NCBI RefSeq assembly: GCF_000429545.1
Contig: NZ_AUCB01000017.1
Span: 1 to 64,000 of the forward strand
DNA from: Arenibacter certesii DSM 19833
GTDB lineage: Bacteria > Bacteroidota > Bacteroidia > Flavobacteriales > Flavobacteriaceae
Direction of reading: 5' to 3'
Length of the DNA: 64,000 nucleotides
Within the stretch, counting starts at the first letter, position 1, and every line of letters starts with the position of its first letter. Both the position numbers and the translations under genes were made by a program. This document shows positions 1 to 64,000 of the stretch, one piece after another. A model generated the notes under the pieces. It was not told the DNA's origin. It was given only the letters and a program-made list of their open reading frames with translations, and ran no database searches.

Positions 1-1
1 T

Positions 2-133
2 GTCGGCCATGGCGCTGGAAAAAGCGGCATAGGGACTAGCGATCCGAAACTTCGATGGGAAAGGTATGCCAGAACCTCACTAAAACGACCAAAAAGCCCT
101 CTTAAACCGGACGAAAATCCACTTCGAAAATAA
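2..133 (+). other. Open frame at left edge, possible C-terminal fragment of an unknown protein
   Basis: Bases 1-90 are about 53% G+C, clearly richer than the rest of the window. The second forward frame stays open from the edge to a TAA at 131-133, giving 43 residues that are basic and proline-rich near the end (contains KRPKSPLKPDENP). The opposite strand is also open from about 145 to the edge, so the open frame may simply reflect base composition. I do not recognise the product. It could be the tail of a gene that starts outside the window, or non-coding DNA. Confidence 0.2.
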
Positions 134-142
134 ACCATAAAA

Positions 143-176
143 AAAATCCCGGAAACATCGATGTTCCAGGATTCGT
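143..176 (-). terminator. Rho-independent terminator for leftward transcription
   Basis: Read on the minus strand, AATCCTGG is followed by a central AACATCGATGTT palindrome, then CCGGGATT and a run of T (the A-run at about 138-145 on the plus strand). It lies downstream of the leftward DUF3078 gene, so it probably ends that transcript. Confidence 0.55.
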
Positions 177-262
177 TCTGTCCAGTTTTTAGTGAAAATC
201 GGCCTACTCCCGAATATCCCCGAATAGAGGGCTTTTGATAATATATATACGTTTTTTATATA

Positions 263-1195
263 TTAGAAAGAATAGTTTAGACCAAACAACCAATACGTCT
301 GCAAGTCATTATCTACATTGCTAAAATTAGGCTCAGGATCGGTAACTGCCATATTATTAATAGCATAGTTCAATGCTTCTTGCTTGTTATCCCTTAAGCC
401 AAACTCAAATCCTAACCCAATTCCTTTCCACAAGGTATAACCAAAAGAATTGGTCCAAGTCCAGTTAGAATAGTCCGAAGATTTATAGCTTTGAAACATA
501 GATAAATTAGTTTTAAAATTTACTTTCCCTAATTGTCTTGTATAATCGGCAACAATCTTAGCTCCTAAAGAAGATTCAAAAACGGTATCCCCACTACTAA
601 AAACAAAGTTATAGTTTAATGGGTGTATTACCACTACTAAATCGGTAATAGGAGTCCACGTAGCACCCACCCCAAGATCCAAATAACCAGGATCGTTAAA
701 ATTATCGATAATGGTTGTTTTGTATTCCCCTAAGGTCGAGATCGCAAAATTTTCGCTAAGCTTCTGACCGTAAAGAGATGTTATTGTAAATACATCTGTA
801 GAGGAACGAAAGCTATCGTCATCGGTATCAATATCCTTATCGTCTATCTTTACCCATCCAAGATTTACGTTAAGGGAGTTTCTCCAAAAAAACTTTTCCT
901 GATTAAGGTTTGCAAAGGCATTTACTGTTACACCAATATTCCCTGCACTAGAGTTAGGAGCTCCTTTGGCGTACCAGTTGTTAAATCCAGAAAGACTGGC
1001 ACCTATTGTTCCAAAAGCGCCTTTTTTCCATCCCGGAAGCGCCTTTATCTTTGCTTGGATGTCATTTACCCTTCCTTGAATTGCTGCAATGGAATCAGTC
1101 TTAATACTTTTCTCTGCCTTTAGTTCTTCCAAAGTTTGAGCTGAACCTACTTGAATCGTCATAAGGACGATAAATGCGAGTACAATTTTCTTCAT
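263..1195 (-). CDS. DUF3078 family outer-membrane protein
   Basis: A 310-residue exported protein. Residues 1-19 form a signal peptide (KKIVLAFIVLMTIQVGSAQ). Residues 20-52 are a charged heptad-like helix of the kind that precedes many flavobacterial barrels. The rest is alternating aromatic/polar beta strands with a C-terminal phenylalanine (LNYSF), as expected for a barrel inserted by BAM. The family is common in Bacteroidota and has no assigned substrate. The start is the ATG immediately before the signal peptide. The next gene upstream on the same strand begins about 500 bases away with a 70-base spacer, so co-transcription is possible. The assignment to the family rests on overall pattern recognition; function is unknown. 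Confidence 0.8.
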   Translation of the reverse strand: MKKIVLAFIVLMTIQVGSAQTLEELKAEKSIKTDSIAAIQGRVNDIQAKIKALPGWKKGAFGTIGASLSGFNNWYAKGAPNSSAGNIGVTVNAFANLNQEKFFWRNSLNVNLGWVKIDDKDIDTDDDSFRSSTDVFTITSLYGQKLSENFAISTLGEYKTTIIDNFNDPGYLDLGVGATWTPITDLVVVIHPLNYNFVFSSGDTVFESSLGAKIVADYTRQLGKVNFKTNLSMFQSYKSSDYSNWTWTNSFGYTLWKGIGLGFEFGLRDNKQEALNYAINNMAVTDPEPNFSNVDNDLQTYWLFGLNYSF

Positions 1196-1265
1196 AATAA
1201 TCTATGTTTATTGAATTTACGGCAAAATTAAGAAACTTTGTATTTTGGCTGTGTCTTATTGAGAG

Positions 1266-1769
1266 TTATTTTGCCTTAAAAAGTGGCACGGAGGAACAAG
1301 CTTCACCATACATAACACTTCTTGCCACCTTTTGTAATTTTGCCGTGACCCATAAATAAGCATTGGGAGGTACAGGTTTGTTAGAGCACCCTTTAACGAT
1401 AACGGGTTTACCCTCGTATTCCGAAACATCTAAATTTTCCAAAATGTCTTGATATAAGGAAGATTCCAGCATTTCTAGTTCACCAACAACCATTCTCTTG
1501 CAGTAGGGCTGTAATTTAGTACCTATAAGCATATAGGCCCAACCCGGAATAATAGCGTCTGAAGAACAGGTTAAAGCAATATACTTATCTTGGTATTGGC
1601 TCCAATCGTGATCTTCCAAATACTGCCTAAATTCCTTTTCCCGAAGTATAATATCTTCGTACAGCCAATCCTTTATATCTAAAAGCACCCTTTCTCCCTT
1701 AGGATAGTAATCCTCTAAATTAAAGGTGACTAATTTACTTTGCGCAACGCGATTTACGATCTCTGACAT
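1266..1769 (-). CDS. DUF2480 family protein
   Basis: A soluble protein of 167 residues without signal peptide or membrane segment. Features recognised from the Bacteroidota-restricted DUF2480 family are the N-terminal helix with NRVAQS, the LTCSSDAIIPGWAYML stretch at about residues 67-82, and the GCSNKPVP motif near residues 127-134. Cys68, Cys90, Cys128 and Cys158 are present, but I cannot say whether they bind metal. It often sits near iron-sulfur or redox genes, and here the next gene upstream on the same strand is a 2Fe-2S reductase. That is suggestive, not proof of a shared role. No function is known to me. Confidence 0.8.
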   Translation of the reverse strand: MSEIVNRVAQSKLVTFNLEDYYPKGERVLLDIKDWLYEDIILREKEFRQYLEDHDWSQYQDKYIALTCSSDAIIPGWAYMLIGTKLQPYCKRMVVGELEMLESSLYQDILENLDVSEYEGKPVIVKGCSNKPVPPNAYLWVTAKLQKVARSVMYGEACSSVPLFKAK

Positions 1770-1783
1770 ATTTAAAATTTAAG

Positions 1784-1791
1784 CAAAAATA
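1784..1791 (-). promoter_or_regulatory. Bacteroidota -7 element (TATTTTTG) upstream of the DUF2480 gene
   Basis: Minus-strand TATTTTTG matches TAnnTTTG and ends about 15 bases before the ATG at 1769. No TTG is present at the ideal distance upstream, so the match is partial. Confidence 0.4.
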
Positions 1792-1881
1792 AAGACATTA
1801 TAGCATTAAGACTCTAAAATAATTCTTTGCCTGAGTCCAGACCATTTACGGCCTTTAACAATACGCCATCGTTAGACCATG

Positions 1882-2931
1882 TTATACATCATCATAATCC
1901 ACCGTTAATGTTTCGGTAGTTGGATGCGCTTGACAGGTTAAAATAAGCCCTTCGGCAATTTCGCCATCGGTTAAAATTTGATTTTTTACCATCTCGGCCT
2001 TTCCTTCTTTGATTCGAGCGATACAGCTACTACAAACTCCACCTTGACAGGAATAAGGCGCATCAATGTTCTCTTTTAGAACCGCATCGAGCACTACGGA
2101 ACCTTTATCCATAGAAAGCGAAAACTCCTCATCGTCCAAAATAACCTTCACCACGGTTTTACCATCTAGCTTCTCAGGAAGTTCGTCCTTAATTTCAGTT
2201 TCGGTAAAAAGTTCAAAATGAATCTTATCCTCAGTAATTTCGTTTTCTTTTAAATGATCTTTCACCAAGTGGATCATAGGTTCTGGACCACATAAATAAA
2301 AATCATTGAACGTTACGTTCTTATGTTTATTCTTTAGCACATAGTTTATAGTGGAAGTGTCTATTCTCCCAAATATAGATTCGTCCTCCTGAGTCTGACT
2401 CAATATAAAATACACGAAAAACCTATTTGGGTAATCCAATTGTAATTTCACCAAATCCGTATAGAACATGGTTTCTTTATAGGACCTATTCCCAAAAGTC
2501 AGAACAAAAGTGTTTTTAGGATTACTTTCCAACACCGTTTTGGCAATACTCATAATAGGAGTAATTCCACTCCCTGCAGCAAATGCGGCAATATTTTTAG
2601 GACTGCTGCTAGGCTTAAATATAAACCTACCTTCTGGAGGCATAACCTCTAAAACATCCCCAACCTTTAATTTACTATGGGCATAAGCGGAAAATCCACC
2701 TTTATCCACCTTTTTTACCCCAATGGTAATGGAGTCGGATTTAGGGGAAGAACTAATGGAATACGCTCTACGTAATTCCTTGCCTTTAATCTCTTTTTTA
2801 ATGGTTATATATTGACCAGCGGTAAAACCAAATGTCTGGATCAGTTCCTTTGGAATGGTAAAAGTTATTGCAACCGAGTTTGGTGTAAGTTGCTTTATTT
2901 TTTGAACCGTAAGCGAATGAAAATGGGCCAT
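1882..2931 (-). CDS. PaaE-like flavin reductase with C-terminal 2Fe-2S ferredoxin domain
   Basis: A three-domain electron-transfer protein of 349 residues, from NAD(P)H through FAD to a 2Fe-2S cluster. The FAD-binding barrel has RAYS at residues 55-58, the nucleotide-binding domain has GSGITP at 120-125, and the plant-type ferredoxin domain carries Cys295, Cys300, Cys303 and Cys333 in the CX4CX2C...C pattern. This order matches PaaE and related oxygenase or desaturase reductases. No paa genes are nearby, so the partner is unknown. I chose the ATG at 2931 (MAHFHS) rather than the longer frame from 3018, because the extra 29 residues look unlike the family and a good -7 element (TAATTTTG) lies between the two starts. 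Confidence 0.85.
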   Translation of the reverse strand: MAHFHSLTVQKIKQLTPNSVAITFTIPKELIQTFGFTAGQYITIKKEIKGKELRRAYSISSSPKSDSITIGVKKVDKGGFSAYAHSKLKVGDVLEVMPPEGRFIFKPSSSPKNIAAFAAGSGITPIMSIAKTVLESNPKNTFVLTFGNRSYKETMFYTDLVKLQLDYPNRFFVYFILSQTQEDESIFGRIDTSTINYVLKNKHKNVTFNDFYLCGPEPMIHLVKDHLKENEITEDKIHFELFTETEIKDELPEKLDGKTVVKVILDDEEFSLSMDKGSVVLDAVLKENIDAPYSCQGGVCSSCIARIKEGKAEMVKNQILTDGEIAEGLILTCQAHPTTETLTVDYDDV

Positions 2932-2946
2932 ATTAAATCTTTGGCG

Positions 2947-2954
2947 CAAAATTA
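2947..2954 (-). promoter_or_regulatory. Bacteroidota -7 element (TAATTTTG) for the PaaE-like reductase
   Basis: Minus-strand TAATTTTG fits TAnnTTTG and ends 15 bases before the ATG at 2931. It would lie inside the gene if the longer start at 3018 were real, so it supports the shorter start. Confidence 0.5.
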
Positions 2955-3109
2955 AGCAAAGCAAGCAGGATTTAAAACGGGATTTCAAAAAAAATGCATA
3001 CATAGGATGCTTAGGCATTCTAATATTTCTTACATTTATTATTTAAACTGTAAAGCCGTGCTTTGTTTTAGCTCCAGAAAGGCGCACATATTATGCATTT
3101 GTAATCAAA

Positions 3110-3502
3110 ATGAGAAATTCCAAATTATATAAAGGAAGTTTAAATATCATTATCCTAAAACTCTTAGAAGAGCAAGGAAAAATGTACGGGTACGAAATTA
3201 CCCAAAAAGTAAAGGAGATCACCAAGGGCGAATTAAAAATCACCGAAGGATCATTGTATCCTGCCCTACATAAATTAGAAGCAGAAGGTTTATTAGAAGT
3301 AGAAGTTGCCAAAGTAGACAATAGAATAAGAAAGTATTATAAACTTACCGAAGCCGGAGAAAAGGAGACCGTGAACCGCTTAGCAGAATTGCAAGATTTT
3401 ATCCGAAATATGCAGCAATTAGTAAATCCAAAGTTGAGTTTAGAATCATCCCTACAAAGTTTGATACTAAATAGAGTCCCGATTCCGAAAAACCAACAAT
3501 AA
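3110..3502 (+). CDS. PadR-family transcriptional regulator
   Basis: A 130-residue winged-helix regulator. Typical PadR features are KGSLNIIILKLL at residues 8-19, MYGYEI at 25-30, the recognition-helix and wing segment ITEGSLYPALHKLE at about 44-57, and the wing end IRKYYKLTEAG. After residue 80 it has the short helical dimerisation tail of PadR-s1-like proteins. It heads a cassette in the same direction: two membrane proteins with a PadR-associated helical domain, an ABC permease and an ABC ATPase. The TAA stop is followed directly by the ATG of the next gene. By analogy with other PadR cassettes it probably represses this operon and responds to a hydrophobic or membrane-active ligand. The ligand is unknown. 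Confidence 0.93.
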   Translation: MRNSKLYKGSLNIIILKLLEEQGKMYGYEITQKVKEITKGELKITEGSLYPALHKLEAEGLLEVEVAKVDNRIRKYYKLTEAGEKETVNRLAELQDFIRNMQQLVNPKLSLESSLQSLILNRVPIPKNQQ

Positions 3503-4141
3503 ATGAAATTAGACCAACACCAACTAAGATTTATAGATACCTACCTTAAAAATTCAGACATTGAATATTTAGATCTCCGTGTGTAAATGCTAGACCATGT
3601 TGCTACTGGGGTTTTGGAAACAATGGAAGTGGAGAACATTTCTTTTTACGAGGCCTTTAAATCTTTTATGATAGTCAACAAGAAAGAGCTTTTAAAATGG
3701 AATAAAAATTTTAGGAAGGTTACCGACTTAAAGATGCTGCGAAAACTTGGTATTCAATTATGTAAGCCTTGGAGCATAGTAGTCTTTTTCACTTTTCTTT
3801 TACTCCTAAAAATAGGTACGGAATCATTTGATCTAATTGTAACTTTCAGATATATACCATTGGGGATTTTATTCGTGATTCTTATTTATTATTTCTATAA
3901 CTATAAGATTGTATTTAGGAAAAACCGTTTTTCAGGGTTAGAGCGTATAGGAACACCTTTAATTATTTTTCAGCAAGGGATATTGTTTTTATTTTCCCCC
4001 TATTATTCAAAAGTGTTTTTTCAAGAAAACACCTTAATTTACTACGCTTTTATCTCGCTAATCGTAGTAATGGGTTTGGTCTTTATAAGATTCATCCATG
4101 AATTGAAGAAAGCGTATTTAGCTCATTACAAAATAGCATAA
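3503..4141 (+). pseudogene. PadR-associated helical (HAAS-like) four-TM protein with an in-frame TAA at codon 28
   Basis: The frame begins at the ATG touching the padR stop and reads MKLDQHQLRFIDTYL... to codon 27, then TAA at 3584-3586. It resumes in the same frame with ATG at 3587 and runs to 4141 (184 residues). The N-terminal part resembles the helical domain found beside PadR regulators (HAAS/DUF1700-like), where relatives have Glu before the LDH motif, so the TAA most simply derives from GAA by one change. The C-terminal part has four hydrophobic segments: about 3766-3830, 3856-3900, 3957-4010 and 4036-4090. No indel is present. The stop and the next ATG are adjacent (TAAATG), so reinitiation could still make the membrane part. 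It could be a recent pseudogene, a recoded gene, a phase-variant state or a sequencing error. Confidence 0.7.
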
Positions 4142-4142
4142 A

Positions 4143-4832
4143 ATGAAAGTTAATCCAACGCAAATACAGGAGCTATACACCTTTACCCGCCAACACTTTG
4201 TGGAGCTTTACGACTTGCAAACCGAGTTAGTAGATCATTTAAGCAATGGGATTGAAGCCTAATGGAAAGAAAATCCGCAACTTAGTTTTAAGGAAGCGCT
4301 AAACAGAGAGTTTAAAAAATTTGGCGTTTTCGGATTTCAAGACGTTATTTTAGAGCAGGTAAAAGCAATGGAAAAACGATATCGGGCTTATATCTGGCGT
4401 TTTTTTAAAGACTATTTTACCTTTCCTAAAGTTGCATTAACCGTTTTTTTAATAGCTCTTTGCTATACGCTATTACGGCTATTATCTCCTGAAATAGGAA
4501 TTGGGGTTGTTTACGGTGTTTACTTTATGTCTTTGCTATTTATGTTTTATAAAACTTTTAAATTTAGAAAGCAACAACGTTCTAAAGAAAAAAGATGGAT
4601 GCTAGAAGATTTAATTTTTCAACAATTGGAATATTCCAACATTGCTTTTATTCCCATATACATCATTTCTTGGCCTATCAGATCCACAAGCTTACAATCT
4701 GAGTGGTTATCACTCCTTATCTCTGTTGGACTCCCCTGCCTAGGCTTATTTCTTCATGTAGTTACTAACATCATTCCACAAAAGGCAGAAGAACTATTAG
4801 AAGAAACGTATCCCGAGTACAGAATTGTATAA
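4143..4832 (+). pseudogene. Second PadR-associated helical four-TM protein with an in-frame TAA at codon 40
   Basis: This is a paralogue of the preceding gene, starting one base after its stop. The N-terminal domain aligns with it (YDLQTELVDHL against YLDLRV*MLDHV; LSFKEAL against ISFYEAF). The frame is closed by a single TAA at 4260-4262 (GIEA*WKENP) and is otherwise intact to 4832. The longest ATG-started remainder is 4368-4832 (154 residues), beginning MEKRYRAYIW, with four hydrophobic segments. Relatives appear to have Gln or another residue at the stop, so C-to-T or G-to-T is plausible. Unlike the first gene, the ATG overlapping the stop (TAATG at 4260-4264) is out of frame and closes after seven codons, so simple reinitiation would not restore it. 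The first half of the protein is probably lost. Confidence 0.7.
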
Positions 4833-4893
4833 ATTTGCTGTAACAAATCTGATGCATTTTATACTAACCGATGAGCAATAACCAAACACCTAT

Positions 4894-6366
4894 ATGCTAA
4901 AACACTTTCTTTCCCTTGAGTGGAAATCCTTTTTTAGATCCGCATCCTTTAAATCCAATTTGGGCATTAAAATCCTAATGTTCTTTGGGGCACTCTATTT
5001 TATGGCCGTATTCTTAGCAATGGGCGTTGGTGCCTTTTATATTATTAAAAAAGGGGGATGGGGCGATCCGCTAGAGGTATTCAACCAGTTTTTGATTTAC
5101 TATTTGGTGGGGGATCTCTATTTGAGGTATATGCTTCAAAAAATGCCTATTACCAATATAAAGCCTTTATTATACCTACCGGTAGAAAAAAATCAGGTAG
5201 TGGCATATTCCTTAGGAAAAACGGTAATTTCTTTCTTTAACTGGTCCCACGCATTTTTCTTTTTACCGTTCGCAGTTGTACTGCTGATTGAAGGATACAA
5301 CCCCACAGGAGTTATAGCTTGGCAATTGGGGATTATGGCATTGATCTTCTGCAATAATTTCATCAATGTATTGGTGAATAATAAAGACCAAATATTCTAT
5401 GCCGTATTGGCCCTCATCATCGTTTTGGGTGCTTGTCAATATTTTAACCTTTTCAACATCACCCAATACACAGCGCCGCTATTTAATGCCTTATACCAAA
5501 ATCCACTAACTGCCTTATTGCCGTGGGCCATGTTGCTAGCCCTTGCTGTATCCGCCTTCACCTATTTTAGAAGACATATGTATTTAGATGCAGGGTTAGC
5601 AAGCAAAAAATCGGTCGCTAAGACGGAGGATTATACATGGTTAAACCGTTTTGGAAATTTAGGCACCTTTTTAAAGAACGATATTAAATTGATCAAAAGA
5701 AATAAGCGTTCCAAGACCTCAGTAATTATGAGTTTCTTTTTCATTTTTTACGGGCTGTTGTTCTTTAGTGGAAGCGTATCTGCTTATGACGGACCGGTTT
5801 GGAAGATATTTGCAGGGATTTTTATTTCAGGCGGCTTCCTATTTAGTTTTGGTCAATTTGTTCCTAGTTGGGATAGTGCCTACTACCCTTTAATGATGAG
5901 TCAGAACATAAAATACAAGGAATATTTAAATTCTAAGTGGTTCCTAATGGTAATTGCCACCATAATAAGCACAATTTTAGCTTCCTTTTATCTCTATTTT
6001 GGACTGGATGCTTACTTAGCGGTAATCGTTGGTGCAATTTATAATATAGGAGTCAATTCTTACCTAGTTCTTTGGGGCGGAGCCTATATAAAAACACCTA
6101 TAGACCTTAGCTCAAACAAAAAGGCATTTGGAGATAAACAGGCATTTAACTCCAAAACCCTTCTACTTACCCTTCCCAAGTTAATTTTGCCCTTAGGTTT
6201 TTATGCCTTAGGACACTACCTAATTAATCCTACTGCGGGTTATATTTTTGTAGCCATGGCTGGCGTACTTGGGTTTGCCTTTAAAAATAAGGTGTTTAAA
6301 AGGATAGAGCATATTTATAAAAAAGAAAAGTATAAAACGCTGGCTGCCTATAAGCAAAAAGCTTAA
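4894..6366 (+). CDS. DUF5687 family ABC transporter permease
   Basis: An integral membrane protein of 490 residues with about 12 hydrophobic segments and a long polar loop around residues 245-285 (KKSVAKTEDYTWL...KRNKRSKT). The family is known from Bacteroidota gene pairs in which an ATP-binding subunit follows directly, and here the ATPase starts 14 bases downstream. The start MLKHFLSLEWKSFFRSASF is a typical amphipathic entry helix. In this cassette it is presumably the membrane channel exporting or clearing the compound sensed by the PadR repressor. Substrate unknown. It is preceded by a 61-base spacer after the second interrupted gene, so it may still be expressed even though the two upstream genes are broken. 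Confidence 0.88.
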   Translation: MLKHFLSLEWKSFFRSASFKSNLGIKILMFFGALYFMAVFLAMGVGAFYIIKKGGWGDPLEVFNQFLIYYLVGDLYLRYMLQKMPITNIKPLLYLPVEKNQVVAYSLGKTVISFFNWSHAFFFLPFAVVLLIEGYNPTGVIAWQLGIMALIFCNNFINVLVNNKDQIFYAVLALIIVLGACQYFNLFNITQYTAPLFNALYQNPLTALLPWAMLLALAVSAFTYFRRHMYLDAGLASKKSVAKTEDYTWLNRFGNLGTFLKNDIKLIKRNKRSKTSVIMSFFFIFYGLLFFSGSVSAYDGPVWKIFAGIFISGGFLFSFGQFVPSWDSAYYPLMMSQNIKYKEYLNSKWFLMVIATIISTILASFYLYFGLDAYLAVIVGAIYNIGVNSYLVLWGGAYIKTPIDLSSNKKAFGDKQAFNSKTLLLTLPKLILPLGFYALGHYLINPTAGYIFVAMAGVLGFAFKNKVFKRIEHIYKKEKYKTLAAYKQKA

Positions 6367-6380
6367 TAACAACATATTTT

Positions 6381-7082
6381 ATGATTAAAATTGAAAATAT
6401 AACCAAGACCTATGGCAGCGCTACGGTATTGAATATAGCGAATTTGGAAATTCCTAAAGGACAGAGCTTTGGCCTCGTAGGAAACAACGGGGCAGGAAAA
6501 ACCACCCTATTCAGCCTAATGCTAGACCTTATTCAACCCACTACAGGCCACATTATTAATAACGGCGTTTTGGTAGATGAGTGCGAAGCATGGAAACCAT
6601 TTACCTCCGCATTTATAGATGAAACCTTTTTAATAGGGTATCTTACCCCCGAGGAGTATTTCTATTTTATTGGAGAATTAAGAGGACTGAACAAAGCCGA
6701 TGTAGATGCGCTCTTGCCCGGTTTTGAAGGTTTTTTCCATGGGGAGATTCTTGGACAGAAAAAATATTTGCGTGACCTTTCTAAAGGAAACCAGAAAAAA
6801 GTGGGCATTGTTGCCTCTTTTATTGGCAATCCCGAAGTGATCATTTTAGACGAGCCCTTTGCTAACCTAGACCCCACTACTCAAATTAGACTGAAAGGTA
6901 TAATTAAAGATCTTGCCAATAACAGAGAGGTTACCGTACTAATTTCTAGTCATGATTTAATCCATGTTACAGAGGTTTGTGAGCGTATAGTAGTGTTGCA
7001 GAAGGGCGAAACGGTTAAGGACATCCGTACCTCTACGGAAACCCTAAAAGAACTGGAGGCCTTTTTCGCAGGACCTGCGTAG
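6381..7082 (+). CDS. ABC transporter ATP-binding protein
   Basis: A 233-residue nucleotide-binding subunit. Walker A is GNNGAGKTT at residues 34-42, the signature loop is LSKGNQ at 133-138 (the usual LSGGQ is changed to SKGN, as in many antibiotic-type ABC ATPases), and Walker B is IILDEP at 154-159, followed by the D-loop NLDP and the switch histidine in SSHDL. It pairs with the DUF5687 permease 14 bases upstream and closes the PadR cassette. The short length, with no regulatory extension, matches CcmA/NatA-like exporters. The intergenic region after it (7083-7345) shows no clear terminator. Confidence 0.93.
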   Translation: MIKIENITKTYGSATVLNIANLEIPKGQSFGLVGNNGAGKTTLFSLMLDLIQPTTGHIINNGVLVDECEAWKPFTSAFIDETFLIGYLTPEEYFYFIGELRGLNKADVDALLPGFEGFFHGEILGQKKYLRDLSKGNQKKVGIVASFIGNPEVIILDEPFANLDPTTQIRLKGIIKDLANNREVTVLISSHDLIHVTEVCERIVVLQKGETVKDIRTSTETLKELEAFFAGPA

Positions 7083-7345
7083 TTAAACTTTCACAATTAT
7101 ATAAATAAAATGGTGTCCAGGGAAAATTCCTCCTCAATTCGCATGCTAGGGAACCTCGGAATAATACAACAAGAGCATATTTACTTCTCTTGATATTATT
7201 AATTATTACCACTGAAAAATTAACTTCTTAATGGAAGTTACCAAAGATTGTGTCTACTTCATAAAAATAATTCTACTTTTACCGACCAACTGCATAATAA
7301 ACACGTTATTTTTAAGTTCTAGGATACGTACGAATACATTGAATT

Positions 7346-9901
7346 TTGAAGCTTCGCAACAATCTAATTTTATTATCTGTTATTGGTGGATTGGCATTTA
7401 ATGCCTGCTCTACCAAGAAAGATGCTATGCTCAATAGAAGTTGGCATGCCCTAAACACCAAATACAATAGTTTGTACAATGGCAATATTGCCTTTGAAGA
7501 AGGCCGCGAAGGGCTAAATACTGAATACCAGGACAATTATTGGGAGATATTGCCAGTAGAACGATTGGAGGTTACCGAAGACCTGAAATTGGATTCGGAA
7601 GATAATAATCCCAAGTTTCTTCTCGCTGAGGAAAAAGCGGCAAAAGCCATACAAAAACACAGTATGGATATTAAAAATAGGGAACGCAATCCGCAAACCG
7701 ATGAGGCTTTCCTGCTCTTGGGAAAAGCTAGGTATTTTGACCAAAGGTATATGCCCGCCCTAGAATCCTTTAATTATATCCTCAATAAATACACACAGAG
7801 CGACAAACTTAATGAGGCTACCATTTGGCGAGAGAAAGTTAATATACGCTTACAGAATGAAGAGCTTGCAATTAAAAATTTAAAACGACTGCTAAAACAG
7901 GAACAGTTAAAAGATCAAGAATATGCAGATACCCACGCTATGATGGCGCAAGCATATATTAATTTAAATGTCCCAGACACCGCTATACAGCAACTAAAGA
8001 TAGCAACAGCATACACCAAGAAGAACCCCGAAAAAGGTCGATATTTATATATTATTGGTCAATTATTCAATCAAATAGGACATAAAGACAGTGCCAACTA
8101 TGCCTTTGACAAAGTCATAGCCCTTAATAGGAAATCTCCTAGGGTATATATGATTAACGCCCATATCCAAAAAATACAGAATACCGAACTTACCGATGAG
8201 AATACGGATGCACTATACCAGTATCTGGTAAGCTTAGAAGAAGATAGAGAAAACAGACCTTTTTTAAATAAAATCTACAGGGAATTGGCAGAATTCCATT
8301 ATGCAGAAGAATCCGATAGCCTCGCATTGGCATATTACAATAAATCGCTAAGGGCAACAAACAATATGCCTCAACTAAATGCGCTGAACTATGAGGATTT
8401 GGCCATCTATAATTTTGACCAGAACAACTATCGTACTTCTGGAGCTTATTATGACAGCGTACTGCAGAATTTACATGAAAATTCAAAAAAATACAGAGCG
8501 GTTAAAAAGAAACTGGACAATCTAGAAGATGTCATAAAATATGAGGAAGTTGTACAATATATGGATAGTGTTATTGGATTATACGAGCTTCCGATAACGG
8601 AGAGACAGGCCTATTTTGAGACGCATATAACCAAACTAAAGACTGCGGCAGCTAAAAAACAAAATAACGAATCGCGAGCTACCAATGAAGGCTTTGCAAC
8701 CTTTATGAAAACTAAAGGCAATAATGAAAATAAGGGTAAGTTCTATTTCTATAATATAACCACTCTTAGCTACGGCAAGAACGATTTTAAATCCAAATGG
8801 GGAACAAGAACCCTAGAAGATGATTGGCGTTGGTCCAACAAAAATAGGGTGCAAAATATAGCTCAAACAGGCGGGGAGGATCCAAACAAGAAAGATAATA
8901 CGGTAGCCCTCGAAGACGATCAAAAATATAACGTGATGTTTTACATGGATCAGATCCCTACAGATGAAAATTTCATAGATAGCCTACGAACCGAACGCAA
9001 CTTTGCTAATTACCAATTAGGACTTATCTATAAAGAGAAATTTAAGGAAAACCTTTTAGCTTCAGGAAAACTAGAGAACGTCCTTCGGTCCAGTCCAGAA
9101 GAGCGACTCATTATTCCTTCCAAATACAATCTATACAAGATTTATGAGGAAGAAAATAGTCCGCTAGCGGAAGAAATGAGGTATAACATTATTATAAACC
9201 ATCCAGAATCGCGCTATGCGGAAATACTACGAAACCCACAGGCTGTTTTAGCCGCAGATTCAAATAGTCCGGATGCTATTTATGGACAATTGTATAAAAA
9301 ATATCAAAATCAAGAATTCCTAAGCGTTATTACAGGAACCGAAGAACAGATCAGCAAATTCATAGGTGATCCTATAATTCCAAAGTTGGAGATGCTCAAA
9401 GCCAATTCTATTGGCAGATTGCAAGGCTTTGTAGCACTTAAGGAGGCTTTGAACTATGTATCCCTCAATTATCCTAATTCACCGGAAGGCAAAAAGGCTC
9501 AAAGCATGGTTGCCAATCAATTACCACAACTAGAAAATAGAGAATTCTCTACTGAAACAGAAAGCAGTGGCACTGGAAATTGGAAAGTTGTTTTTCCCCT
9601 CAAAACTCGTGATACCAAAAAAGCACTTCGATTAAAAGAACTATTGGAAAATTCTATTCAGGAATTAAAGTATAAAAATAAAGTCTCTTTGGATGTCTAT
9701 AATCTAGAGGAGATATTCGTGGTGGTACATGGTTTTAGAGCTAAGGATTTTGCCCTTGGATATACGGAACTGATTCAAAAAAATAAGGACTACATGATTC
9801 TGGATGAGAATTTCGTAATTTCATCTACCAATTACAAGATTATCCAAGTTCATAAAAATGTAGAAGAATATAAAAGCACATCAATAATTACAAAACTATA
9901 A
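7346..9901 (+). CDS. porW: Type IX secretion / gliding lipoprotein PorW (SprE), TTG start
   Basis: An 851-residue tetratricopeptide lipoprotein. PorW/SprE is needed for type IX secretion and gliding and links the PorKN ring to the trans-envelope machinery. The signal peptide ends in a lipobox with Cys21 (FNAC), giving outer- or inner-membrane anchoring. TPR-like repeats occupy about residues 90-420 and 600-760, and the C-terminus has a conserved SPOR-like region ending at residue 851. The start is TTG at 7346: the codon two upstream is TGA and the first ATG (codon 28) lies after the lipobox, so only TTG preserves the signal peptide. It is followed four bases later by bactofilin and then by the atp genes, an order seen widely in Flavobacteriia. 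Confidence 0.88.
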   Translation: MKLRNNLILLSVIGGLAFNACSTKKDAMLNRSWHALNTKYNSLYNGNIAFEEGREGLNTEYQDNYWEILPVERLEVTEDLKLDSEDNNPKFLLAEEKAAKAIQKHSMDIKNRERNPQTDEAFLLLGKARYFDQRYMPALESFNYILNKYTQSDKLNEATIWREKVNIRLQNEELAIKNLKRLLKQEQLKDQEYADTHAMMAQAYINLNVPDTAIQQLKIATAYTKKNPEKGRYLYIIGQLFNQIGHKDSANYAFDKVIALNRKSPRVYMINAHIQKIQNTELTDENTDALYQYLVSLEEDRENRPFLNKIYRELAEFHYAEESDSLALAYYNKSLRATNNMPQLNALNYEDLAIYNFDQNNYRTSGAYYDSVLQNLHENSKKYRAVKKKLDNLEDVIKYEEVVQYMDSVIGLYELPITERQAYFETHITKLKTAAAKKQNNESRATNEGFATFMKTKGNNENKGKFYFYNITTLSYGKNDFKSKWGTRTLEDDWRWSNKNRVQNIAQTGGEDPNKKDNTVALEDDQKYNVMFYMDQIPTDENFIDSLRTERNFANYQLGLIYKEKFKENLLASGKLENVLRSSPEERLIIPSKYNLYKIYEEENSPLAEEMRYNIIINHPESRYAEILRNPQAVLAADSNSPDAIYGQLYKKYQNQEFLSVITGTEEQISKFIGDPIIPKLEMLKANSIGRLQGFVALKEALNYVSLNYPNSPEGKKAQSMVANQLPQLENREFSTETESSGTGNWKVVFPLKTRDTKKALRLKELLENSIQELKYKNKVSLDVYNLEEIFVVVHGFRAKDFALGYTELIQKNKDYMILDENFVISSTNYKIIQVHKNVEEYKSTSIITKL

Positions 9902-9904
9902 AAT

Positions 9905-10333
9905 ATGTTTTCAGACAACAAAAAAGTTCGTACTACAAATGAACCAACCGGACAACCAAACAGAATAGGCAAGTCTACCAAAATTAAAGGAGATATAGTT
10001 TCCGATGCAGATTTTAGGATAGATGGCGAACTAGAAGGCAATGTAACTACCTCTGGGAAAGTGGTTATTGGCGCAGGAGGAAATATTAAGGGAAAAGTGG
10101 AGTGCGCACAAGCCGATATAGAAGGAAGTTTTAATGGTGAATTGATCGTTACCGATCTATTATCGCTAAAATCATCTGCGATTATAGACGGCACGGTAAG
10201 CGTTGCTAAGCTAGCTGTAGAACCAGGAGCTACTTTTAATGCCTCTTGCACCATGAGGGGAAAAGGCACTAAGGGAAGTGCTTCAAACACACAAAATACC
10301 GCAACCGTTAATGGATCCTCAAAAACCGCCTAA
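9905..10333 (+). CDS. Bactofilin (polymer-forming cytoskeletal protein)
   Basis: A 142-residue protein with the bactofilin core at about residues 20-115. It begins with IGKSTKIKGDI and continues with regularly spaced glycine/hydrophobic rungs (DGELEGNV, VVIGAGGNIKGKV, DGTVSVAKLAV) that form a right-handed beta-helix, flanked by short disordered ends. Bactofilins polymerise without nucleotide and scaffold envelope enzymes at specific cell sites. It starts three bases after porW. Its last 23 bases overlap the start of the atpZ-like gene, implying translational coupling. The partner in this organism is unknown. PBP1A and the EnvC-like activator are encoded elsewhere in the window and are only possible clients. 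Confidence 0.9.
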   Translation: MFSDNKKVRTTNEPTGQPNRIGKSTKIKGDIVSDADFRIDGELEGNVTTSGKVVIGAGGNIKGKVECAQADIEGSFNGELIVTDLLSLKSSAIIDGTVSVAKLAVEPGATFNASCTMRGKGTKGSASNTQNTATVNGSSKTA

Positions 10334-10541
10334 AAAAAACAATGGCCTAAGAAATGCAGCCATACTATCCGGAGTTGCCATACAAATGGGAATAATCATT
10401 TTCTTGGCAGCTAAGGGTGGAAAATGGCTAGACGCTTATTTTGAAATGGAATCCAAAACCTTTACGATCATAGTTACCCTCCTTGGGGTAGCTATTTCTA
10501 TTTATCTTGTTTTACAACAATTGAAACGCATAAATAATTAA
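10311..10541 (+). CDS. atpZ: AtpZ/AtpI family membrane protein
   Basis: A small protein of 76 residues with two transmembrane helices (AAILSGVAIQMGIIIFLA and FTIIVTLLGVAISIYLVLQQL) and a lysine/proline-rich N-terminus. It matches AtpZ/AtpI proteins encoded ahead of F-type ATPase operons, which help c-ring assembly or cation supply. The ATG at 10311 is preferred over 10278 because it gives the usual short tail MDPQKPPKK. It overlaps bactofilin by 23 bases and shares one base with the next start (TAATG at 10538-10542 region). Confidence 0.82.
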   Translation: MDPQKPPKKNNGLRNAAILSGVAIQMGIIIFLAAKGGKWLDAYFEMESKTFTIIVTLLGVAISIYLVLQQLKRINN

Positions 10542-10933
10542 TGTTTAAAAAAAATCTTCTCTACAGTTTTTATTTCTCCATTGCGCTATTAGGCCTATTC
10601 GTATTTTGCCTACACCTATTAGTTTTATATTCAAAGGGACTCCCCCTATTTGATCACATGATTCTATTAGCCTATGCATCAAACCTAATCTTGGCCATTC
10701 TCATATTTTCTATTCTTTACCTTTTTAGAGAACCACTTAAACACCAATTAGGATTTTTATTCTTAGCAGGTAGTATGTTAAAGTTTGTTCTTTTCTTTAT
10801 ACTTTTCTATCCTGTTTATAACATGGATGGGAACATGGAATCCGTAGAATTCGCCACATTCTTTATCCCCTATTCAGTAGGATTGGTGGTAGAAACCATT
10901 TTTGCTGCTAAATTGTTAAATAATTTACCTTGA
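10541..10933 (+). CDS. Four-TM membrane protein in the AtpI position (DUF6168-like)
   Basis: A 130-residue protein with four hydrophobic helices at about residues 8-30, 40-63, 71-92 and 104-127, and little else. Its ATG overlaps the atpZ stop by one base, so the two are probably translated together. Its position, between AtpZ and AtpB, is that of AtpI in other phyla. I recall an uncharacterised Flavobacteriia family (DUF6168) at this place, but the name is a weak recollection. A role in F0 assembly is an inference from position only. Confidence 0.7.
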   Translation: MFKKNLLYSFYFSIALLGLFVFCLHLLVLYSKGLPLFDHMILLAYASNLILAILIFSILYLFREPLKHQLGFLFLAGSMLKFVLFFILFYPVYNMDGNMESVEFATFFIPYSVGLVVETIFAAKLLNNLP

Positions 10934-11010
10934 TTTTACGATAGTTAGGGCTTTTGCGATCCTCTTAAAAATAAACCGTTCAATGCTTTTTTCTTTTTTA
11001 AATAAAAGCG

Positions 11011-11018
11011 TACATTTG
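11011..11018 (+). promoter_or_regulatory. Bacteroidota -7 element (TACATTTG) for atpB
   Basis: TACATTTG is an exact TAnnTTTG match, placed 33 bases before the atpB ATG at 11052. A T-rich tract, not a clear TTG, occupies the -33 position. It suggests that the atp structural genes have their own promoter, separate from porW-bactofilin-atpZ. Confidence 0.55.
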
Positions 11019-11051
11019 CACGGATTTTTCGAGACCGATATTTAAAGCGAT

Positions 11052-12128
11052 ATGCAAAAACCATTTTACGTTAAGATTCTTTTAGTTGCCACACTCCTTC
11101 TGGGATTCAATGCTTTTGCACAAGATAAGGACAATCAGTCCGTAGATGAGAAAGGTAGCGTAAAAGCAGAAATAAAAGAATTTATAGCCCATCATTTACT
11201 TGATTCGCATCATTTCACCCTTTTCACCATTGATGAGGAGAATAATGAGCACTTTGGCTTTCCTCTGCCTGTAATTTTATGGGACAATGGCCTAAAGGTA
11301 TTTTCATCCTCCAAATTAGATCATGGTCAAGCTGTTGCCGAAGTAGATGGCGAACATTATGCCCTGTACCACGGAAAGATAGTAAAAACAGACGCTCAAG
11401 GAACCATTAATTATGATGCAGAAGGCCATGCAACCAACGTAAAGCCTTTAGATTTTTCCATCACAAAGAATGTAGTGTTCATTATTTTGGTATCCCTACT
11501 ATTGATCTTTATGTTTAGCAGAATGGCCAAAACTTATAAAGGTAATAACATCCCTAAAGGGATAGGACGAGCTCTAGAGCCTATTATTTTATATATCAGA
11601 GATGACATTGCTATTCCTAATATTGGAGAAAAGCATTATAGAAAATATATGGGATATTTGTTAACGGTATTTTTCTTTATTTGGATTATCAACCTATTAG
11701 GTTTATCCCCATTGGGCGTAAATGTTACCAACAATATTGCCGTAACTTTTTGTTTGGCGATATTCACCTTTTTCATTACTGCTTTCACAGCAAATAAAAA
11801 TTACTGGAAACATATTTTTTGGATGCCAGGCGTACCTGTTTTCATGAAAGTAGTATTGGCTCCAATAGAATTATTGGGAACCTTGATTAAGCCTTTCTCA
11901 TTAATGATCCGATTATACGCGAACATTACAGCGGGGCATTTAATTTTGATGAGTATCCTAGGAATGATGTTTATCTTCAAAAGCTGGATGGGAAGTTCCA
12001 TGTCGTTTGTATTGGCTAGCGCACTTTCTTTCCTAGAATTGTTGGTAGCTGCCCTACAAGCATATATTTTCACCATGCTTTCTGCCCTTTATTTTGGAAT
12101 GGCCGTTGAGGAACCTGAGGATCACTAA
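11052..12128 (+). CDS. atpB: F0F1 ATP synthase subunit a, with signal peptide and N-terminal extension
   Basis: The 358-residue proton-channel subunit of F0. The first 23 residues form a cleavable signal peptide (ending NAFAQ), followed by a polar domain of about 100 residues containing HHLLDSHHF. This extension is characteristic of Bacteroidota AtpB and absent from E. coli. Five or six transmembrane helices follow from about residue 137. The essential channel arginine is about Arg287 in the helix SLMIRLYANITAGH, and the conserved ELLVAALQAYIF helix is near the C-terminus. It is the first gene of atpBEFHAG. atpD and atpC are not in this cluster, as is usual in the phylum. Confidence 0.96.
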   Translation: MQKPFYVKILLVATLLLGFNAFAQDKDNQSVDEKGSVKAEIKEFIAHHLLDSHHFTLFTIDEENNEHFGFPLPVILWDNGLKVFSSSKLDHGQAVAEVDGEHYALYHGKIVKTDAQGTINYDAEGHATNVKPLDFSITKNVVFIILVSLLLIFMFSRMAKTYKGNNIPKGIGRALEPIILYIRDDIAIPNIGEKHYRKYMGYLLTVFFFIWIINLLGLSPLGVNVTNNIAVTFCLAIFTFFITAFTANKNYWKHIFWMPGVPVFMKVVLAPIELLGTLIKPFSLMIRLYANITAGHLILMSILGMMFIFKSWMGSSMSFVLASALSFLELLVAALQAYIFTMLSALYFGMAVEEPEDH

Positions 12129-12161
12129 AAGTAGAATGTTTAATAATTAATTATATATATT

Positions 12162-12353
12162 ATGGAAATTCCAACAATTGTAGGAGCTGGTTTAATAGTT
12201 GTCGGTGCCGCTTTCGGTATCGGTAAAATTGGTAGTTCTGCTATGGATGCCATCGCACGTCAGCCAGAGGCTTCCGGTAAGATTCAAACAGCAATGTTGA
12301 TTGCTGCAGCTCTTATTGAGGGTATCGGTTTTGCTGCGTTATTTGCATCTTAA
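12162..12353 (+). CDS. atpE: F0F1 ATP synthase subunit c
   Basis: A 63-residue hairpin of two transmembrane helices forming the rotor ring. The polar loop is RQPEASGKI at about residues 33-41. The ion-carrying carboxylate is Glu53 in the second helix (LIEGIGFAALF). The first helix is glycine/alanine rich (VGAGLIVVGAAFGIG). No additional polar sodium ligands are obvious, so proton use is more likely. It starts 33 bases after atpB. A strong hairpin stands between it and atpF. Confidence 0.96.
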   Translation: MEIPTIVGAGLIVVGAAFGIGKIGSSAMDAIARQPEASGKIQTAMLIAAALIEGIGFAALFAS

Positions 12354-12360
12354 TCAAACA

Positions 12361-12400
12361 AAGAAACAGCTATAACGGTTGGTTATAGCTGTTCTTTTTA
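12361..12400 (+). terminator. Terminator-like hairpin between atpE and atpF
   Basis: An 11-bp perfect stem (ACAGCTATAAC at 12366-12376 with GTTATAGCTGT at 12382-12392) and a five-base loop are followed by TTCTTTTTA. The stem can extend with a bulge into the flanking AAGA/TCTT. It lies eight bases after the atpE stop, inside the operon. It may be a partial terminator or an mRNA-stabilising end for atpBE, favouring the multi-copy c subunit. Confidence 0.6.
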
Positions 12401-12439
12401 CCATTTAATTATTAAACGTATATATCATAATATTAAAAC

Positions 12440-12940
12440 ATGGAGAAATTAATAGAACAGTTTTCATTTGGATTGTTTTTCTGGCAATTGTTATTGCTGA
12501 TTATACTGTTACTTGTATTGCGTAAAGTTGCATGGAAACCCATCCTTAATGCAATTGAAGAAAGAGAATCTGGCATAAAAGATGCTTTAGAAGCAGCAGA
12601 AAATGCCAAAAAGGAAATGCAAAATGTTACTGCAGATAGCGAACGTCTTTTGCAAGAGGCCCGTATTGAGCGCGAAAGCATGATTAAAGAGGCTCGCGAG
12701 ATGAAGGAGAAGATTGTTGCTGACGCCAAAGAATTAGCTCAGGTAGAGGCCGACAATATGATAAATCAAGCTAAAACCGCTATTGAAGGCGAAAAGAAGG
12801 CAGCAGTAGCCGATATAAAAAACCAAGTAGCTACCCTTTCCCTGGAAATTGCCGAGAAGGTAATTAAAGAGCAGTTTTCCGATACAGGAAAGCAACTGAA
12901 GTTGGTAGAAGAAATGGTAAGTGATATTAAGCTTAACTAA
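12440..12940 (+). CDS. atpF: F0F1 ATP synthase subunit b
   Basis: The 166-residue peripheral-stalk subunit. One N-terminal membrane helix (FGLFFWQLLLLIILLLVLRKV, about residues 10-30) is followed by a long, highly charged coiled coil to the end, with alanine-rich heptads typical of subunit b. It forms the stator dimer and holds delta and alpha still against rotation. It begins 86 bases after atpE, across the hairpin, and stops nine bases before atpH. Confidence 0.95.
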   Translation: MEKLIEQFSFGLFFWQLLLLIILLLVLRKVAWKPILNAIEERESGIKDALEAAENAKKEMQNVTADSERLLQEARIERESMIKEAREMKEKIVADAKELAQVEADNMINQAKTAIEGEKKAAVADIKNQVATLSLEIAEKVIKEQFSDTGKQLKLVEEMVSDIKLN

Positions 12941-12949
12941 GGTTAAAAA

Positions 12950-13489
12950 ATGAACGAATCTAGAGCAGCGGTACGTTACGCAAAGGCAGTTTTGGGCATG
13001 GCGGTAGAAAATAAAGCTACCGAAGAAGTGGAAACAGACATGCGAAAAATAATGGCCACAATTTTGGGAAGTCCAGAACTTCGCGAAATGTTGGGAAGTC
13101 CACTGCTAAAAGGGGAATCTAAAAAAGATGCCTTGTCCGCAATTTTTAAAGGTAGTCATCCGGTAACAGAAGGCTTGCTAACAATATTGGTAGAGAACAA
13201 GCGAATCTCCATGTTGAATAATGTGGCAGAGAAGTTTATTATCCTAAATGAAGCCAGAAAAGGACAGGAGGTTGCCACGGTAACCACCGCAGTTCCTTTA
13301 ACAGCAGAATTGGAGAAAAAAATTCAGGATAAGATAGTTCAACTTACCGGAAATAAGTCCAACTTGGAGAACAAAGTGGATGCGAGTATTATTGGAGGCT
13401 TTATTTTAAGGGTTGGAGATACGCAGTACGATGCAAGTATCGCCCATAAATTAGAGAATCTAAGAAGAGAATTTACAAATAGTTTATAA
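12950..13489 (+). CDS. atpH: F0F1 ATP synthase subunit delta
   Basis: A 179-residue stator subunit linking b to the top of the alpha-beta hexamer. The N-terminal helical bundle begins ESRAAVRYAKAVLGMA. The C-terminal domain carries the diagnostic VDASIIGGFILRVGD motif at about residues 142-156. Length and motif match OSCP/delta. It starts nine bases after atpF and ends 58 bases before atpA. Confidence 0.95.
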   Translation: MNESRAAVRYAKAVLGMAVENKATEEVETDMRKIMATILGSPELREMLGSPLLKGESKKDALSAIFKGSHPVTEGLLTILVENKRISMLNNVAEKFIILNEARKGQEVATVTTAVPLTAELEKKIQDKIVQLTGNKSNLENKVDASIIGGFILRVGDTQYDASIAHKLENLRREFTNSL

Positions 13490-13547
13490 ATAATTACTTT
13501 GGGCGAAGTTGATTATCAATTTAGTCCTAATCTTATATCTATAACAA

Positions 13548-15128
13548 ATGGCAGGAGTTAAAGCCGCTGAAGTATCAGCAATATTAAGGAAACAATTATC
13601 GGGATTTGAAGCATCAGCTTCTTTAGACGAAGTAGGTACCGTATTACAGGTTGGTGATGGGATTGCCAGAGTATACGGACTATCCAACGCTCAATATGGG
13701 GAATTGGTAGAGTTTGAAGGCGGACTTCAAGGTATCGTTCTTAACTTAGAAGAAGATAATGTTGGTGTGGTATTGTTGAGCCCTTCTAGAAATGTTAAAG
13801 AAGGTTCTGTTGTAAAACGTACTCAGACCATCGCTTCTATTAAAGTTGGAGAAGGAATTGTAGGACGTGTTGTAGATACCTTGGGTAATCCAATAGACGG
13901 TAAAGGCCCCATTACGGGAGACCTTTATGAATTGCCATTAGAGCGTAAAGCTCCTGGGGTAATTTTCCGTGAGCCGGTAACCGAGCCATTGCAAACTGGA
14001 ATTAAAGCTATAGACGCCATGATTCCTGTAGGTAGAGGACAAAGGGAATTGGTTATTGGTGACCGTCAAACTGGAAAGACTACAGTTTGTGTAGATACCA
14101 TTCTAAATCAAAAAGAATTTTACGATGCAGGTAAGCCTGTTTACTGTATATATGTTGCCATAGGCCAAAAGGCGTCTACGGTAGCGCTTATTGCTAAAAC
14201 CTTGGAAGAAAATGGCGCTTTGGCCTATACTACCATTGTAGCGGCAAATGCTTCTGACCCTGCATCCATGCAGGTGTATGCTCCTTTCGCAGGTGCTGCA
14301 ATTGGAGAATTCTTTAGGGATACTGGTAGACCCGCTTTAATCATTTATGATGATTTATCTAAACAAGCAGTTGCCTATCGTGAGATTTCCCTATTATTAA
14401 GACGTCCACCGGGACGTGAGGCATATCCTGGGGATGTATTCTACCTTCACTCTAGATTGTTAGAGCGTTCTGCAAAAGTTATCGCGGATGATGCTATTGC
14501 AAAAAACATGAACGATTTACCAGACGTATTAAAACCAATGGTAAAAGGAGGTGGTTCTTTAACAGCCCTACCAATAATTGAAACACAAGCAGGTGACGTT
14601 TCTGCATATATTCCAACCAACGTAATTTCTATTACAGACGGTCAGATATTCTTAACTCAGGATTTATTTAACCAAGGGGTACGTCCTGCAATTAACGTGG
14701 GGATTTCCGTATCACGAGTTGGGGGTAACGCTCAGATAAAGTCCATGAAAAAGGTTGCTGGAACCCTTAAATTGGATCAAGCACAGTTCCGTGAACTAGA
14801 AGCTTTTGCCAAATTTGGTTCGGATTTAGATGCGGCTACTTTAAACGTAATTGAGAAAGGACGTAGAAACGTAGAAATCTTAAAACAGGCACAAAACGAT
14901 CCGTTTACCGTAGAAGATCAGGTTGCTATTATCTACGCAGGTTCTAAAAACCTGTTAAGAGATGTTCCTGTTACCAAGGTTAAAGAATTTGAAAAAGACT
15001 ATATCGAATTCCTAAACGCAAAACATCGCCCAGTATTAGATCAGTTGAAAGCAGGTAAATTAACCGATGAGGTGATAGATGTATTAACAAAGGTTGCTAA
15101 GGATTTATCGGCAAAATACAAAGGCTAG
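13548..15128 (+). CDS. atpA: F0F1 ATP synthase subunit alpha
   Basis: A 526-residue regulatory nucleotide-binding subunit of F1. Walker A is GDRQTGKT at residues 171-178. The conserved [42 protein letters not shown] region follows at about residues 265-310, with the arginine finger in SVSRVGG near residue 386. No frameshift or unusual insertion is seen. The catalytic beta subunit (atpD) is not within the window. Confidence 0.97.
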
Positions 15129-15287
15129 TATTGCGGTTATAGGTATCCAATATAAAGTCTTATGAATAAAATGTGTAATGACAAATAGTGATACCAAATG
15201 GAAAGGCTGCTTATACCAGTAGTAACTGATAATGCAGGTTCCACTATGATTATTACAAATTAAACTCATTACTCAACACCAAAAAAG

Positions 15288-16148
15288 ATGGCCAATTTAA
15301 AAGAAATAAGAAATAGGATTACCTCGGTATCCTCTACTATGCAGATTACCAGTGCCATGAAAATGGTATCTGCTGCTAAGTTGAAGAAAGCCCAGGATGC
15401 TATTACCGCCATGCGCCCCTATTCTGACAAGTTATCGGAATTATTACAGGGTCTTAGCGCAAGTTTGGAAGGTGATTCGGGGAGTATCTATTCTGATAAT
15501 CGCGAAGTAAAGAAAGTGCTTATCGTTGCAATTACCTCTAATCGTGGTTTGTGCGGGGCCTTTAACTCCAATATCATTAAGCAAAGCACCCATTTAATCA
15601 ATACCATCTACGCACACAAAGAAGTAGATTTTATGGCCATTGGTAAAAAAGCTAATGACACATTGAGAAAAAGAAGTGAAGTTATTGCAGATCATAGTGA
15701 TCTTTTTGACAGCCTAACCTTTGAAAATGTGTCTGAAATTGCAGAAGAGTTGATGGAGCTTTTTGCCTCAGGAGCCTATGACAGGATTGATATTGTCTAC
15801 AACAAATTTAGAAATGCAGCCACCCAAATTATAACTACAGAACAGTTTTTACCAATTGTTCCTATTGAAGGGGATACCGATGGAATGGCCGACTATATCT
15901 ATGAGCCCACCAAGGCGGAAATTGTTGAGGAATTAATACCAAAATCCCTTAAAACGCAATTGTTTAAAGGAGTATTAGATTCCTTCGCCAGTGAGCACGG
16001 TGCGCGTATGACCGCAATGCACAAGGCCACGGACAACGCAACGGAACTAAGAGATCAATTAAAACTGACCTACAATAAAGCAAGACAAGCCGCAATTACC
16101 AGCGAAATTTTAGAAATTGTTGGGGGAGCGGAAGCATTAAATAATTAG
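15288..16148 (+). CDS. atpG: F0F1 ATP synthase subunit gamma
   Basis: The 286-residue central rotor shaft. N-terminal coiled coil ANLKEIRNRITSVSSTMQIT and C-terminal coiled coil ending TSEILEIVGGAEALNN are both intact. The Rossmann-like middle contains ITSNRGLCGAFN at about residues 83-94. It lies 159 bases after atpA, a gap wider than elsewhere in the operon and without a recognised gene. Its last seven codons are the first copy of a 53-bp tandem repeat that continues beyond the stop. Confidence 0.96.
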   Translation: MANLKEIRNRITSVSSTMQITSAMKMVSAAKLKKAQDAITAMRPYSDKLSELLQGLSASLEGDSGSIYSDNREVKKVLIVAITSNRGLCGAFNSNIIKQSTHLINTIYAHKEVDFMAIGKKANDTLRKRSEVIADHSDLFDSLTFENVSEIAEELMELFASGAYDRIDIVYNKFRNAATQIITTEQFLPIVPIEGDTDGMADYIYEPTKAEIVEELIPKSLKTQLFKGVLDSFASEHGARMTAMHKATDNATELRDQLKLTYNKARQAAITSEILEIVGGAEALNN

Positions 16149-16318
16149 GCAGAGCGGTAGCGAAGCCAAATTATAAAACTGCGGAAGCATTAAATAATTA
16201 GGCAGAGCGGTAGCGAAGCCAAATTATAAAACTGCGGAAGCATTAAATAATTAGGCAGAGCGGTAGCGAAGCCAAATTATAAAACTGCGGAAGCATTAAA
16301 TAATTAGGCAGAGCGGTA
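16128..16318 (+). repeat. 53-bp tandem repeat, about 3.6 copies, overlapping the end of atpG
   Basis: Identical units begin at 16128, 16181, 16234 and 16287. The fourth breaks off after 32 bases. Each unit opens with GCGGAAGCATTAAATAATTAG, which in the first copy encodes the final atpG residues and stop codon, and ends with CCAAATTATAAAACT. The units are identical wherever compared, so the expansion is recent or homogenised. It is not a CRISPR array, because there are no variable spacers. Confidence 0.97.
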
Positions 16319-16354
16319 ACAATTGAATTATCGAATTTAAAAGAATAAATATAG

Positions 16355-16382
16355 AGCCCTTCAGAAATGTGGGGCTTTTTTT
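16355..16382 (+). terminator. Rho-independent terminator of the atp operon
   Basis: AGCCC at 16355-16359 pairs with GGGCT at 16372-16376 and is followed by a run of T (TTTTTTTAT). It lies 37 bases after the tandem repeat and ends the atp operon. Confidence 0.7.
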
Positions 16383-16488
16383 ATGCATAATCTTCACATC
16401 ACTATTTATTAGACCCCCTTTGTATAACTACAATACACCCTACCTTATAATACCGTAAAATGTTAATCCGTTCCCAAACGTATTTAAC

Positions 16489-16496
16489 TAACTTTG
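16489..16496 (+). promoter_or_regulatory. Bacteroidota -7 element (TAACTTTG) for the flippase operon
   Basis: TAACTTTG is an exact TAnnTTTG match, 47 bases before the TTG start at 16544 and beyond the atp terminator. The -33 TTG is not evident. Confidence 0.5.
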
Positions 16497-16543
16497 CACT
16501 CAGTAATTAAATCTCTATTTTTAAAGTTAATTCATAGTTTTCT

Positions 16544-18004
16544 TTGAGTCAGATAAAAAAACTTTTCAAGCAGACCTTTATCTATGGCTTGGCAACAGTA
16601 TTGCCAAGGATGCTATCATTTCTCTTACTACCTCTTTATACAGGAGTTTTAGAAACGGCCGGGTATGGGGAAATAAGCATTATTTTTTCATGGTTTGCTA
16701 TTTTCAATGTCTTATTGGCGTATGGAATGGAAACCGCCTTCTTTAGGTTCTACAACAAAGCTGAAGATCGAAAGAAAGTAGTGACTACCTCATTAATCTC
16801 CATTGGGGCAACTACCCTTATATTTGTTATTATCGCTCTCATCTTTAAGGATGTTATCGCCCATTTAACCAACATAGAAGTCAAATACATCCACTACGCC
16901 ATTTATATTTTGGCCTTGGATGCTTTGGTCATTGTTCCCTTTGCTTGGCTAAGAGCAAACGAACAACCAATGCGTTATGCGGTGATTAAAATTTTAAACG
17001 TCTCCGTGAACTTTGGACTCAACATATTCTTCTTGATCCTGCTACCAAAAATGGTCGCAGAAAACTCCAACACCCTTTTTTCAGGATTGTATAAGCCCAA
17101 CTTTGAGCTTTCCTATATATTTATTTCCAACCTAATAGCCAGTGCTATTACGCTATTGTTAATGCTAAAACTATACTTAAGACAACCCTATGTTTTTGAT
17201 AAGCACTTATGGGTTAAAATGATGAAATACGGCCTTCCAGTTCTTGTAGCAGGAATTGCTTTCACCATAAATGAGGTTTTTGATAAAATATTGCTATCCT
17301 ACCTCTTACCGGAAGCCATCGCGGAAAGTGAAATTGGCAAGTATTCTGCCTGCTACAAACTGGCCATGTTTATGACCTTATTTGCTACAGCATTTAGAAT
17401 AGGCATAGAACCTTTCTTCTTTAGTCATTCCTCCTCTCAGAACCCACAAAAGGCTTATGCCCAGATTACCAATTACTTTGTAATATTGGGAAGTATTATT
17501 TTACTAGGGATAGTCGTTTTTGCCGATTTGCTAAAAGTCCTTTTCGTACGAGACAGCTCTTATTGGGAGGCCATGTCTGTTGTTCCCCTAATTGTTCTAG
17601 CCGCTTTTTGCCTCGGAATCTACCACAACCTCTCTGTGTGGTACAAAGTAACGGATAGAACCAAATTTGGCGCTTACATTTCAATAGCTGGAGCTATTCT
17701 GACCATAATCATTAATTTTGCTTTTATACCTAGTTTTGGATATAAAGCATCGGCTGTAGCTACCTTAGTAGCTTATGCAACCATGATGGTGTTATCTTAT
17801 TATTATGGTAAAAAATATTATCCCGTTCCCTATAACCTCAGAAAGATCATTTTTTATTTAGGAGTATCCATTCTCTTCTCTATATTATCCTTCTATGTAT
17901 TCGATCGGAATTTAGTTATAGGGATATTATTCCTAAGTATCTTTTTAGGTATAGTGTACAAACTTGAAAACGATTCATTAAAACAAATATTTTTAAAAAA
18001 ATGA
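16544..18004 (+). CDS. Oligosaccharide/lipopolysaccharide flippase (MOP superfamily), TTG start
   Basis: A membrane protein of 486 residues with about 14 hydrophobic helices. The N-terminus [32 protein letters not shown] is the classic entry of Wzx-like polysaccharide transporters, and the polar loop with KKVV at about residue 77 also fits. It likely flips lipid-linked glycans across the inner membrane, but no glycosyltransferases are adjacent, so the substrate is open. Start is TTG at 16544; no ATG or GTG lies at a suitable place upstream. Its stop overlaps the dut ATG by four bases (ATGA), giving tight coupling with dut. Confidence 0.88.
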
Positions 18005-18435
18005 CAATAAACATTATCAATAAATCGGAACACCCCCTACCCCATTATGAAACTATAGCTTCCGCTGGCATGGACCTAAGAGCCCACCTAACCGAACCAG
18101 TTACCTTAAAGCCTATGGAGCGCACCATTATTAAAACTGGGCTATTTATAGAGCTTCCAATAGGAGTTGAAGCACAAGTACGACCTAGAAGTGGATTGGC
18201 AGCTAAAAAGGGGATTACCGTACTTAATGCACCTGGAACGATAGACGCGGACTACAGGGGAGAGATTGGCGTGATTCTTGTAAACCTTTCCAATGAAACC
18301 TTTATTGTTGAGAATGGCGAACGAATAGCTCAAATGGTCATTGCAAAGCACGAAAGGGCAGATTGGAACAAGGTAGACGTCCTTTCCGAAACCTCACGAG
18401 GAGAAGGCGGATTTGGTAGTACGGGTGTAAAATAA
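18001..18435 (+). CDS. dut: dUTP diphosphatase (deoxyuridine 5'-triphosphate nucleotidohydrolase)
   Basis: The trimeric dUTPase of 144 residues, hydrolysing dUTP to dUMP and pyrophosphate to keep uracil out of DNA. All five motifs are visible: AGMDLRA near 22-28, [12 protein letters not shown] near 62-73, the uracil-binding [12 protein letters not shown] near 79-90, RIAQMVI near 107-113, and the C-terminal [10 protein letters not shown] loop at about 132-141. It overlaps the flippase by four bases. Confidence 0.96.
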
Positions 18436-18520
18436 GCGTAGTCGTGCGCTCTTTCGCAATTAGATTGCCTTAATTCTGAATTGGATACGTTATTCAATTT
18501 TATAAATAGCAGATGGTAAA

Positions 18521-19456
18521 ATGAAAAACATCGGATCGCTTTTTTTTCTTGCTTTAGGGTGCTTATTGATGCCTATAAATACCTATGCGCAAAAAGTGAT
18601 TTTTGAGGAAGAAGAGAGCTCCGAACTGTTTATGGAAGAATATTCAGATGAATTTCAGGAATTGTTTTTTGAGGCCTTAAAACAAAAAGGAATAGAAAAC
18701 TATGATAGAGCCATTAACCTATTCTTGGACTGTAAAGCCTTAGGAGCAAACAACCCGGTACTAGACTATCAGCTTGCAAAAGCTTATTTAGCTACTAAAA
18801 ATTACGTTTTGGCTCAAGAATATGCACTTGCCGCTCTTAATTCCAAACCAGAAAATTATTGGGTCCTTAAAACAGCTTATAACATTTTAGCTGCCCAAGG
18901 CCTTAATCTAGAGGACATAAAAAGTCAGCTGCCCTTTACCAATAGCGAATTGCAAAAAAACTTAGTGCTGATCTATTATGAACGTCAAAACTACGAAGCA
19001 GCACAGCAAATATTAAAAGGGATGCAACAATCTTCCTTCTTGAAAGAATATACCGTAAAGATAGAAGAATCTATTCGCAATAAACAGGAGAAAACAGAAG
19101 AAACACCCATAGAAATGGAGGAGCAGGCGATTCAAGAAAGTCCTATTGACAATTACTTAAAAGCACTTTCAGATTTAATTGCTCAAAGTAATTACAAGGA
19201 ACTATTAGCAATGAGTTTGGAAGCTTTGGAAAATTTTCCTGCCCAACCTTATTTCTATTACTCCCATGGTTTAGCACTAAATAAAATGGACAAACACAAA
19301 GAGGCCGTCTCCATCTTAGAATCAGGAATTGATTTTATCTTGGACGATGAGCGTTTATCAAATAAAATATATAAGGAATTGGCATATGCCTATACTGCTT
19401 TGGGAAATTCTTCCAAGGCAAATATGTATCTTAGCAAAATAAAATCAGGCTCATAA
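18521..19456 (+). CDS. Exported tetratricopeptide repeat protein
   Basis: A protein of 311 residues. Signal peptide 1-23 (ending NTYAQ) is followed by an acidic segment and two groups of TPR units (about residues 45-120 and 205-305), recognised by patterns such as NPVLDYQLAKAYLATKNYVLAQEYALAAL. An acidic linker rich in Glu sits near residues 185-205. It is followed four bases later by the DUF4292 lipoprotein gene and then the EnvC-like gene, a gene order recurrent in Bacteroidota. Role unknown; a scaffold for envelope assembly is plausible. Confidence 0.82.
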   Translation: MKNIGSLFFLALGCLLMPINTYAQKVIFEEEESSELFMEEYSDEFQELFFEALKQKGIENYDRAINLFLDCKALGANNPVLDYQLAKAYLATKNYVLAQEYALAALNSKPENYWVLKTAYNILAAQGLNLEDIKSQLPFTNSELQKNLVLIYYERQNYEAAQQILKGMQQSSFLKEYTVKIEESIRNKQEKTEETPIEMEEQAIQESPIDNYLKALSDLIAQSNYKELLAMSLEALENFPAQPYFYYSHGLALNKMDKHKEAVSILESGIDFILDDERLSNKIYKELAYAYTALGNSSKANMYLSKIKSGS

Positions 19457-19460
19457 CACC

Positions 19461-20258
19461 ATGGGAAATCCAACAATAAATTTTCGAAATTGGGCAGTTA
19501 TCATTAGTATGATAACCCTTTTCATTTCATGTAAATCTACTAGCGTTGTAAAAGACGGTACGGTGGATGAAAATATTAGCGCCAAATCGGTAATCAGAAA
19601 TCATTATTATAACAAACTCAGCTTTAAAACCCTTAGTGGAAGAATGAAAATAGATTATTCTGACGGAAGCTCTTCTCAGGGTGTTAATGTAACCTTTAGA
19701 ATGGAAAAGGACAAGGCAATATGGTTAAGTGCCCCCTTGGGCATCGTAAAGGCCTACATCACTCCAGAAAGGGTAACATTTTACAATAAGTTGGACAATG
19801 AATATTTTGATGGAGACTTCTCTTATTTAAGTCAGCTTTTAGGAACCGACCTCGACTTTGACAAGGTGCAGAATCTCTTGCTAGGACAGGCTATTTTTGA
19901 TCTTAGGGATGAAAAATACGCAGTAGATATCGCAAATAATAACTATCAGCTTAAACCCAGAAAATCAGGAGAGCTGTTTAAGACTCTTTTTCAAATAGAG
20001 CCATTAAACTATCGCATGGCTACCCAGCAACTTTCCCAGCCTTGGAAAAAGAGAATGTTGGAAGTCCAATACAAAAATTATCAAAAAGTAAGCAATTGGA
20101 TACTTCCCAATAAAGTTGAGATTCTTGCAATGGATGGAGATAAATCCAATAGCATACAAATTGAATACAGGAATATGGAGTTTAATAAATCGTTAAACTT
20201 CCCCTATACAATACCAAATGGTTTTAAAGAAATTGCCTTAAAGGAATATGGGAATTAA
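19461..20258 (+). CDS. DUF4292 lipoprotein
   Basis: A 265-residue lipoprotein with a lipobox Cys24 after the helix WAVIISMITLFISC. The mature part is a mixed beta sheet domain with GRMKIDYSDGSSSQGVNVTFRMEKDKAIWLS near residues 60-92, resembling the LolA/LolB-like outer-membrane lipoprotein fold of this family. It likely faces the periplasm. It overlaps the next gene by 11 bases (its end at 20258 lies beyond the EnvC-like ATG at 20248), so translation is coupled. Function has not been assigned to my knowledge. Confidence 0.82.
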   Translation: MGNPTINFRNWAVIISMITLFISCKSTSVVKDGTVDENISAKSVIRNHYYNKLSFKTLSGRMKIDYSDGSSSQGVNVTFRMEKDKAIWLSAPLGIVKAYITPERVTFYNKLDNEYFDGDFSYLSQLLGTDLDFDKVQNLLLGQAIFDLRDEKYAVDIANNNYQLKPRKSGELFKTLFQIEPLNYRMATQQLSQPWKKRMLEVQYKNYQKVSNWILPNKVEILAMDGDKSNSIQIEYRNMEFNKSLNFPYTIPNGFKEIALKEYGN

Positions 20259-21492
20259 ACGATCATCTATAGTATATATCCTATTTCTTTTATGCCACCT
20301 TGGGGGTACAGGCCTATTTGCACAAACCAGTGAACAAAAAGCCTTAGAAACCAAACGGGAACAATTAGAAAAGGAAATTAAGGAGATTAACCGATTACTT
20401 TTTGCAGAAAAGAAAGAAAAGGGGAACGTATTGGACCAAATGGAGGCGATGGACCACAAGATTAATGTACGTCAACAATTAATTCGCGTTACCAATCAAC
20501 AATCCAATCTTTTAAACAGGCAAATAAATACCAACATAAGAAATATTGGTAAGCTACGTGATGATTTAGACAGATTAAAAGAAGATTACGGCAACATGAT
20601 CCTTAAATCTTACCAGAACAAATCACAGGAAAGTAGACTTATGTTCCTGCTTTCTTCGGAGGACTTTTTTCAGGCCTTTAAAAGATTACAGTATATGAAG
20701 CAATATACCCAGTACCGAAAGGAACAAGGGGAACAAATTCTGGTAAAAACTGATGAACTTACCCAACTAAACAAAGATCTTTCCGAACAACGAAAAGAAA
20801 AGGACAGATTAGTTGCCGAGAATACGGCGGTTAAGAACCAGCTGTTTAAAGAAATGCAGTCTCAAAAGGAATTACTAAATACCATTAAGCGCAATGAAAG
20901 CAAATATGCTACCCAAATAAAGAATAAACAGCAGGAGGCAAAACGCATTGATGCACAGATAGAGCGATTGATCCGAATGGCAATTGCAGCTTCCAATAAA
21001 GAAACTACTAAATCATCGGGAACAAAGGCAGCTAGTAGCAGTACTTTTGTACTAACTCCAGAGGCCACCATAGTAGCCAATAATTTCTCTGCCAATAAGG
21101 GGAAGTTAATTTGGCCAGTTGAAAAAGGAATTAAAAGACAAGGCTTCGGAATCTACAAAGATGCCGTTTATCCGGGCATAAAACACCAGAGCAATGGGGT
21201 AATAATTGCCACCGATCCAGGCTCCCAGGCCCGCTCTATTTTTGAAGGGGAAGTTATTGCCATCCTCAGTGTTCCTGGCGGAAACAAAGGAGTACAAATA
21301 AAACACGGAAATTATATTAGCACCTATTACAATCTGTCTACGGTAAATGTAAAAAAGGGAGATAAGGTCAGTATTAAATCCAATTTAGGGGAAATCTATA
21401 CCAGTAAGACCAATGGCAACACCCAATTAAAATTCTACCTATACCGTGATTCTACGAAGCTAAATCCGGAAGATTGGATCTATCAACTCTAA
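20248..21492 (+). CDS. EnvC-like murein hydrolase activator with degenerate LytM (M23) domain
   Basis: A 414-residue exported protein. The signal peptide ends near residue 26 (GTGLFAQ). Residues 27 to about 245 are a long coiled coil (QKALETKREQLEKEIKEINRLL, repeated heptads). The C-terminal 290-412 is an M23/LytM domain. Of the M23 zinc ligands only the first His (GIKHQSNG) is in place: the Asp is replaced and the C-terminal HxH strand reads LKFYL. It is therefore most likely non-catalytic, like EnvC, and activates a periplasmic amidase during cell separation instead of cutting peptidoglycan itself. Terminal gene of the dut-TPR-DUF4292 run. Confidence 0.87.
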   Translation: MGIKRSSIVYILFLLCHLGGTGLFAQTSEQKALETKREQLEKEIKEINRLLFAEKKEKGNVLDQMEAMDHKINVRQQLIRVTNQQSNLLNRQINTNIRNIGKLRDDLDRLKEDYGNMILKSYQNKSQESRLMFLLSSEDFFQAFKRLQYMKQYTQYRKEQGEQILVKTDELTQLNKDLSEQRKEKDRLVAENTAVKNQLFKEMQSQKELLNTIKRNESKYATQIKNKQQEAKRIDAQIERLIRMAIAASNKETTKSSGTKAASSSTFVLTPEATIVANNFSANKGKLIWPVEKGIKRQGFGIYKDAVYPGIKHQSNGVIIATDPGSQARSIFEGEVIAILSVPGGNKGVQIKHGNYISTYYNLSTVNVKKGDKVSIKSNLGEIYTSKTNGNTQLKFYLYRDSTKLNPEDWIYQL

Positions 21493-21639
21493 CTTCCAAG
21501 GTGTTTAGAAATAGTAACATGACAAAGCATTTTGCTTAACTTAAAGGGTGTGTGGTACGCCTACTTATAATACGGCCACCGCTAATCTAGGAATAATGAA
21601 TTCCCGCTTCTATTTGTTTCAACAACTAGCCGGTTGGTG

Positions 21640-22173
21640 TTAGTCCATGAAGAGGGCTCGTAATTCCGTAGCTTCTTTGGGCTTCATTTTTCCTGCCAGC
21701 ACCAAACTCAATTGTTTTCTACGTAGAGCGGCGGCGTAACGCTCCTTTTCTAATGGAGTTTCAGGATTCAATTCAGGAATTTGTATTGGTCTACCACTCT
21801 CGTCTACCGCAACAAAGGTATATATCGCTTCATTCACCTTGGATTTCTCACCACTAAATCGGTCTTCCATCCATACATCTATGTAAATCTCCATAGAGGT
21901 CTTAAACGCTCTAGAAACAGCTGCTTCAACCGTTACTACACTACCCACAGGTACAGCTTGGTTAAAAGCTACATGGTTTACAGACGCAGTAACTGTAATT
22001 CGCCTACTATGTCTTCTTGCAGCAATACTAGCAGCCCTATCCATACGGGCCAGTAGCTCACCTCCAAAAAGATTGTTTAGGGGATTTGTTTCACTTGGCA
22101 ATACCAAGTCGGTCATTAATGTTCGTGACTCACTAGGTGTCTTGGACTGCATAAAGGATAATTTTTTGCCCAA
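21640..22173 (-). CDS. Acyl-CoA thioesterase, hotdog fold (YciA/BFIT family)
   Basis: A protein of 177 residues hydrolysing fatty acyl-CoA. The hotdog fold shows NPLNNLFGGELLARMDRAASIAARRH at about residues 32-57, with the catalytic Asp in LARMD, and the VNHVAFNQAVPVGSVV strand at 65-81. The C-terminal tail RKQLSLVLAGKMKPKEATELRALF is a helical extension seen in Bacteroidota members. Substrate chain length cannot be read from the sequence. It is convergent with the EnvC-like gene and co-directional with the SPOR gene 40 bases upstream. Confidence 0.88.
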   Translation of the reverse strand: MGKKLSFMQSKTPSESRTLMTDLVLPSETNPLNNLFGGELLARMDRAASIAARRHSRRITVTASVNHVAFNQAVPVGSVVTVEAAVSRAFKTSMEIYIDVWMEDRFSGEKSKVNEAIYTFVAVDESGRPIQIPELNPETPLEKERYAAALRRKQLSLVLAGKMKPKEATELRALFMD

Positions 22174-22213
22174 AGGTACGTTGCTATTAAGAAGGTGGGA
22201 AATGGAAGTCTAT

Positions 22214-23161
22214 TTATTTTACGGAACGCATCCATGCTTCGGAAGATTCGGACGCTTTTATTTTCCTTAGTTCCTGCAAAGCCTCGTCAGTGTTACTATA
22301 GCTGCCATAAGCAACCATGTGCAGCCCGTATTCGTTTTCCCCAATATATAAGGCGTCGTATCCCTTTTCCTTTAGCTGCTCCACCTTTTTATCTGCATTC
22401 TCCTTAACACGGAAGGCACCTGCAATGATTTGATGTGCCGCACTTTTTTTAGGAGAACTGATATTAAGCGATATTACGGGCAATTCTAATGGTGCCGTAT
22501 TAAAAAAGGTAGCTTCTTGTATGTTTCTAGAAACCTGTTGCTCTGCTTCTTGCCTAACCAACTGTTGGGTATTTACATTCTCATTATATAATCGGTAACC
22601 AGTAAAACTGGTCGCTACCGCCAATAATATTACTGCAGCATATTTAAAATAAGGCCTATTACTTCTTTCTTTACGTGCTTCGGGAGTTATAGTAAATGGA
22701 ACCTTTTCTTCCAGTTCCAAAATCTCTTCTTTTAAGATTTCCCTAGTTATTGGAGAAGCTACAAAAGAAGACAGTCCAAATGAAGAAGTTAAATAATTGA
22801 CTTCATTTGAAGGTTGGAATTGCGTTTTTCCTTCTTGGTTACGCCATAATTCACCAAGATTAGGGAATGATAGCTTTTCGCCTGCTTCCAACTTCAATTT
22901 CCACTGTTGAGAGACCCAAGCAATTTTTTTCTGCATGTCTTCATAAGACATTTTTTCAGCATCGGCCATGTAGGATACTAAAAGTCCATCATTGGAAGTA
23001 AGTTGCTCATTAAAGGAAATCGTTTTCCTTGGTGGTGAAAAGGTGTTATTGCTTTCGTTGATAACCGCAGACTCCATCTGGGTTAAAAATGCGCCAAATT
23101 CCGGCACCATAACGCAATTATATCTATAAAGTAGCTCCGCTATATAATGTTCCGTTCCCAT
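22214..23161 (-). CDS. HU-CCDC81 and SPOR domain membrane protein
   Basis: A 315-residue bitopic protein of a kind common in Bacteroidota. Residues 1-145 contain the HU-like CCDC81 pair, starting HYIAELLYRYNCVMVPEFGAFLT. One membrane helix lies at about 171-191 (FKYAAVILLAVATSFTGYRLY). The periplasmic C-terminus (about 240-312) is a SPOR domain with HQIIAGAFRVKENADKKVEQLKEKG and YGLHMVAYGSYS, binding denuded glycan strands at division sites. The protein therefore couples a cytosolic HU-type domain to septal peptidoglycan. It is divergent from dprA, with a 104-base gap. Confidence 0.88.
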   Translation of the reverse strand: MGTEHYIAELLYRYNCVMVPEFGAFLTQMESAVINESNNTFSPPRKTISFNEQLTSNDGLLVSYMADAEKMSYEDMQKKIAWVSQQWKLKLEAGEKLSFPNLGELWRNQEGKTQFQPSNEVNYLTSSFGLSSFVASPITREILKEEILELEEKVPFTITPEARKERSNRPYFKYAAVILLAVATSFTGYRLYNENVNTQQLVRQEAEQQVSRNIQEATFFNTAPLELPVISLNISSPKKSAAHQIIAGAFRVKENADKKVEQLKEKGYDALYIGENEYGLHMVAYGSYSNTDEALQELRKIKASESSEAWMRSVK

Positions 23162-23265
23162 AAGGACAAAGATTGTAAATATTCTACAAGTTAAAAACCC
23201 TTACCCCATCTTTTTATTAACATAAATTTTTATGTATTTTGTGAACAACTAAGCGCTACTTATAA

Positions 23266-24369
23266 ATGACTAAAGATGAAATAATTGCCCTTTTGCGATT
23301 GCAGAACGTCCCCAATATAGGAGATATTACCGCTAAAAAATTAATCGCTCATTGTGGTGGACCCGAAGCAGTTTTTTCTAAAAAGTTAGATTCTCTCCTC
23401 AAAATTGATGGTATTGGCAATTACACTATAAGAGGCCTATTAGACACTGAACATTTAGAAGCAGCACAAGAAGAATTCAACTTCATCAAAGAAAACGATA
23501 TTCAACTATATCCTTTTACAGACCCTAATTACCCCGCTTATCTAAAGCATTGTATTGACGGTCCCATTTTACTTTTTGGAAGTGGTAAAATCGATTTGGA
23601 CAAAAGAAAGATAATAAGCGTAGTAGGTACCAGAAACATTACTAGTTATGGCACTGCTTTCTGTGAGGAACTTATTGAAGAATTAGCCCCGCTAAACCCT
23701 ATCATTGTAAGCGGTTTTGCCTACGGGGTGGATATCTGCGTACAAAAAGCGGCGATTAAAAATGGACTACAAACCATAGGCTGTTTGGCGCATGGTTTAA
23801 ATCAAATTTATCCAAAACTCCATAAACGGTTTGTAGTAGAGGTAGAAAAGAACGGAGGGTTTTTAACTGAATTTTGGAGCACCTCTCAACCTGAAAGAGA
23901 GAATTTCTTGAGGCGAAATAGAATAATTGCCGGAATGAGCGAAGCTACTGTGGTAATAGAATCGGCCGAAAAAGGAGGCAGTTTGGTTACAGCTGATATT
24001 GCCAACAGCTATAACAGGGATGTGTTTGCAGTACCAGGCAGGGTGCAAGACAGATATAGTTCTGGCTGCAACAATCTTATTAAACAACAAAAGGCGCAAA
24101 TGATTACCTCAGCTGCTGACTTAATCTATATGTTGGGATGGGAATTAGAAGACCAACAGCCCAACGCAATACAAAAACAATTGTTCGTAGAATTAGATGA
24201 TACGGAAAAAAATATTTACAACTACCTCCAAAAAGGAGGAAAACAAATGCTTGATACCATTGCCCTAGATTGCAATCTTCCTATTTTTAAGGTATCATCT
24301 ACCCTATTAAATATGGAAATGAAAGGGGTAATAAGACCCTTACCAGGCAAACTATTTGAAGCGATTTAA
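23266..24369 (+). CDS. dprA: DNA-processing protein DprA
   Basis: A protein of 367 residues that loads RecA on incoming single-stranded DNA during transformation. It has an N-terminal helix-hairpin-helix region (NVPNIGDITAKKLI), a Rossmann core with VGTRNITSYG at about residues 116-125, SGFAYGVDICVQKAAI at about 148-163, EKGGSLVTADIANSYNRDVFAVPG near 227-250, and a C-terminal winged helix (about 305-365). All the parts are intact, so natural uptake or recombination is possible. Single gene, apparently with its own promoter region in the gap at 23162-23265. Confidence 0.95.
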   Translation: MTKDEIIALLRLQNVPNIGDITAKKLIAHCGGPEAVFSKKLDSLLKIDGIGNYTIRGLLDTEHLEAAQEEFNFIKENDIQLYPFTDPNYPAYLKHCIDGPILLFGSGKIDLDKRKIISVVGTRNITSYGTAFCEELIEELAPLNPIIVSGFAYGVDICVQKAAIKNGLQTIGCLAHGLNQIYPKLHKRFVVEVEKNGGFLTEFWSTSQPERENFLRRNRIIAGMSEATVVIESAEKGGSLVTADIANSYNRDVFAVPGRVQDRYSSGCNNLIKQQKAQMITSAADLIYMLGWELEDQQPNAIQKQLFVELDDTEKNIYNYLQKGGKQMLDTIALDCNLPIFKVSSTLLNMEMKGVIRPLPGKLFEAI

Positions 24370-24605
24370 AACTATCTTCGCCACCAAACTCATCTAATAA
24401 AACCCTTTATTGTATAAAATTTAGACCGCTATAATTTTCAAATCCGCATCTGCTTACCGATCAATTGGTATGTAGCGCACATTTCTGAGCACATACATTG
24501 ACCATTTTTGCCCGTACATTCGGAAACATTGCCAATCAACGCTAATTACCTCGTAAAGTAAGAAATGAGCACTAATAACAAGGGACCGAGCGGTTTTTTA
24601 TGATT

Positions 24606-25574
24606 TTAGTAGCCTACTTTGGTTCTCACCCTTGCCAAAACCTCATCGGCTACCACCCTGGCCTTTTGTGCGCCTATCTCAAGAGCAGTATCCAGTTCAT
24701 CCAAGTGGGTCATATAGTAATCAAACTTCTCACGAGCTTCTCCAAATCGGTCCAATATTACTTCGTACAACGCTTGCTTGGCATGTCCGTAACCATAATT
24801 CCCTCTAAGGTAATTTTCCTGCATTTCTGCCACCTGACTTTCCGAAGCCACTATTTTATAAAGGGCAAAAACAGTATCAGTATCCGGATTTTTTGGATCT
24901 TCCATAGGTGTACTATCCGTTTGGATTCCCATAATCTGCTTTCTCAATTTCTTATCGGATTGAAAAAGACTGATTAAATTCCCTTTACTCTTGCTCATTT
25001 TAACGCCATCCGTTCCTGGAATATACATAGTCTCTTCTTGCACCTTTCCATTTGGCAATACAAATGTCTCCCCTAGCTGAGCATGGAATCTTGAGGCTAC
25101 ATCACGCGCCATTTCTAAATGCTGCATTTGATCTTTCCCTACGGGCACGATTTCTGCGTCATAGAGTAATATGTCTGCTGCCATTAACATAGGATAATAA
25201 AAGAGCCCAGCATTAACGTCATCTAACCTATCTGCCTTGTCCTTAAAAGAATGAGCCAAAGTAAGACGCTGATAGGGAAAAAAACAACTTAGGTACCACG
25301 CCAATTCCGCAGTTTGAGGAATATCACTCTGACGATAAAATACCGTTTTATTTATATCTAAACCGAATGCTAGCCAAGTAGCGGCCACGGCATACGTGTT
25401 ATTTCGCAATTCTGCACCATTTTTAATTTGAGTAAGCGAGTGCATATCAGCAATAAAAAGAAAAGATTCGTTCTTAGGGTCGTTTGCCATATTTATGGCT
25501 GGGATAATTGCCCCCAATATATTTCCCAAATGTGGGGTTCCCGTACTTTGTATTCCTGTTAATATTCGTGCCAT
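24606..25574 (-). CDS. trpS: Tryptophanyl-tRNA synthetase
   Basis: The 322-residue class I enzyme charging tRNA-Trp. The HIGH-type motif is PHLGN at residues 14-18, after GIQSTGTP, and KMSKS is at 192-196. Length matches bacterial TrpRS I. It is divergent from the acyltransferase. The 73-base gap between the two starts holds a good -7 element for trpS. Confidence 0.96.
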   Translation of the reverse strand: MARILTGIQSTGTPHLGNILGAIIPAINMANDPKNESFLFIADMHSLTQIKNGAELRNNTYAVAATWLAFGLDINKTVFYRQSDIPQTAELAWYLSCFFPYQRLTLAHSFKDKADRLDDVNAGLFYYPMLMAADILLYDAEIVPVGKDQMQHLEMARDVASRFHAQLGETFVLPNGKVQEETMYIPGTDGVKMSKSKGNLISLFQSDKKLRKQIMGIQTDSTPMEDPKNPDTDTVFALYKIVASESQVAEMQENYLRGNYGYGHAKQALYEVILDRFGEAREKFDYYMTHLDELDTALEIGAQKARVVADEVLARVRTKVGY

Positions 25575-25595
25575 GACATTATTTTCAAAAGACTA

Positions 25596-25603
25596 CAAAG
25601 GTA
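25596..25603 (-). promoter_or_regulatory. Bacteroidota -7 element (TACCTTTG) for trpS
   Basis: Minus-strand TACCTTTG fits TAnnTTTG and lies 21 bases before the trpS ATG. The -33 TTG at the ideal spacing is missing. Confidence 0.45.
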
Positions 25604-25647
25604 AAAGAAATCCTAAAAGAGAACTTATAATTATTATTTTTGATTTC

Positions 25648-26391
25648 ATGATTTCAATACTGAAAAAAATAGGCTATACGTTATATCGTATATGGTTTTA
25701 TATTTTAGTTGCTCTACCCATTTTGGTGATGCTACCCCTACTTGTGCTCTTTACCATGTCCGAGAAAACTTATGCACAATTCTTTTGGTTGGCTAGGAAT
25801 ATTTGGGCAAACTGTATTCTTTATGGAATGGGGTGTTTCCCCAAAATAAAGAGGGAGCAAAAATTAATAAAAGGCGAAAGTTATATGCTGGTAGCCAACC
25901 ACACCAGCATGTTAGATATTATGCTGATGTTAAAAGTGAGTAGAAATCCTTTTGTTTTTATCGGAAAAAAGGAGTTAGTAAAAATCCCCCTATTTGGATT
26001 CTTCTACAAAAGGGTATGTATAATGGTAGATCGCGAAAGCTCAAAAAGTAGAACTGCAGTATACAGAAGAGCACAAAGACGATTAAACCAAGGCTTAAGT
26101 ATTTGTATTTTTCCAGAAGGTGGCGTGCCCGAGGAAGAGATTATATTAGACAATTTTAAAGATGGTGCCTTTAAAATGGCTACAGCTCATAATATACCCA
26201 TTGTTCCTATTACCTTTTGCGACAACAAAAAACGGTTTTCCTTCACCTTTTTTAGTGGAGGCCCAGGAAAAATACGCGCACGAGTCCATAAGTTTATCCA
26301 AACAGACCAACTAAATATGGAAGAAAAAATTAAACTAAAAGAAAAGGTAAGGACGGTTATACTAAAAGACCTAGAAGCCAATTGCAAATAA
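25648..26391 (+). CDS. 1-acyl-sn-glycerol-3-phosphate acyltransferase (PlsC-like)
   Basis: A 247-residue membrane-bound acyltransferase of phospholipid synthesis, acylating lysophosphatidate to phosphatidate. An N-terminal helix (IWFYILVALPILVMLPLLVLF) anchors it. Catalytic motif I is NHTSMLD (HX4D) and motif III is FPEGG. The ATG at 25648 is chosen. The frame is open further upstream to 25495, but that part overlaps trpS and its promoter and adds residues unlike the family. An ornithine- or glycine-lipid acyltransferase role cannot be excluded. Confidence 0.88.
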   Translation: MISILKKIGYTLYRIWFYILVALPILVMLPLLVLFTMSEKTYAQFFWLARNIWANCILYGMGCFPKIKREQKLIKGESYMLVANHTSMLDIMLMLKVSRNPFVFIGKKELVKIPLFGFFYKRVCIMVDRESSKSRTAVYRRAQRRLNQGLSICIFPEGGVPEEEIILDNFKDGAFKMATAHNIPIVPITFCDNKKRFSFTFFSGGPGKIRARVHKFIQTDQLNMEEKIKLKEKVRTVILKDLEANCK

Positions 26392-26446
26392 GCCTGTTAG
26401 CTATATTTATTTGGGTCCATCTTATAACAAATAGAAGTCAATAGCT

Positions 26447-27904
26447 TTAGAATTTAAAACTAAAACCACTATAGACCCCAATAGAGTAAGGGTTGAAATT
26501 TCCAGAAGTATCATTAAAAGTATTCAACTGGTACTTAAACACGGGTTCTACATTCAACTTTAAATTGCCGCTAAATTCATAATTAAGCCCAAGTCCAATA
26601 TTTGTACTAAAATTCACGGAGTTAATATTATTGGCTTCCCCTAATTCCGTAGTCTGTCCACTAGATTGCAAGACCACCACATTATCTGTTAAAAAAAGTG
26701 AGCTTAGTCCACCAATCAGGTTTACTCCAAATTTACTGTCCAAGATAGCGTAATTCACTTCCAAAGGAACTTCTAAATATCCAATTTGTTGCCCCATTTT
26801 CCCCATACGGGCAGGACTCTTACCGGTAAAATCCAGAGCAACCTGCATATCAGACTGCGGAGCTCCCAACTGCCTCCTAGTTTCCCTAAGCACAATAGAT
26901 TGGGCAGTATTAGTATAATTAATATTAGTTAGCTGAGCTTGGGCAGGGGCGTTAAAAGAAGAAGAAAAAGACACATCATTGGTATTATAACCAAAGTCCA
27001 CTTTATGTATCCCCGAACGTATGCTAACTTTTTTAGAAACCTCATAAGCCACATTCACCCCATAGCTGAGCGTAACATTTCCAGTTTTGGAATTGGATGC
27101 CAAGATGGAATTAATGGGAGACCCTTCTCCAATACCATTAAAATAAACAGGGGCCACACTCGGTCCCGCAGACCATTTGCCTCCTTTTGCAGTCGCAACT
27201 TTAATGTCTTCCTCCCGATTTTCTATCTCGTCAAAAATGGACTTTTTCTTGGGGTCTATTTTTTCTGTAGAAGTTTCGGATATATCAGTTAATTGGTCTT
27301 CCCCTTGTTTGCCAAAATTATCCCCAACTACTAACTGATGACCATCTAGGCTCTGATTGTCATCTAACCCAGGCTGACCCTCTAAAACAGGATTTACTTT
27401 ATCTTTAATTTCACTTCCACCATCAGCAATATCCATTACTCTAGCGTTCCTAACATTCATTAATACATCAGCATCGTCTTTTTTCGATGAAGAGGATACA
27501 ATTACAGCATTAGAATTATGTTTTTTCTTGGCATCTACATTGACTATTGCATTCTTAACAGGCTCTTCCCTTTCTTCCTGCACTGTGGTTAAGGCGGGAG
27601 TCTCCTTTACAGATTCCTTTAAAATGGTATTGAATTTTTCATTAACATCCTCTACCGCTTTATTTTCTACATCTGTAATAATGGGATCTACGTTTGTAGT
27701 ACCCGAAAATGGATTAATAGCCACGAACAATATAGCCAATACCGCTGCTACCCCACTAAGTTTCCACCAAAATGGCACAATCCTTCTGGACTTACCTTTC
27801 TTATCCAAAGAGGCCTCTATAGAACTCCAGACTTTACTGTCGGGAACTACCTGAAAGTCGGCCAACTTTTCTTGGAATAATTTGTCTAAATTATTTTCGC
27901 TCAT
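26447..27904 (-). CDS. Membrane-anchored beta-barrel protein, putative anti-sigma partner
   Basis: A protein of 485 residues. The first 40 (ENNLDKLFQEKLADFQVVPDSKVWSSIEASLDKK) form a cytosolic helical segment, followed by a membrane helix near residues 48-65 (WKLSGVAAVLAILFVAINPF). A long acidic/polar linker runs to about residue 240, and the C-terminal 245-485 is a barrel-like domain ending GFSFKF. This architecture is frequent next to ECF sigma genes in Flavobacteriia, and the sigma gene begins its reading only 39 bases upstream. The cytosolic head may act as an anti-sigma, but no zinc motif is present, so this is inference. How one chain would span both membranes is unexplained. Confidence 0.7.
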   Translation of the reverse strand: MSENNLDKLFQEKLADFQVVPDSKVWSSIEASLDKKGKSRRIVPFWWKLSGVAAVLAILFVAINPFSGTTNVDPIITDVENKAVEDVNEKFNTILKESVKETPALTTVQEEREEPVKNAIVNVDAKKKHNSNAVIVSSSSKKDDADVLMNVRNARVMDIADGGSEIKDKVNPVLEGQPGLDDNQSLDGHQLVVGDNFGKQGEDQLTDISETSTEKIDPKKKSIFDEIENREEDIKVATAKGGKWSAGPSVAPVYFNGIGEGSPINSILASNSKTGNVTLSYGVNVAYEVSKKVSIRSGIHKVDFGYNTNDVSFSSSFNAPAQAQLTNINYTNTAQSIVLRETRRQLGAPQSDMQVALDFTGKSPARMGKMGQQIGYLEVPLEVNYAILDSKFGVNLIGGLSSLFLTDNVVVLQSSGQTTELGEANNINSVNFSTNIGLGLNYEFSGNLKLNVEPVFKYQLNTFNDTSGNFNPYSIGVYSGFSFKF

Positions 27905-27943
27905 ACACTGTACTCTTGGGCAGCTTGAAATTAATGTTAAGGC

Positions 27944-28486
27944 CTATCCCTCCACATGTATCCTTGCTTTGTTCGCTTCTATTTTTTCTTTCAATATTTT
28001 CCTGGCCCTAGCCAAATTAGATTTTGAGGTTCCTTCGGAGGTTCCCAACATTTCACTTATCTCTTTATGACTATACCCGTCCAATACATATAAATTAAAT
28101 GTAAGTCGATATTTATCTGGTAGTTCTTGGATATACCGCAATAGAACCTGCAGGTCCACATCCACATACTCTGCTTCCTCTATAGCCTCCTCCTGTATAT
28201 TGTCGGACACTAAGGATAAGCTTTCTTGTTTCCTATATTTCTGTAGCACCGTATTTATGGTAATTCGCTTCATCCAACCTTCAAAAGACCCTTGATGCTT
28301 AAACTGATCTATCTTACTGTAGATTGTCATAAAACTATCGTGCAAGCTGTCTTCGGCCTCCGTTTTATTGCGTGAGTATTTAAGGCAAATACCGAACAAT
28401 ATCCGGGAGTAATCCCGATATAACTGCTCTTGTGCCTGCCTACTCCCGTTTTTACAATTATTGATGAGCTCAATTGGATTACTCAA
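27944..28486 (-). CDS. ECF-type RNA polymerase sigma factor
   Basis: A 180-residue group IV sigma-70 factor. Region 2 runs from about residue 18 to 85 (YRDYSRILFGICLKYSRN, DSLHDSFMTIYSKIDQFKHQGSFEGWMKRITINTVL). Region 4 is at about 112-165 with LPDKYRLTFNLYVLDGYSHKEISEMLGTSEGTSKSNLARARKIL. It lacks regions 1 and 3. It is in an apparent operon with the membrane-anchored barrel protein downstream and a lipoprotein upstream. The target promoter is unknown. Confidence 0.92.
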   Translation of the reverse strand: MSNPIELINNCKNGSRQAQEQLYRDYSRILFGICLKYSRNKTEAEDSLHDSFMTIYSKIDQFKHQGSFEGWMKRITINTVLQKYRKQESLSLVSDNIQEEAIEEAEYVDVDLQVLLRYIQELPDKYRLTFNLYVLDGYSHKEISEMLGTSEGTSKSNLARARKILKEKIEANKARIHVEG

Positions 28487-28507
28487 AATACAGTATGGGT
28501 TATGCTA

Positions 28508-28951
28508 CTATTCCTTGTTCTGATCCGAACTCCCTGAGGTTACAGGAACTGTAAACTCTAGGTATTCTGAATCTCCATTTTCGTCCTCTCCTGTCCAAAA
28601 TTTAAACAAATAAGGTTGATTGTACAAAACTTCAAAGTTAAATGAAGCCGTTACCTCCTCCAGTTTTTCTGTACATTGCGCATTGTCATCTTCAATGACC
28701 GATCCTACAGCGACCACTTTACGGGTAGTAAGCTCTTCCTTCACTACATCAAATCCCTCAAAATAAGTACAGTTGTTAGGCCTAATATAAGTAACTTTTA
28801 TCTTATAGATATTGCCATATTCAAACGATTCCGGCATTTCTACAGATTCCACCTTCAATGCTTCAAAATGGTAATTAACTCCGTCATCTACAGAGCAGGA
28901 AGCCAATACAGAAGAAATGATAACAACCAGTAAAAAGAGTGTTCTTTTCAT
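28508..28951 (-). CDS. Small lipoprotein of unknown function
   Basis: A 147-residue protein with an N-terminal signal and lipobox Cys19 (SVLASC). The mature part looks like an all-beta domain, with two further cysteines (YIRPNNCTYFEG and NAQCTEKL) that could form a disulfide. It ends in a hydrophilic tail. It lies 21 bases upstream of the ECF sigma gene in the same direction and may belong to the same stress or envelope-sensing unit. Not recognised as a named family. Confidence 0.75.
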   Translation of the reverse strand: MKRTLFLLVVIISSVLASCSVDDGVNYHFEALKVESVEMPESFEYGNIYKIKVTYIRPNNCTYFEGFDVVKEELTTRKVVAVGSVIEDDNAQCTEKLEEVTASFNFEVLYNQPYLFKFWTGEDENGDSEYLEFTVPVTSGSSDQNKE

Positions 28952-29110
28952 GTTTTATTACGTTTACGTTTAAAATTAATTAATGGAAACTTCAATTACT
29001 ATTTAAGACTCGAAAAACAGCATCTAGTTTAAATTAACTTTCAGTTTCAAAACAATTTCTTTTTATTAGTAGATGTAGTTTAAAACAAAGGTTGCGTGGT
29101 GGTCAAAAAA

Positions 29111-29140
29111 AAATCCCGAGTAAATCGGGATTTTCTATTT
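29111..29140 (-). terminator. Rho-independent terminator of recA
   Basis: A nine-base perfect stem (AAATCCCGA at 29111-29119, TCGGGATTT at 29125-29133) with a five-base loop. On the minus strand it is followed by a T-run, 12 bases after the recA stop. Confidence 0.8.
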
Positions 29141-29144
29141 GCAA

Positions 29145-30158
29145 TTACAGCTTCACTGTTTTGATAGCTTCTATTATCTTACCTTCCAGCTCCTCCAGCA
29201 ACTCTGGATTGTCTAAAAGCAGGTTTTTAACGGCATCTCTACCTTGACCCAGTTTGGTGTCACCATAACTAAACCAAGAGCCACTTTTCTTAACGATCTC
29301 GAATTCGACTCCTAAATCAATTATTTCCCCGACTTTGGAAATTCCTTCACCGTACATGATATCGAACTCGGCAGTCCTAAATGGAGGAGCCACCTTATTT
29401 TTTACGACTTTCACTCGTGTTTTATTTCCTTGCACCCCGCCATCTGTATCTTTAATCTGCGTAGATCTTCTAATATCCAAACGAACGGAAGCGTAGAATT
29501 TTAGGGCATTTCCACCAGTAGTAGTTTCGGGGTTACCGAACATTACACCAATTTTCTCCCGTAACTGGTTAATAAAGATAACCGTACAATTAGTCTTGCT
29601 AATAGATCCTGTTAACTTTCTTAAGGCTTGTGACATTAAACGGGCATGAAGTCCCATCTTAGAATCCCCCATCTCACCTTCTATCTCACTCTTGGGCGTC
29701 AATGCCGCAACGGAATCGATCACCACAATATCAATAGCACCAGATCTAATTAAATTATCGGCAATTTCTAACGCCTGCTCTCCATGGTCTGGTTGTGATA
29801 TAATTAAATTGTCTATATCTACCCCTAACTTCTGAGCGTAAAAACGGTCAAATGCATGCTCTGCATCAATAAAGGCTGCAATCCCCCCATTCTTTTGTGC
29901 TTCTGCCATGGCATGAAGGGTTAGGGTAGTCTTACCAGAAGATTCTGGTCCGTATATTTCAATAACCCTTCCACGTGGATATCCACCTACACCAAGTGCA
30001 ACATCTAATCCTAAAGAACCGGAAGATATAACTTCAACATCTTGTGCCACACTATCCCCCATCTTCATTACTGCACCCTTGCCGTACGTCTTATCTAATT
30101 TATCTAGGGTAAGTTTTAATGCTTTTAATTTTGCTTCTTTTTCAGAACTCATTTTCAT
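29145..30158 (-). CDS. recA: Recombinase RecA
   Basis: The ATP-dependent recombinase of 337 residues. Walker [10 protein letters not shown] is at residues 70-78. [40 protein letters not shown] follows at about 144-183, with the L2 loop [29 protein letters not shown]. Either the first Met or Met3 may be used. Single gene with its own terminator. No lexA is nearby. Bases 30160-30300 upstream show no classic SOS box that I can recognise. Confidence 0.98.
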
Positions 30159-30390
30159 ATCGTATTAAGGACGCTAAAATACCACTTCTTTTTGCATAAA
30201 ACCATCTAAAAAGCGGATTTTCTAGGTCGTATTCACCTACATAATAGGCTACATAAATAAGAGATCCTATAAAAAATAGGCGTTTCCACCCGGAACCCCA
30301 CTCCTATTGCAAAGGGTTGTTTTATAGACTATTCCCTAAAGTTTTTTATTATTTTAAGGCGTACGCAACCTTTTTAGAATTATAACATCT
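30159..30390. promoter_or_regulatory. recA upstream region and ECF-like promoter motif
   Basis: No gene is seen here. A short palindrome CCTAT-AAAAA-ATAGG is at 30266-30280. On the plus strand, GCAACC (30365-30370), 15 bases, and CATCT (30386-30390) resemble the -35 AAC and -10 CGTC-like boxes of ECF promoters. This would start transcription of the structured region that follows. The motif match is visual only. Confidence 0.3.
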
Positions 30391-30537
30391 AACTAATAAC
30401 TAACTCAAATAACATTGCTTATTGTTTTTGGTAGAACAATAAGGGTTGTGCGTCAATACTGAATCCTAAGTCTATGAAAAAGAGTATTGGTATTGACCAA
30501 ATTAAAGGGGTCTTGAACATTCAAGATCCTTTTTTTG
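30391..30537 (+). ncRNA. Candidate structured small RNA ending in an intrinsic terminator
   Basis: Three successive hairpins lie in 120 bases. The first pairs CTTATTGTT (30418-30426) with AACAATAAG (30435-30443). The second pairs GTCAATAC (30452-30459) with GTATTGAC (30490-30497). The third pairs GGGTCTTGA (30508-30516) with TCAAGATCC (30521-30529, one G-U) and is followed by seven T. The terminator faces no upstream gene on this strand: recA runs the other way. I recognise no known RNA family. A 23-codon frame from 30474 overlaps the terminator and is not favoured. Confidence 0.5.
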
Positions 30538-30603
30538 TACACTAATTCCAGCTTCCATTACTTAAAAATGAGCTAATAGTTTTTAAACCCGCCTTGGAAA
30601 TAT

Positions 30604-30611
30604 TAAATTTG
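30604..30611 (+). promoter_or_regulatory. Bacteroidota -7 element (TAAATTTG) for trhO
   Basis: TAAATTTG fits TAnnTTTG and lies 39 bases before the trhO ATG, downstream of the terminator of the candidate RNA, so trhO has its own start. Confidence 0.5.
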
Positions 30612-30650
30612 CACTTTTAATAACTACTTTAACTTAAATATTAGTATAGC

Positions 30651-31682
30651 ATGCAACTGTACAATACCTTAAGTGCAAAGGAAAGGGAAGCTCTTATTGA
30701 GGAGGCAGGTAAAGAACGCCTAACTATTTCTTTCTACAAATATGCACATATTGGCAATCCGTCAATTTTTCGAAATCACTTATTTATCCATTGGAACGAA
30801 TTAGATGTTCTAGGTCGTATTTACGTTGCCCACGAAGGAATAAATGCGCAGCTATCTGTTCCTGCAGAGAACTTTGCGGCTTTTAAATCTCATTTAGACA
30901 GTATTATTTTTTTAGAGAACGTACGTCTAAACATCGCCATAGAACAAGACAATAAATCCTTTTTAAAACTAAAGGTAAAGGTTAGAAAGAAAATTTTGGC
31001 CGATGGCTTAAACGATGCCACCTTTGATGTCACCAACAGAGGAGTTCATGTAAACGCAGAAACTTTCAATACCCTAATCGAAGATCCGGATACTATACTG
31101 GTAGATATGCGTAACCATTACGAAAGTGAAATTGGGCATTTTAAAAATGCCCTAACTCCGGATGTGGACACCTTTAGGGATTCATTGGATATTATAGAAC
31201 AAGATCTGGCCGACCATAAAGAAGATAAAAAGCTTGTGATGTACTGCACCGGAGGGATTAGATGTGAAAAGGCAAGCGCCTATTACAAACATAAGGGCTT
31301 TAAGCAGGTTTACCAACTGGAAGGAGGAATCATAGAATACACCCGACAGGTAAATGACCAAAATCTTGAAAATAAGTTTATAGGGAAAAATTTTGTATTT
31401 GACCACAGGCGCGGCGAACGTATCACAGACCATGTAATCGCCAATTGCCATCAATGTGGAAACCCCTGTGATGTACATGTAAACTGTGCCAATGAAGCCT
31501 GTCACCTGCTTTTTATTCAGTGTGATTCCTGTTCAGAAAAAATGGATAATTGTTGTTCCAATGAATGTAAGGAGATAAATGCCCTCCCCTATGAAGAGCA
31601 GAAAAAATTAAGAAGAGGTAAGGTGGTCAGCAATAAAATCTTTAAAAAAGGAAGATCAGAAGTGCTTACCTATAAGAAGTAG
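30651..31682 (+). CDS. trhO: tRNA uridine(34) hydroxylase TrhO (YceA), rhodanese-like
   Basis: A protein of 343 residues. It hydroxylates U34 of tRNAs using oxygen, giving ho5U. An N-terminal ferredoxin-like domain (SFYKYAHIGNPSIFRNHLF, GRIYVAHEGINAQLS) is followed by a rhodanese domain with active-site Cys199 and Cys205 in CTGGIRCEKASAYY. The C-terminal part has paired cysteines (CHQCGNPC, CSSNEC-like) typical of a zinc-binding tail. Length matches the YceA family. Single gene. Confidence 0.93.
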   Translation: MQLYNTLSAKEREALIEEAGKERLTISFYKYAHIGNPSIFRNHLFIHWNELDVLGRIYVAHEGINAQLSVPAENFAAFKSHLDSIIFLENVRLNIAIEQDNKSFLKLKVKVRKKILADGLNDATFDVTNRGVHVNAETFNTLIEDPDTILVDMRNHYESEIGHFKNALTPDVDTFRDSLDIIEQDLADHKEDKKLVMYCTGGIRCEKASAYYKHKGFKQVYQLEGGIIEYTRQVNDQNLENKFIGKNFVFDHRRGERITDHVIANCHQCGNPCDVHVNCANEACHLLFIQCDSCSEKMDNCCSNECKEINALPYEEQKKLRRGKVVSNKIFKKGRSEVLTYKK

Positions 31683-31768
31683 GAGACTATTTGCATCAAG
31701 GTTCACTCTTTCTTTTCATCGCTTAAAAAAAACACTATCTTTACGGTTGATAAAAATTATGAACCTTT

Positions 31769-31799
31769 TTCGGTGAAATCATTACATTTTTTCACCGAA
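31769..31799. promoter_or_regulatory. 10-bp inverted repeat in the 5' region of the PSP1 gene
   Basis: TTCGGTGAAA (31769-31778) and TTTCACCGAA (31790-31799) form a perfect palindrome with an 11-base gap, 14 bases before the ATG at 31814. A near -7 element TATCTTTA sits at 31736-31743, so the repeat would be in the leader. No T-run follows, so it is more likely an operator or leader hairpin than a terminator. Confidence 0.45.
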
Positions 31800-31813
31800 C
31801 CAACATATTAATT

Positions 31814-32983
31814 ATGGGTTGTAGCAGTTGTTCAACCGGTAAGGACGGACAGCCAAAAGGATGCAAGAACAATGGGACTTGTGGTACCGATGGCTGTAAT
31901 AAATTGACGGTATTTGATTGGCTTTCCAATATGTCGCTTCCAAATGGGCAAAAACCATTTGACTGCGTGGAAGTCCGCTTTAAAAATAGTAGAAAAGAAT
32001 TTTTTAGAAATTCCGAAAACCTTTCACTTTCCATCGGGGATATTGTAGCCACTCAGGCTACATCTGGTCACGATGTGGGCATGGTTACCCTTACCGGAGA
32101 ATTGGTACGGGTACAGATGAAAAAGAAGAAAGAAGATTATACTAATCCTCAACTTCCTACAATTTATCGAAAGGCCTCCCAGAAGGATATCGATAAATGG
32201 CAGAAATGCAGAGACAGGGAAGAAGAGATAAAAAAGAGAGCTCGGGAAATTGCTATCATCCTAAAGCTTCAAATGAAAATTTCCGATGTGGAATTTCAAG
32301 GAGATGGTTCCAAAGCTACTTTTTATTATACTGCGGAAGATAGGGTAGATTTTAGGCAGTTGATAAAGGATATGGCCAAGGCCTTCGGTATCCGAATAGA
32401 GATGAGACAGATTGGATACAGGCAGGAGGCCCAACGTTTAGGTGGAATTGGCTCTTGTGGTAGAGAATTGTGTTGCTCTACTTGGTTAACAGATTTTAGA
32501 TCGGTTAGCACCTCTGCAGCACGTTACCAGCAGCTTTCTTTAAATCCGCAAAAACTGGCCGGACAGTGTGGAAAACTAAAATGCTGCCTTAATTATGAAC
32601 TGGACGTCTATTTAGATGCCCTGAAAGATTTCCCTAGTCAGGATACGAAGCTGTTTACGGAAAAAGGAATGGCCTTTTGCCAGAAGATTGATATTTTTAA
32701 AGGGTCACTTTGGTTTTCTTATAAAGATCAACCTGCCAATTGGCATGAGTTAACTAAAGATCAGGTAATTAAAATCCAAGAAAAGAACAAGAAAAAAGAA
32801 AAGGTCGCCAGCTTGGAGGAATATGCCGTAGAAAACGTAGAAGAACTAGAAAAGGTGTTCGAAAATGTAGTAGGACAAGACAGCCTTACCCGTTTTGATG
32901 CTCCAAAAAGAACTAAAAACAAGAAAAGAAGCAAGAAAAGAAGAAAGCCCGCTCCTAAAAAAAGACCCACAAACAATGCTTAG
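31814..32983 (+). CDS. PSP1 C-terminal domain protein (RicT-like)
   Basis: A 389-residue cytosolic protein. Its N-terminus is cysteine-rich (Cys3, Cys6, Cys17, Cys23, Cys28 pattern). The PSP1 core contains GGIGSCGRELCCSTWLTDF and LAGQCGKLKCCLNYE, the conserved CX3-4CC motifs of the family, at about 214-260. The C-terminus is a lysine/arginine-rich tail (KRTKNKKRSKKRRK). In Bacillus the homologue RicT (YaaT) carries Fe-S clusters with RicAF and affects RNase Y. Here RicA/RicF-like partners are not seen. It overlaps gldH by eight bases. Confidence 0.9.
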   Translation: MGCSSCSTGKDGQPKGCKNNGTCGTDGCNKLTVFDWLSNMSLPNGQKPFDCVEVRFKNSRKEFFRNSENLSLSIGDIVATQATSGHDVGMVTLTGELVRVQMKKKKEDYTNPQLPTIYRKASQKDIDKWQKCRDREEEIKKRAREIAIILKLQMKISDVEFQGDGSKATFYYTAEDRVDFRQLIKDMAKAFGIRIEMRQIGYRQEAQRLGGIGSCGRELCCSTWLTDFRSVSTSAARYQQLSLNPQKLAGQCGKLKCCLNYELDVYLDALKDFPSQDTKLFTEKGMAFCQKIDIFKGSLWFSYKDQPANWHELTKDQVIKIQEKNKKKEKVASLEEYAVENVEELEKVFENVVGQDSLTRFDAPKRTKNKKRSKKRRKPAPKKRPTNNA

Positions 32984-33461
32984 AGCTTTAGCATCACTTA
33001 TCATGGTAGCCTTAATTGTTTCCTGTGATGGGCAAACTATTAGATCTGGTTATACTGCCACAGATAATGGGCTGTGGCATAAGGACAGTATTATGCAATT
33101 TCAATTTAATGGGATAGATACCGTACAACCCTATAATATTTTCATCAATATAAGAAATGACCAAACCTTTCCTTATAGCAATCTATTCCTAATTGCAGAA
33201 CTAAACACCCCTAACGGAGATTTAGTAAGGGACACCTTGGAGTATGAAATGGCGCTCCCAAATGGCCAATGGTTAGGGAGTGGTAATGGCAGTTTAAAAG
33301 AAAATAAATTGTGGTATAAGGAAAACATCATTTTTCCATCTTCTGGCGTATATACCTTAAAAGTATCACACGCAATGCGAAAAAACGGCCAGGTAGAAGG
33401 CATCGCAGAATTAGAAGGCATTACCGATGTTGGATACCAAATAGAAAAACTTAATCCCTAG
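32976..33461 (+). CDS. gldH: Gliding motility lipoprotein GldH
   Basis: A 161-residue lipoprotein with lipobox Cys17 (ALIVSC), required for gliding in Flavobacterium johnsoniae. The mature part is one beta-rich domain (NIFINIRNDQTFPYSNLFLIAEL, GVYTLKVSHAMRKN). The ATG at 32976 is chosen because it directly gives the lipoprotein signal. A longer frame from 32895 would overlap 88 bases of the PSP1 gene and add a basic stretch. It is followed five bases later by PBP1A. Confidence 0.88.
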   Translation: MLRALASLIMVALIVSCDGQTIRSGYTATDNGLWHKDSIMQFQFNGIDTVQPYNIFINIRNDQTFPYSNLFLIAELNTPNGDLVRDTLEYEMALPNGQWLGSGNGSLKENKLWYKENIIFPSSGVYTLKVSHAMRKNGQVEGIAELEGITDVGYQIEKLNP

Positions 33462-33465
33462 GCCC

Positions 33466-35808
33466 ATGGCGACCGCAAAGAAAAAAACAAAAAAGAAAGG
33501 AAACAGTTTTATAAAATTTATTAAATGGTTTTGGATCTTATTTATTACAGGAATCCTTTCTGTAATTTTAATATTCTTAATGACAGCTTGGGGAGTTTTT
33601 GGACCCATGCCAGAATACGAACGATTGGAGAATCCACAAACCAATCTGGCCAGTGAGATCATCTCTTCCGATGGAGAAACGCTTGGAAAGTTCTATCTAG
33701 ATGACAACAGAACAGATGTAAAGTTTGAAGACCTGCCCAAAACGCTGGTACAAGCGTTAATTGCAACAGAGGACGCACGCTACTATGATCACTCCGGTAT
33801 AGACGCAAGAGGAACAATTAGAGCCTTTGCTTTTTTAGGAAAAAGAGGAGGGGCAAGTACTATTTCACAACAATTGGCCAGACAGCTATTTGTTGGAGTT
33901 CGATCTAAGAATTTATATGAAACCATTACCCAGAAATTAAAAGAATGGGTTTTGGCCACTAGGTTAGAACGCAGCTATACCAAAGAAGAAATCATTAAAA
34001 TGTACCTCAACATTTATGATTTTAACTATAATGCTGACGGTATTAGATCCGCGGCCAGAATTTACTTTGGAAAAGAACCCAGCAATCTAAAAATAGAGGA
34101 ATCGGCGGTATTGGTAGGGATGTTAAAAAATTCATCCTATTACAACCCACTGAGAAGGGAAAAGTTGGTTTTCGACCGAAGAAATACCGTGTTGGGACAA
34201 ATGGCTAAATACGATTTTATCACTGAAAAGGAGAAAGATTCGCTACAGGCCCTAAAAATGGATATTAATTTTAGTCCGGAATCCCACAGGGAAGGGATAG
34301 CGACCTATTTTAGAATGTACCTCCAAGGATTTATGCGCAAGTGGATAGAACAAAATCCCAAGCCTGCCATTAAAGGGGAACGAGATAAATGGAACATCTT
34401 TTTGGACGGATTAAGAATATACACCACCATAGACTCTAGAATGCAGAAAAATGCGGAAGATGCGGTTTCCGAACATATGAAGCGTTTGCAAGCCGAATTC
34501 TTTCATCAAAATACACCAGAAAGAAATAAAACTGCACCATTTATACAGGAATTTCCCGGGGAGATAGATCGCATAATGGACCGTGGCATGAAAACCTCCG
34601 ATCGTTGGCGCAACATGAAAGCCAATGGCAAATCGGAAAAGGAGATTAGAGCGTCTTTTGATAAACCAACCGAAATGACCGTTTTTGATTGGAATAGTGA
34701 GACTCAGGACAAGGACACTATAATGACTCCTATGGACTCCATCCGCTATTATAAATCTTTCTTAAGGGCAGCTATGATGTCCATGGAACCACAAACGGGG
34801 CACGTAAAAGCTTGGGTAGGCGGACTCAATTACAAACATTTTCAATATGATAACGTTTACCAAGGCGCTAGACAGGTAGGTTCTACTTTTAAGCCCTTTG
34901 TGTATGCCGCGGCAATTGACCAGTTAAGGTTATCGCCCTGCGACGGGCTGTATGACAACCAATATTGTATTGAAGCAAACAAACACGGAAACCCCGATCC
35001 TTGGTGTCCCAAAAATGCTGACGGCAAGTATTCCGGGAATTTAATTACTCTAAAACATGCCTTGGCCAATTCCGTAAACACTATAACTGCTCAATTGATA
35101 GACCGGGTGGGTCCAGAAGCAGTGATCGAGATCACAAAAAACTTAGGTATTACAGGAGATATTCCTGCTGTTCCATCCATTGCATTAGGAAGTGCAGACC
35201 TTAATGTTTATGAAATGGTAGGCGCCTACGGTGCATTTGCCAATCAAGGAGTTTATGTAAAACCTGTAATGGTTACTAGGATCGAGGATAAAAATGGTAC
35301 CGTCTTATTTGAATATGTTCCAGAAACCAAGGACGTGCTTAGTAAGGATGTAGCCTATGCTATGGTAGACTTAATGTCTGGCGTAACGCAAGGTGGATCC
35401 GGAACCAGACTTAGAACCAAAGGTGCGGAAAAATGGAATAAGGTTTACGAAGAAATTATTACAGGATATCCATACGGATTTACAAACCCTATTGCCGGTA
35501 AGACAGGAACCACACAAAATCAAAGTGACGGATGGTTTATGGGCATGGTGCCTAATTTAGTCACTGGAGTTTGGGTAGGCGGTGAAGATAGAGCAACACA
35601 CTTTAGGTCCCTCGCATACGGTCAGGGAGCATCTATGGCCCTTCCAATTTGGGGATTGTACATGCAAAAGAATTATAAGAACAAAGAATTAGGTGTTTCT
35701 GATGGGAATTTTGAAAAGCCAGAGAATTCATCCATCAATGTAGACTGCAATAACATTAGTGAAGAAAATGACGATGATATAGACACAGAAGACGATTTGG
35801 ATTTCTAA
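33466..35808 (+). CDS. mrcA: Penicillin-binding protein 1A, bifunctional transglycosylase/transpeptidase
   Basis: A 780-residue class A PBP polymerising and cross-linking peptidoglycan. A basic tail rich in lysine is followed by one membrane helix at about residues 18-42. Glycosyltransferase family 51 has catalytic Glu102 in TEDARYYDHSG and GGASTISQQLARQL. The transpeptidase has SxxK Ser473-Lys476 (STFK), SVN at 536-538 and KTGT at 679-682. The acidic C-terminal tail (NISEENDDDIDTEDDLDF) is unusual but common in flavobacterial forms. Tight spacing with gldH suggests one mRNA, ending in the terminator at 35832. Confidence 0.95.
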   Translation: MATAKKKTKKKGNSFIKFIKWFWILFITGILSVILIFLMTAWGVFGPMPEYERLENPQTNLASEIISSDGETLGKFYLDDNRTDVKFEDLPKTLVQALIATEDARYYDHSGIDARGTIRAFAFLGKRGGASTISQQLARQLFVGVRSKNLYETITQKLKEWVLATRLERSYTKEEIIKMYLNIYDFNYNADGIRSAARIYFGKEPSNLKIEESAVLVGMLKNSSYYNPLRREKLVFDRRNTVLGQMAKYDFITEKEKDSLQALKMDINFSPESHREGIATYFRMYLQGFMRKWIEQNPKPAIKGERDKWNIFLDGLRIYTTIDSRMQKNAEDAVSEHMKRLQAEFFHQNTPERNKTAPFIQEFPGEIDRIMDRGMKTSDRWRNMKANGKSEKEIRASFDKPTEMTVFDWNSETQDKDTIMTPMDSIRYYKSFLRAAMMSMEPQTGHVKAWVGGLNYKHFQYDNVYQGARQVGSTFKPFVYAAAIDQLRLSPCDGLYDNQYCIEANKHGNPDPWCPKNADGKYSGNLITLKHALANSVNTITAQLIDRVGPEAVIEITKNLGITGDIPAVPSIALGSADLNVYEMVGAYGAFANQGVYVKPVMVTRIEDKNGTVLFEYVPETKDVLSKDVAYAMVDLMSGVTQGGSGTRLRTKGAEKWNKVYEEIITGYPYGFTNPIAGKTGTTQNQSDGWFMGMVPNLVTGVWVGGEDRATHFRSLAYGQGASMALPIWGLYMQKNYKNKELGVSDGNFEKPENSSINVDCNNISEENDDDIDTEDDLDF

Positions 35809-35831
35809 AGTTATCTGCTACAATCTTCAAG

Positions 35832-35872
35832 AAAAATGCCCTAGCTTTTACCTAAAGTTAAGGGCATTTTTT
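35832..35872 (+). terminator. Rho-independent terminator after PBP1A
   Basis: An 11-bp stem (AAAAATGCCCT at 35832-35842 and AGGGCATTTTT at 35861-35871) with an 18-base loop and a T-run. It separates the PSP1-gldH-PBP1A unit from scoA. Confidence 0.8.
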
Positions 35873-35933
35873 CGTTTAAATCATGTATTTTAGAGGAAGT
35901 ACTTTTATCAAGCTAATATTAAAATTATAACAA

Positions 35934-36635
35934 ATGATACGGAAAACAGTTGCCAATGCAGCGGAAGCCTTAAAAGGTATCCAAGATGGAATGACCTTGA
36001 TGCTTGGAGGATTTGGATTATGCGGCATCCCAGAAAATACAATCACGGAATTGGTGAAAATGGAAGTAAAGGACCTAACCTGTATTTCCAATAATGCTGG
36101 AGTAGATGATTTTGGACTGGGGTTACTACTACACAAGCACCAAATAAAAAAAATGATATCGTCATATGTGGGAGAGAATGACGAGTTTGAACGGCAAATG
36201 CTAAGCGGGGAGTTAGAGGTAGAATTAACCCCACAGGGTACCCTAGCAGAAAAATGTAGGGCCGCACAAGCAGGGTTCCCCGCGTTCTATACCCCCGCCG
36301 GTTATGGCACCGAAGTAGCTGAAGGAAAGGAAACTAGAGAATTTAATGGTAAGATGTATGTGTTGGAAGAAGCCTTTAAAGCCGATTTTGCTTTTGTAAA
36401 GGCTTGGAAAGGCGATGAAGCAGGGAACCTTATTTTTAAGGGAACTGCGCGAAATTTTAACCCAGTTATGTGCGGAGCCGCTAAAATTACGGTAGCAGAA
36501 GTAGAAGAGTTGGTCCCCGCTGGGGAATTAGATCCCAATCAGGTTCATGTGCCAGGCATCTTTGTACAACGTATTTTTCAAGGCTCCAACTATGAGAAAA
36601 GAATAGAACAGCTAACTGTAAGGAAGCGTGATTAA
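35934..36635 (+). CDS. scoA: 3-oxoacid CoA-transferase subunit A
   Basis: A protein of 233 residues, half of succinyl-CoA:3-ketoacid CoA transferase, which moves CoA between succinyl-CoA and acetoacetate in ketone-body or polyhydroxybutyrate breakdown. The Rossmann-like N-terminus ([20 protein letters not shown], about residues 18-37) and the [17 protein letters not shown] stretch are typical. Subunit B lies 457 bases downstream, separated by an inserted four-helix gene. The pair is normally contiguous. Confidence 0.92.
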
Positions 36636-36696
36636 TCAATTTGGAGCTTAGCTAATGTGTTAATTTGAAAATGGGTTGATATAAAATGACTAAAAT

Positions 36697-37062
36697 ATGA
36701 GAAAGGATAAGGAAAATATGATAGTTAAGAAAACCTTTGATTTCTCTCTCGAAATTATAGAATATTCCGTAAAGTTAAGGGCCTTAAAGAAATACGAAAT
36801 GGCATCTCAATTATTCAGAAGCAGAACATCAATAGGTGCAAATACTTGGGAGGCTCAAAACGGAGAAAGTAAAGCAGACTTTATTCACAAATTTAAACTT
36901 GCGGCTAAGGAAGCAGACGAAACTTCCTATTGGATTGAGCTTTGCAAGGCCTCTGAGCACTATCCAAATCCTAAACCCATTCTTTTTACAGAATTAAACT
37001 TAATTATTCTCATCAGTTCAAAAATACTAGGCACAACAAAGCGAAGTACATTGCCAAACTAA
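36697..37062 (+). CDS. Four-helix bundle protein (23S rRNA IVS / S23 family)
   Basis: A small, all-helical protein of 121 residues. The motif SRTSIGANTWEAQNGESKADFIHKFKLAAKEADETSYWIELC is diagnostic of the family first found as open frames inside 23S rRNA intervening sequences, related in fold to the accessory Avd protein of diversity-generating retroelements. It stands between scoA and scoB with AT-rich spacers. A 10-bp inverted repeat (ATTTGAAAAT at 36663-36672, ATTTTCAAAT at 37074-37083) brackets it. An in-frame Met8 could be the start instead. Function unknown; the position suggests a selfish or moving insert. Confidence 0.85.
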   Translation: MRKDKENMIVKKTFDFSLEIIEYSVKLRALKKYEMASQLFRSRTSIGANTWEAQNGESKADFIHKFKLAAKEADETSYWIELCKASEHYPNPKPILFTELNLIILISSKILGTTKRSTLPN

Positions 37063-37091
37063 AAAATTACCAAATTTTCAAATCAAAAATT

Positions 37092-37745
37092 ATGTTGGAC
37101 AAAAACGGAATTGCAAAGCGAATAGCACAGGAAATAAAAGATGGATATTACGTAAACCTAGGAATTGGAATACCAACTTTAGTGGCCAATTTTGTTCGGG
37201 ATGATATCAGCGTGGAATTCCAAAGCGAAAATGGGGTACTGGGAATGGGTCCCTTCCCATTTGAAGGGGAAGAGGATGCCGATATTATTAATGCAGGGAA
37301 GCAAACAATTACAACACTCCCCGGAGCGTCATTTTTTGATTCCGCAACAAGTTTTGGAATGATTAGGGGACAACACGTAAATCTTACTATTTTGGGCGCT
37401 ATGGAAGTTGCTGAAAACGGAGATATCGCCAATTGGAAAATTCCAGGTAAAATGGTGAAAGGGATGGGGGGAGCAATGGATCTCGTAGCCTCTGCAGAAA
37501 ATATTATTGTCGCCATGATGCATACCAATCGACAAGGGGAATCCAAATTATTAAAAAAATGCAGCCTGCCGCTTACTGGCGTAGGATGTGTTAAAAAGAT
37601 AGTGACCAACTTAGCGGTACTAGAAGTTGTTCCTAATGGATTTAAACTCTTGGAAAGAGCACCCGGAATAACCATTGATGAAATAAAAAAGGCAACCGAA
37701 GGAAATTTAATAATAGATGGAGAAATTCCAGAGATGTTAATTTAA
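37092..37745 (+). CDS. scoB: 3-oxoacid CoA-transferase subunit B
   Basis: The 217-residue catalytic half. The active-site glutamate is Glu46 in SENGVLGMGP, which forms the glutamyl-CoA thioester intermediate. The N-terminus (IAQEIKDGYYVNLGIGIPTLV) and the PGASFFDSATSFGMIRGQH stretch match the family. It is separated from scoA by the four-helix gene, but the direction is the same, so one transcript is still likely. Confidence 0.93.
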   Translation: MLDKNGIAKRIAQEIKDGYYVNLGIGIPTLVANFVRDDISVEFQSENGVLGMGPFPFEGEEDADIINAGKQTITTLPGASFFDSATSFGMIRGQHVNLTILGAMEVAENGDIANWKIPGKMVKGMGGAMDLVASAENIIVAMMHTNRQGESKLLKKCSLPLTGVGCVKKIVTNLAVLEVVPNGFKLLERAPGITIDEIKKATEGNLIIDGEIPEMLI

Positions 37746-37907
37746 TATTTTCTAGTTATTCATTGGCTTTCAATAACTTATTATTATCAATCACAACAAG
37801 TATTGTACGATTCACAACAAATTTTAAGTCAATTCGTAATGTTGTATTATATTAGGCTCATCATAAAAGTTAAACCCCAAATTTCACTGAACTAAAATAT
37901 TTTTACT

Positions 37908-38015
37908 ATGGACGCCCAAATAAATCACAACCCTACACAAGAAAAGATTCAGGTTTATTATAACGACTTCTATCATGGATTCGTACGATTGACCAAGAAG
38001 TTGTTTATGTTGTAA
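37908..38015 (+). CDS. 35-residue micro-protein of unknown function
   Basis: A short frame opening with MDAQINHNPTQEKIQVYY and ending KKLFML. It is a polar head, then an aromatic/basic tail (NDFYHGFVRLTKKLF) that could be an amphipathic helix. A strong terminator starts 21 bases after the stop, so it looks like a real independent transcript in the 370-base gap after scoB. Nothing else in the gap is recognised. Confidence 0.5.
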   Translation: MDAQINHNPTQEKIQVYYNDFYHGFVRLTKKLFML

Positions 38016-38036
38016 ACATAGAGAAACGAAACAAAT

Positions 38037-38073
38037 GAGAGCAATGCACAATACATTGCTCTCTTTTTATTTT
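38037..38073 (+). terminator. Strong Rho-independent terminator
   Basis: A 10-bp perfect stem (GAGAGCAATG at 38037-38046, CATTGCTCTC at 38054-38063) with a seven-base loop and TTTTTATTTT. It ends the micro-gene transcript and possibly scoAB. Confidence 0.85.
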
Positions 38074-38115
38074 AAACCTCACCCCAAAACACTACTTTTA
38101 AGATAAAAGCAGGAA

Positions 38116-38631
38116 ATGGAAATCCAGATAATACTTTGCTCAGTTAGCGATTTGGCTGCGTTAATCAACCTCGGAAAGTGTACTTTTACTGAATCTTTTG
38201 AGGAGCAGAATAACCCTGACGACTTTAACCATTACCTAGAAACCGCATTTTGCAGGACAGAAATTTTAAAGGATTTAGAAGATCCCAATACCTCCTATTA
38301 CTTTGTGACCAAAGATGCCATAAAGGTTGGATATTTTAAAGTGAACCAAGCAAAATCGCAGACAGATATTAAGGATGATTTGGCCTTGGAACTAGAGCGA
38401 ATTTATGTACTAAAAGAATTTCAAGGTAACGGGATTGGAGGCCGAATTTTGAATTGGGTAATTAAAAAGGCTCGATTCTTAAACAAAAAGTACCTTTGGC
38501 TTGGGGTCTGGGAATACAATCTAAAAGCCATTAATTTCTACAAACAAAATGGTTTTAAAAAGTTTGGTACCCACCCCTATTATATTGGTAAGGACAAGCA
38601 AACGGATTGGTTAATGAAATACGAACTTTAA
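38116..38631 (+). CDS. GNAT family N-acetyltransferase
   Basis: A protein of 171 residues with the GNAT fold. Motif A contains LALELERIYVLKEFQGNGIGGRILNWVIKKA (acetyl-CoA pyrophosphate loop GNGIGG at about residues 110-115). The C-terminal YNLKAINFYKQNGFKKFGTHPYYIG strand-helix is the conserved motif B. The N-terminal region (LINLGKCTFTESFEEQNNPDDF) resembles enzymes acting on polyamines or other small amines, but substrate specificity cannot be read. Confidence 0.88.
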   Translation: MEIQIILCSVSDLAALINLGKCTFTESFEEQNNPDDFNHYLETAFCRTEILKDLEDPNTSYYFVTKDAIKVGYFKVNQAKSQTDIKDDLALELERIYVLKEFQGNGIGGRILNWVIKKARFLNKKYLWLGVWEYNLKAINFYKQNGFKKFGTHPYYIGKDKQTDWLMKYEL

Positions 38632-38935
38632 GCCCTCAATACTTCCCATTTATTTTTTCTGACAGCTGCACCCGCTTTAATAAATTTGTCCTGGCCCACA
38701 TATGGGCATATTGTATATTTCCATCTCCCATTCTAATAATCACCTATTCGAATTATGTGATACTTCTCAATTTAAATACTCCGATAATAAAATCCGGGTT
38801 ATTTCACTATAGCGATTTTTGGCCCTAGTATTTTAATATCATTTATTGAATATAGTTAAACAGAAGTTAAACCTTTCCTCAACTATTGAGTCCAACAAGC
38901 CATACAACATCGGTTTAAAATTTAAATAGCAAGAT
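38632..38935 (+). promoter_or_regulatory. Upstream region of the outer-membrane barrel gene with 11-bp-spaced direct repeat
   Basis: No gene is seen in these 304 bases. AGTTAAAC occurs at 38854-38861 and again at 38865-38872, one helical turn apart, as expected for an OmpR/PhoB-type response-regulator site. A TAAATTTG at 38681-38688 fits a -7 element but is 250 bases from the gene. The rest is plain AT-rich DNA. Confidence 0.4.
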
Positions 38936-41683
38936 TTGAGAACATTAATATCTATTTTATTTCTCTTGGCAGTAAACAATATAATCGGCCAAAAATTCAG
39001 TTTGGAAGGGGTGGTTCAAAATCCAAATGAAGGCAATTTAGAAGGAGCAACTGTATTTGTTCAGAATACAAACGACTCAATAACTATGGCCTATGCTATT
39101 ACGAATAAAGATGGAGAATTCTCTATTAGAATTAATGCAGAGAATCAAAACAAATTGCTTTTTAGAGTAGCTCATTTGGGGTATATCCCTTATAGCAAAG
39201 AAATTCTGGTACCAGAAAGCGATAAATTAGTTTTAGATGATATTATTGTAGAGGAACAAGTGGAGGAATTGACGGAGGTGTTCCTACTTGGGGAAGCACC
39301 GCCTGTATTAATGAAAAAAGATACCATAGAGTATAATGCCGATAGTTTTAAAACCTTACCCAATGACAAGGTAGAAGATTTACTAAAAAAGCTGCCCGGA
39401 ATAGAAATTGACATGGATGGAGGTATCACCCACAATGGAATAGAAGTAGAGGCTGTAAATGTAGATGGCATGCGTTTTTTTGGAGAAAAGAATGGAAATA
39501 TTGCCATTAAAAATCTACCAAGTCTCGTTATAGATAAGGTTCAAGTAACCGATTTTAAGACCGACCTGCAAAAGTTTACGGGAGAAGAGTCAGATTCTGG
39601 AACCAAGGAGCTTAACCTAAAGATTAAAAAAGGGAAAAATAAGGGATATTTCGGGGACGTTGCCGGAGGATATGGGACAGACAAAAAATACCAGGTCAAC
39701 GCCAACCTCTTTCAATTGATCGATGGAAAGCAACTGGGTGTAATAGCGGGGAGCAATAACATTAATTTGTCCAACGGTTTTAATAGCTTACCAGATACAG
39801 ATACAAGTAATGGATATTTAGAATCTGATTTTGTGGGAGCTAATTTTACTAAGGGAAAATGGAACGAAACACAGGTTAATAGCAATTATAGGTTTAGCAG
39901 TCAAAGCAGAGAAACCGAACAAAAAACCATACGGGATAATTTTTTGCCAGATTTAAATTACACCACTTATTCAGAAAGAATAGGCAGTAACGATTCCGAC
40001 AGTCATAATGCTAATCTAGATTTAAAATTTTTATTGGAACCCAAAAATAAGTCGGCAAGCAAGAGAGTACAAATTGCCAATAAAACTGATTTTATCATGT
40101 CCAATTCAGAATCTTTTAACCAAGAGACCACACAATCTAAGGAAAGTAATGGCGATTTGGTGAGCGATTATACTTCAGCAAATCAAGCTATTTCCGATCA
40201 ATACAGTATTAGCAATAACTTTAGTGTGACTCCCAGGATAGGAAATAATCGCGACTTTTTCCATATTGGTATTAGTACCAATATCAACAAAAACCAGTCC
40301 AGCGGAAAAAAGTATTCCGAAAATATACTACACCAGAAAAACACCACCAATATTCAAGATCAAATAAGTGAAACAGATAACTTTAGTACTAATATTGGAT
40401 TGAACGCTAACTGGAATAAAGAATTGTTTACTGGTTTTAGGGTTATTCCGAGATATTCTGTTCGAATAGGGAACAGTAGTAATGAAAGGTTTGTGTACGA
40501 TTTTAATACCGATGAAGATTCGTATGAGGAATTTAACCAACAGTTAAGTACCCAAAACAATTATATAACCACCTCTGTAAGCCCTGCTATAGGACTTAGG
40601 TATAATTATAAAGGATTTCGTTTTGAAGCATTGGGTAATTATACAAATACCTATAGAAAATATGTAGATAAAATTATTGAAGAGCGTAATTTTAAGACCG
40701 ACTTTAATTTTATGACTTATTCGGGTAGGATTAGGTATAGGGATGACAAGGGCTACAAGAACATCAACCTAAACTACGATCAGAATGTAGATTTACCGTC
40801 CATAGGCCAACTACAACCTGTCCCAGATGTAAACAACCAATTACACATTCGTACTGGGAACCCCTTTTTAAAACCAGCGATAAACCACAATTTCCGGTTT
40901 CAATATCAAAATAATTTAGCCTTCAATAATATTAATATCACAGGAGATGCGGGAGCAAGTTTTGTAAAGGATAAAATAATCAATAGTACAATTACGGATG
41001 AAGACCTTATAAAAAACACCACCTATACCAATATCCAAGGTGATTATTCTTTTAACGGTAATACGGCCATCACCAAAACCTATTTTAGCCAGAATAGCAA
41101 TATAAACATCAACCTTAGGCTACATGGAAGTTTTAGAAACAATCTCTCATTGCAAAACAATGTAAAATTTACCGCTCAATCGTCCGTACTAAGACCATCG
41201 TTATCTTTCCGGTATGCCTATGATAAGAAATTGGATTTTAATGCCTCTTACAGCTATGAATTAAACAAGACCATTTACGATACCGATATTTATGACAACA
41301 ACGCCTACTTTGTACAAAACCTTCAATTAAACAGTACCGTTTATTTCTTTAAAGACGCTTTCTTTACCAATAAGGTTTCCTATCGCTATAACAGCAGGGT
41401 AGGTGATGCCTTTGACGGGGATGCTGTATTTTGGAACGCTGGTCTAGGAATGCAACTCTTAGACGGTAACGGGACACTTACTTTGGTAGGCTATGATATT
41501 TTAGGTAAAAACAACGGATACGTAAGAACCGTATCCGAAGCCTTTATTCAAGATTCTGAAAGCAAAATATTAGAACAATATTTTATGCTAACTTTCAGCT
41601 ATAAATTTGGGCGATTTGCTGGACAAAGAATGGATATGAACCGCAGACCAGGAAGGTCTCAAATGCGACGAATAAGATCCTAA
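38936..41683 (+). CDS. Outer-membrane beta-barrel family protein with carboxypeptidase-like regulatory domain, TTG start
   Basis: A TonB-receptor-like protein of 915 residues. The signal peptide is about 1-18 (ending NNIIGQ). The carboxypeptidase-D regulatory-like domain is at about 20-105 (GVVQNPNEGNLEGATVFVQN). A plug-like region runs to about 230 (LLKKLPGIEIDMDGGITHNG). The rest is a large barrel with an arginine-rich tail (MDMNRRPGRSQMRRIRS). A TonB box is not obvious. Such proteins (OMP_b-brl_3 type) probably move unknown substrates. TTG at 38936 is the first possible start before the signal peptide. No SusD partner follows. Confidence 0.85.
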   Translation: MRTLISILFLLAVNNIIGQKFSLEGVVQNPNEGNLEGATVFVQNTNDSITMAYAITNKDGEFSIRINAENQNKLLFRVAHLGYIPYSKEILVPESDKLVLDDIIVEEQVEELTEVFLLGEAPPVLMKKDTIEYNADSFKTLPNDKVEDLLKKLPGIEIDMDGGITHNGIEVEAVNVDGMRFFGEKNGNIAIKNLPSLVIDKVQVTDFKTDLQKFTGEESDSGTKELNLKIKKGKNKGYFGDVAGGYGTDKKYQVNANLFQLIDGKQLGVIAGSNNINLSNGFNSLPDTDTSNGYLESDFVGANFTKGKWNETQVNSNYRFSSQSRETEQKTIRDNFLPDLNYTTYSERIGSNDSDSHNANLDLKFLLEPKNKSASKRVQIANKTDFIMSNSESFNQETTQSKESNGDLVSDYTSANQAISDQYSISNNFSVTPRIGNNRDFFHIGISTNINKNQSSGKKYSENILHQKNTTNIQDQISETDNFSTNIGLNANWNKELFTGFRVIPRYSVRIGNSSNERFVYDFNTDEDSYEEFNQQLSTQNNYITTSVSPAIGLRYNYKGFRFEALGNYTNTYRKYVDKIIEERNFKTDFNFMTYSGRIRYRDDKGYKNINLNYDQNVDLPSIGQLQPVPDVNNQLHIRTGNPFLKPAINHNFRFQYQNNLAFNNINITGDAGASFVKDKIINSTITDEDLIKNTTYTNIQGDYSFNGNTAITKTYFSQNSNININLRLHGSFRNNLSLQNNVKFTAQSSVLRPSLSFRYAYDKKLDFNASYSYELNKTIYDTDIYDNNAYFVQNLQLNSTVYFFKDAFFTNKVSYRYNSRVGDAFDGDAVFWNAGLGMQLLDGNGTLTLVGYDILGKNNGYVRTVSEAFIQDSESKILEQYFMLTFSYKFGRFAGQRMDMNRRPGRSQMRRIRS

Positions 41684-41768
41684 TCTCCCTTTATGCCATG
41701 TACCGTAACTTGCCAGTTATTTTCGTTTCTGAAATGACCTACAGAATGGGTACACAATTGTTGCCCCG

Positions 41769-42926
41769 TTATAACGTGCACAAAATTGCCACTGCTTTTT
41801 CTAAAGTCGCATCGGTCTTGGCAAAGCAAAATCGCAAAAGATTATTATCTAATTTATTGGTGTTAAAGCTAGATATAGGAATACTGGCGATTTTGTACTC
41901 TCTTACCAGTCTTTCCGCAAATACCTCATCCGGTTCCGTAGTAATGGTACTATAGTCTAACAATTGAAAATAAGTGCCCTGACATGGTTTTATTTTAAAT
42001 CGGGAATTGGCTAGCTCAGATAAGAAGAAATCTCGTTTGGCCTCATAAAATGCGCCTAATTCCAAGTAATTGCAAGGATCTTTTAAGTAGGTTGCCAATG
42101 CCTTTTGAACCGCATGATCTACACAAAATACATTAAATTGGTGGACTTTTCGAAATTCGTGCATCAATGCTTCCGGACCAAGGCAATACCCTACTTTCCA
42201 CCCCGTTATATGAAAGGTTTTTCCGAAGGACCCACAAACAAAACTACGTTGACTAAGATCACTGTACTTGGCGGCACTATGATGAAGCTGCCCATCAAAT
42301 ACAATATGTTCATACACCTCATCGCTAATTAGGATAATATTAGTGCCCTCTAGGCTTTTTTGTAATTGTAACATATCGGCTTCCGAGAAAATTGTTCCAC
42401 TGGGATTGTGAGGTGTATTAATGATCACCATCTTGGTCTTGGAGGTTATCTTTGACCGGAATTCCTCCCAGTTGATCTTAAAATCCGAATTACATAATTG
42501 AATTGGCACCACAACCCCTCCATTTACTTCTATTGCGGGCTCGTAACAATCATAAGCAGGCTTTATTACAATTACCTCATCCCCACCCCTGATAAACGCT
42601 GTAATGATCGTAAAAATAGCCTGGGTAGCACCTACTGTAACGGTTACTTCCTTCTCTGGATTGTACCTTCTCCCATATAAATCTTCCATCTTGTAGGCTA
42701 TTCTTTCCCGAAGTTCCAATAATCCGGGCATAGGTGCATATTGGTTATATCCTTCTTCCATGGCTTTTGTTACCAACTCGATGAGACTTCTATCTGGCTT
42801 AAAATTAGGAAAACCCTGGGACAGATTTAGGGCCTTGTGTTTTAAGGCCAATTGCCCCATTGTAGTAAAAATGGTCGTCTTTACGTTAGGGAGCTTAGAG
42901 AAGGCTTTATTATTATTTTGAGGCAT
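41769..42926 (-). CDS. Methionine aminotransferase (PLP class I/II)
   Basis: A fold-type I aminotransferase of 385 residues. The PLP lysine is Lys236 in SFGKTFHITGWKVGY. NPSG is at 174-177, SDEVYEH near 201-207, and the N-terminal signature LNLSQGFPNF near 34-43. The sequence is close to YbdL/kynurenine-aminotransferase-like enzymes that act on methionine in the methylthioadenosine or thiol cycles. It is convergent with the barrel gene. The upstream vsr-like gene is in the same direction with 23 bases between, so the two may be co-transcribed. Confidence 0.9.
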   Translation of the reverse strand: MPQNNNKAFSKLPNVKTTIFTTMGQLALKHKALNLSQGFPNFKPDRSLIELVTKAMEEGYNQYAPMPGLLELRERIAYKMEDLYGRRYNPEKEVTVTVGATQAIFTIITAFIRGGDEVIVIKPAYDCYEPAIEVNGGVVVPIQLCNSDFKINWEEFRSKITSKTKMVIINTPHNPSGTIFSEADMLQLQKSLEGTNIILISDEVYEHIVFDGQLHHSAAKYSDLSQRSFVCGSFGKTFHITGWKVGYCLGPEALMHEFRKVHQFNVFCVDHAVQKALATYLKDPCNYLELGAFYEAKRDFFLSELANSRFKIKPCQGTYFQLLDYSTITTEPDEVFAERLVREYKIASIPISSFNTNKLDNNLLRFCFAKTDATLEKAVAILCTL

Positions 42927-42949
42927 CGTATTAACTTTGAATAATTAAA

Positions 42950-43423
42950 TTAGGAATGTAAGGATTTAAGGTGAGCGGCAACTTTAAATAGACAATCTTC
43001 TAATTCCTTATTTACCTCACTTTCCCAAAAACGGAATACGGTATACCCCATCCGCTTCAATTCTTCATTAACCTCTTCGTCTCTCTGGATATTACGCTCT
43101 ATTTTCGGAATCCAAAACTCCCTATTAGTCTTTAGGCTATCCTTTTTTTCTTCCCAATTGTATCCATGCCAATATTCACCATCTATAAATAGTACCGTTT
43201 TATACTTTTTTAAAAGAATATCTGGCTTACCTATCAATTTTTTATAGTTTACCCGATATCGGTAGCCAGCCTTCCATAGTGCCTTTCTAAAGATAAGTTC
43301 CGGCTTGGTATTCTTGCCACGAATTTTGCTCATAATCTTAGAGCGTTCCGGTGTAGTATAAAAACCGGACTCCTCATTAAAGCGAGGGACGATTATTCTA
43401 CCTTCTGAATATTCTTTAGACAT
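42950..43423 (-). CDS. Vsr-like very short patch repair endonuclease, variant without zinc ligands
   Basis: A 157-residue PD-(D/E)XK nuclease. Matching Vsr are TTPERSKIMSKIRGKNTKPEL (the acidic residue about Glu42), GKPDI with catalytic Asp68, GEYWHGYNW with His86, and TNREFWIPKIERNIQRD. Compared with E. coli Vsr from memory, the four zinc ligands (C66, H71, C73, C117) are Glu83, Tyr88, Trp90 and Ser135, and the catalytic His64 is Asp81. Vsr normally corrects T:G mismatches beside a Dcm methyltransferase, and none is near. It may be an orphan or a relative with different specificity. Confidence 0.8.
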   Translation of the reverse strand: MSKEYSEGRIIVPRFNEESGFYTTPERSKIMSKIRGKNTKPELIFRKALWKAGYRYRVNYKKLIGKPDILLKKYKTVLFIDGEYWHGYNWEEKKDSLKTNREFWIPKIERNIQRDEEVNEELKRMGYTVFRFWESEVNKELEDCLFKVAAHLKSLHS

Positions 43424-43712
43424 ACCTAAAGGTAGGTTATTTTAGATTTTATCCATTACACTAGTTCATGGAAAATAAGGAGTCATCTTTTATTTAATGA
43501 TATAGAACATAAACTAGTAAAAAATCCATCCAAGTATACACCGCATTGTATTTAGCTTCTATTTTTATAATGCCTATTATTATAACCTAATGATCCTTTT
43601 CATTTGGCAATACATCGAATAGAATAAATAAAGTATCGACCACATCATGTATAATATAGGGATTTAACTACCTTGGGTACAACGTTAGAATCCATTTATA
43701 TATTTTCTTAGA

Positions 43713-44384
43713 ATGAAGAACATAGTTATTGTAGGAGCCACCAAGGACGGGGGCATTATTTTGGACTCTTTAGATAAAAATGACGAATATAAGATAGTAG
43801 GGTTTATAGATGGGTCTAAGGAGAAGGGAACAGAGTTTAATGGATATACAATTTTAGGAACCGAAGTAGACCTTCCTAATTTAATAAAGGATTATAACCT
43901 AGATGGGGGCATTTTAGCCATCGAGAACAATTGGTTACGAATGAAAATGGCTGAGAAGCTCAACTCAATTGATCCCAATTTTCACTTTATCACCATTATA
44001 CATAGTAGTGCTATAATAGGAAGGAACGTTAAGATTGGAATGGGTAGCCTTATTATGCCAGGTGTGATTATAAACGCTAACTCCAGCATTGGAAAATTTT
44101 GTAATATAAATGCTAATTCGTCCATCGGACACGACAGCAACCTAAAAGATTTCTCGAGCATTGCATCTGGTGTCTGTACAGGTGGCAATCTTAAACTAGG
44201 GGAGTTTTCAACAATCTCATTAGGCGCAAAACTAATAGAAAATATTACGATTGGCAAACATAGTATTATAGGCGCCGGCTCATTGGTAGTTAAAAATGTA
44301 AAGAGTCTTTCCGTCGCGAGTGGATCACCGGCAATTATTGTTGAGAAAAGGAAGTTAGGAGATTCATATTCAAGTAAAGAATAA
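43713..44384 (+). CDS. NeuD/PglD-like sugar O- or N-acetyltransferase
   Basis: A 223-residue protein. The N-terminal Rossmann half (KNIVIVGATKDGGIILDSL, then EYKIVGFIDG) binds the nucleotide sugar. The C-terminal half is a left-handed beta-helix of hexapeptide repeats (IGRNVKIGMGSLIMPGVIINANSSIG, IGKHSIIGAGSLVVKNV). The pattern is that of acetyltransferases of sialic or bacillosamine-type sugars. It stands alone between AT-rich spacers of 289 and 189 bases, followed by an ATP-grasp gene in the same direction. No sugar synthesis genes are adjacent. Confidence 0.85.
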   Translation: MKNIVIVGATKDGGIILDSLDKNDEYKIVGFIDGSKEKGTEFNGYTILGTEVDLPNLIKDYNLDGGILAIENNWLRMKMAEKLNSIDPNFHFITIIHSSAIIGRNVKIGMGSLIMPGVIINANSSIGKFCNINANSSIGHDSNLKDFSSIASGVCTGGNLKLGEFSTISLGAKLIENITIGKHSIIGAGSLVVKNVKSLSVASGSPAIIVEKRKLGDSYSSKE

Positions 44385-44573
44385 CAATTCCAACATAAAA
44401 TTAATGTCACAGTTTATAAGTTTGAAATAGATTATCCCTGCTAGTCCTGAAAGTTGCGTTAAACCGAATCTAGATTCGCTTCATAGTAATATAGGAATGG
44501 CTTTCTGCACCTTTATAGTTCTTCTATGAACTAATAATACCAGGGCTAACACATAAAATTAAATACTATCTAT

Positions 44574-45611
44574 ATGCATTTCGATAACCCAGAGCGGATA
44601 AAAGTATTTCTAAAGAATCCTAATAAAAAAAACTACCTCAAAATCTGTAAAGAAGTACTGGTACTTTGGGTAACGAAAAAAGAGGTGCCTATGTATTATT
44701 TTAAGCATCTTTATAAAAGGGAGATCAAAAATTATAAAGATTATCTAGGCACCAAGGAAGCCGCTGAAATTAGAGAAGGCAAAAAATTACACCAATTAGA
44801 GTTTACCTCCATATTGTGCAACAAACTTAATTTTTCTCTTTACTGCGAAAGAAGTAATATCCCCACCCCAAAGCTTATAGGCCACAATCTTGGAAATCAT
44901 TTTTTCTCGGGGAGTGAAATGCGCAAAATAAATAATAAGACAGAGCTGATTGCATTTTATGAAGCAATATTTGAGTCTACCCAATTAGAAACGCTCTTCT
45001 TTAGGCCCCTATCCCAATATGGGGGAAAAGGAATATTTAAGTTGAGGCACGATAATATTGAAGCAAAGTTGGAATCCGAATATCAAAACTTAATAAATGG
45101 AAATTATCTGTACAATGAGGTAATAACACAACATCCAAAATTAAATGCCATTCATGGTACCTCCATAAACTCCCTTAGAATATTGACCTACATCCATAAT
45201 GGGGAAGTAAATATAATTTCATCTATCTTTCGGTTAGGTACGGCAGGTGCCGTGGTAGACAACACCTCATCTGGCGGATTGTTTATAGGTATAGACGACA
45301 AAACAGAGACCTTAAAAAAAGAAGGATACCGAAATTTAGAATTTGGGGGAGAAGTACTTACGAAGCATCCAGATACTAATTTTGAGTTTCTAGGTTTTAA
45401 AATGCCTTACTATAAAGAAGCATGCGAATTGGTTAAAAAAGCGACTGCCGTAATTCCCAATCGTCTTATCGGATGGGACGTAGCTATTACGCCCACTGGG
45501 CCAATAATTATAGAGGGCAATGCACATCCTGATTTGTTTGCGGCAGATGTGGCCTATGGCGGACTTTTAAAAAACAAACAGATACAAAGGATAAAAGCTT
45601 TTATAAAATAA
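44574..45611 (+). CDS. Sugar-transfer associated ATP-grasp protein
   Basis: A protein of 345 residues. The N-terminal 70 residues are helical and basic. The ATP-grasp core starts near 85, with FRPLSQYGGKGIFKL at about 142-156, SLRILTYIHNGEVNIISSIFRLG at about 202-224 and GWDVAITPTGPIIIEGNAHPD at about 301-321 (the metal-binding Glu/Asn pair). The family is linked to capsule or exopolysaccharide clusters and may ligate an amino acid or carboxylate to a sugar. It follows the NeuD-like gene. Its substrate is unknown. Confidence 0.82.
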   Translation: MHFDNPERIKVFLKNPNKKNYLKICKEVLVLWVTKKEVPMYYFKHLYKREIKNYKDYLGTKEAAEIREGKKLHQLEFTSILCNKLNFSLYCERSNIPTPKLIGHNLGNHFFSGSEMRKINNKTELIAFYEAIFESTQLETLFFRPLSQYGGKGIFKLRHDNIEAKLESEYQNLINGNYLYNEVITQHPKLNAIHGTSINSLRILTYIHNGEVNIISSIFRLGTAGAVVDNTSSGGLFIGIDDKTETLKKEGYRNLEFGGEVLTKHPDTNFEFLGFKMPYYKEACELVKKATAVIPNRLIGWDVAITPTGPIIIEGNAHPDLFAADVAYGGLLKNKQIQRIKAFIK

Positions 45612-45630
45612 TTGGATTTTAGGAAAAAAA

Positions 45631-45668
45631 AATCCTAAGCACCATTAAATGGAGCTTAGGATTTTGTG
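45631..45668 (-). terminator. Rho-independent terminator of sdhCAB
   Basis: AATCCTAAGC (45631-45640) pairs with GCTTAGGATT (45654-45663), with an inner CCA/TGG pair. On the minus strand it is followed by a long T-run, 24 bases past the sdhB stop. It can also act weakly on the plus strand after the ATP-grasp gene. Confidence 0.75.
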
Positions 45669-45691
45669 CTATCTTAATTAGGAAGAGGTTT

Positions 45692-46438
45692 TTAACCCTT
45701 TACATTGGCTTTAAAATACTCTCTATTTAAGCGCGCTATATTTTCCAAAGAGATTCCTTTAGGACATTCTACTTCACAGGCTCCTGTATTGGTGCAGTTT
45801 CCAAATCCTTCCAAGTCCATTTGCGCCACCATATTCTTAACACGATCTACAGCTTCCACCTGCCCTTGTGGCAATAACGCATATTGCGAAACCTTTGCCC
45901 CAACGAATAACATAGCTGAAGCATTTTTACAGCTAGCAACACAGGCACCACAACCTATACAAGTAGCGGAATCCATAGCCATATCTGCAGCATGCTTATC
46001 AATTGGAATGGAGTTCGCATCTTGAGTATTTCCAGAAGTATTTACTGATATATACCCACCTGCTTGTTGAATTCTTTCAAACGAGCTACGGTCTACCATC
46101 AAATCCTTAATTACAGGAAATGCTTTCGCTCTAAATGGCTCAATGGTAATAGTATCGCCATCTTTAAACGAACGCATGTGCAATTGGCAGGTAGTGATCC
46201 CTTTATCCGGACCATGGGGTTCTCCATTAATATGCATAGAACACATCCCACAGATACCCTCTCTACAGTCGTGATCAAAGGCAACTGGCTCTCCTCCTTC
46301 ATTGATGATCTGCTCATTTAAAACATCCATCATCTCCAAGAAAGACATGCTTTCCGATATATCCGACACTTGGTAATCTACCATTTTACCCTTGTCTTGA
46401 GATCCGTTCTGTCTCCAAATTTTTAATGTAAGCTTCAT
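45692..46438 (-). CDS. sdhB: Succinate dehydrogenase / fumarate reductase iron-sulfur subunit
   Basis: The 248-residue electron-transfer subunit. The N-terminal 2Fe-2S ligands are Cys58, Cys63, Cys66 and Cys85 ([20 protein letters not shown]). The C-terminal 4Fe-4S and 3Fe-4S clusters use [11 protein letters not shown] and [14 protein letters not shown]. It passes electrons from the flavoprotein to menaquinone through SdhC. It is last in sdhCAB, 67 bases after sdhA across a short repeat-rich spacer. Confidence 0.96.
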
Positions 46439-46444
46439 ATTTTA

Positions 46445-46503
46445 AGTATTGAGTATTGAATATTGCATATTGAGATTTTAATCCCGATTATTAGGTCAAT
46501 ACT
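46445..46503. repeat. Four 7-bp tandem repeats between sdhB and sdhA
   Basis: AGTATTG, AGTATTG, AATATTG and CATATTG follow without gap at 46445-46472. CAATACT at 46497-46503 is an inverted copy, so the intercistronic mRNA can fold into a hairpin. Confidence 0.6.
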
Positions 46504-46505
46504 AC

Positions 46506-48521
46506 TTATTTATAACTCCTTTGCTTCAATTCTATATCGTTAAACTCCAATTGTTCCTTATGCAGAACGGCATCTGAAGGCTCTCCTTTGTATTCCCATG
46601 CAGCAACAAATGCAAATTCTGCATCATTACGCTTGGCTTCTCCTTCTTGTTCTCCATCCAGCTCTACGGATTCTTCCCTAAAGTGTCCTCCACAAGATTC
46701 CTCTCGCATCAGGGCATCTTTAGCAAACAACTCTCCTAATTCCAGGAAATCGGCCACACGACCTGCTTTCTCTAGCTCTGGGTTCATTTCATTAGCCTTT
46801 CCGGGTACTTTAACCTCCTTGTAGAATTCTTCACGGATAGCTTTAATTTCCTGGATCGCTTCTTTTAAATCCGTTGCGTTTCTAGACATTCCACACTTAT
46901 CCCACATTACCTTTCCTAATTTCTTGTGGAAATAGTCCACGGAATGGGTTCCCTTATTATTGATGAATGCGTTAATTTGGTCAGTGACCGCTTTTTCCGC
47001 TTCGTCAAATTCTGGGGTATTGGTAGGTATTTTTCCTGTCCTAATTTCGTGCGACAGGTAATCCCCAATAGTATATGGCAATATAAAGTAACCGTCTGCC
47101 AAGCCCTGCATTAGTGCAGAAGCTCCTAAACGGTTGGCACCGTGATCAGAGAAGTTGGCCTCCCCAATACAGTACAATCCTTCTACAGTGGTCATTAGGT
47201 TGTAATCTACCCAAATACCGCCCATGGTATAGTGCGTAGCTGGATAGATCATCATTGGAGTCTTATATGGATTTTCGTCCACAATTTTTTCATACATCTG
47301 GAAAAGGTTACCGTATTTGGCTCTTATAATTTCCTCTCCTAACTCCGTAATTTTTTCTTTACTGGCATTGGTTATCCCATGAAGTTTTGCCTGCTCATTC
47401 CCGTAACGCTCTATTGCCGATTTAAAATCTAGATAAACCGCTTCTCCAGTTGCGTTTACTCCGTAACCCGCATCACATCTTTCTTTGGCAGCCCTAGAAG
47501 CCACATCACGCGGCACCAAGTTTCCAAAAGCAGGATATCTCCGTTCCAAGTAATAATCTCTTTCCTCCTCACTTAGGTCGGTTGGTTTTTTCTTTCCCTC
47601 CCTAATGGCCATTACATCTTCCATTTTCTTCGGCACCCAGATCCTACCGTCGTTACGTAGGGACTCTGACATCAGCGTTAATTTGGATTGATAATCCCCT
47701 GATCGCGGAATACAGGTAGGGTGAATTTGAGTATAGCAAGGATTTGCAAAAAAAGCTCCTTTTTTATGTACTTTCCAAGCTGCAGTTGCATTTGATCCCA
47801 TAGCATTGGTAGAAAGGAAATAAACATTCCCGTATCCTCCGGTTGCAATTACAACCGCATGTGCAGAGTGGCGCTCAATTTCCCCAGTAACTAAGTTACG
47901 GGCAATAATTCCCCTTGCCTTACCATTTATCTTAACTACATCCAACATTTCATGTCGGTTGAACATTTCTATTTTTCCACGTGCAATCTGCCTGTTCATA
48001 GCAGAATAGGCACCTAGTAATAATTGTTGTCCTGTTTGTCCTTTAGCGTAAAACGTACGGGAAACAAGTACCCCACCAAAAGAGCGGTTATCTAACAGAC
48101 CACCATAGTCCCGTGCAAAAGGCACACCTTGAGCAACACATTGATCTATGATGTTGCCAGATACTTCTGCCAAACGGTATACGTTAGCCTCACGAGATCT
48201 ATAATCTCCCCCTTTTATAGTATCGTAGAATAAGCGGTAGGTAGAATCCCCATCACCCTGATAATTTTTTGCCGCATTGATACCTCCCTGAGCCGCAATA
48301 GAATGTGCTCTTCGTGGAGAATCTTGGTAGCAAAATGCCTTTACATTGTAACCTAGCTCCGCCAAAGTTGCCGCAGCAGAACCTCCAGCAAGTCCGGTAC
48401 CTACCACAATAATATCTATAGAGCGTTTGTTAGCAGGATTAACTAGGTTAATCTTATCCTTATAGTTGGTCCATTTATCCTTTAATGGCCCTTTTGGTAC
48501 TTTAGAATCCAATATAGACAT
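46506..48521 (-). CDS. sdhA: Succinate dehydrogenase / fumarate reductase flavoprotein subunit
   Basis: The catalytic subunit, 671 residues. The FAD-binding dinucleotide fold is [19 protein letters not shown] at about 40-58. The covalent FAD histidine is His73 in [11 protein letters not shown]. The succinate site has [26 protein letters not shown] at about 267-292 with the catalytic arginine, and the conserved [18 protein letters not shown] at about 476. The protein is longer than E. coli SdhA, as usual for the Bacteroidota and epsilon type with a two-domain C-terminus. It starts 17 bases after sdhC. Confidence 0.97.
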
Positions 48522-48538
48522 AGCTATGTAGTATTATA

Positions 48539-49216
48539 TTATTGGTTGAAATGGTGAAAAAGAGCAATAAAGATAAATCCTAACGGAATGATTATCGCAT
48601 ATGCTTTTCCAAACCCTTTTAATCCTCTTGTGTATTTATTATTGGCACCTACAGACTGAAATGCCGAACTAAATCCGTGCAATAGGTGAAGGGCAAGAAA
48701 AATAAACCCTACACAGTAAAGCGCCACTCTCCAAATAGGAGCAAATTTGTGGGTAAGTTCTTCGTAATAACGATATCCTTCCCCATCTGCAAGTAATCCC
48801 GACATATCTCCTTGGATAAACTTAGTGTTGATTTCCGGAAACCAGAAATCTATAAAGTGTATTACAAGGAATACTAGGATAAATCCACCGCTCCAGATCA
48901 TGTTTCTGCTCATCCAAGTAGAATTGGCATCACCATTGTACTGGGCATACTTTACCACTCTTGCATTTCTATTCCTAATTTCTAGGATAAAGCCCATAAC
49001 AAAGTGAAAAATAACCCCAAAGAGCAAAATAGGCTGTAACCCAAATTGCACCAAAGGATTGGTACCCATGAAATGGGAGATCTCGTTAAATGCATCCGGG
49101 CTAAACACGGATAGAATGTTAATGGCAAAATGTTGAACGATAAAAATCATCAAGAAAAAGGCCGAAAGTGCCATGGCATACTTTCTGCCAATTGAAGAGT
49201 TAAAAAATCCACTCAT
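48539..49216 (-). CDS. sdhC: Succinate dehydrogenase cytochrome b subunit (membrane anchor)
   Basis: A 225-residue membrane subunit with five helices, the single-anchor type that carries two hemes and reduces menaquinone. Histidines placed within helices (FIVQHFAINIL near residue 24-34, FHFVMGF near 66-72, VIHFIDFWFP near 119-128, LHLLHGFSSAFQ near 177-188) are the likely heme ligands. First gene of the operon, behind a promoter at 49237-49267. Confidence 0.94.
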   Translation of the reverse strand: MSGFFNSSIGRKYAMALSAFFLMIFIVQHFAINILSVFSPDAFNEISHFMGTNPLVQFGLQPILLFGVIFHFVMGFILEIRNRNARVVKYAQYNGDANSTWMSRNMIWSGGFILVFLVIHFIDFWFPEINTKFIQGDMSGLLADGEGYRYYEELTHKFAPIWRVALYCVGFIFLALHLLHGFSSAFQSVGANNKYTRGLKGFGKAYAIIIPLGFIFIALFHHFNQ

Positions 49217-49236
49217 TATGTTAGTTGTTTTGAATA

Positions 49237-49267
49237 CAAATCTAATCTAGAATGCAGTTATTCACAA
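49237..49267 (-). promoter_or_regulatory. Bacteroidota promoter of sdhCAB
   Basis: On the minus strand, TTG (49267-49265), 20 bases, and TAGATTTG (49244-49237) match the TTG-N19-TAnnTTTG consensus. It lies 21 bases before the sdhC ATG. Confidence 0.65.
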
Positions 49268-49487
49268 ACTTTGTTTAGTTTATGTCCCATATTTAGAACC
49301 AATTTAAAGAACTTACTGTTATTACAGCTATTTAGGTGCAGAAATTTTTACGATTAAAAGTGTCGTTTCACCTAAAAACTATAGCATAATTAAGATAATT
49401 TACATTCCCTTAAACCTAATAAAAACCAAATTACATTGTACCGTCCTTAGTGAGAACCGCACTCTTTGTTCTATAATATTTTTCCTC

Positions 49488-51215
49488 CTACTTTCTTTTT
49501 AATTCGGAGATAAAGCTGTCAGACTGCATTTCAATAATAGACCGCGCACTTAAAATGGCCTTTTCCACAATAGCGGTATTTCCCGGATTAGCCATATCCC
49601 TAGTAGAATCAATAGTTTTTATGTACCAATCTGTCCATGCCTTAATAATCTGTTGTTCCTCTTCTGAAGACGCCCCTTTTTTTACAGCTCTTTCACTCAA
49701 TAAAAATTCTGCCGCCAAGCGATTGGTAGCAGCATCTTTCATTAGGTCAATTATTGCTGTAGCCGTATAGCTATCTCCATTTACCAGGGTTAGGGCACTA
49801 GCTAAGGCTGCGGTACTCACATTTCTCAAGGTTTCTTGCGACACCTTATCCATAGTATCATTATCTGTATGATAAAATTGGTCGGTAAAGTGCCAAAGCA
49901 ATAATCCCGGAATATCCGCTTTTAAAAAGGGCATATGGTCACTGCCCCCTTCATACGGATTGGTTTTTACCACCCAATTAGCAAACTCACCCTGATTTTT
50001 AAAATTATGTATCATAAAGTCGTTCAAGTAATGTGGTTTCATATCCTCTAGTCTTAGCACTCTTCCACCCCACTCAGAATGCTGGTCTTCCCCTCTTGTC
50101 CAAATAGCACTAGGATCAGGCATTTTTTCAATAAGAAAGGTCCCGCCTGTTATACTGGTATTTTCCCCAACCATGTCTAAACTAATGCCCCATTTAATAC
50201 TTTTGGCCCTTTCCTCATCCTCAACAATATACCGATTGGTTGATATAATTTCATCTCCCCAAAGAAAACTGATACTCCTATAGGCATCAATAGCATCGGA
50301 GGCTATAAGTTTAGCCGTTGTAATAGCCATTTCTAATTGCGCCCCTACGCCAGAAGCATTATCATTTGCACCTGGCTCCTGAACATGCGCGCTAAAAACA
50401 AGTCGTTCTCCTGGAGTTTCAGATCCCCTAACATCAGCCACCAAGGTTAGCTCTTCTGAAGGATATAATTTAGTAGCCACATTCACCTTAGCTCTTACGG
50501 TTCCCTTATCCATAGCCGATTTTAATGTTTCCTTAGCTTCATAAGATAGCGCTATGGCCCATTTATTATTTGGATGATAGGGTAGGCTACGAAACTGAAT
50601 AGAGGTCGTATTTATTTCTGGTTTCAAGTAGCCAGGATTATTATAACTAAACATCCCCAAGGCACCATTATTAAGCACTCCCTCCTTATAGATTTCTGAA
50701 ACACGATTGGCATCGGTATAAATAATCTTGCCTCTTACCGGGGAATTTTTTAATGCCCCTAAGTCCTTTATATAGACCACCTCCCCTACAACTCCATTAC
50801 TTGGAGTAGAAGCAGAATTTAAATAAACCATATTGCGATTGGTGGCCTGTTTAAGCAACGGTGAGGCGCTCCCAACAAGACTAACCTCGGCACTTACAGG
50901 CTCCCAAGTAGGATGCTGCAACGACCTCTTCTCTATTCTATAGGTGAATCGGTCCAAAATAGTTGCATTTGTCTCCTGCACATAGCCAGCGGCCTCCAAT
51001 TCTGAAGCTACTTTAAAAATACTTTTATTAAAGCCCTCATTCCCAACTACCCTCCAGTATTGGGATACAAAAGCTGTAGTTTCATAGGCTTTTTCACCCG
51101 TAATTGTCTCACGTAAAATTTTAAAATAATCGTCAGTTGTAACGGCCGATTTTTTTTCTTGGGACCACCCCACAACTACAATTGAGAAAAAGAAAAATAC
51201 GAAACTTTTAGTCAT
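49488..51215 (-). CDS. Exported M28-family metallopeptidase
   Basis: A 575-residue secreted peptidase. The signal peptide is about 1-18 (VVGWSQ). A protease-associated-like insert is at about 140-240. The zinc-binding catalytic domain has VFSAHVQEPGANDNASGVGAQLEMA near 272-296, GDEI near 321, a metal ligand in WGISLDMVGENTS, and GGSDHMPF...LLLWHFTDQFYHTDNDTMD near 424-453. It probably removes N-terminal residues from peptides in the periplasm or outside the cell. Single gene, divergent from aminopeptidase P, with a 290-base gap. Confidence 0.88.
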   Translation of the reverse strand: MTKSFVFFFFSIVVVGWSQEKKSAVTTDDYFKILRETITGEKAYETTAFVSQYWRVVGNEGFNKSIFKVASELEAAGYVQETNATILDRFTYRIEKRSLQHPTWEPVSAEVSLVGSASPLLKQATNRNMVYLNSASTPSNGVVGEVVYIKDLGALKNSPVRGKIIYTDANRVSEIYKEGVLNNGALGMFSYNNPGYLKPEINTTSIQFRSLPYHPNNKWAIALSYEAKETLKSAMDKGTVRAKVNVATKLYPSEELTLVADVRGSETPGERLVFSAHVQEPGANDNASGVGAQLEMAITTAKLIASDAIDAYRSISFLWGDEIISTNRYIVEDEERAKSIKWGISLDMVGENTSITGGTFLIEKMPDPSAIWTRGEDQHSEWGGRVLRLEDMKPHYLNDFMIHNFKNQGEFANWVVKTNPYEGGSDHMPFLKADIPGLLLWHFTDQFYHTDNDTMDKVSQETLRNVSTAALASALTLVNGDSYTATAIIDLMKDAATNRLAAEFLLSERAVKKGASSEEEQQIIKAWTDWYIKTIDSTRDMANPGNTAIVEKAILSARSIIEMQSDSFISELKRK

Positions 51216-51374
51216 GTGAATAATTAAATTTATAATGAAGCAATCTGCTTTTAAATGCTATTTAGAGCTTTCCGATTAATCAGCGAAGATAGACTATTTT
51301 GAAAATTTCGGGAATGTAAGCGGTCCCTTTTAAAATGATTTGCGCCTTAATGGCATTAAGCATAACCTATTTCT

Positions 51375-51382
51375 TAAATTTG
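51375..51382 (+). promoter_or_regulatory. Bacteroidota -7 element (TAAATTTG) in the region upstream of pepP
   Basis: TAAATTTG matches TAnnTTTG. It lies 124 bases before the pepP ATG, which would give a long leader. No TTG stands at the ideal spacing. The rest of the 290-base divergent gap shows nothing I recognise. Confidence 0.35.
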
Positions 51383-51505
51383 CAGATATAATTAAAAACT
51401 GGCGCATAAATGAGGTCGCTGCTATATTGGTGGGAATATTGACTACACCGTTTCACCACTGAAGATATCAATGGCAAGATGCTATGCCCAAAAAAAACAT
51501 AACTG

Positions 51506-52804
51506 ATGAAGTACGAGCAAATACCACAGCAATTATTTGTAAAAAATCGCAAGAAATTTATGGCACAAATGAAGCCAAAAAGCATTGCGGTATTCAATTC
51601 CAATGATATTTACCCAATAGGTGCAGATAGCACTCTTCCCTTTGAGCAGGATAGGGATCTTTTTTACTTAAGTGGTGCAGATCAGGAAGAAACCATACTA
51701 TTACTTTTCCCAGATGCCCATGACAAAAAACACAGGGAAGTGTTATTTGTAAGGGAAACCAATGCTCATATTGCGGTTTGGGAGGGAGCAAAGCTCACCA
51801 AAGAAAAAGCTACTGAGGTTTCAGGGATTGAAACAATTTATTGGCTTACGGATTTTGATAAGATATTTTTTGATCTTATGACCGAAGCAGAGACGGTTTA
51901 CTTTAACACCAACGAGCACTACAGACAAGCGGTGGAAACCCAAACTAGGGAGGACAGATTTATTGCGCAGTGCAAGCAGGACTACCCGGCACATAATTGG
52001 GCAAAGAGCAGTCCTATCCTTCAAGAAATACGTGGGATTAAAGAGCCAGAAGAAATCGCAATTATGCAAACGGCTTGTAATATCACCGAAAAGGGTTTTA
52101 GACGTTTATTACCCTTTGTTAAGCCGGGTGTTTGGGAATATGAAATTGAGGCGGAACTGTTACACGAGTTTATCCGAAACCGTTCTAAAGGGTTTGCCTA
52201 CACCCCTATTATTGCTTCTGGAAACAATGCTAACGTATTACATTATATAGAAAACAACAGACAATGCAATGATGGCGATATGCTGTTAATGGACGTAGCT
52301 GCAGAATATGCCAATTATTCTAGCGACTTAACCCGTACCATCCCTGTTAATGGAAAATTCACAAAAAGACAAAAAGAAGTTTACGAAGCAGTACTTAGCG
52401 TTAAAAACGAGGCTACAGCCATGCTAGTCCCCGGAACCATGTGGGCGGAATTCCATAAGGAAGTAGGTAAATTAATGACCTCCGAACTCTTAGGATTAGG
52501 ATTGTTAGATAAGGCCGATGTACAAAACGAAGATAAGGATTGGCCAGCCTACAAAAAGTACTTTATGCATGGCACAAGTCATCACATTGGATTAAATACC
52601 CACGATTACGGTGCTTTAAAAACACCCATGAAAGCGAATATGGTATTTACCGTAGAGCCCGGAATATATATCCCAGAGGAGAAAATGGGAATTAGGTTAG
52701 AGGATGATGTTGTTATCCAAGAAAATGGGGCACCATTCAACTTAATGGCCAATATCCCTATTGAAATTGAGGAAATTGAGGAGTTGATGAATGCCAAGGC
52801 ATAA
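51506..52804 (+). CDS. pepP: Xaa-Pro aminopeptidase P
   Basis: A protein of 432 residues that cleaves N-terminal residues before proline. The N-terminal creatinase-like domain (about 1-165) precedes a pita-bread metallopeptidase. Metal ligands are in LMDVAAEYANYSSDLTRTIP (two Asp), HGTSHHIGLNTHD, FTVEPGIYIP and GIRLEDDVV. Cytosolic, no signal peptide. Single gene with a bidirectional terminator after it. Confidence 0.94.
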   Translation: MKYEQIPQQLFVKNRKKFMAQMKPKSIAVFNSNDIYPIGADSTLPFEQDRDLFYLSGADQEETILLLFPDAHDKKHREVLFVRETNAHIAVWEGAKLTKEKATEVSGIETIYWLTDFDKIFFDLMTEAETVYFNTNEHYRQAVETQTREDRFIAQCKQDYPAHNWAKSSPILQEIRGIKEPEEIAIMQTACNITEKGFRRLLPFVKPGVWEYEIEAELLHEFIRNRSKGFAYTPIIASGNNANVLHYIENNRQCNDGDMLLMDVAAEYANYSSDLTRTIPVNGKFTKRQKEVYEAVLSVKNEATAMLVPGTMWAEFHKEVGKLMTSELLGLGLLDKADVQNEDKDWPAYKKYFMHGTSHHIGLNTHDYGALKTPMKANMVFTVEPGIYIPEEKMGIRLEDDVVIQENGAPFNLMANIPIEIEEIEELMNAKA

Positions 52805-52833
52805 TAATCAACCTATTTATTTTATAACTATTG

Positions 52834-52866
52834 AAAAAGAGCTGGCAATATCCGGCTCTTTTTATT
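52834..52866. terminator. Bidirectional terminator between pepP and brnQ
   Basis: AAAAGAGC (52835-52842) pairs with GCTCTTTT (52855-52862), with a 12-base loop, then T on the plus strand and A-run (T on minus) upstream. It serves the convergent genes. Confidence 0.7.
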
Positions 52867-52888
52867 TGTAATATTATTTCGGCACTTT

Positions 52889-54175
52889 TTAAGAAGGATC
52901 CTTTACCAAAGCAGAATTTCGTATAGCGTTAGCTATCACAAATGCCACAACAGCAGGTAGCACCCATCCTAATTGGTGCCCGCTTAAAGGTATCCATCCA
53001 AAAATACCTTTATCAATGGTCAAAAACTCCAAGCTCCCCAAGAAATCAGGAATACTAAACAAGATTGTTATTAAAACTACTACTTTAAAGACTATAGGCG
53101 ATGCCAAGCGATCTGGGACAACATTTAAAAGTATAAGCACTATAGTTAACGGATAGATAAACATAAGGGCAGGCAAGGCCACCGTAATGATATACGCAAC
53201 ATTAAATTGTCCAATTAAAACCCCAAGAACGCAACCAAGTATCGCTGTATATAGATAGGCATTCCTATAGTTAGAATAGCGTTCCTTAATAAAATCGGCA
53301 GTACCAGTTACAATTCCCACCGCAGTGGTAAAACATGCAAGACTTACGAGGATACTTATAAAAATGTTGGCTGTATTTCCCATTGTAAGCCTACTGATTC
53401 CTGTTAACAGCTCTGTTCTACTGATATCTGGAGAAAAATTATTTTGATTTAATGATCCTGTGATAATTAATCCAGCATAAATAAGGAATAGTGCCAGCCC
53501 AGCCAACCAGCCCGATTTACGGATCAGTCCTTTTTTGGCTTCATAAGAGGCTTTAGTCTTTAAATTGATAGAAACTATAATTACACCTCCAACAACTACA
53601 GCACCAATAGCATCAAAGGTCTGATAACCTTCCAATATACCAATGCTGAATGGATTTTTAATAGTTGCTTCCCCAAAACTTACATCTACATCAAAAATGG
53701 TAATTCCTATTATAGCCAACAGTATTACAATAATAGTGGGCGTGAGAATTTTGCCAAGCACATCTAATAATCTGGACCTATTAATTACAAAAACAAATAC
53801 TAAGGAAAAATATATAACACTTGTGGTGAGGGACGAGATATTAAAAAATGGCTGAACGGCAATTTCATGGGTTACTGAAGCGGTACGAGGTGAAGGAAGG
53901 CTAATAGAAATCGCATATATAGAAAGGGAATATATTAGACTAAAGGTTGAAGAAACCTTTTTTCCAAAATCAAAAATAGTCCCTTGCAATTTAGCATGGG
54001 CCAATATACCAAATACAGGTACCAAAACTGCAGAGGTAGCAAAACCTAAAGTAACCAACCACCACATTTCGCCAGACTTAAAACCCAATAATGGAGGTAG
54101 AATTAGGTTACCAGCTCCAAAAAATAAGGAGAACATCGCAAATGTGGTTATCAGAGTTTCTTTAGTCCTAAGCAT
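52889..54175 (-). CDS. brnQ: Branched-chain amino acid transport system II carrier protein
   Basis: A 428-residue cation symporter for leucine, isoleucine and valine with about 12 transmembrane helices. The N-terminus RTKETLITTFAMFSLFFGAGNLILPPLLG is the family signature. ISLPSPRTASVTHEIAVQPF at about 92-111 is also conserved. Single gene. The region upstream (54176-54438) is AT-rich without other genes. Confidence 0.92.
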   Translation of the reverse strand: MLRTKETLITTFAMFSLFFGAGNLILPPLLGFKSGEMWWLVTLGFATSAVLVPVFGILAHAKLQGTIFDFGKKVSSTFSLIYSLSIYAISISLPSPRTASVTHEIAVQPFFNISSLTTSVIYFSLVFVFVINRSRLLDVLGKILTPTIIVILLAIIGITIFDVDVSFGEATIKNPFSIGILEGYQTFDAIGAVVVGGVIIVSINLKTKASYEAKKGLIRKSGWLAGLALFLIYAGLIITGSLNQNNFSPDISRTELLTGISRLTMGNTANIFISILVSLACFTTAVGIVTGTADFIKERYSNYRNAYLYTAILGCVLGVLIGQFNVAYIITVALPALMFIYPLTIVLILLNVVPDRLASPIVFKVVVLITILFSIPDFLGSLEFLTIDKGIFGWIPLSGHQLGWVLPAVVAFVIANAIRNSALVKDPS

Positions 54176-54438
54176 ACTGAAAAATTTCGACGAAAGATAG
54201 GGTAAAAACCACTTAGCATAAAACCCAAATTAACTGTCTAAAAACCACCATTCATCGAAAAAGAAACAATTTGACCGAAATAATCACATAAAACACATAT
54301 GAATTCCAATAAATTGCAAATGTTTACGTTCATAGAATGTTACGAATTTAAAATTACACCAATACCAACAACCAAAACATTAAATTTTTAGCTATTAAGG
54401 CTATCACACTTTAACATTACAACCTAAAATCTTAAATT

Positions 54439-54690
54439 ATGATAAAAACAATCAACCACTACAGCAACAGATTTAGCGCAGTTTTCTGCAGTATCTTTGG
54501 ACATCATTATGGTGTTACCAAAGAGATTACATTACATATTAAAGAATATAAATGCGTTCACTGCTACAAACAGGTAACTACGGATGCCAGTGGCAACCTA
54601 TCCGAATTAACCCCAGAATTGCAAGACATCAACAATACTTTAGAGCATATTTATCAAAAAAGACACAGCTCCAACCAGCAGGTTGCCTAA
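54439..54690 (+). CDS. Small protein with CxxC motif, unknown function
   Basis: An 83-residue cytosolic protein. It has SAVFCSIFGHHYGVTKEIT at about 13-31, EYKCVHCYKQVTTDASG at about 36-52 (CxxC, with two upstream His) and a helical hydrophilic tail. The layout could bind one zinc through Cys/His. It is preceded by ACATTACAACC and AT-rich DNA with no obvious -7 match. Likely a real gene by length and composition. No family is recognised. Confidence 0.65.
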   Translation: MIKTINHYSNRFSAVFCSIFGHHYGVTKEITLHIKEYKCVHCYKQVTTDASGNLSELTPELQDINNTLEHIYQKRHSSNQQVA

Positions 54691-54841
54691 ACCCGATGGA
54701 TCAGGGCTGTTTTAGCAATCGTTACGGGTTGATATATAAGATAGTTCCTGAAGATTGATTGTGTAATTTTTATTTGAACCTGTTATTTACCCCACGACAG
54801 TTAAGATAGGTTACAATCAATTTTCGGGAATTTTTTTTTGT

Positions 54842-55885
54842 TTAAGAAAACGAATTCCACCCTTGGGCAGTAATCGGAATTTTTGTGTCACTACGAGAAA
54901 CTAAATTAGCTCCTTCATTTTTATCGGTCATGTGGCCAATAATTGAAAAATGTGGATTACCCTTTATTTTAGGAAAATCTTTTTGATCTATGGTAAATAA
55001 CAGTTCGTAGTCCTCTCCCCCACTTAAAGCCACTAAAGTACTGTCTATACTGAACTCTTCACATGCTGAAATTACAGTTGGGTCTAGCGGAATTTTTTCT
55101 TCGAACAGATTACAACCTACTTCACTTGCCTTGCATAGATGCAGAATCTCTGAGGAAAGTCCGTCACTAATATCTATCATTGCCGTGGGTTTTATTTCCA
55201 ATCCCTGCAATAGACCCTTGATATCTTTTCGCGATTCGGGTTTTAACTGTCGCTCTATTATATATGTATACGGAGATAGGTCTGGTTGGTTATTGGGATT
55301 CACCTTAAAAACTTCCTTTTCCCGCTCTAAAACTTGCAAGCCGCAATATGCACCACCCAAATCTCCCGAAACCACCAAAAGGTCGTTTGGTTTTGCTCCA
55401 TTTCTGTAGGTAATATCAGCCTCATTGGCTTCTCCAATGGCAGTAACACTAATAATCATCCCTTTAGTAGAAGATGTAGTGTCACCCCCTATCAGATCCA
55501 CTTTATAAAGTTCTGCTGCCAAGGCAACACCCGCATAAAATTCTTCTAGAGCTTCTAATGGAAATCTATTGGAAACGGCAATAGAGACCGTAATTTGGGT
55601 AGCTATGGCATTCATAGCATAAATATCCGATAAATTTACCATCACCGATTTATACCCTAAATGCTTTAATGGCATATAACTTAAATCGAAATGCACACCC
55701 TCTACCAACATATCCGTAGACACTATGGCTTTCTTTCCACCAAAGTCGAGCACGGCAGCATCATCTCCAATTCCTTTTAGGGTAGATTTGTGGTTAAGTT
55801 TAAAACTTTTTGTGAGGTGTTGGATCAGTCCAAATTCCCCCAACTTTTCTAGGCTTGTTCTTTCTTGGTTCTTATCTTCTAACAT
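54842..55885 (-). CDS. thiL: Thiamine-phosphate kinase
   Basis: A 347-residue PurM-like kinase making thiamine diphosphate from thiamine phosphate. Mg/ATP motifs are GIGDDAAVLDFG near 40-51, the GGDTTSS loop near 136-142 and the ISDGLSSE region near 240. The start at 55885 (MLEDKNQERTSLEKLG) is preferred over 55960, because the longer frame places the -7 element inside the gene and adds a hydrophobic stretch unlike the family. A TACTTTTG box begins five bases before the ATG, so the mRNA may have almost no leader. Confidence 0.92.
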   Translation of the reverse strand: MLEDKNQERTSLEKLGEFGLIQHLTKSFKLNHKSTLKGIGDDAAVLDFGGKKAIVSTDMLVEGVHFDLSYMPLKHLGYKSVMVNLSDIYAMNAIATQITVSIAVSNRFPLEALEEFYAGVALAAELYKVDLIGGDTTSSTKGMIISVTAIGEANEADITYRNGAKPNDLLVVSGDLGGAYCGLQVLEREKEVFKVNPNNQPDLSPYTYIIERQLKPESRKDIKGLLQGLEIKPTAMIDISDGLSSEILHLCKASEVGCNLFEEKIPLDPTVISACEEFSIDSTLVALSGGEDYELLFTIDQKDFPKIKGNPHFSIIGHMTDKNEGANLVSRSDTKIPITAQGWNSFS

Positions 55886-55889
55886 ACTG

Positions 55890-55897
55890 CAAAAGTA
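55890..55897 (-). promoter_or_regulatory. Bacteroidota -7 element (TACTTTTG) just upstream of thiL
   Basis: Minus-strand TACTTTTG fits TAnnTTTG, only four bases before the ATG. Transcription starting about seven bases past it would give a leaderless message. The -33 position reads TTT, not TTG. Confidence 0.4.
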
Positions 55898-56056
55898 AGG
55901 AGTAAATTTATTTATTAAACCTTTTGTGTTAAATATTGATAGAAGTGCACTAATTTTCAATTTTGACTATAATTAAGATTAATCAGTCATCAAGAAAACC
56001 ACGAATCAAGCTCAAAAGTGGTGTATATAAGTGGTGTTTATAATATGTGTGTAAAT

Positions 56057-56096
56057 AAAAACGCCAGCCTTTTTTGTAAAGACTGGCGTTTTTGTA
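56057..56096. terminator. Bidirectional terminator downstream of the Gfo/Idh/MocA gene
   Basis: AAAAACGCCAG (56057-56067) pairs with CTGGCGTTTTT (56083-56093), 11 bp with a 15-base loop. T-runs follow on both strands. Confidence 0.8.
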
Positions 56097-56116
56097 TTTG
56101 GACCAAGATGTTATTC

Positions 56117-57574
56117 CTAACCTAAGGAGTACCCATCTCTATAATTCCGTTTTACGTATTTGTTAGCGGCCTCAAAATTGGACACTTTCATATTCTCTGC
56201 ATCCCATAACAAACGCTTTCTACCATAATACTTAGAGCCACCACTCCAGAAGCCCTTGCCTTCTGCTTTTGGATCTTCCTCAAAATAGGCTTTAAGTGCC
56301 AAGTTTCCAATAAGGATACTTTCTGTAAATGGACCTGCATAATCAAATGAGGAACTTGTTTCCGCATTTCCGTAACCAGCCATACAAGCATTAACCCATT
56401 GCAAATAGTGCCCTTCAGGAACTCTTGCAATAGTTTCTTCTACTTCAAATTGTTCGTTCAACGTTAATGGAAGAAGTCTTGGATTAGCTCCGTAACAATC
56501 TGCCATCAACTTTCCTTTGGTACCAATGAACAGTACACCACCATCCCAGTTCCCCATTGGCTCGTCATCTCCCATTTCCTCTGGACGCTCTGGAAGCAAT
56601 CCGCCATCCATCCAAGTAACTTTTACATTGCCTTTCCCATCGGTTCTTGGATAGCTAAGGTGAATTTTACTGGAGTTAGGAAAACTTTTTGGGTAATCTG
56701 CAGTTTCAAACTTCCCTTTAAAGGAATCAGATACGCTGCACTCTACTTGGTTTGGATACAGAATAGGAAGAATCCTATAAACTGGGTCCATAATATGGCA
56801 AGCCATATCTCCTAGGGCTCCTGTTCCAAAATCTGACCAGCCTCTCCAATCAAATGGAAGATAAGCATCGTTATAATCACGCATTTCTGCCGTTCCTAAC
56901 CAAAGATCCCAATTAAGTCCTTTTGGTATTTTATCCTTTTTTGTAGGTGTTTGTAATGCCTGTGGCCAAATCGCTCTATTTGTCCAACATTCAACAGTAT
57001 GCACTTCACCAATGATACCCGTATCATAGATTTCCTTCATCTTGCGCACGCCATCGCCAGAACCGCCTTGATTCCCCATTTGCGTCACTACCTTGTATTT
57101 TTTAGCCGCTTCAGTAAGCATTCTCGCCTCCCAGATATCATGGGTAAGGGGCTTCTGAACATATACGTGCTTCCCCATTTGCATGGCCATATAAGCCTGT
57201 ACCGCGTGATTATGATCTGGGGTAGATACGGATACAGCATCAATATTATTCTTCTCTTTTTCTAGCATTTCCCTAAAATCTGCGTAGTAATTAGCTTTTG
57301 GGAACAATTTTCTAGCCTCTATAGATTGTCTATCATCAACATCACATAGACCTACAATATTTACATTTGGACTTTCAGCAAAGGAAGTAAGATCGCTCTT
57401 TCCTTTCCCACCAGCACCAATGCCGGCAATGTTTAATTTATCACTGGGGGCAACAAAGCCTGGGCCGCCCAAAACATGTCTTGGAACAATCATAAATCCG
57501 GCTGTAGCCAACCCGGCACCCTTGATAAAATCCCTTCGAGATTTATTATTAAATGTGGTCTTTTTCTTGGACAT
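56117..57574 (-). CDS. Tat-exported Gfo/Idh/MocA family oxidoreductase
   Basis: A protein of 485 residues. The twin-arginine signal is RRDFIKGAGLATAGFMIVP at about 13-31. A Rossmann NAD(P) domain with GIGAGGKGKSDLTSF near 51-65 and VSTPDHNHAVQAYMAMQMGKHVYVQKPLTHD near 115-145 (the EKP-like lysine is QKP) precedes the C-terminal oxidoreductase domain (about 180-470). Members of this periplasmic subfamily act on sugar or polyol derivatives with tightly bound cofactor. Substrate unknown. Single gene. Confidence 0.9.
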   Translation of the reverse strand: MSKKKTTFNNKSRRDFIKGAGLATAGFMIVPRHVLGGPGFVAPSDKLNIAGIGAGGKGKSDLTSFAESPNVNIVGLCDVDDRQSIEARKLFPKANYYADFREMLEKEKNNIDAVSVSTPDHNHAVQAYMAMQMGKHVYVQKPLTHDIWEARMLTEAAKKYKVVTQMGNQGGSGDGVRKMKEIYDTGIIGEVHTVECWTNRAIWPQALQTPTKKDKIPKGLNWDLWLGTAEMRDYNDAYLPFDWRGWSDFGTGALGDMACHIMDPVYRILPILYPNQVECSVSDSFKGKFETADYPKSFPNSSKIHLSYPRTDGKGNVKVTWMDGGLLPERPEEMGDDEPMGNWDGGVLFIGTKGKLMADCYGANPRLLPLTLNEQFEVEETIARVPEGHYLQWVNACMAGYGNAETSSSFDYAGPFTESILIGNLALKAYFEEDPKAEGKGFWSGGSKYYGRKRLLWDAENMKVSNFEAANKYVKRNYRDGYSLG

Positions 57575-58070
57575 AACTTTAAAAGATTTTTTCGGTTTTT
57601 TAAAATGCAGTTGAATTTAAAGTAAATATTTGAAATGACATGAAGATAAAAGAAAATAATTTTTCATCTACCTCCTTTCATTCTACATTTACAGGCCTTT
57701 CACGTAATTAGTATTTTTATAATTATAATCTGGCAACACCTGGAACACAGCACTACCTTAAAGAGTGCAACATACTACTTTCCTACCACATATAGAAGCC
57801 GCTACTCTACTTAACCCCACGATTTTTAACCAAATTCATAGCTCCTCATTATACTTATATAACAATAATCGTATTTTCCTTCTTCTATTGCAAACTTTAA
57901 AATGAGGGCTTATGCAATGTTTGCACGCACTTCCAAACTGTGTCCCCTACCCTTATTTTCCCCATAGAGAAGTCTGATAGTCCTATTGGCTAGATTAATG
58001 TTGTAAAATATGGTAAAACACTTCTTATGTAGTATCTTTGTACTCTAATTTAGATTAAATCCAATTAACG
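57575..58070. other. Long intergenic region upstream of sufA
   Basis: These 496 bases hold no gene I can support. A minus-strand AGGAGG before a 16-codon frame near 57663-57705 is rejected. The only clear signal is the -7 element TATCTTTG at 58033-58040. The rest is AT-rich without strong repeats. Confidence 0.6.
58033..58040 (+). promoter_or_regulatory. Bacteroidota -7 element (TATCTTTG) for the suf operon
   Basis: TATCTTTG is an exact TAnnTTTG match 30 bases before the sufA ATG. A TTG at -33 is not found. No obvious Fur or IscR-like palindrome was seen. Confidence 0.55.
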
Positions 58071-58400
58071 ATGATTAAAGTATCTGAAACAGCAAAAGAA
58101 AGGGTAATGGCCCTTATGAGCGAAGGAGGCTTTGATGCAGGCACCGACTATGTGAGGGTAGGTGTTAAAAGTGGCGGATGCAGCGGCTTATCTTACGAGC
58201 TTAATTTTGACAAAACAATTAAGGAGACTGATAAAATGTTTGAAGACAACTCTGTGCGGATAGTAGTAGACAAAAAAAGCTTTTTGTATCTCGTGGGCAC
58301 CGTACTGGAATATTCTGGTGGACTTAACGGCAAGGGGTTTGTCTTTAATAATCCCAACGCGCAAAGGACTTGTGGCTGTGGCGAAAGTTTCTCGCTATAA
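58071..58400 (+). CDS. sufA: Iron-sulfur cluster assembly A-type carrier
   Basis: A 109-residue HesB/IscA-type protein holding or passing Fe-S clusters. The ligand cysteines are Cys37 (SGGCSGLSYEL), Cys101 and Cys103 (TCGCGESFSL). It begins the suf operon, and sufB starts 121 bases later. IscA and SufA cannot be separated by sequence alone, and the operon context decides. Confidence 0.93.
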   Translation: MIKVSETAKERVMALMSEGGFDAGTDYVRVGVKSGGCSGLSYELNFDKTIKETDKMFEDNSVRIVVDKKSFLYLVGTVLEYSGGLNGKGFVFNNPNAQRTCGCGESFSL

Positions 58401-58521
58401 TGCAACAGGAGATAAAAAGTGATATTGTAACAATGAGCATTTGTTAAATTGCAAAATGCGTTAAAAAGAGAATTGGTTGAGATGAAACTGCTTCCCTTTT
58501 TAACTCTTTAACTTATATGAA

Positions 58522-59967
58522 ATGGCATACACAGAAGAAGAACTAAAGAAAGAATTGGAAACCAAAGAGTACGAGTATGGCTTCTATACGGATATTGAGT
58601 CGGACACGTTTCCAGTCGGATTGAGCGAGGAGGTAGTGATTGCTATTTCCAAAAAGAAAGAAGAACCGGAATGGATGACTTTATGGAGATTAGAGTCATA
58701 TAAAATCTGGAAGGAAATGATTGAGCCAGAATGGCCCAATGTAAAATATGAAAAGCCTGATTTTCAGGCCATTTCTTATTATTCTGCTCCCAACTCAAAA
58801 CCAAAATACGACAGCTTAGATGAAGTAGATCCTGAGTTATTGGATACCTTTAAGAGGCTGGGAATTTCTTTGGATGAACAAAAGAAATTGGCAGGAGTTG
58901 CTGTAGATATTGTGATGGACTCTGTTTCTGTAGCCACCACCTTTAAAAAGACTTTAGCGGAAAAAGGAATTATATTTTGCTCTATTTCAGAAGCTATTAG
59001 AGAGCATCCAGAATTGGTGAAGAAATATATAGGTAGCGTTGTTCCACAAAAGGACAATTTTTATGCCGCCTTGAATTCGGCTGTATTTTCAGATGGATCC
59101 TTCTGTTATATTCCAAAAGGAGTACGCTGTCCTATGGAACTGTCTACCTACTTTAGAATTAACCAAGCAGGAACAGGGCAGTTCGAAAGAACGTTGGTAA
59201 TTGCGGATGAAGATAGTTATGTTAGTTATTTGGAAGGTTGTACAGCACCCTCTAGAGATGAAAACCAATTACACGCGGCGGTAGTAGAGCTGATAGCTTT
59301 AGATGGTGCAGAGATAAAATACTCCACTGTACAAAACTGGTACCCAGGAAACAAAGAAGGAAAAGGTGGTGTTTATAACTTTGTAACCAAGCGAGGAATT
59401 TGCGAAAAGAACGCAAAAATTTCTTGGACCCAAGTAGAAACTGGATCGGCTGTTACTTGGAAATATCCCTCGTGTATTCTTAAAGGAGACAATTCCATTG
59501 GTGAATTCTATTCCGTTGCAGTGACCAACAATCACCAACAAGCAGATACCGGGACCAAAATGATCCATTTAGGAAAAAATACGAAAAGTACTATTATCTC
59601 CAAAGGTATTTCTGCAGGACACTCCCAAAACAGTTACCGAGGATTAGTACAGGTGAGTAGTAGAGCAGAAAATGCCAGAAACTTCTCCCAATGTGACTCA
59701 TTGTTAATGGGGAACGATTGTGGCGCTCATGCATTCCCTTATATAGAAGTGAAGAATAAGTCCGCGATGATAGAACACGAGGCAACTACCAGTAAAATTG
59801 GGGAAGACCAGATTTTCTATTGCAACCAAAGAGGAATAGATACCGAAAAAGCAATTGCTCTTATTGTTAACGGGTTTAGCAAGGAAGTCTTAAACAAATT
59901 ACCGATGGAATTTGCAGTGGAAGCTCAAAAGTTATTAGAAATAAGCTTGGAGGGCTCTGTAGGGTAA
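58522..59967 (+). CDS. sufB: Fe-S cluster scaffold subunit SufB
   Basis: The scaffold of SufBC2D, 481 residues. The beta-helix core contains [25 protein letters not shown] at about 191-215 and [44 protein letters not shown] near 398-441, with the catalytic Cys/His of the SufB family. It builds clusters with SufC ATPase using sulfur delivered by SufS-SufE. Spacing to sufC is 71 bases. Confidence 0.97.
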
Positions 59968-60038
59968 ACCTCTTCCAAATAGAGAAAATAGTAATCTGGA
60001 TTATAAAAATACACTATAACGAGAAAAATAGTTTTAAA

Positions 60039-60791
60039 ATGCTGAAAATTAAAAACTTACACGCCAATATAGATGGCAAGGAAATATTAAACGGGATCAA
60101 TTTAACCGTAAATGCAGGAGAAGTACATGCTATAATGGGACCAAACGGTTCTGGAAAAAGTACCTTGGCCTCTGTAATTGCAGGAAAAGAAGAGTTTGAA
60201 GTTACCGAAGGGGAAATATTAATGGAGAATGAAAGCATAATAGAATCTTCCCCAGAGGAAAGAGCCCATAAGGGTATATTTCTCTCGTTTCAATATCCCG
60301 TAGAAATTCCTGGAGTATCGGTAACTAACTTCGTCAAAACCGCTATAAACGAATCTAGGAAAGCCCAAGGCTTGGAAGAAATGGGAGCAAAGGAAATGCT
60401 AAAGTTGCTTCGTGAAAAATCGGAATTATTAGGTATCGACAGAAAATTTTTATCCCGTTCTCTAAATGAAGGTTTTTCTGGAGGAGAGAAGAAAAGGAAC
60501 GAGATATTCCAAATGGCTATGTTAGAGCCTAAACTGGCCATATTGGATGAAACAGATTCTGGTTTGGATATTGATGCCCTAAGAGTAGTAGCGAATGGCG
60601 TAAACACCCTAAGGACTAAAGATAACGCTGTTATATTGATCACCCACTACCAGCGCCTATTGGAATATATAGTACCAGATTTTGTACACGTACTTCACAA
60701 TGGAAAAATTGTAAAGTCGGGCACCAAAGAATTAGCACTAGAACTGGAAGAGAAAGGATACGATTGGCTAAAGCCAGAGTCAGTGGTTTAA
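60039..60791 (+). CDS. sufC: Fe-S assembly ATPase SufC
   Basis: A 250-residue ABC-type ATPase. Walker A GPNGSGKST is at 34-42, signature LNEGFSGGEKKRNEIFQMAM is at about 144-163 and Walker B LAILDETDSGLDIDALR follows at about 168-184. It binds SufB and SufD and drives cluster assembly. A decayed four-helix gene separates it from sufD. Confidence 0.96.
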   Translation: MLKIKNLHANIDGKEILNGINLTVNAGEVHAIMGPNGSGKSTLASVIAGKEEFEVTEGEILMENESIIESSPEERAHKGIFLSFQYPVEIPGVSVTNFVKTAINESRKAQGLEEMGAKEMLKLLREKSELLGIDRKFLSRSLNEGFSGGEKKRNEIFQMAMLEPKLAILDETDSGLDIDALRVVANGVNTLRTKDNAVILITHYQRLLEYIVPDFVHVLHNGKIVKSGTKELALELEEKGYDWLKPESVV

Positions 60792-60863
60792 ATTTACCCC
60801 TGATTTCATCACAAGTCCGCATGTAAAAAGTCGATTTATCGTGCTACAAATAATAAGTTGGGT

Positions 60864-61225
60864 ATGTCCAAAATAAATTCAATTGAAGAAATTAACTCTT
60901 GGAAAGAGGGTACAGATTTCAAAATTAGATTTACGCAGTATTCAACAACAGAAAGTGTGAGAAGGAATTCGATTTAAAAAAGCAAATGAGAAGAGCTTCC
61001 ATTTCTATGAGCTCCAATATTGCAGAAGGATTTGAAAGAGAAACAGATAAAGAGCTTATACACCTCCATAAATTTATAGGTGATCTACCAATACGGTAAG
61101 GCCTCAGTTAAATCTAGAGATGGATTTTTGGATATTTGGTTAGTAAGGAGTTTATCATCATAAAGGAACAAATAGAAAATATAGCTAAAATGTTAAGTGG
61201 TTTAATAAAATATCTTGCAGTATAA
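60864..61225 (+). pseudogene. Decayed four-helix bundle (S23/IVS family) gene inside the suf operon
   Basis: Fragments in different frames spell the family in order. The start is MSKINSIEEINSWKEG (60864). Then, in another frame, comes MRRASISMSSNIAEGFERETDKELIHLHKFI (about 60986-61078). After a short broken stretch the ending is IKEQIENIAKMLSGLIKYLAV to TAA at 61225. At least two frame changes and one small deletion are needed. Homologues have about 118-120 codons, and the interval is close to this. It lies between sufC and sufD, which are otherwise usually adjacent. Confidence 0.8.
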
Positions 61226-61273
61226 ATAAGAAACTTTATAACAATTGACATTTAGACATTACAACTTAGAAAA

Positions 61274-62590
61274 ATGGATTTAAAAGAAAAATTAGTCTCC
61301 TCTTTTTTAGCGTTTGAAAATAATGTGGACGTGGAGCATTCTGTACACGATATACGCACCGAAGCAATAAAAAAGTTCGAGGAAAAAGGATTTCCATCCC
61401 GTAAAGAGGAGGAGTGGAAATATACCTCATTGAATACGTTACAAAAGGTAGATTTCAGCATATTCCCCAAAACTGAAAGCGACTTAGACTACAAGGATGT
61501 TAAGCGTTATTTTATGCATGAGATCGACACATACAAAATTGTATTTGTTGATGGCGTGTATAGCTCCTATTTATCGGAAACAACGCATGATGGCGTAGAT
61601 GTTTGCCTAATGAGCTCTGCACTAAGCAAGCCCATGTACAAGGCGGTTATAGATGTATATTTTAATAAGATTGCTTCAAAGGAGGATTCTTTAACCAATC
61701 TAAACACTGCGTTTAGCAGGGAAGGGGCTTATATATATATCCCTAAAAACAAGACCCCTAAAAAACCTATAGAGATACTTCATTTTTCTACCGGTACTGA
61801 AGCGGCTTTAATGTCACAGCCACGTAACCTAATTATTGCTGAAGAGAATTCGGAACTACAGGTTATAGAACGACATCAAAGTCTTACCTCTAATGAAGTC
61901 TTTACCAATGCGGTAACCGAAATTTATGCTGGAAAAAATGCCATTATAGACTACTATAAAGTTCAGAATGATGGACTTACGGCATCTTTGGTAGACAACA
62001 CCTATATTGATCAAAAAGATGGTAGCACTGTTGATGTCCATACCTTTTCATTTGGCGGAAAATTAACAAGGAACAATCTTAATTACTATCAAAATGGGGA
62101 GCGTGTTAACTCAACGCTAAGAGGCGTAACCATTATTGAAGGAAAGCAGCATGTAGATCATCACACATTGGTACATCATATTCAGCCCAACAATGAGAGC
62201 TATCAGGATTACAAAGGTATTTATGATGAGAATGCTACAGCTGTCTTTAATGGGAAAATTATTGTAGATCAAATTGCACAGAAAACCAACGCCTTTCAAC
62301 AGAACAACAATATCTTGTTAAGCGATAAAGCTACAATAAATACTAAGCCTCAACTAGAGATATTCGCAGATGACGTTAAGTGCTCTCACGGATGTACTAT
62401 TGGACAGTTGGATGAGGAGGCATTATTTTATCTACAATCTAGAGGTATCCCTAAAAAAGAGGCCAAGGCATTGTTAATGTACGCATTTGCCAACAACGTT
62501 TTGTCTACGGTACGTATTCCAGAGCTTAAGGCAAGAATCAATAAAATCATCGCCAAAAAACTGGGGGTTAATATTGGCTTTGACTTGTAA
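61274..62590 (+). CDS. sufD: Fe-S cluster assembly subunit SufD
   Basis: The 438-residue partner of SufB in SufBC2D, without its cysteine centre. Family motifs are FPSRKEEEWKYTSLNTL near 37-53, RNLIIAEENSELQVIERH near 180-197, and the C-terminal DVKCSHGCTIGQLDEEALFYLQSRGIPKKEAKALL near 371-405. It starts 48 bases after the four-helix relic, so that insertion has not stopped the operon. Confidence 0.95.
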   Translation: MDLKEKLVSSFLAFENNVDVEHSVHDIRTEAIKKFEEKGFPSRKEEEWKYTSLNTLQKVDFSIFPKTESDLDYKDVKRYFMHEIDTYKIVFVDGVYSSYLSETTHDGVDVCLMSSALSKPMYKAVIDVYFNKIASKEDSLTNLNTAFSREGAYIYIPKNKTPKKPIEILHFSTGTEAALMSQPRNLIIAEENSELQVIERHQSLTSNEVFTNAVTEIYAGKNAIIDYYKVQNDGLTASLVDNTYIDQKDGSTVDVHTFSFGGKLTRNNLNYYQNGERVNSTLRGVTIIEGKQHVDHHTLVHHIQPNNESYQDYKGIYDENATAVFNGKIIVDQIAQKTNAFQQNNNILLSDKATINTKPQLEIFADDVKCSHGCTIGQLDEEALFYLQSRGIPKKEAKALLMYAFANNVLSTVRIPELKARINKIIAKKLGVNIGFDL

Positions 62591-62629
62591 TTAGGATAAT
62601 AAAATCCCCAAAGTCAGTTATTTACCGTT

Positions 62630-63856
62630 ATGATAAACACTGTTTTCGATATTCTTACCATTCGTAAAGATTTTCCAATTTTAAATCGGAAAGTCAACGG
62701 CGAAGCTTTAGTGTATTTGGACAATGCTGCCACCTCACAAACACCTAAGATGGTTATCGATGCTATTGTGGATTATTACAGTCGGTACAACTCCAACATA
62801 CACAGAGGGGTTCATAGCCTTTCCCAAGAAGCGACCGAGATGTATGAGGAGGCAAGACTAAAGATTCAAAAGCATTTTAACGCAAGCAAAAGCCACGAAA
62901 TTATATTTACACCAGGCACCACCTACGGTATTAATTTGGTGGCTAATGGCTTCAGCGCCTTACTAAATAAAGGGGACGAAATAATTGTATCTGCACTAGA
63001 GCACCACTCCAATATTGTACCATGGCAAATGTTGTGCGAACGTACCGGAGCGGTGTTAAAAGTAATTCCCATGGATCTGGATGGTAAGTTAGTAATGGAT
63101 GAATACCACAACTTACTCAATCCAAAAACAAAATTGGTATTTTGCAATCACGTATCCAATGCCTTAGGCACAATAAATCCAATTAAGGAAATTATTACTG
63201 CGGCGCATAAAGTAGGAGCAGCAGTTCTAATAGATGGAGCGCAGGCCGCCCCTCATATCAAAGCAGATGTTCAGCAACTGGATGCCGATTTTTATGTGGT
63301 ATCTGGTCATAAGATGTGCGGACCCACAGGAGTTGGAATCCTATACGGTAAAGAAGAGTGGTTAAATAAATTACCTCCCTACCAAGGCGGGGGCGAAATG
63401 ATTGCGGAAGTAACCTTTGAAAAGACAACCTATGCAGACCTTCCACATAAATTTGAGGCCGGCACACCCAATATTTCTGGTGGGATTGCCTTTGGCGCTG
63501 CTCTGGATTACATGAATACTATTGGCTTTGATGCCATTGCGCAATACGAAGACGAATTATTAAAGTATGCCACTGATCAGCTTCTAACCATTGAAGGGCT
63601 AAAAATATACGGCACATCTAGTGAAAAAACAGCCGTTGTTTCTTTCAATATAGAAGGCATACACCCCTATGATATAGGGAGTATTCTAGATAAATTGGGA
63701 ATAGCGGTTAGAACTGGACACCATTGCGCTCAACCTATTATGGATTTTTATAAAATTCCTGGAACGGTACGGGCCAGTTTTAGTTTTTACAACACCAAAG
63801 AGGAAATAGATGTTTTGGTCGCTGGAGTTAAGCGAGCCAAAGCGATGTTGACATAG
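62630..63856 (+). CDS. sufS: Cysteine desulfurase SufS
   Basis: A 408-residue group II desulfurase. The PLP lysine is Lys228 in SGHKMCGPTG. The active-site cysteine is Cys366 in RTGHHCAQP, which receives the persulfide. It takes sulfur from cysteine and hands it to SufE, whose gene begins 92 bases downstream with its own promoter. Confidence 0.96.
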   Translation: MINTVFDILTIRKDFPILNRKVNGEALVYLDNAATSQTPKMVIDAIVDYYSRYNSNIHRGVHSLSQEATEMYEEARLKIQKHFNASKSHEIIFTPGTTYGINLVANGFSALLNKGDEIIVSALEHHSNIVPWQMLCERTGAVLKVIPMDLDGKLVMDEYHNLLNPKTKLVFCNHVSNALGTINPIKEIITAAHKVGAAVLIDGAQAAPHIKADVQQLDADFYVVSGHKMCGPTGVGILYGKEEWLNKLPPYQGGGEMIAEVTFEKTTYADLPHKFEAGTPNISGGIAFGAALDYMNTIGFDAIAQYEDELLKYATDQLLTIEGLKIYGTSSEKTAVVSFNIEGIHPYDIGSILDKLGIAVRTGHHCAQPIMDFYKIPGTVRASFSFYNTKEEIDVLVAGVKRAKAMLT

Positions 63857-63881
63857 TACGCAATCTCATATTTACATGTTT

Positions 63882-63911
63882 TTGAATGTAAATAGTACTT
63901 GTTGTACTTTT
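63882..63911 (+). promoter_or_regulatory. Bacteroidota promoter of sufE
   Basis: TTG (63882-63884), exactly 19 bases, then TACTTTTG (63904-63911): a full match to the group consensus. It lies 37 bases before the sufE ATG and follows a weak hairpin TTTACAT/ATGTAAA after sufS. Confidence 0.7.
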
Positions 63912-63948
63912 GTAAAGAATTTCCAGATTAATTTGGATAAACATACAA

Positions 63949-64000
63949 TATGAGTATAAAAGATATACAGGAAGAGATTATTGACGAATTCTCCATGTTT
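63949..64000 (+). CDS. sufE: SufE family sulfur-transfer protein (partial, cut by window end)
   Basis: Only 17 codons are inside the window: MSIKDIQEEIIDEFSMF. This opening is typical of flavobacterial SufE, the acceptor of sulfane from SufS. The position directly after sufS supports the call. The catalytic cysteine is beyond the edge. Confidence 0.75.

Follow-up and report, generated by a model that had tools for sequence, protein, structure and literature searches.

Two probable recent nonsense mutations in adjacent PadR-linked membrane protein genes of Arenibacter certesii: a gene pair probably being lost within the genus

In Arenibacter certesii DSM 19833, two adjacent genes that encode small membrane proteins and lie directly downstream of a padR gene are each interrupted by a single in-frame TAA, which raises the question of whether these stops are fresh nonsense mutations in genes on their way out, are bypassed in some way during translation, or are errors of the assembly. 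The window analysed here (the whole stretch of 64,000 nucleotides from the start of contig C16) contains the locus near its beginning, with all genes on the forward strand. Gene 1 (3503-4141), encoding a small multi-helix membrane protein of the PadR-linked pair, has one nonsense codon inside, at codon 28 (TAA, 3584-3586), and gene 2 (4143-4832), a second small membrane protein gene, likewise has one, at codon 40 (TAA, 4260-4262). Upstream is an uninterrupted gene for a PadR-family regulator of 130 aa (3110-3502; Pfam PF03551, E 1.4e-22 over 3110-3499). Downstream are an intact gene for a DUF5687 permease-like membrane protein (4894-6366; Pfam PF18940, E 6.1e-204), with a match in all 18 genomes of the genus, and an intact gene for an ABC transporter ATPase (6381-7082; Pfam PF00005, E 2.1e-20).

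An earlier note on this DNA, made from the sequence alone, had described one in-frame TAA per gene in frames that are otherwise open and free of indels, and reading of the frames together with congener lengths bears this out. Counted with their stops, gene 1 has 639 bases and gene 2 has 690, identical to the intact copies in A. amylolyticus (639 and 690), so there is no net indel in either gene. Both stops are flanked on each side by coding-type hexamer usage in a scan covering 104 of the contig's 106.7 kb. The note's placement of both stops in the same domain is loosely true: gene 1 codon 28 falls on a column that is invariant in 19 aligned homologues, whereas gene 2 codon 40 is located past the equivalent motif, outside the invariant columns of the 13 homologues aligned. 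Its "four-TM part" is seen less sharply, with a simple scan for hydropathy showing three to four strongly hydrophobic segments and no clear four.

Comparison with relatives found intact copies with sense codons at both TAA sites. In A. amylolyticus (G010, L036) and in a genome of another genus (G096, L037), padR, gene 1, and gene 2 occur in the same order and are all open, and sense codons occupy both stop sites in the relatives examined (G010 and G096, and for gene 2 also A. latericius). A. latericius DSM 15913 (G001, L035) is the closest of 17 congeners by permease identity (93%); its gene 2 is open, and padR and gene 2 have no gene 1 between them. Letters resembling the last bases of gene 1 remain before its gene 2 start (about 5165-5193 of L035), and since padR runs into these letters and then into gene 2, the sequence suggests that gene 1 was likely deleted there. 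The pentamer TTTAG is present near both presumed ends of this deletion, as read in the A. certesii genome.

Across the genus, the padR-gene 1-gene 2 block lies between an oxidoreductase gene and the DUF5687 permease/ATPase pair in three of 18 genomes, that of A. certesii included. In the other 15 the oxidoreductase gene adjoins the permease gene, and padR, gene 1, and gene 2 were not found between them (tblastn, E 1e-3); the block is therefore accessory. The three carriers differ in state: both genes are intact in A. amylolyticus, gene 1 is deleted in A. latericius, and each gene has one stop in A. certesii. By individual gene, gene 1 is matched in 2/18 genomes (A. certesii and A. amylolyticus), gene 2 at an identity of at least 73% in 3/18, and a close padR (at least 83%) also in 3/18, or in 18/18 if distant PadR proteins (33-36%) are included. 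Weak gene 2-like matches (25-27% identity) occur elsewhere in A. certesii, A. latericius, A. amylolyticus, and the congener G004, the one in A. certesii being L009 (G000:C22:34551-34802, 27% identity). In a further congener, G011, the permease match comes in two pieces near the start with one TAG (L115 about 1485-1600, G011:C1), perhaps a break in that gene.

Outside the genus, a family-wide sample of 299 genomes gave a gene 1 match in 20, with 24 match rows, of which three contain internal stops; the A. certesii row shows none, as the query began behind its stop. One of the three is from another genus (G169, L026 about 1418-2050), where the likeness to gene 1 shifts frame when the three frames are read by eye, and this relative appears to be broken by a frameshift. 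The remaining two rows show weak similarity over part of the query. A scan of named genomes with gene 1 alone returned no relative, and with the gene 2 alignment it returned two loci. For the homologue alignments we used 13 gene 2-type and 19 gene 1-type sequences, picked as full-length and including A. amylolyticus (for gene 2 also A. latericius). The alignments excluded duplicate entries of genes already present (L031-L034), L024, two cases with unclear starts (L014 and the L023 gene 2), and additional copies of greater distance in L015, L017, L022, L025, and L026. Both L014 genes and the L023 gene 2 read open.

The substitution pattern bears on the age of the stops. For gene 2, dN/dS is 0.164 between A. 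certesii and A. latericius, compared to 0.168 between A. latericius and A. amylolyticus. With changes polarised by A. amylolyticus, the A. certesii branch carries 22 silent and 23 replacing changes and the A. latericius branch 20 and 16 (Fisher p 0.66). Fitted as a simple mixture, the counts are best explained with 3-8% of the A. certesii branch free of constraint, the upper limit being about a third. Behind the stop (codons 76-229), pN/pS is 0.26 between A. certesii and A. latericius vs. 0.29 for the intact pair A. latericius-A. amylolyticus. Gene 2 as a whole keeps all 25 columns invariant among the 13 homologues. Because it gives no hint of relaxed constraint on the A. certesii branch, these counts indicate that its stop is recent and that ordinary purifying selection prevailed over most of the branch. 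A young stop in gene 2 also fits the absence of indels, and the note's argument that independent decay would also leave frameshifts thus has little force, as the decay looks too recent for indels. Gene 1 keeps 11 of 13 columns invariant among the 19 homologues, the changed ones being the stop and one other, and its dN/dS is 0.218 to A. amylolyticus and 0.190 for A. amylolyticus-G096, where silent sites are near saturation. As gene 1 is missing in A. latericius and the nearest intact copy is distant, its stop is poorly dated.

How much of a coincidence is a pair of TAA stops in adjacent genes? In the intact copies of A. amylolyticus and A. latericius, a random single substitution creates a stop about 5.7% of the time. 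TAA is the easiest stop to reach by one change, accounting for 48 of 103 codon-stop pairs in gene 1 and for 61 of 125 in gene 2. TAA in both genes would thus arise by chance with a frequency of about 0.23, and both stops would fall within the first 75 codons with a frequency of about 0.10 (36/103 x 35/125), both measures being after-the-fact. The stop pair is a mild coincidence and not a remarkable one.

We therefore favour, with a probability of roughly 0.86, two nonsense mutations of recent date, found in this genome alone (one genome of the species was compared), in a dispensable PadR-linked membrane pair that is being lost within Arenibacter. This was among the options of the earlier note, and it gains from the sense codons at both sites in relatives and from a module that is dispensable in the genus, as judged from the block missing at its place in most genus genomes, the missing gene 1 of A. 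latericius, and the apparent frameshift in G169. In such a course, loss of one partner would remove selection on the other, and the second stop would follow soon after; both this succession and the functional tie that it implies between the proteins are our inference. The three carriers would together give a snapshot of the loss of a small regulator-membrane protein module (one whole, one with a partner missing, and one with a fresh stop in each partner), and these states hint at mutual dependence of the two membrane proteins.

Besides the comparison with relatives, we looked for in-gene stops elsewhere and for tRNAs that could read them. The hexamer scan, which requires 20 or more codons ahead of a stop and 40 or more behind it and may overlook some, e.g., near gene ends, flagged seven stops on C16, the two in question among them, and three in 53 kb of A. 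latericius. On reading, those at 9899, 77935, and 83457 of C16 are ends of separate genes, those at 4879 and 79657 are short stretches before a gene start, and the three in A. latericius are gene ends, leaving no wider class of such stops; no case besides the two was found in the 104 kb of contig scanned (genome 5.0 Mb). In the tRNA search, 150 of 313 candidates received a score; the resulting set is incomplete, since no isoleucine tRNA is listed. Among 37 hits, 36 were typed, and none of these carries an anticodon that reads UAA, UAG, or UGA. The untyped one, L093 (G000:C13:123065-123135), is a weak match (31 bits) close to the end of its contig, was not accepted by ARAGORN, and is possibly a 3' fragment of a tRNA or tmRNA.

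An alternative that we consider unlikely is that shortened proteins are still made by restarting translation at ATG 3587 in gene 1 and ATG 4368 in gene 2, which would yield membrane proteins that lack a complete N-terminal domain and are uncoupled from PadR. An in-frame ATG does directly adjoin the gene 1 TAA, opening a 184-aa frame (3587-4141) as a possible re-initiation product, and in gene 2 a 154-aa frame that would comprise the membrane part without the N-terminal domain opens at codon 76 (4368-4832), and constraint looks normal over codons 76-229. A recent stop equally predicts normal constraint downstream, however, and gene 2 has no equally good counterpart to the gene 1 restart, since the ATG that overlaps its TAA is out of frame and the first one in frame comes 36 codons after the stop. 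All 19 and 13 aligned homologues keep the N-terminal domain, although they were chosen as full-length.

It seems a shade less likely again that the locus is a new split form instead of a loss, in which restarted proteins without the PadR-facing domain and a PadR longer by 18 codons make up a rewired module. The padR gene is indeed longer here, at 393 bases (130 aa) vs. 339 bases (112 aa) in A. latericius, A. amylolyticus, and G096, and the extra 18 codons (3446-3502) end directly before the gene 1 start. The restarted proteins that this form calls for are those just weighed.

Assembly or sequencing errors at both stops are also unlikely. The genes do sit close to the beginning of contig C16, about 3.5 kb in, but the same contig has no further in-gene stop flagged in 104 kb, two errors that both produce TAA within 0.7 kb would be odd, and completeness and contamination of the genome are put at 99.99% and 1.21%. 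We give next to no weight to UAA being read as an amino acid through a suppressor tRNA or recoding, or to the stops acting as a reversible switch, both of which the earlier note had raised: the frames do remain open behind both stops, and an imperfect inverted pair (17 nt, 82%) flanks 4260, but inverting that segment would garble both genes rather than switch one codon, no stop-reading tRNA is among the typed hits, genes elsewhere on the contig terminate normally at TAA, the gene 1 stop sits on its invariant column, and no known RNA family reaches its gathering score in positions 1-10000. The repeats around the stops are short and imperfect throughout (four weak direct and two weak inverted pairs), and stop-codon recoding draws no support from this case.

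Several further observations concern the surroundings of the pair. Silent divergence from A. amylolyticus is about 0.49 of sites in genes 1 and 2 vs. 0.67-0.72 in padR, permease, and ATPase, and this lower value over 3503-4832 may reflect a past exchange of the segment between lineages. The ATPase has 233 aa, seven codons shorter than the 240 aa in A. latericius and A. amylolyticus and with different last residues, and in G096 it has 231 aa. Between 2900 and 7300 there are 11 promoter-like sites vs. 15.2 in shuffles and seven terminator-like sites vs. 3.7, one of the latter (4701-4715) within gene 2.

In layout the module resembles the HAAS-PadR dyad, which is described as a PadR-like winged-helix regulator paired with a membrane protein whose N-terminal three-helix domain is proposed to relay a membrane signal to PadR (PMC11237479). 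Similarly, a lone padR here lies directly upstream of genes for an N-terminal helical domain joined to a multi-helix membrane part, with the PadR-like winged-helix gene adjoining the helical-domain gene in the same order in A. amylolyticus and G096. Models of the A. amylolyticus proteins, both of low confidence, predict three helices ahead of the hydrophobic part, at 5-17, 27-41, and 48-58 in the gene 1 protein (mean pLDDT 50) and at 5-18, 23-43, and 49-59 in the gene 2 protein (mean pLDDT 48). The term "HAAS-like" used in the earlier note applies by position and helix pattern only, and neither family matches a Pfam HAAS-type model: with HAAS, DUF1700, and DUF1048 at E up to 0.1, matches were found in 0/13 gene 2 and 0/19 gene 1 homologues. 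Nor was the GxP motif (PMC11237479), which goes with a kink of the three-helix fold in the dyad, seen by eye at the domain end in gene 2 relatives, which have FGVFGF-like letters instead. A further difference from the dyad is that one padR here goes with two membrane proteins of different subtype, both of them broken in A. certesii.

Other searches with the two membrane proteins gave no NCBIfam match over the cut-off and, for relatives of solved structure, nothing beyond chance-level matches. The weak Pfam STING_TM match in 4 of the 13 gene 2 homologues (best E 0.0036, below the cut-off in the case shown) was set aside as unrelated. A literature search found none on DUF5687 and, judged by title, nothing relevant joining Arenibacter and PadR. 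The gene 1 and gene 2 proteins would work together as membrane partners of PadR, and the PadR module would control either the neighbouring DUF5687/ATPase transporter or its own operon.

Recent nonsense pseudogenes in bacteria typically have a single stop in a frame that is otherwise open, are seen in one genome, and affect dispensable genes. The two A. certesii genes agree with this picture on every one of these points, and differ from it in that two neighbouring partners are hit, once each and with no indel. Against this background, an unexceptional loss of genes, caught while under way, seems to account for the case better than an altered genetic code or a switch.
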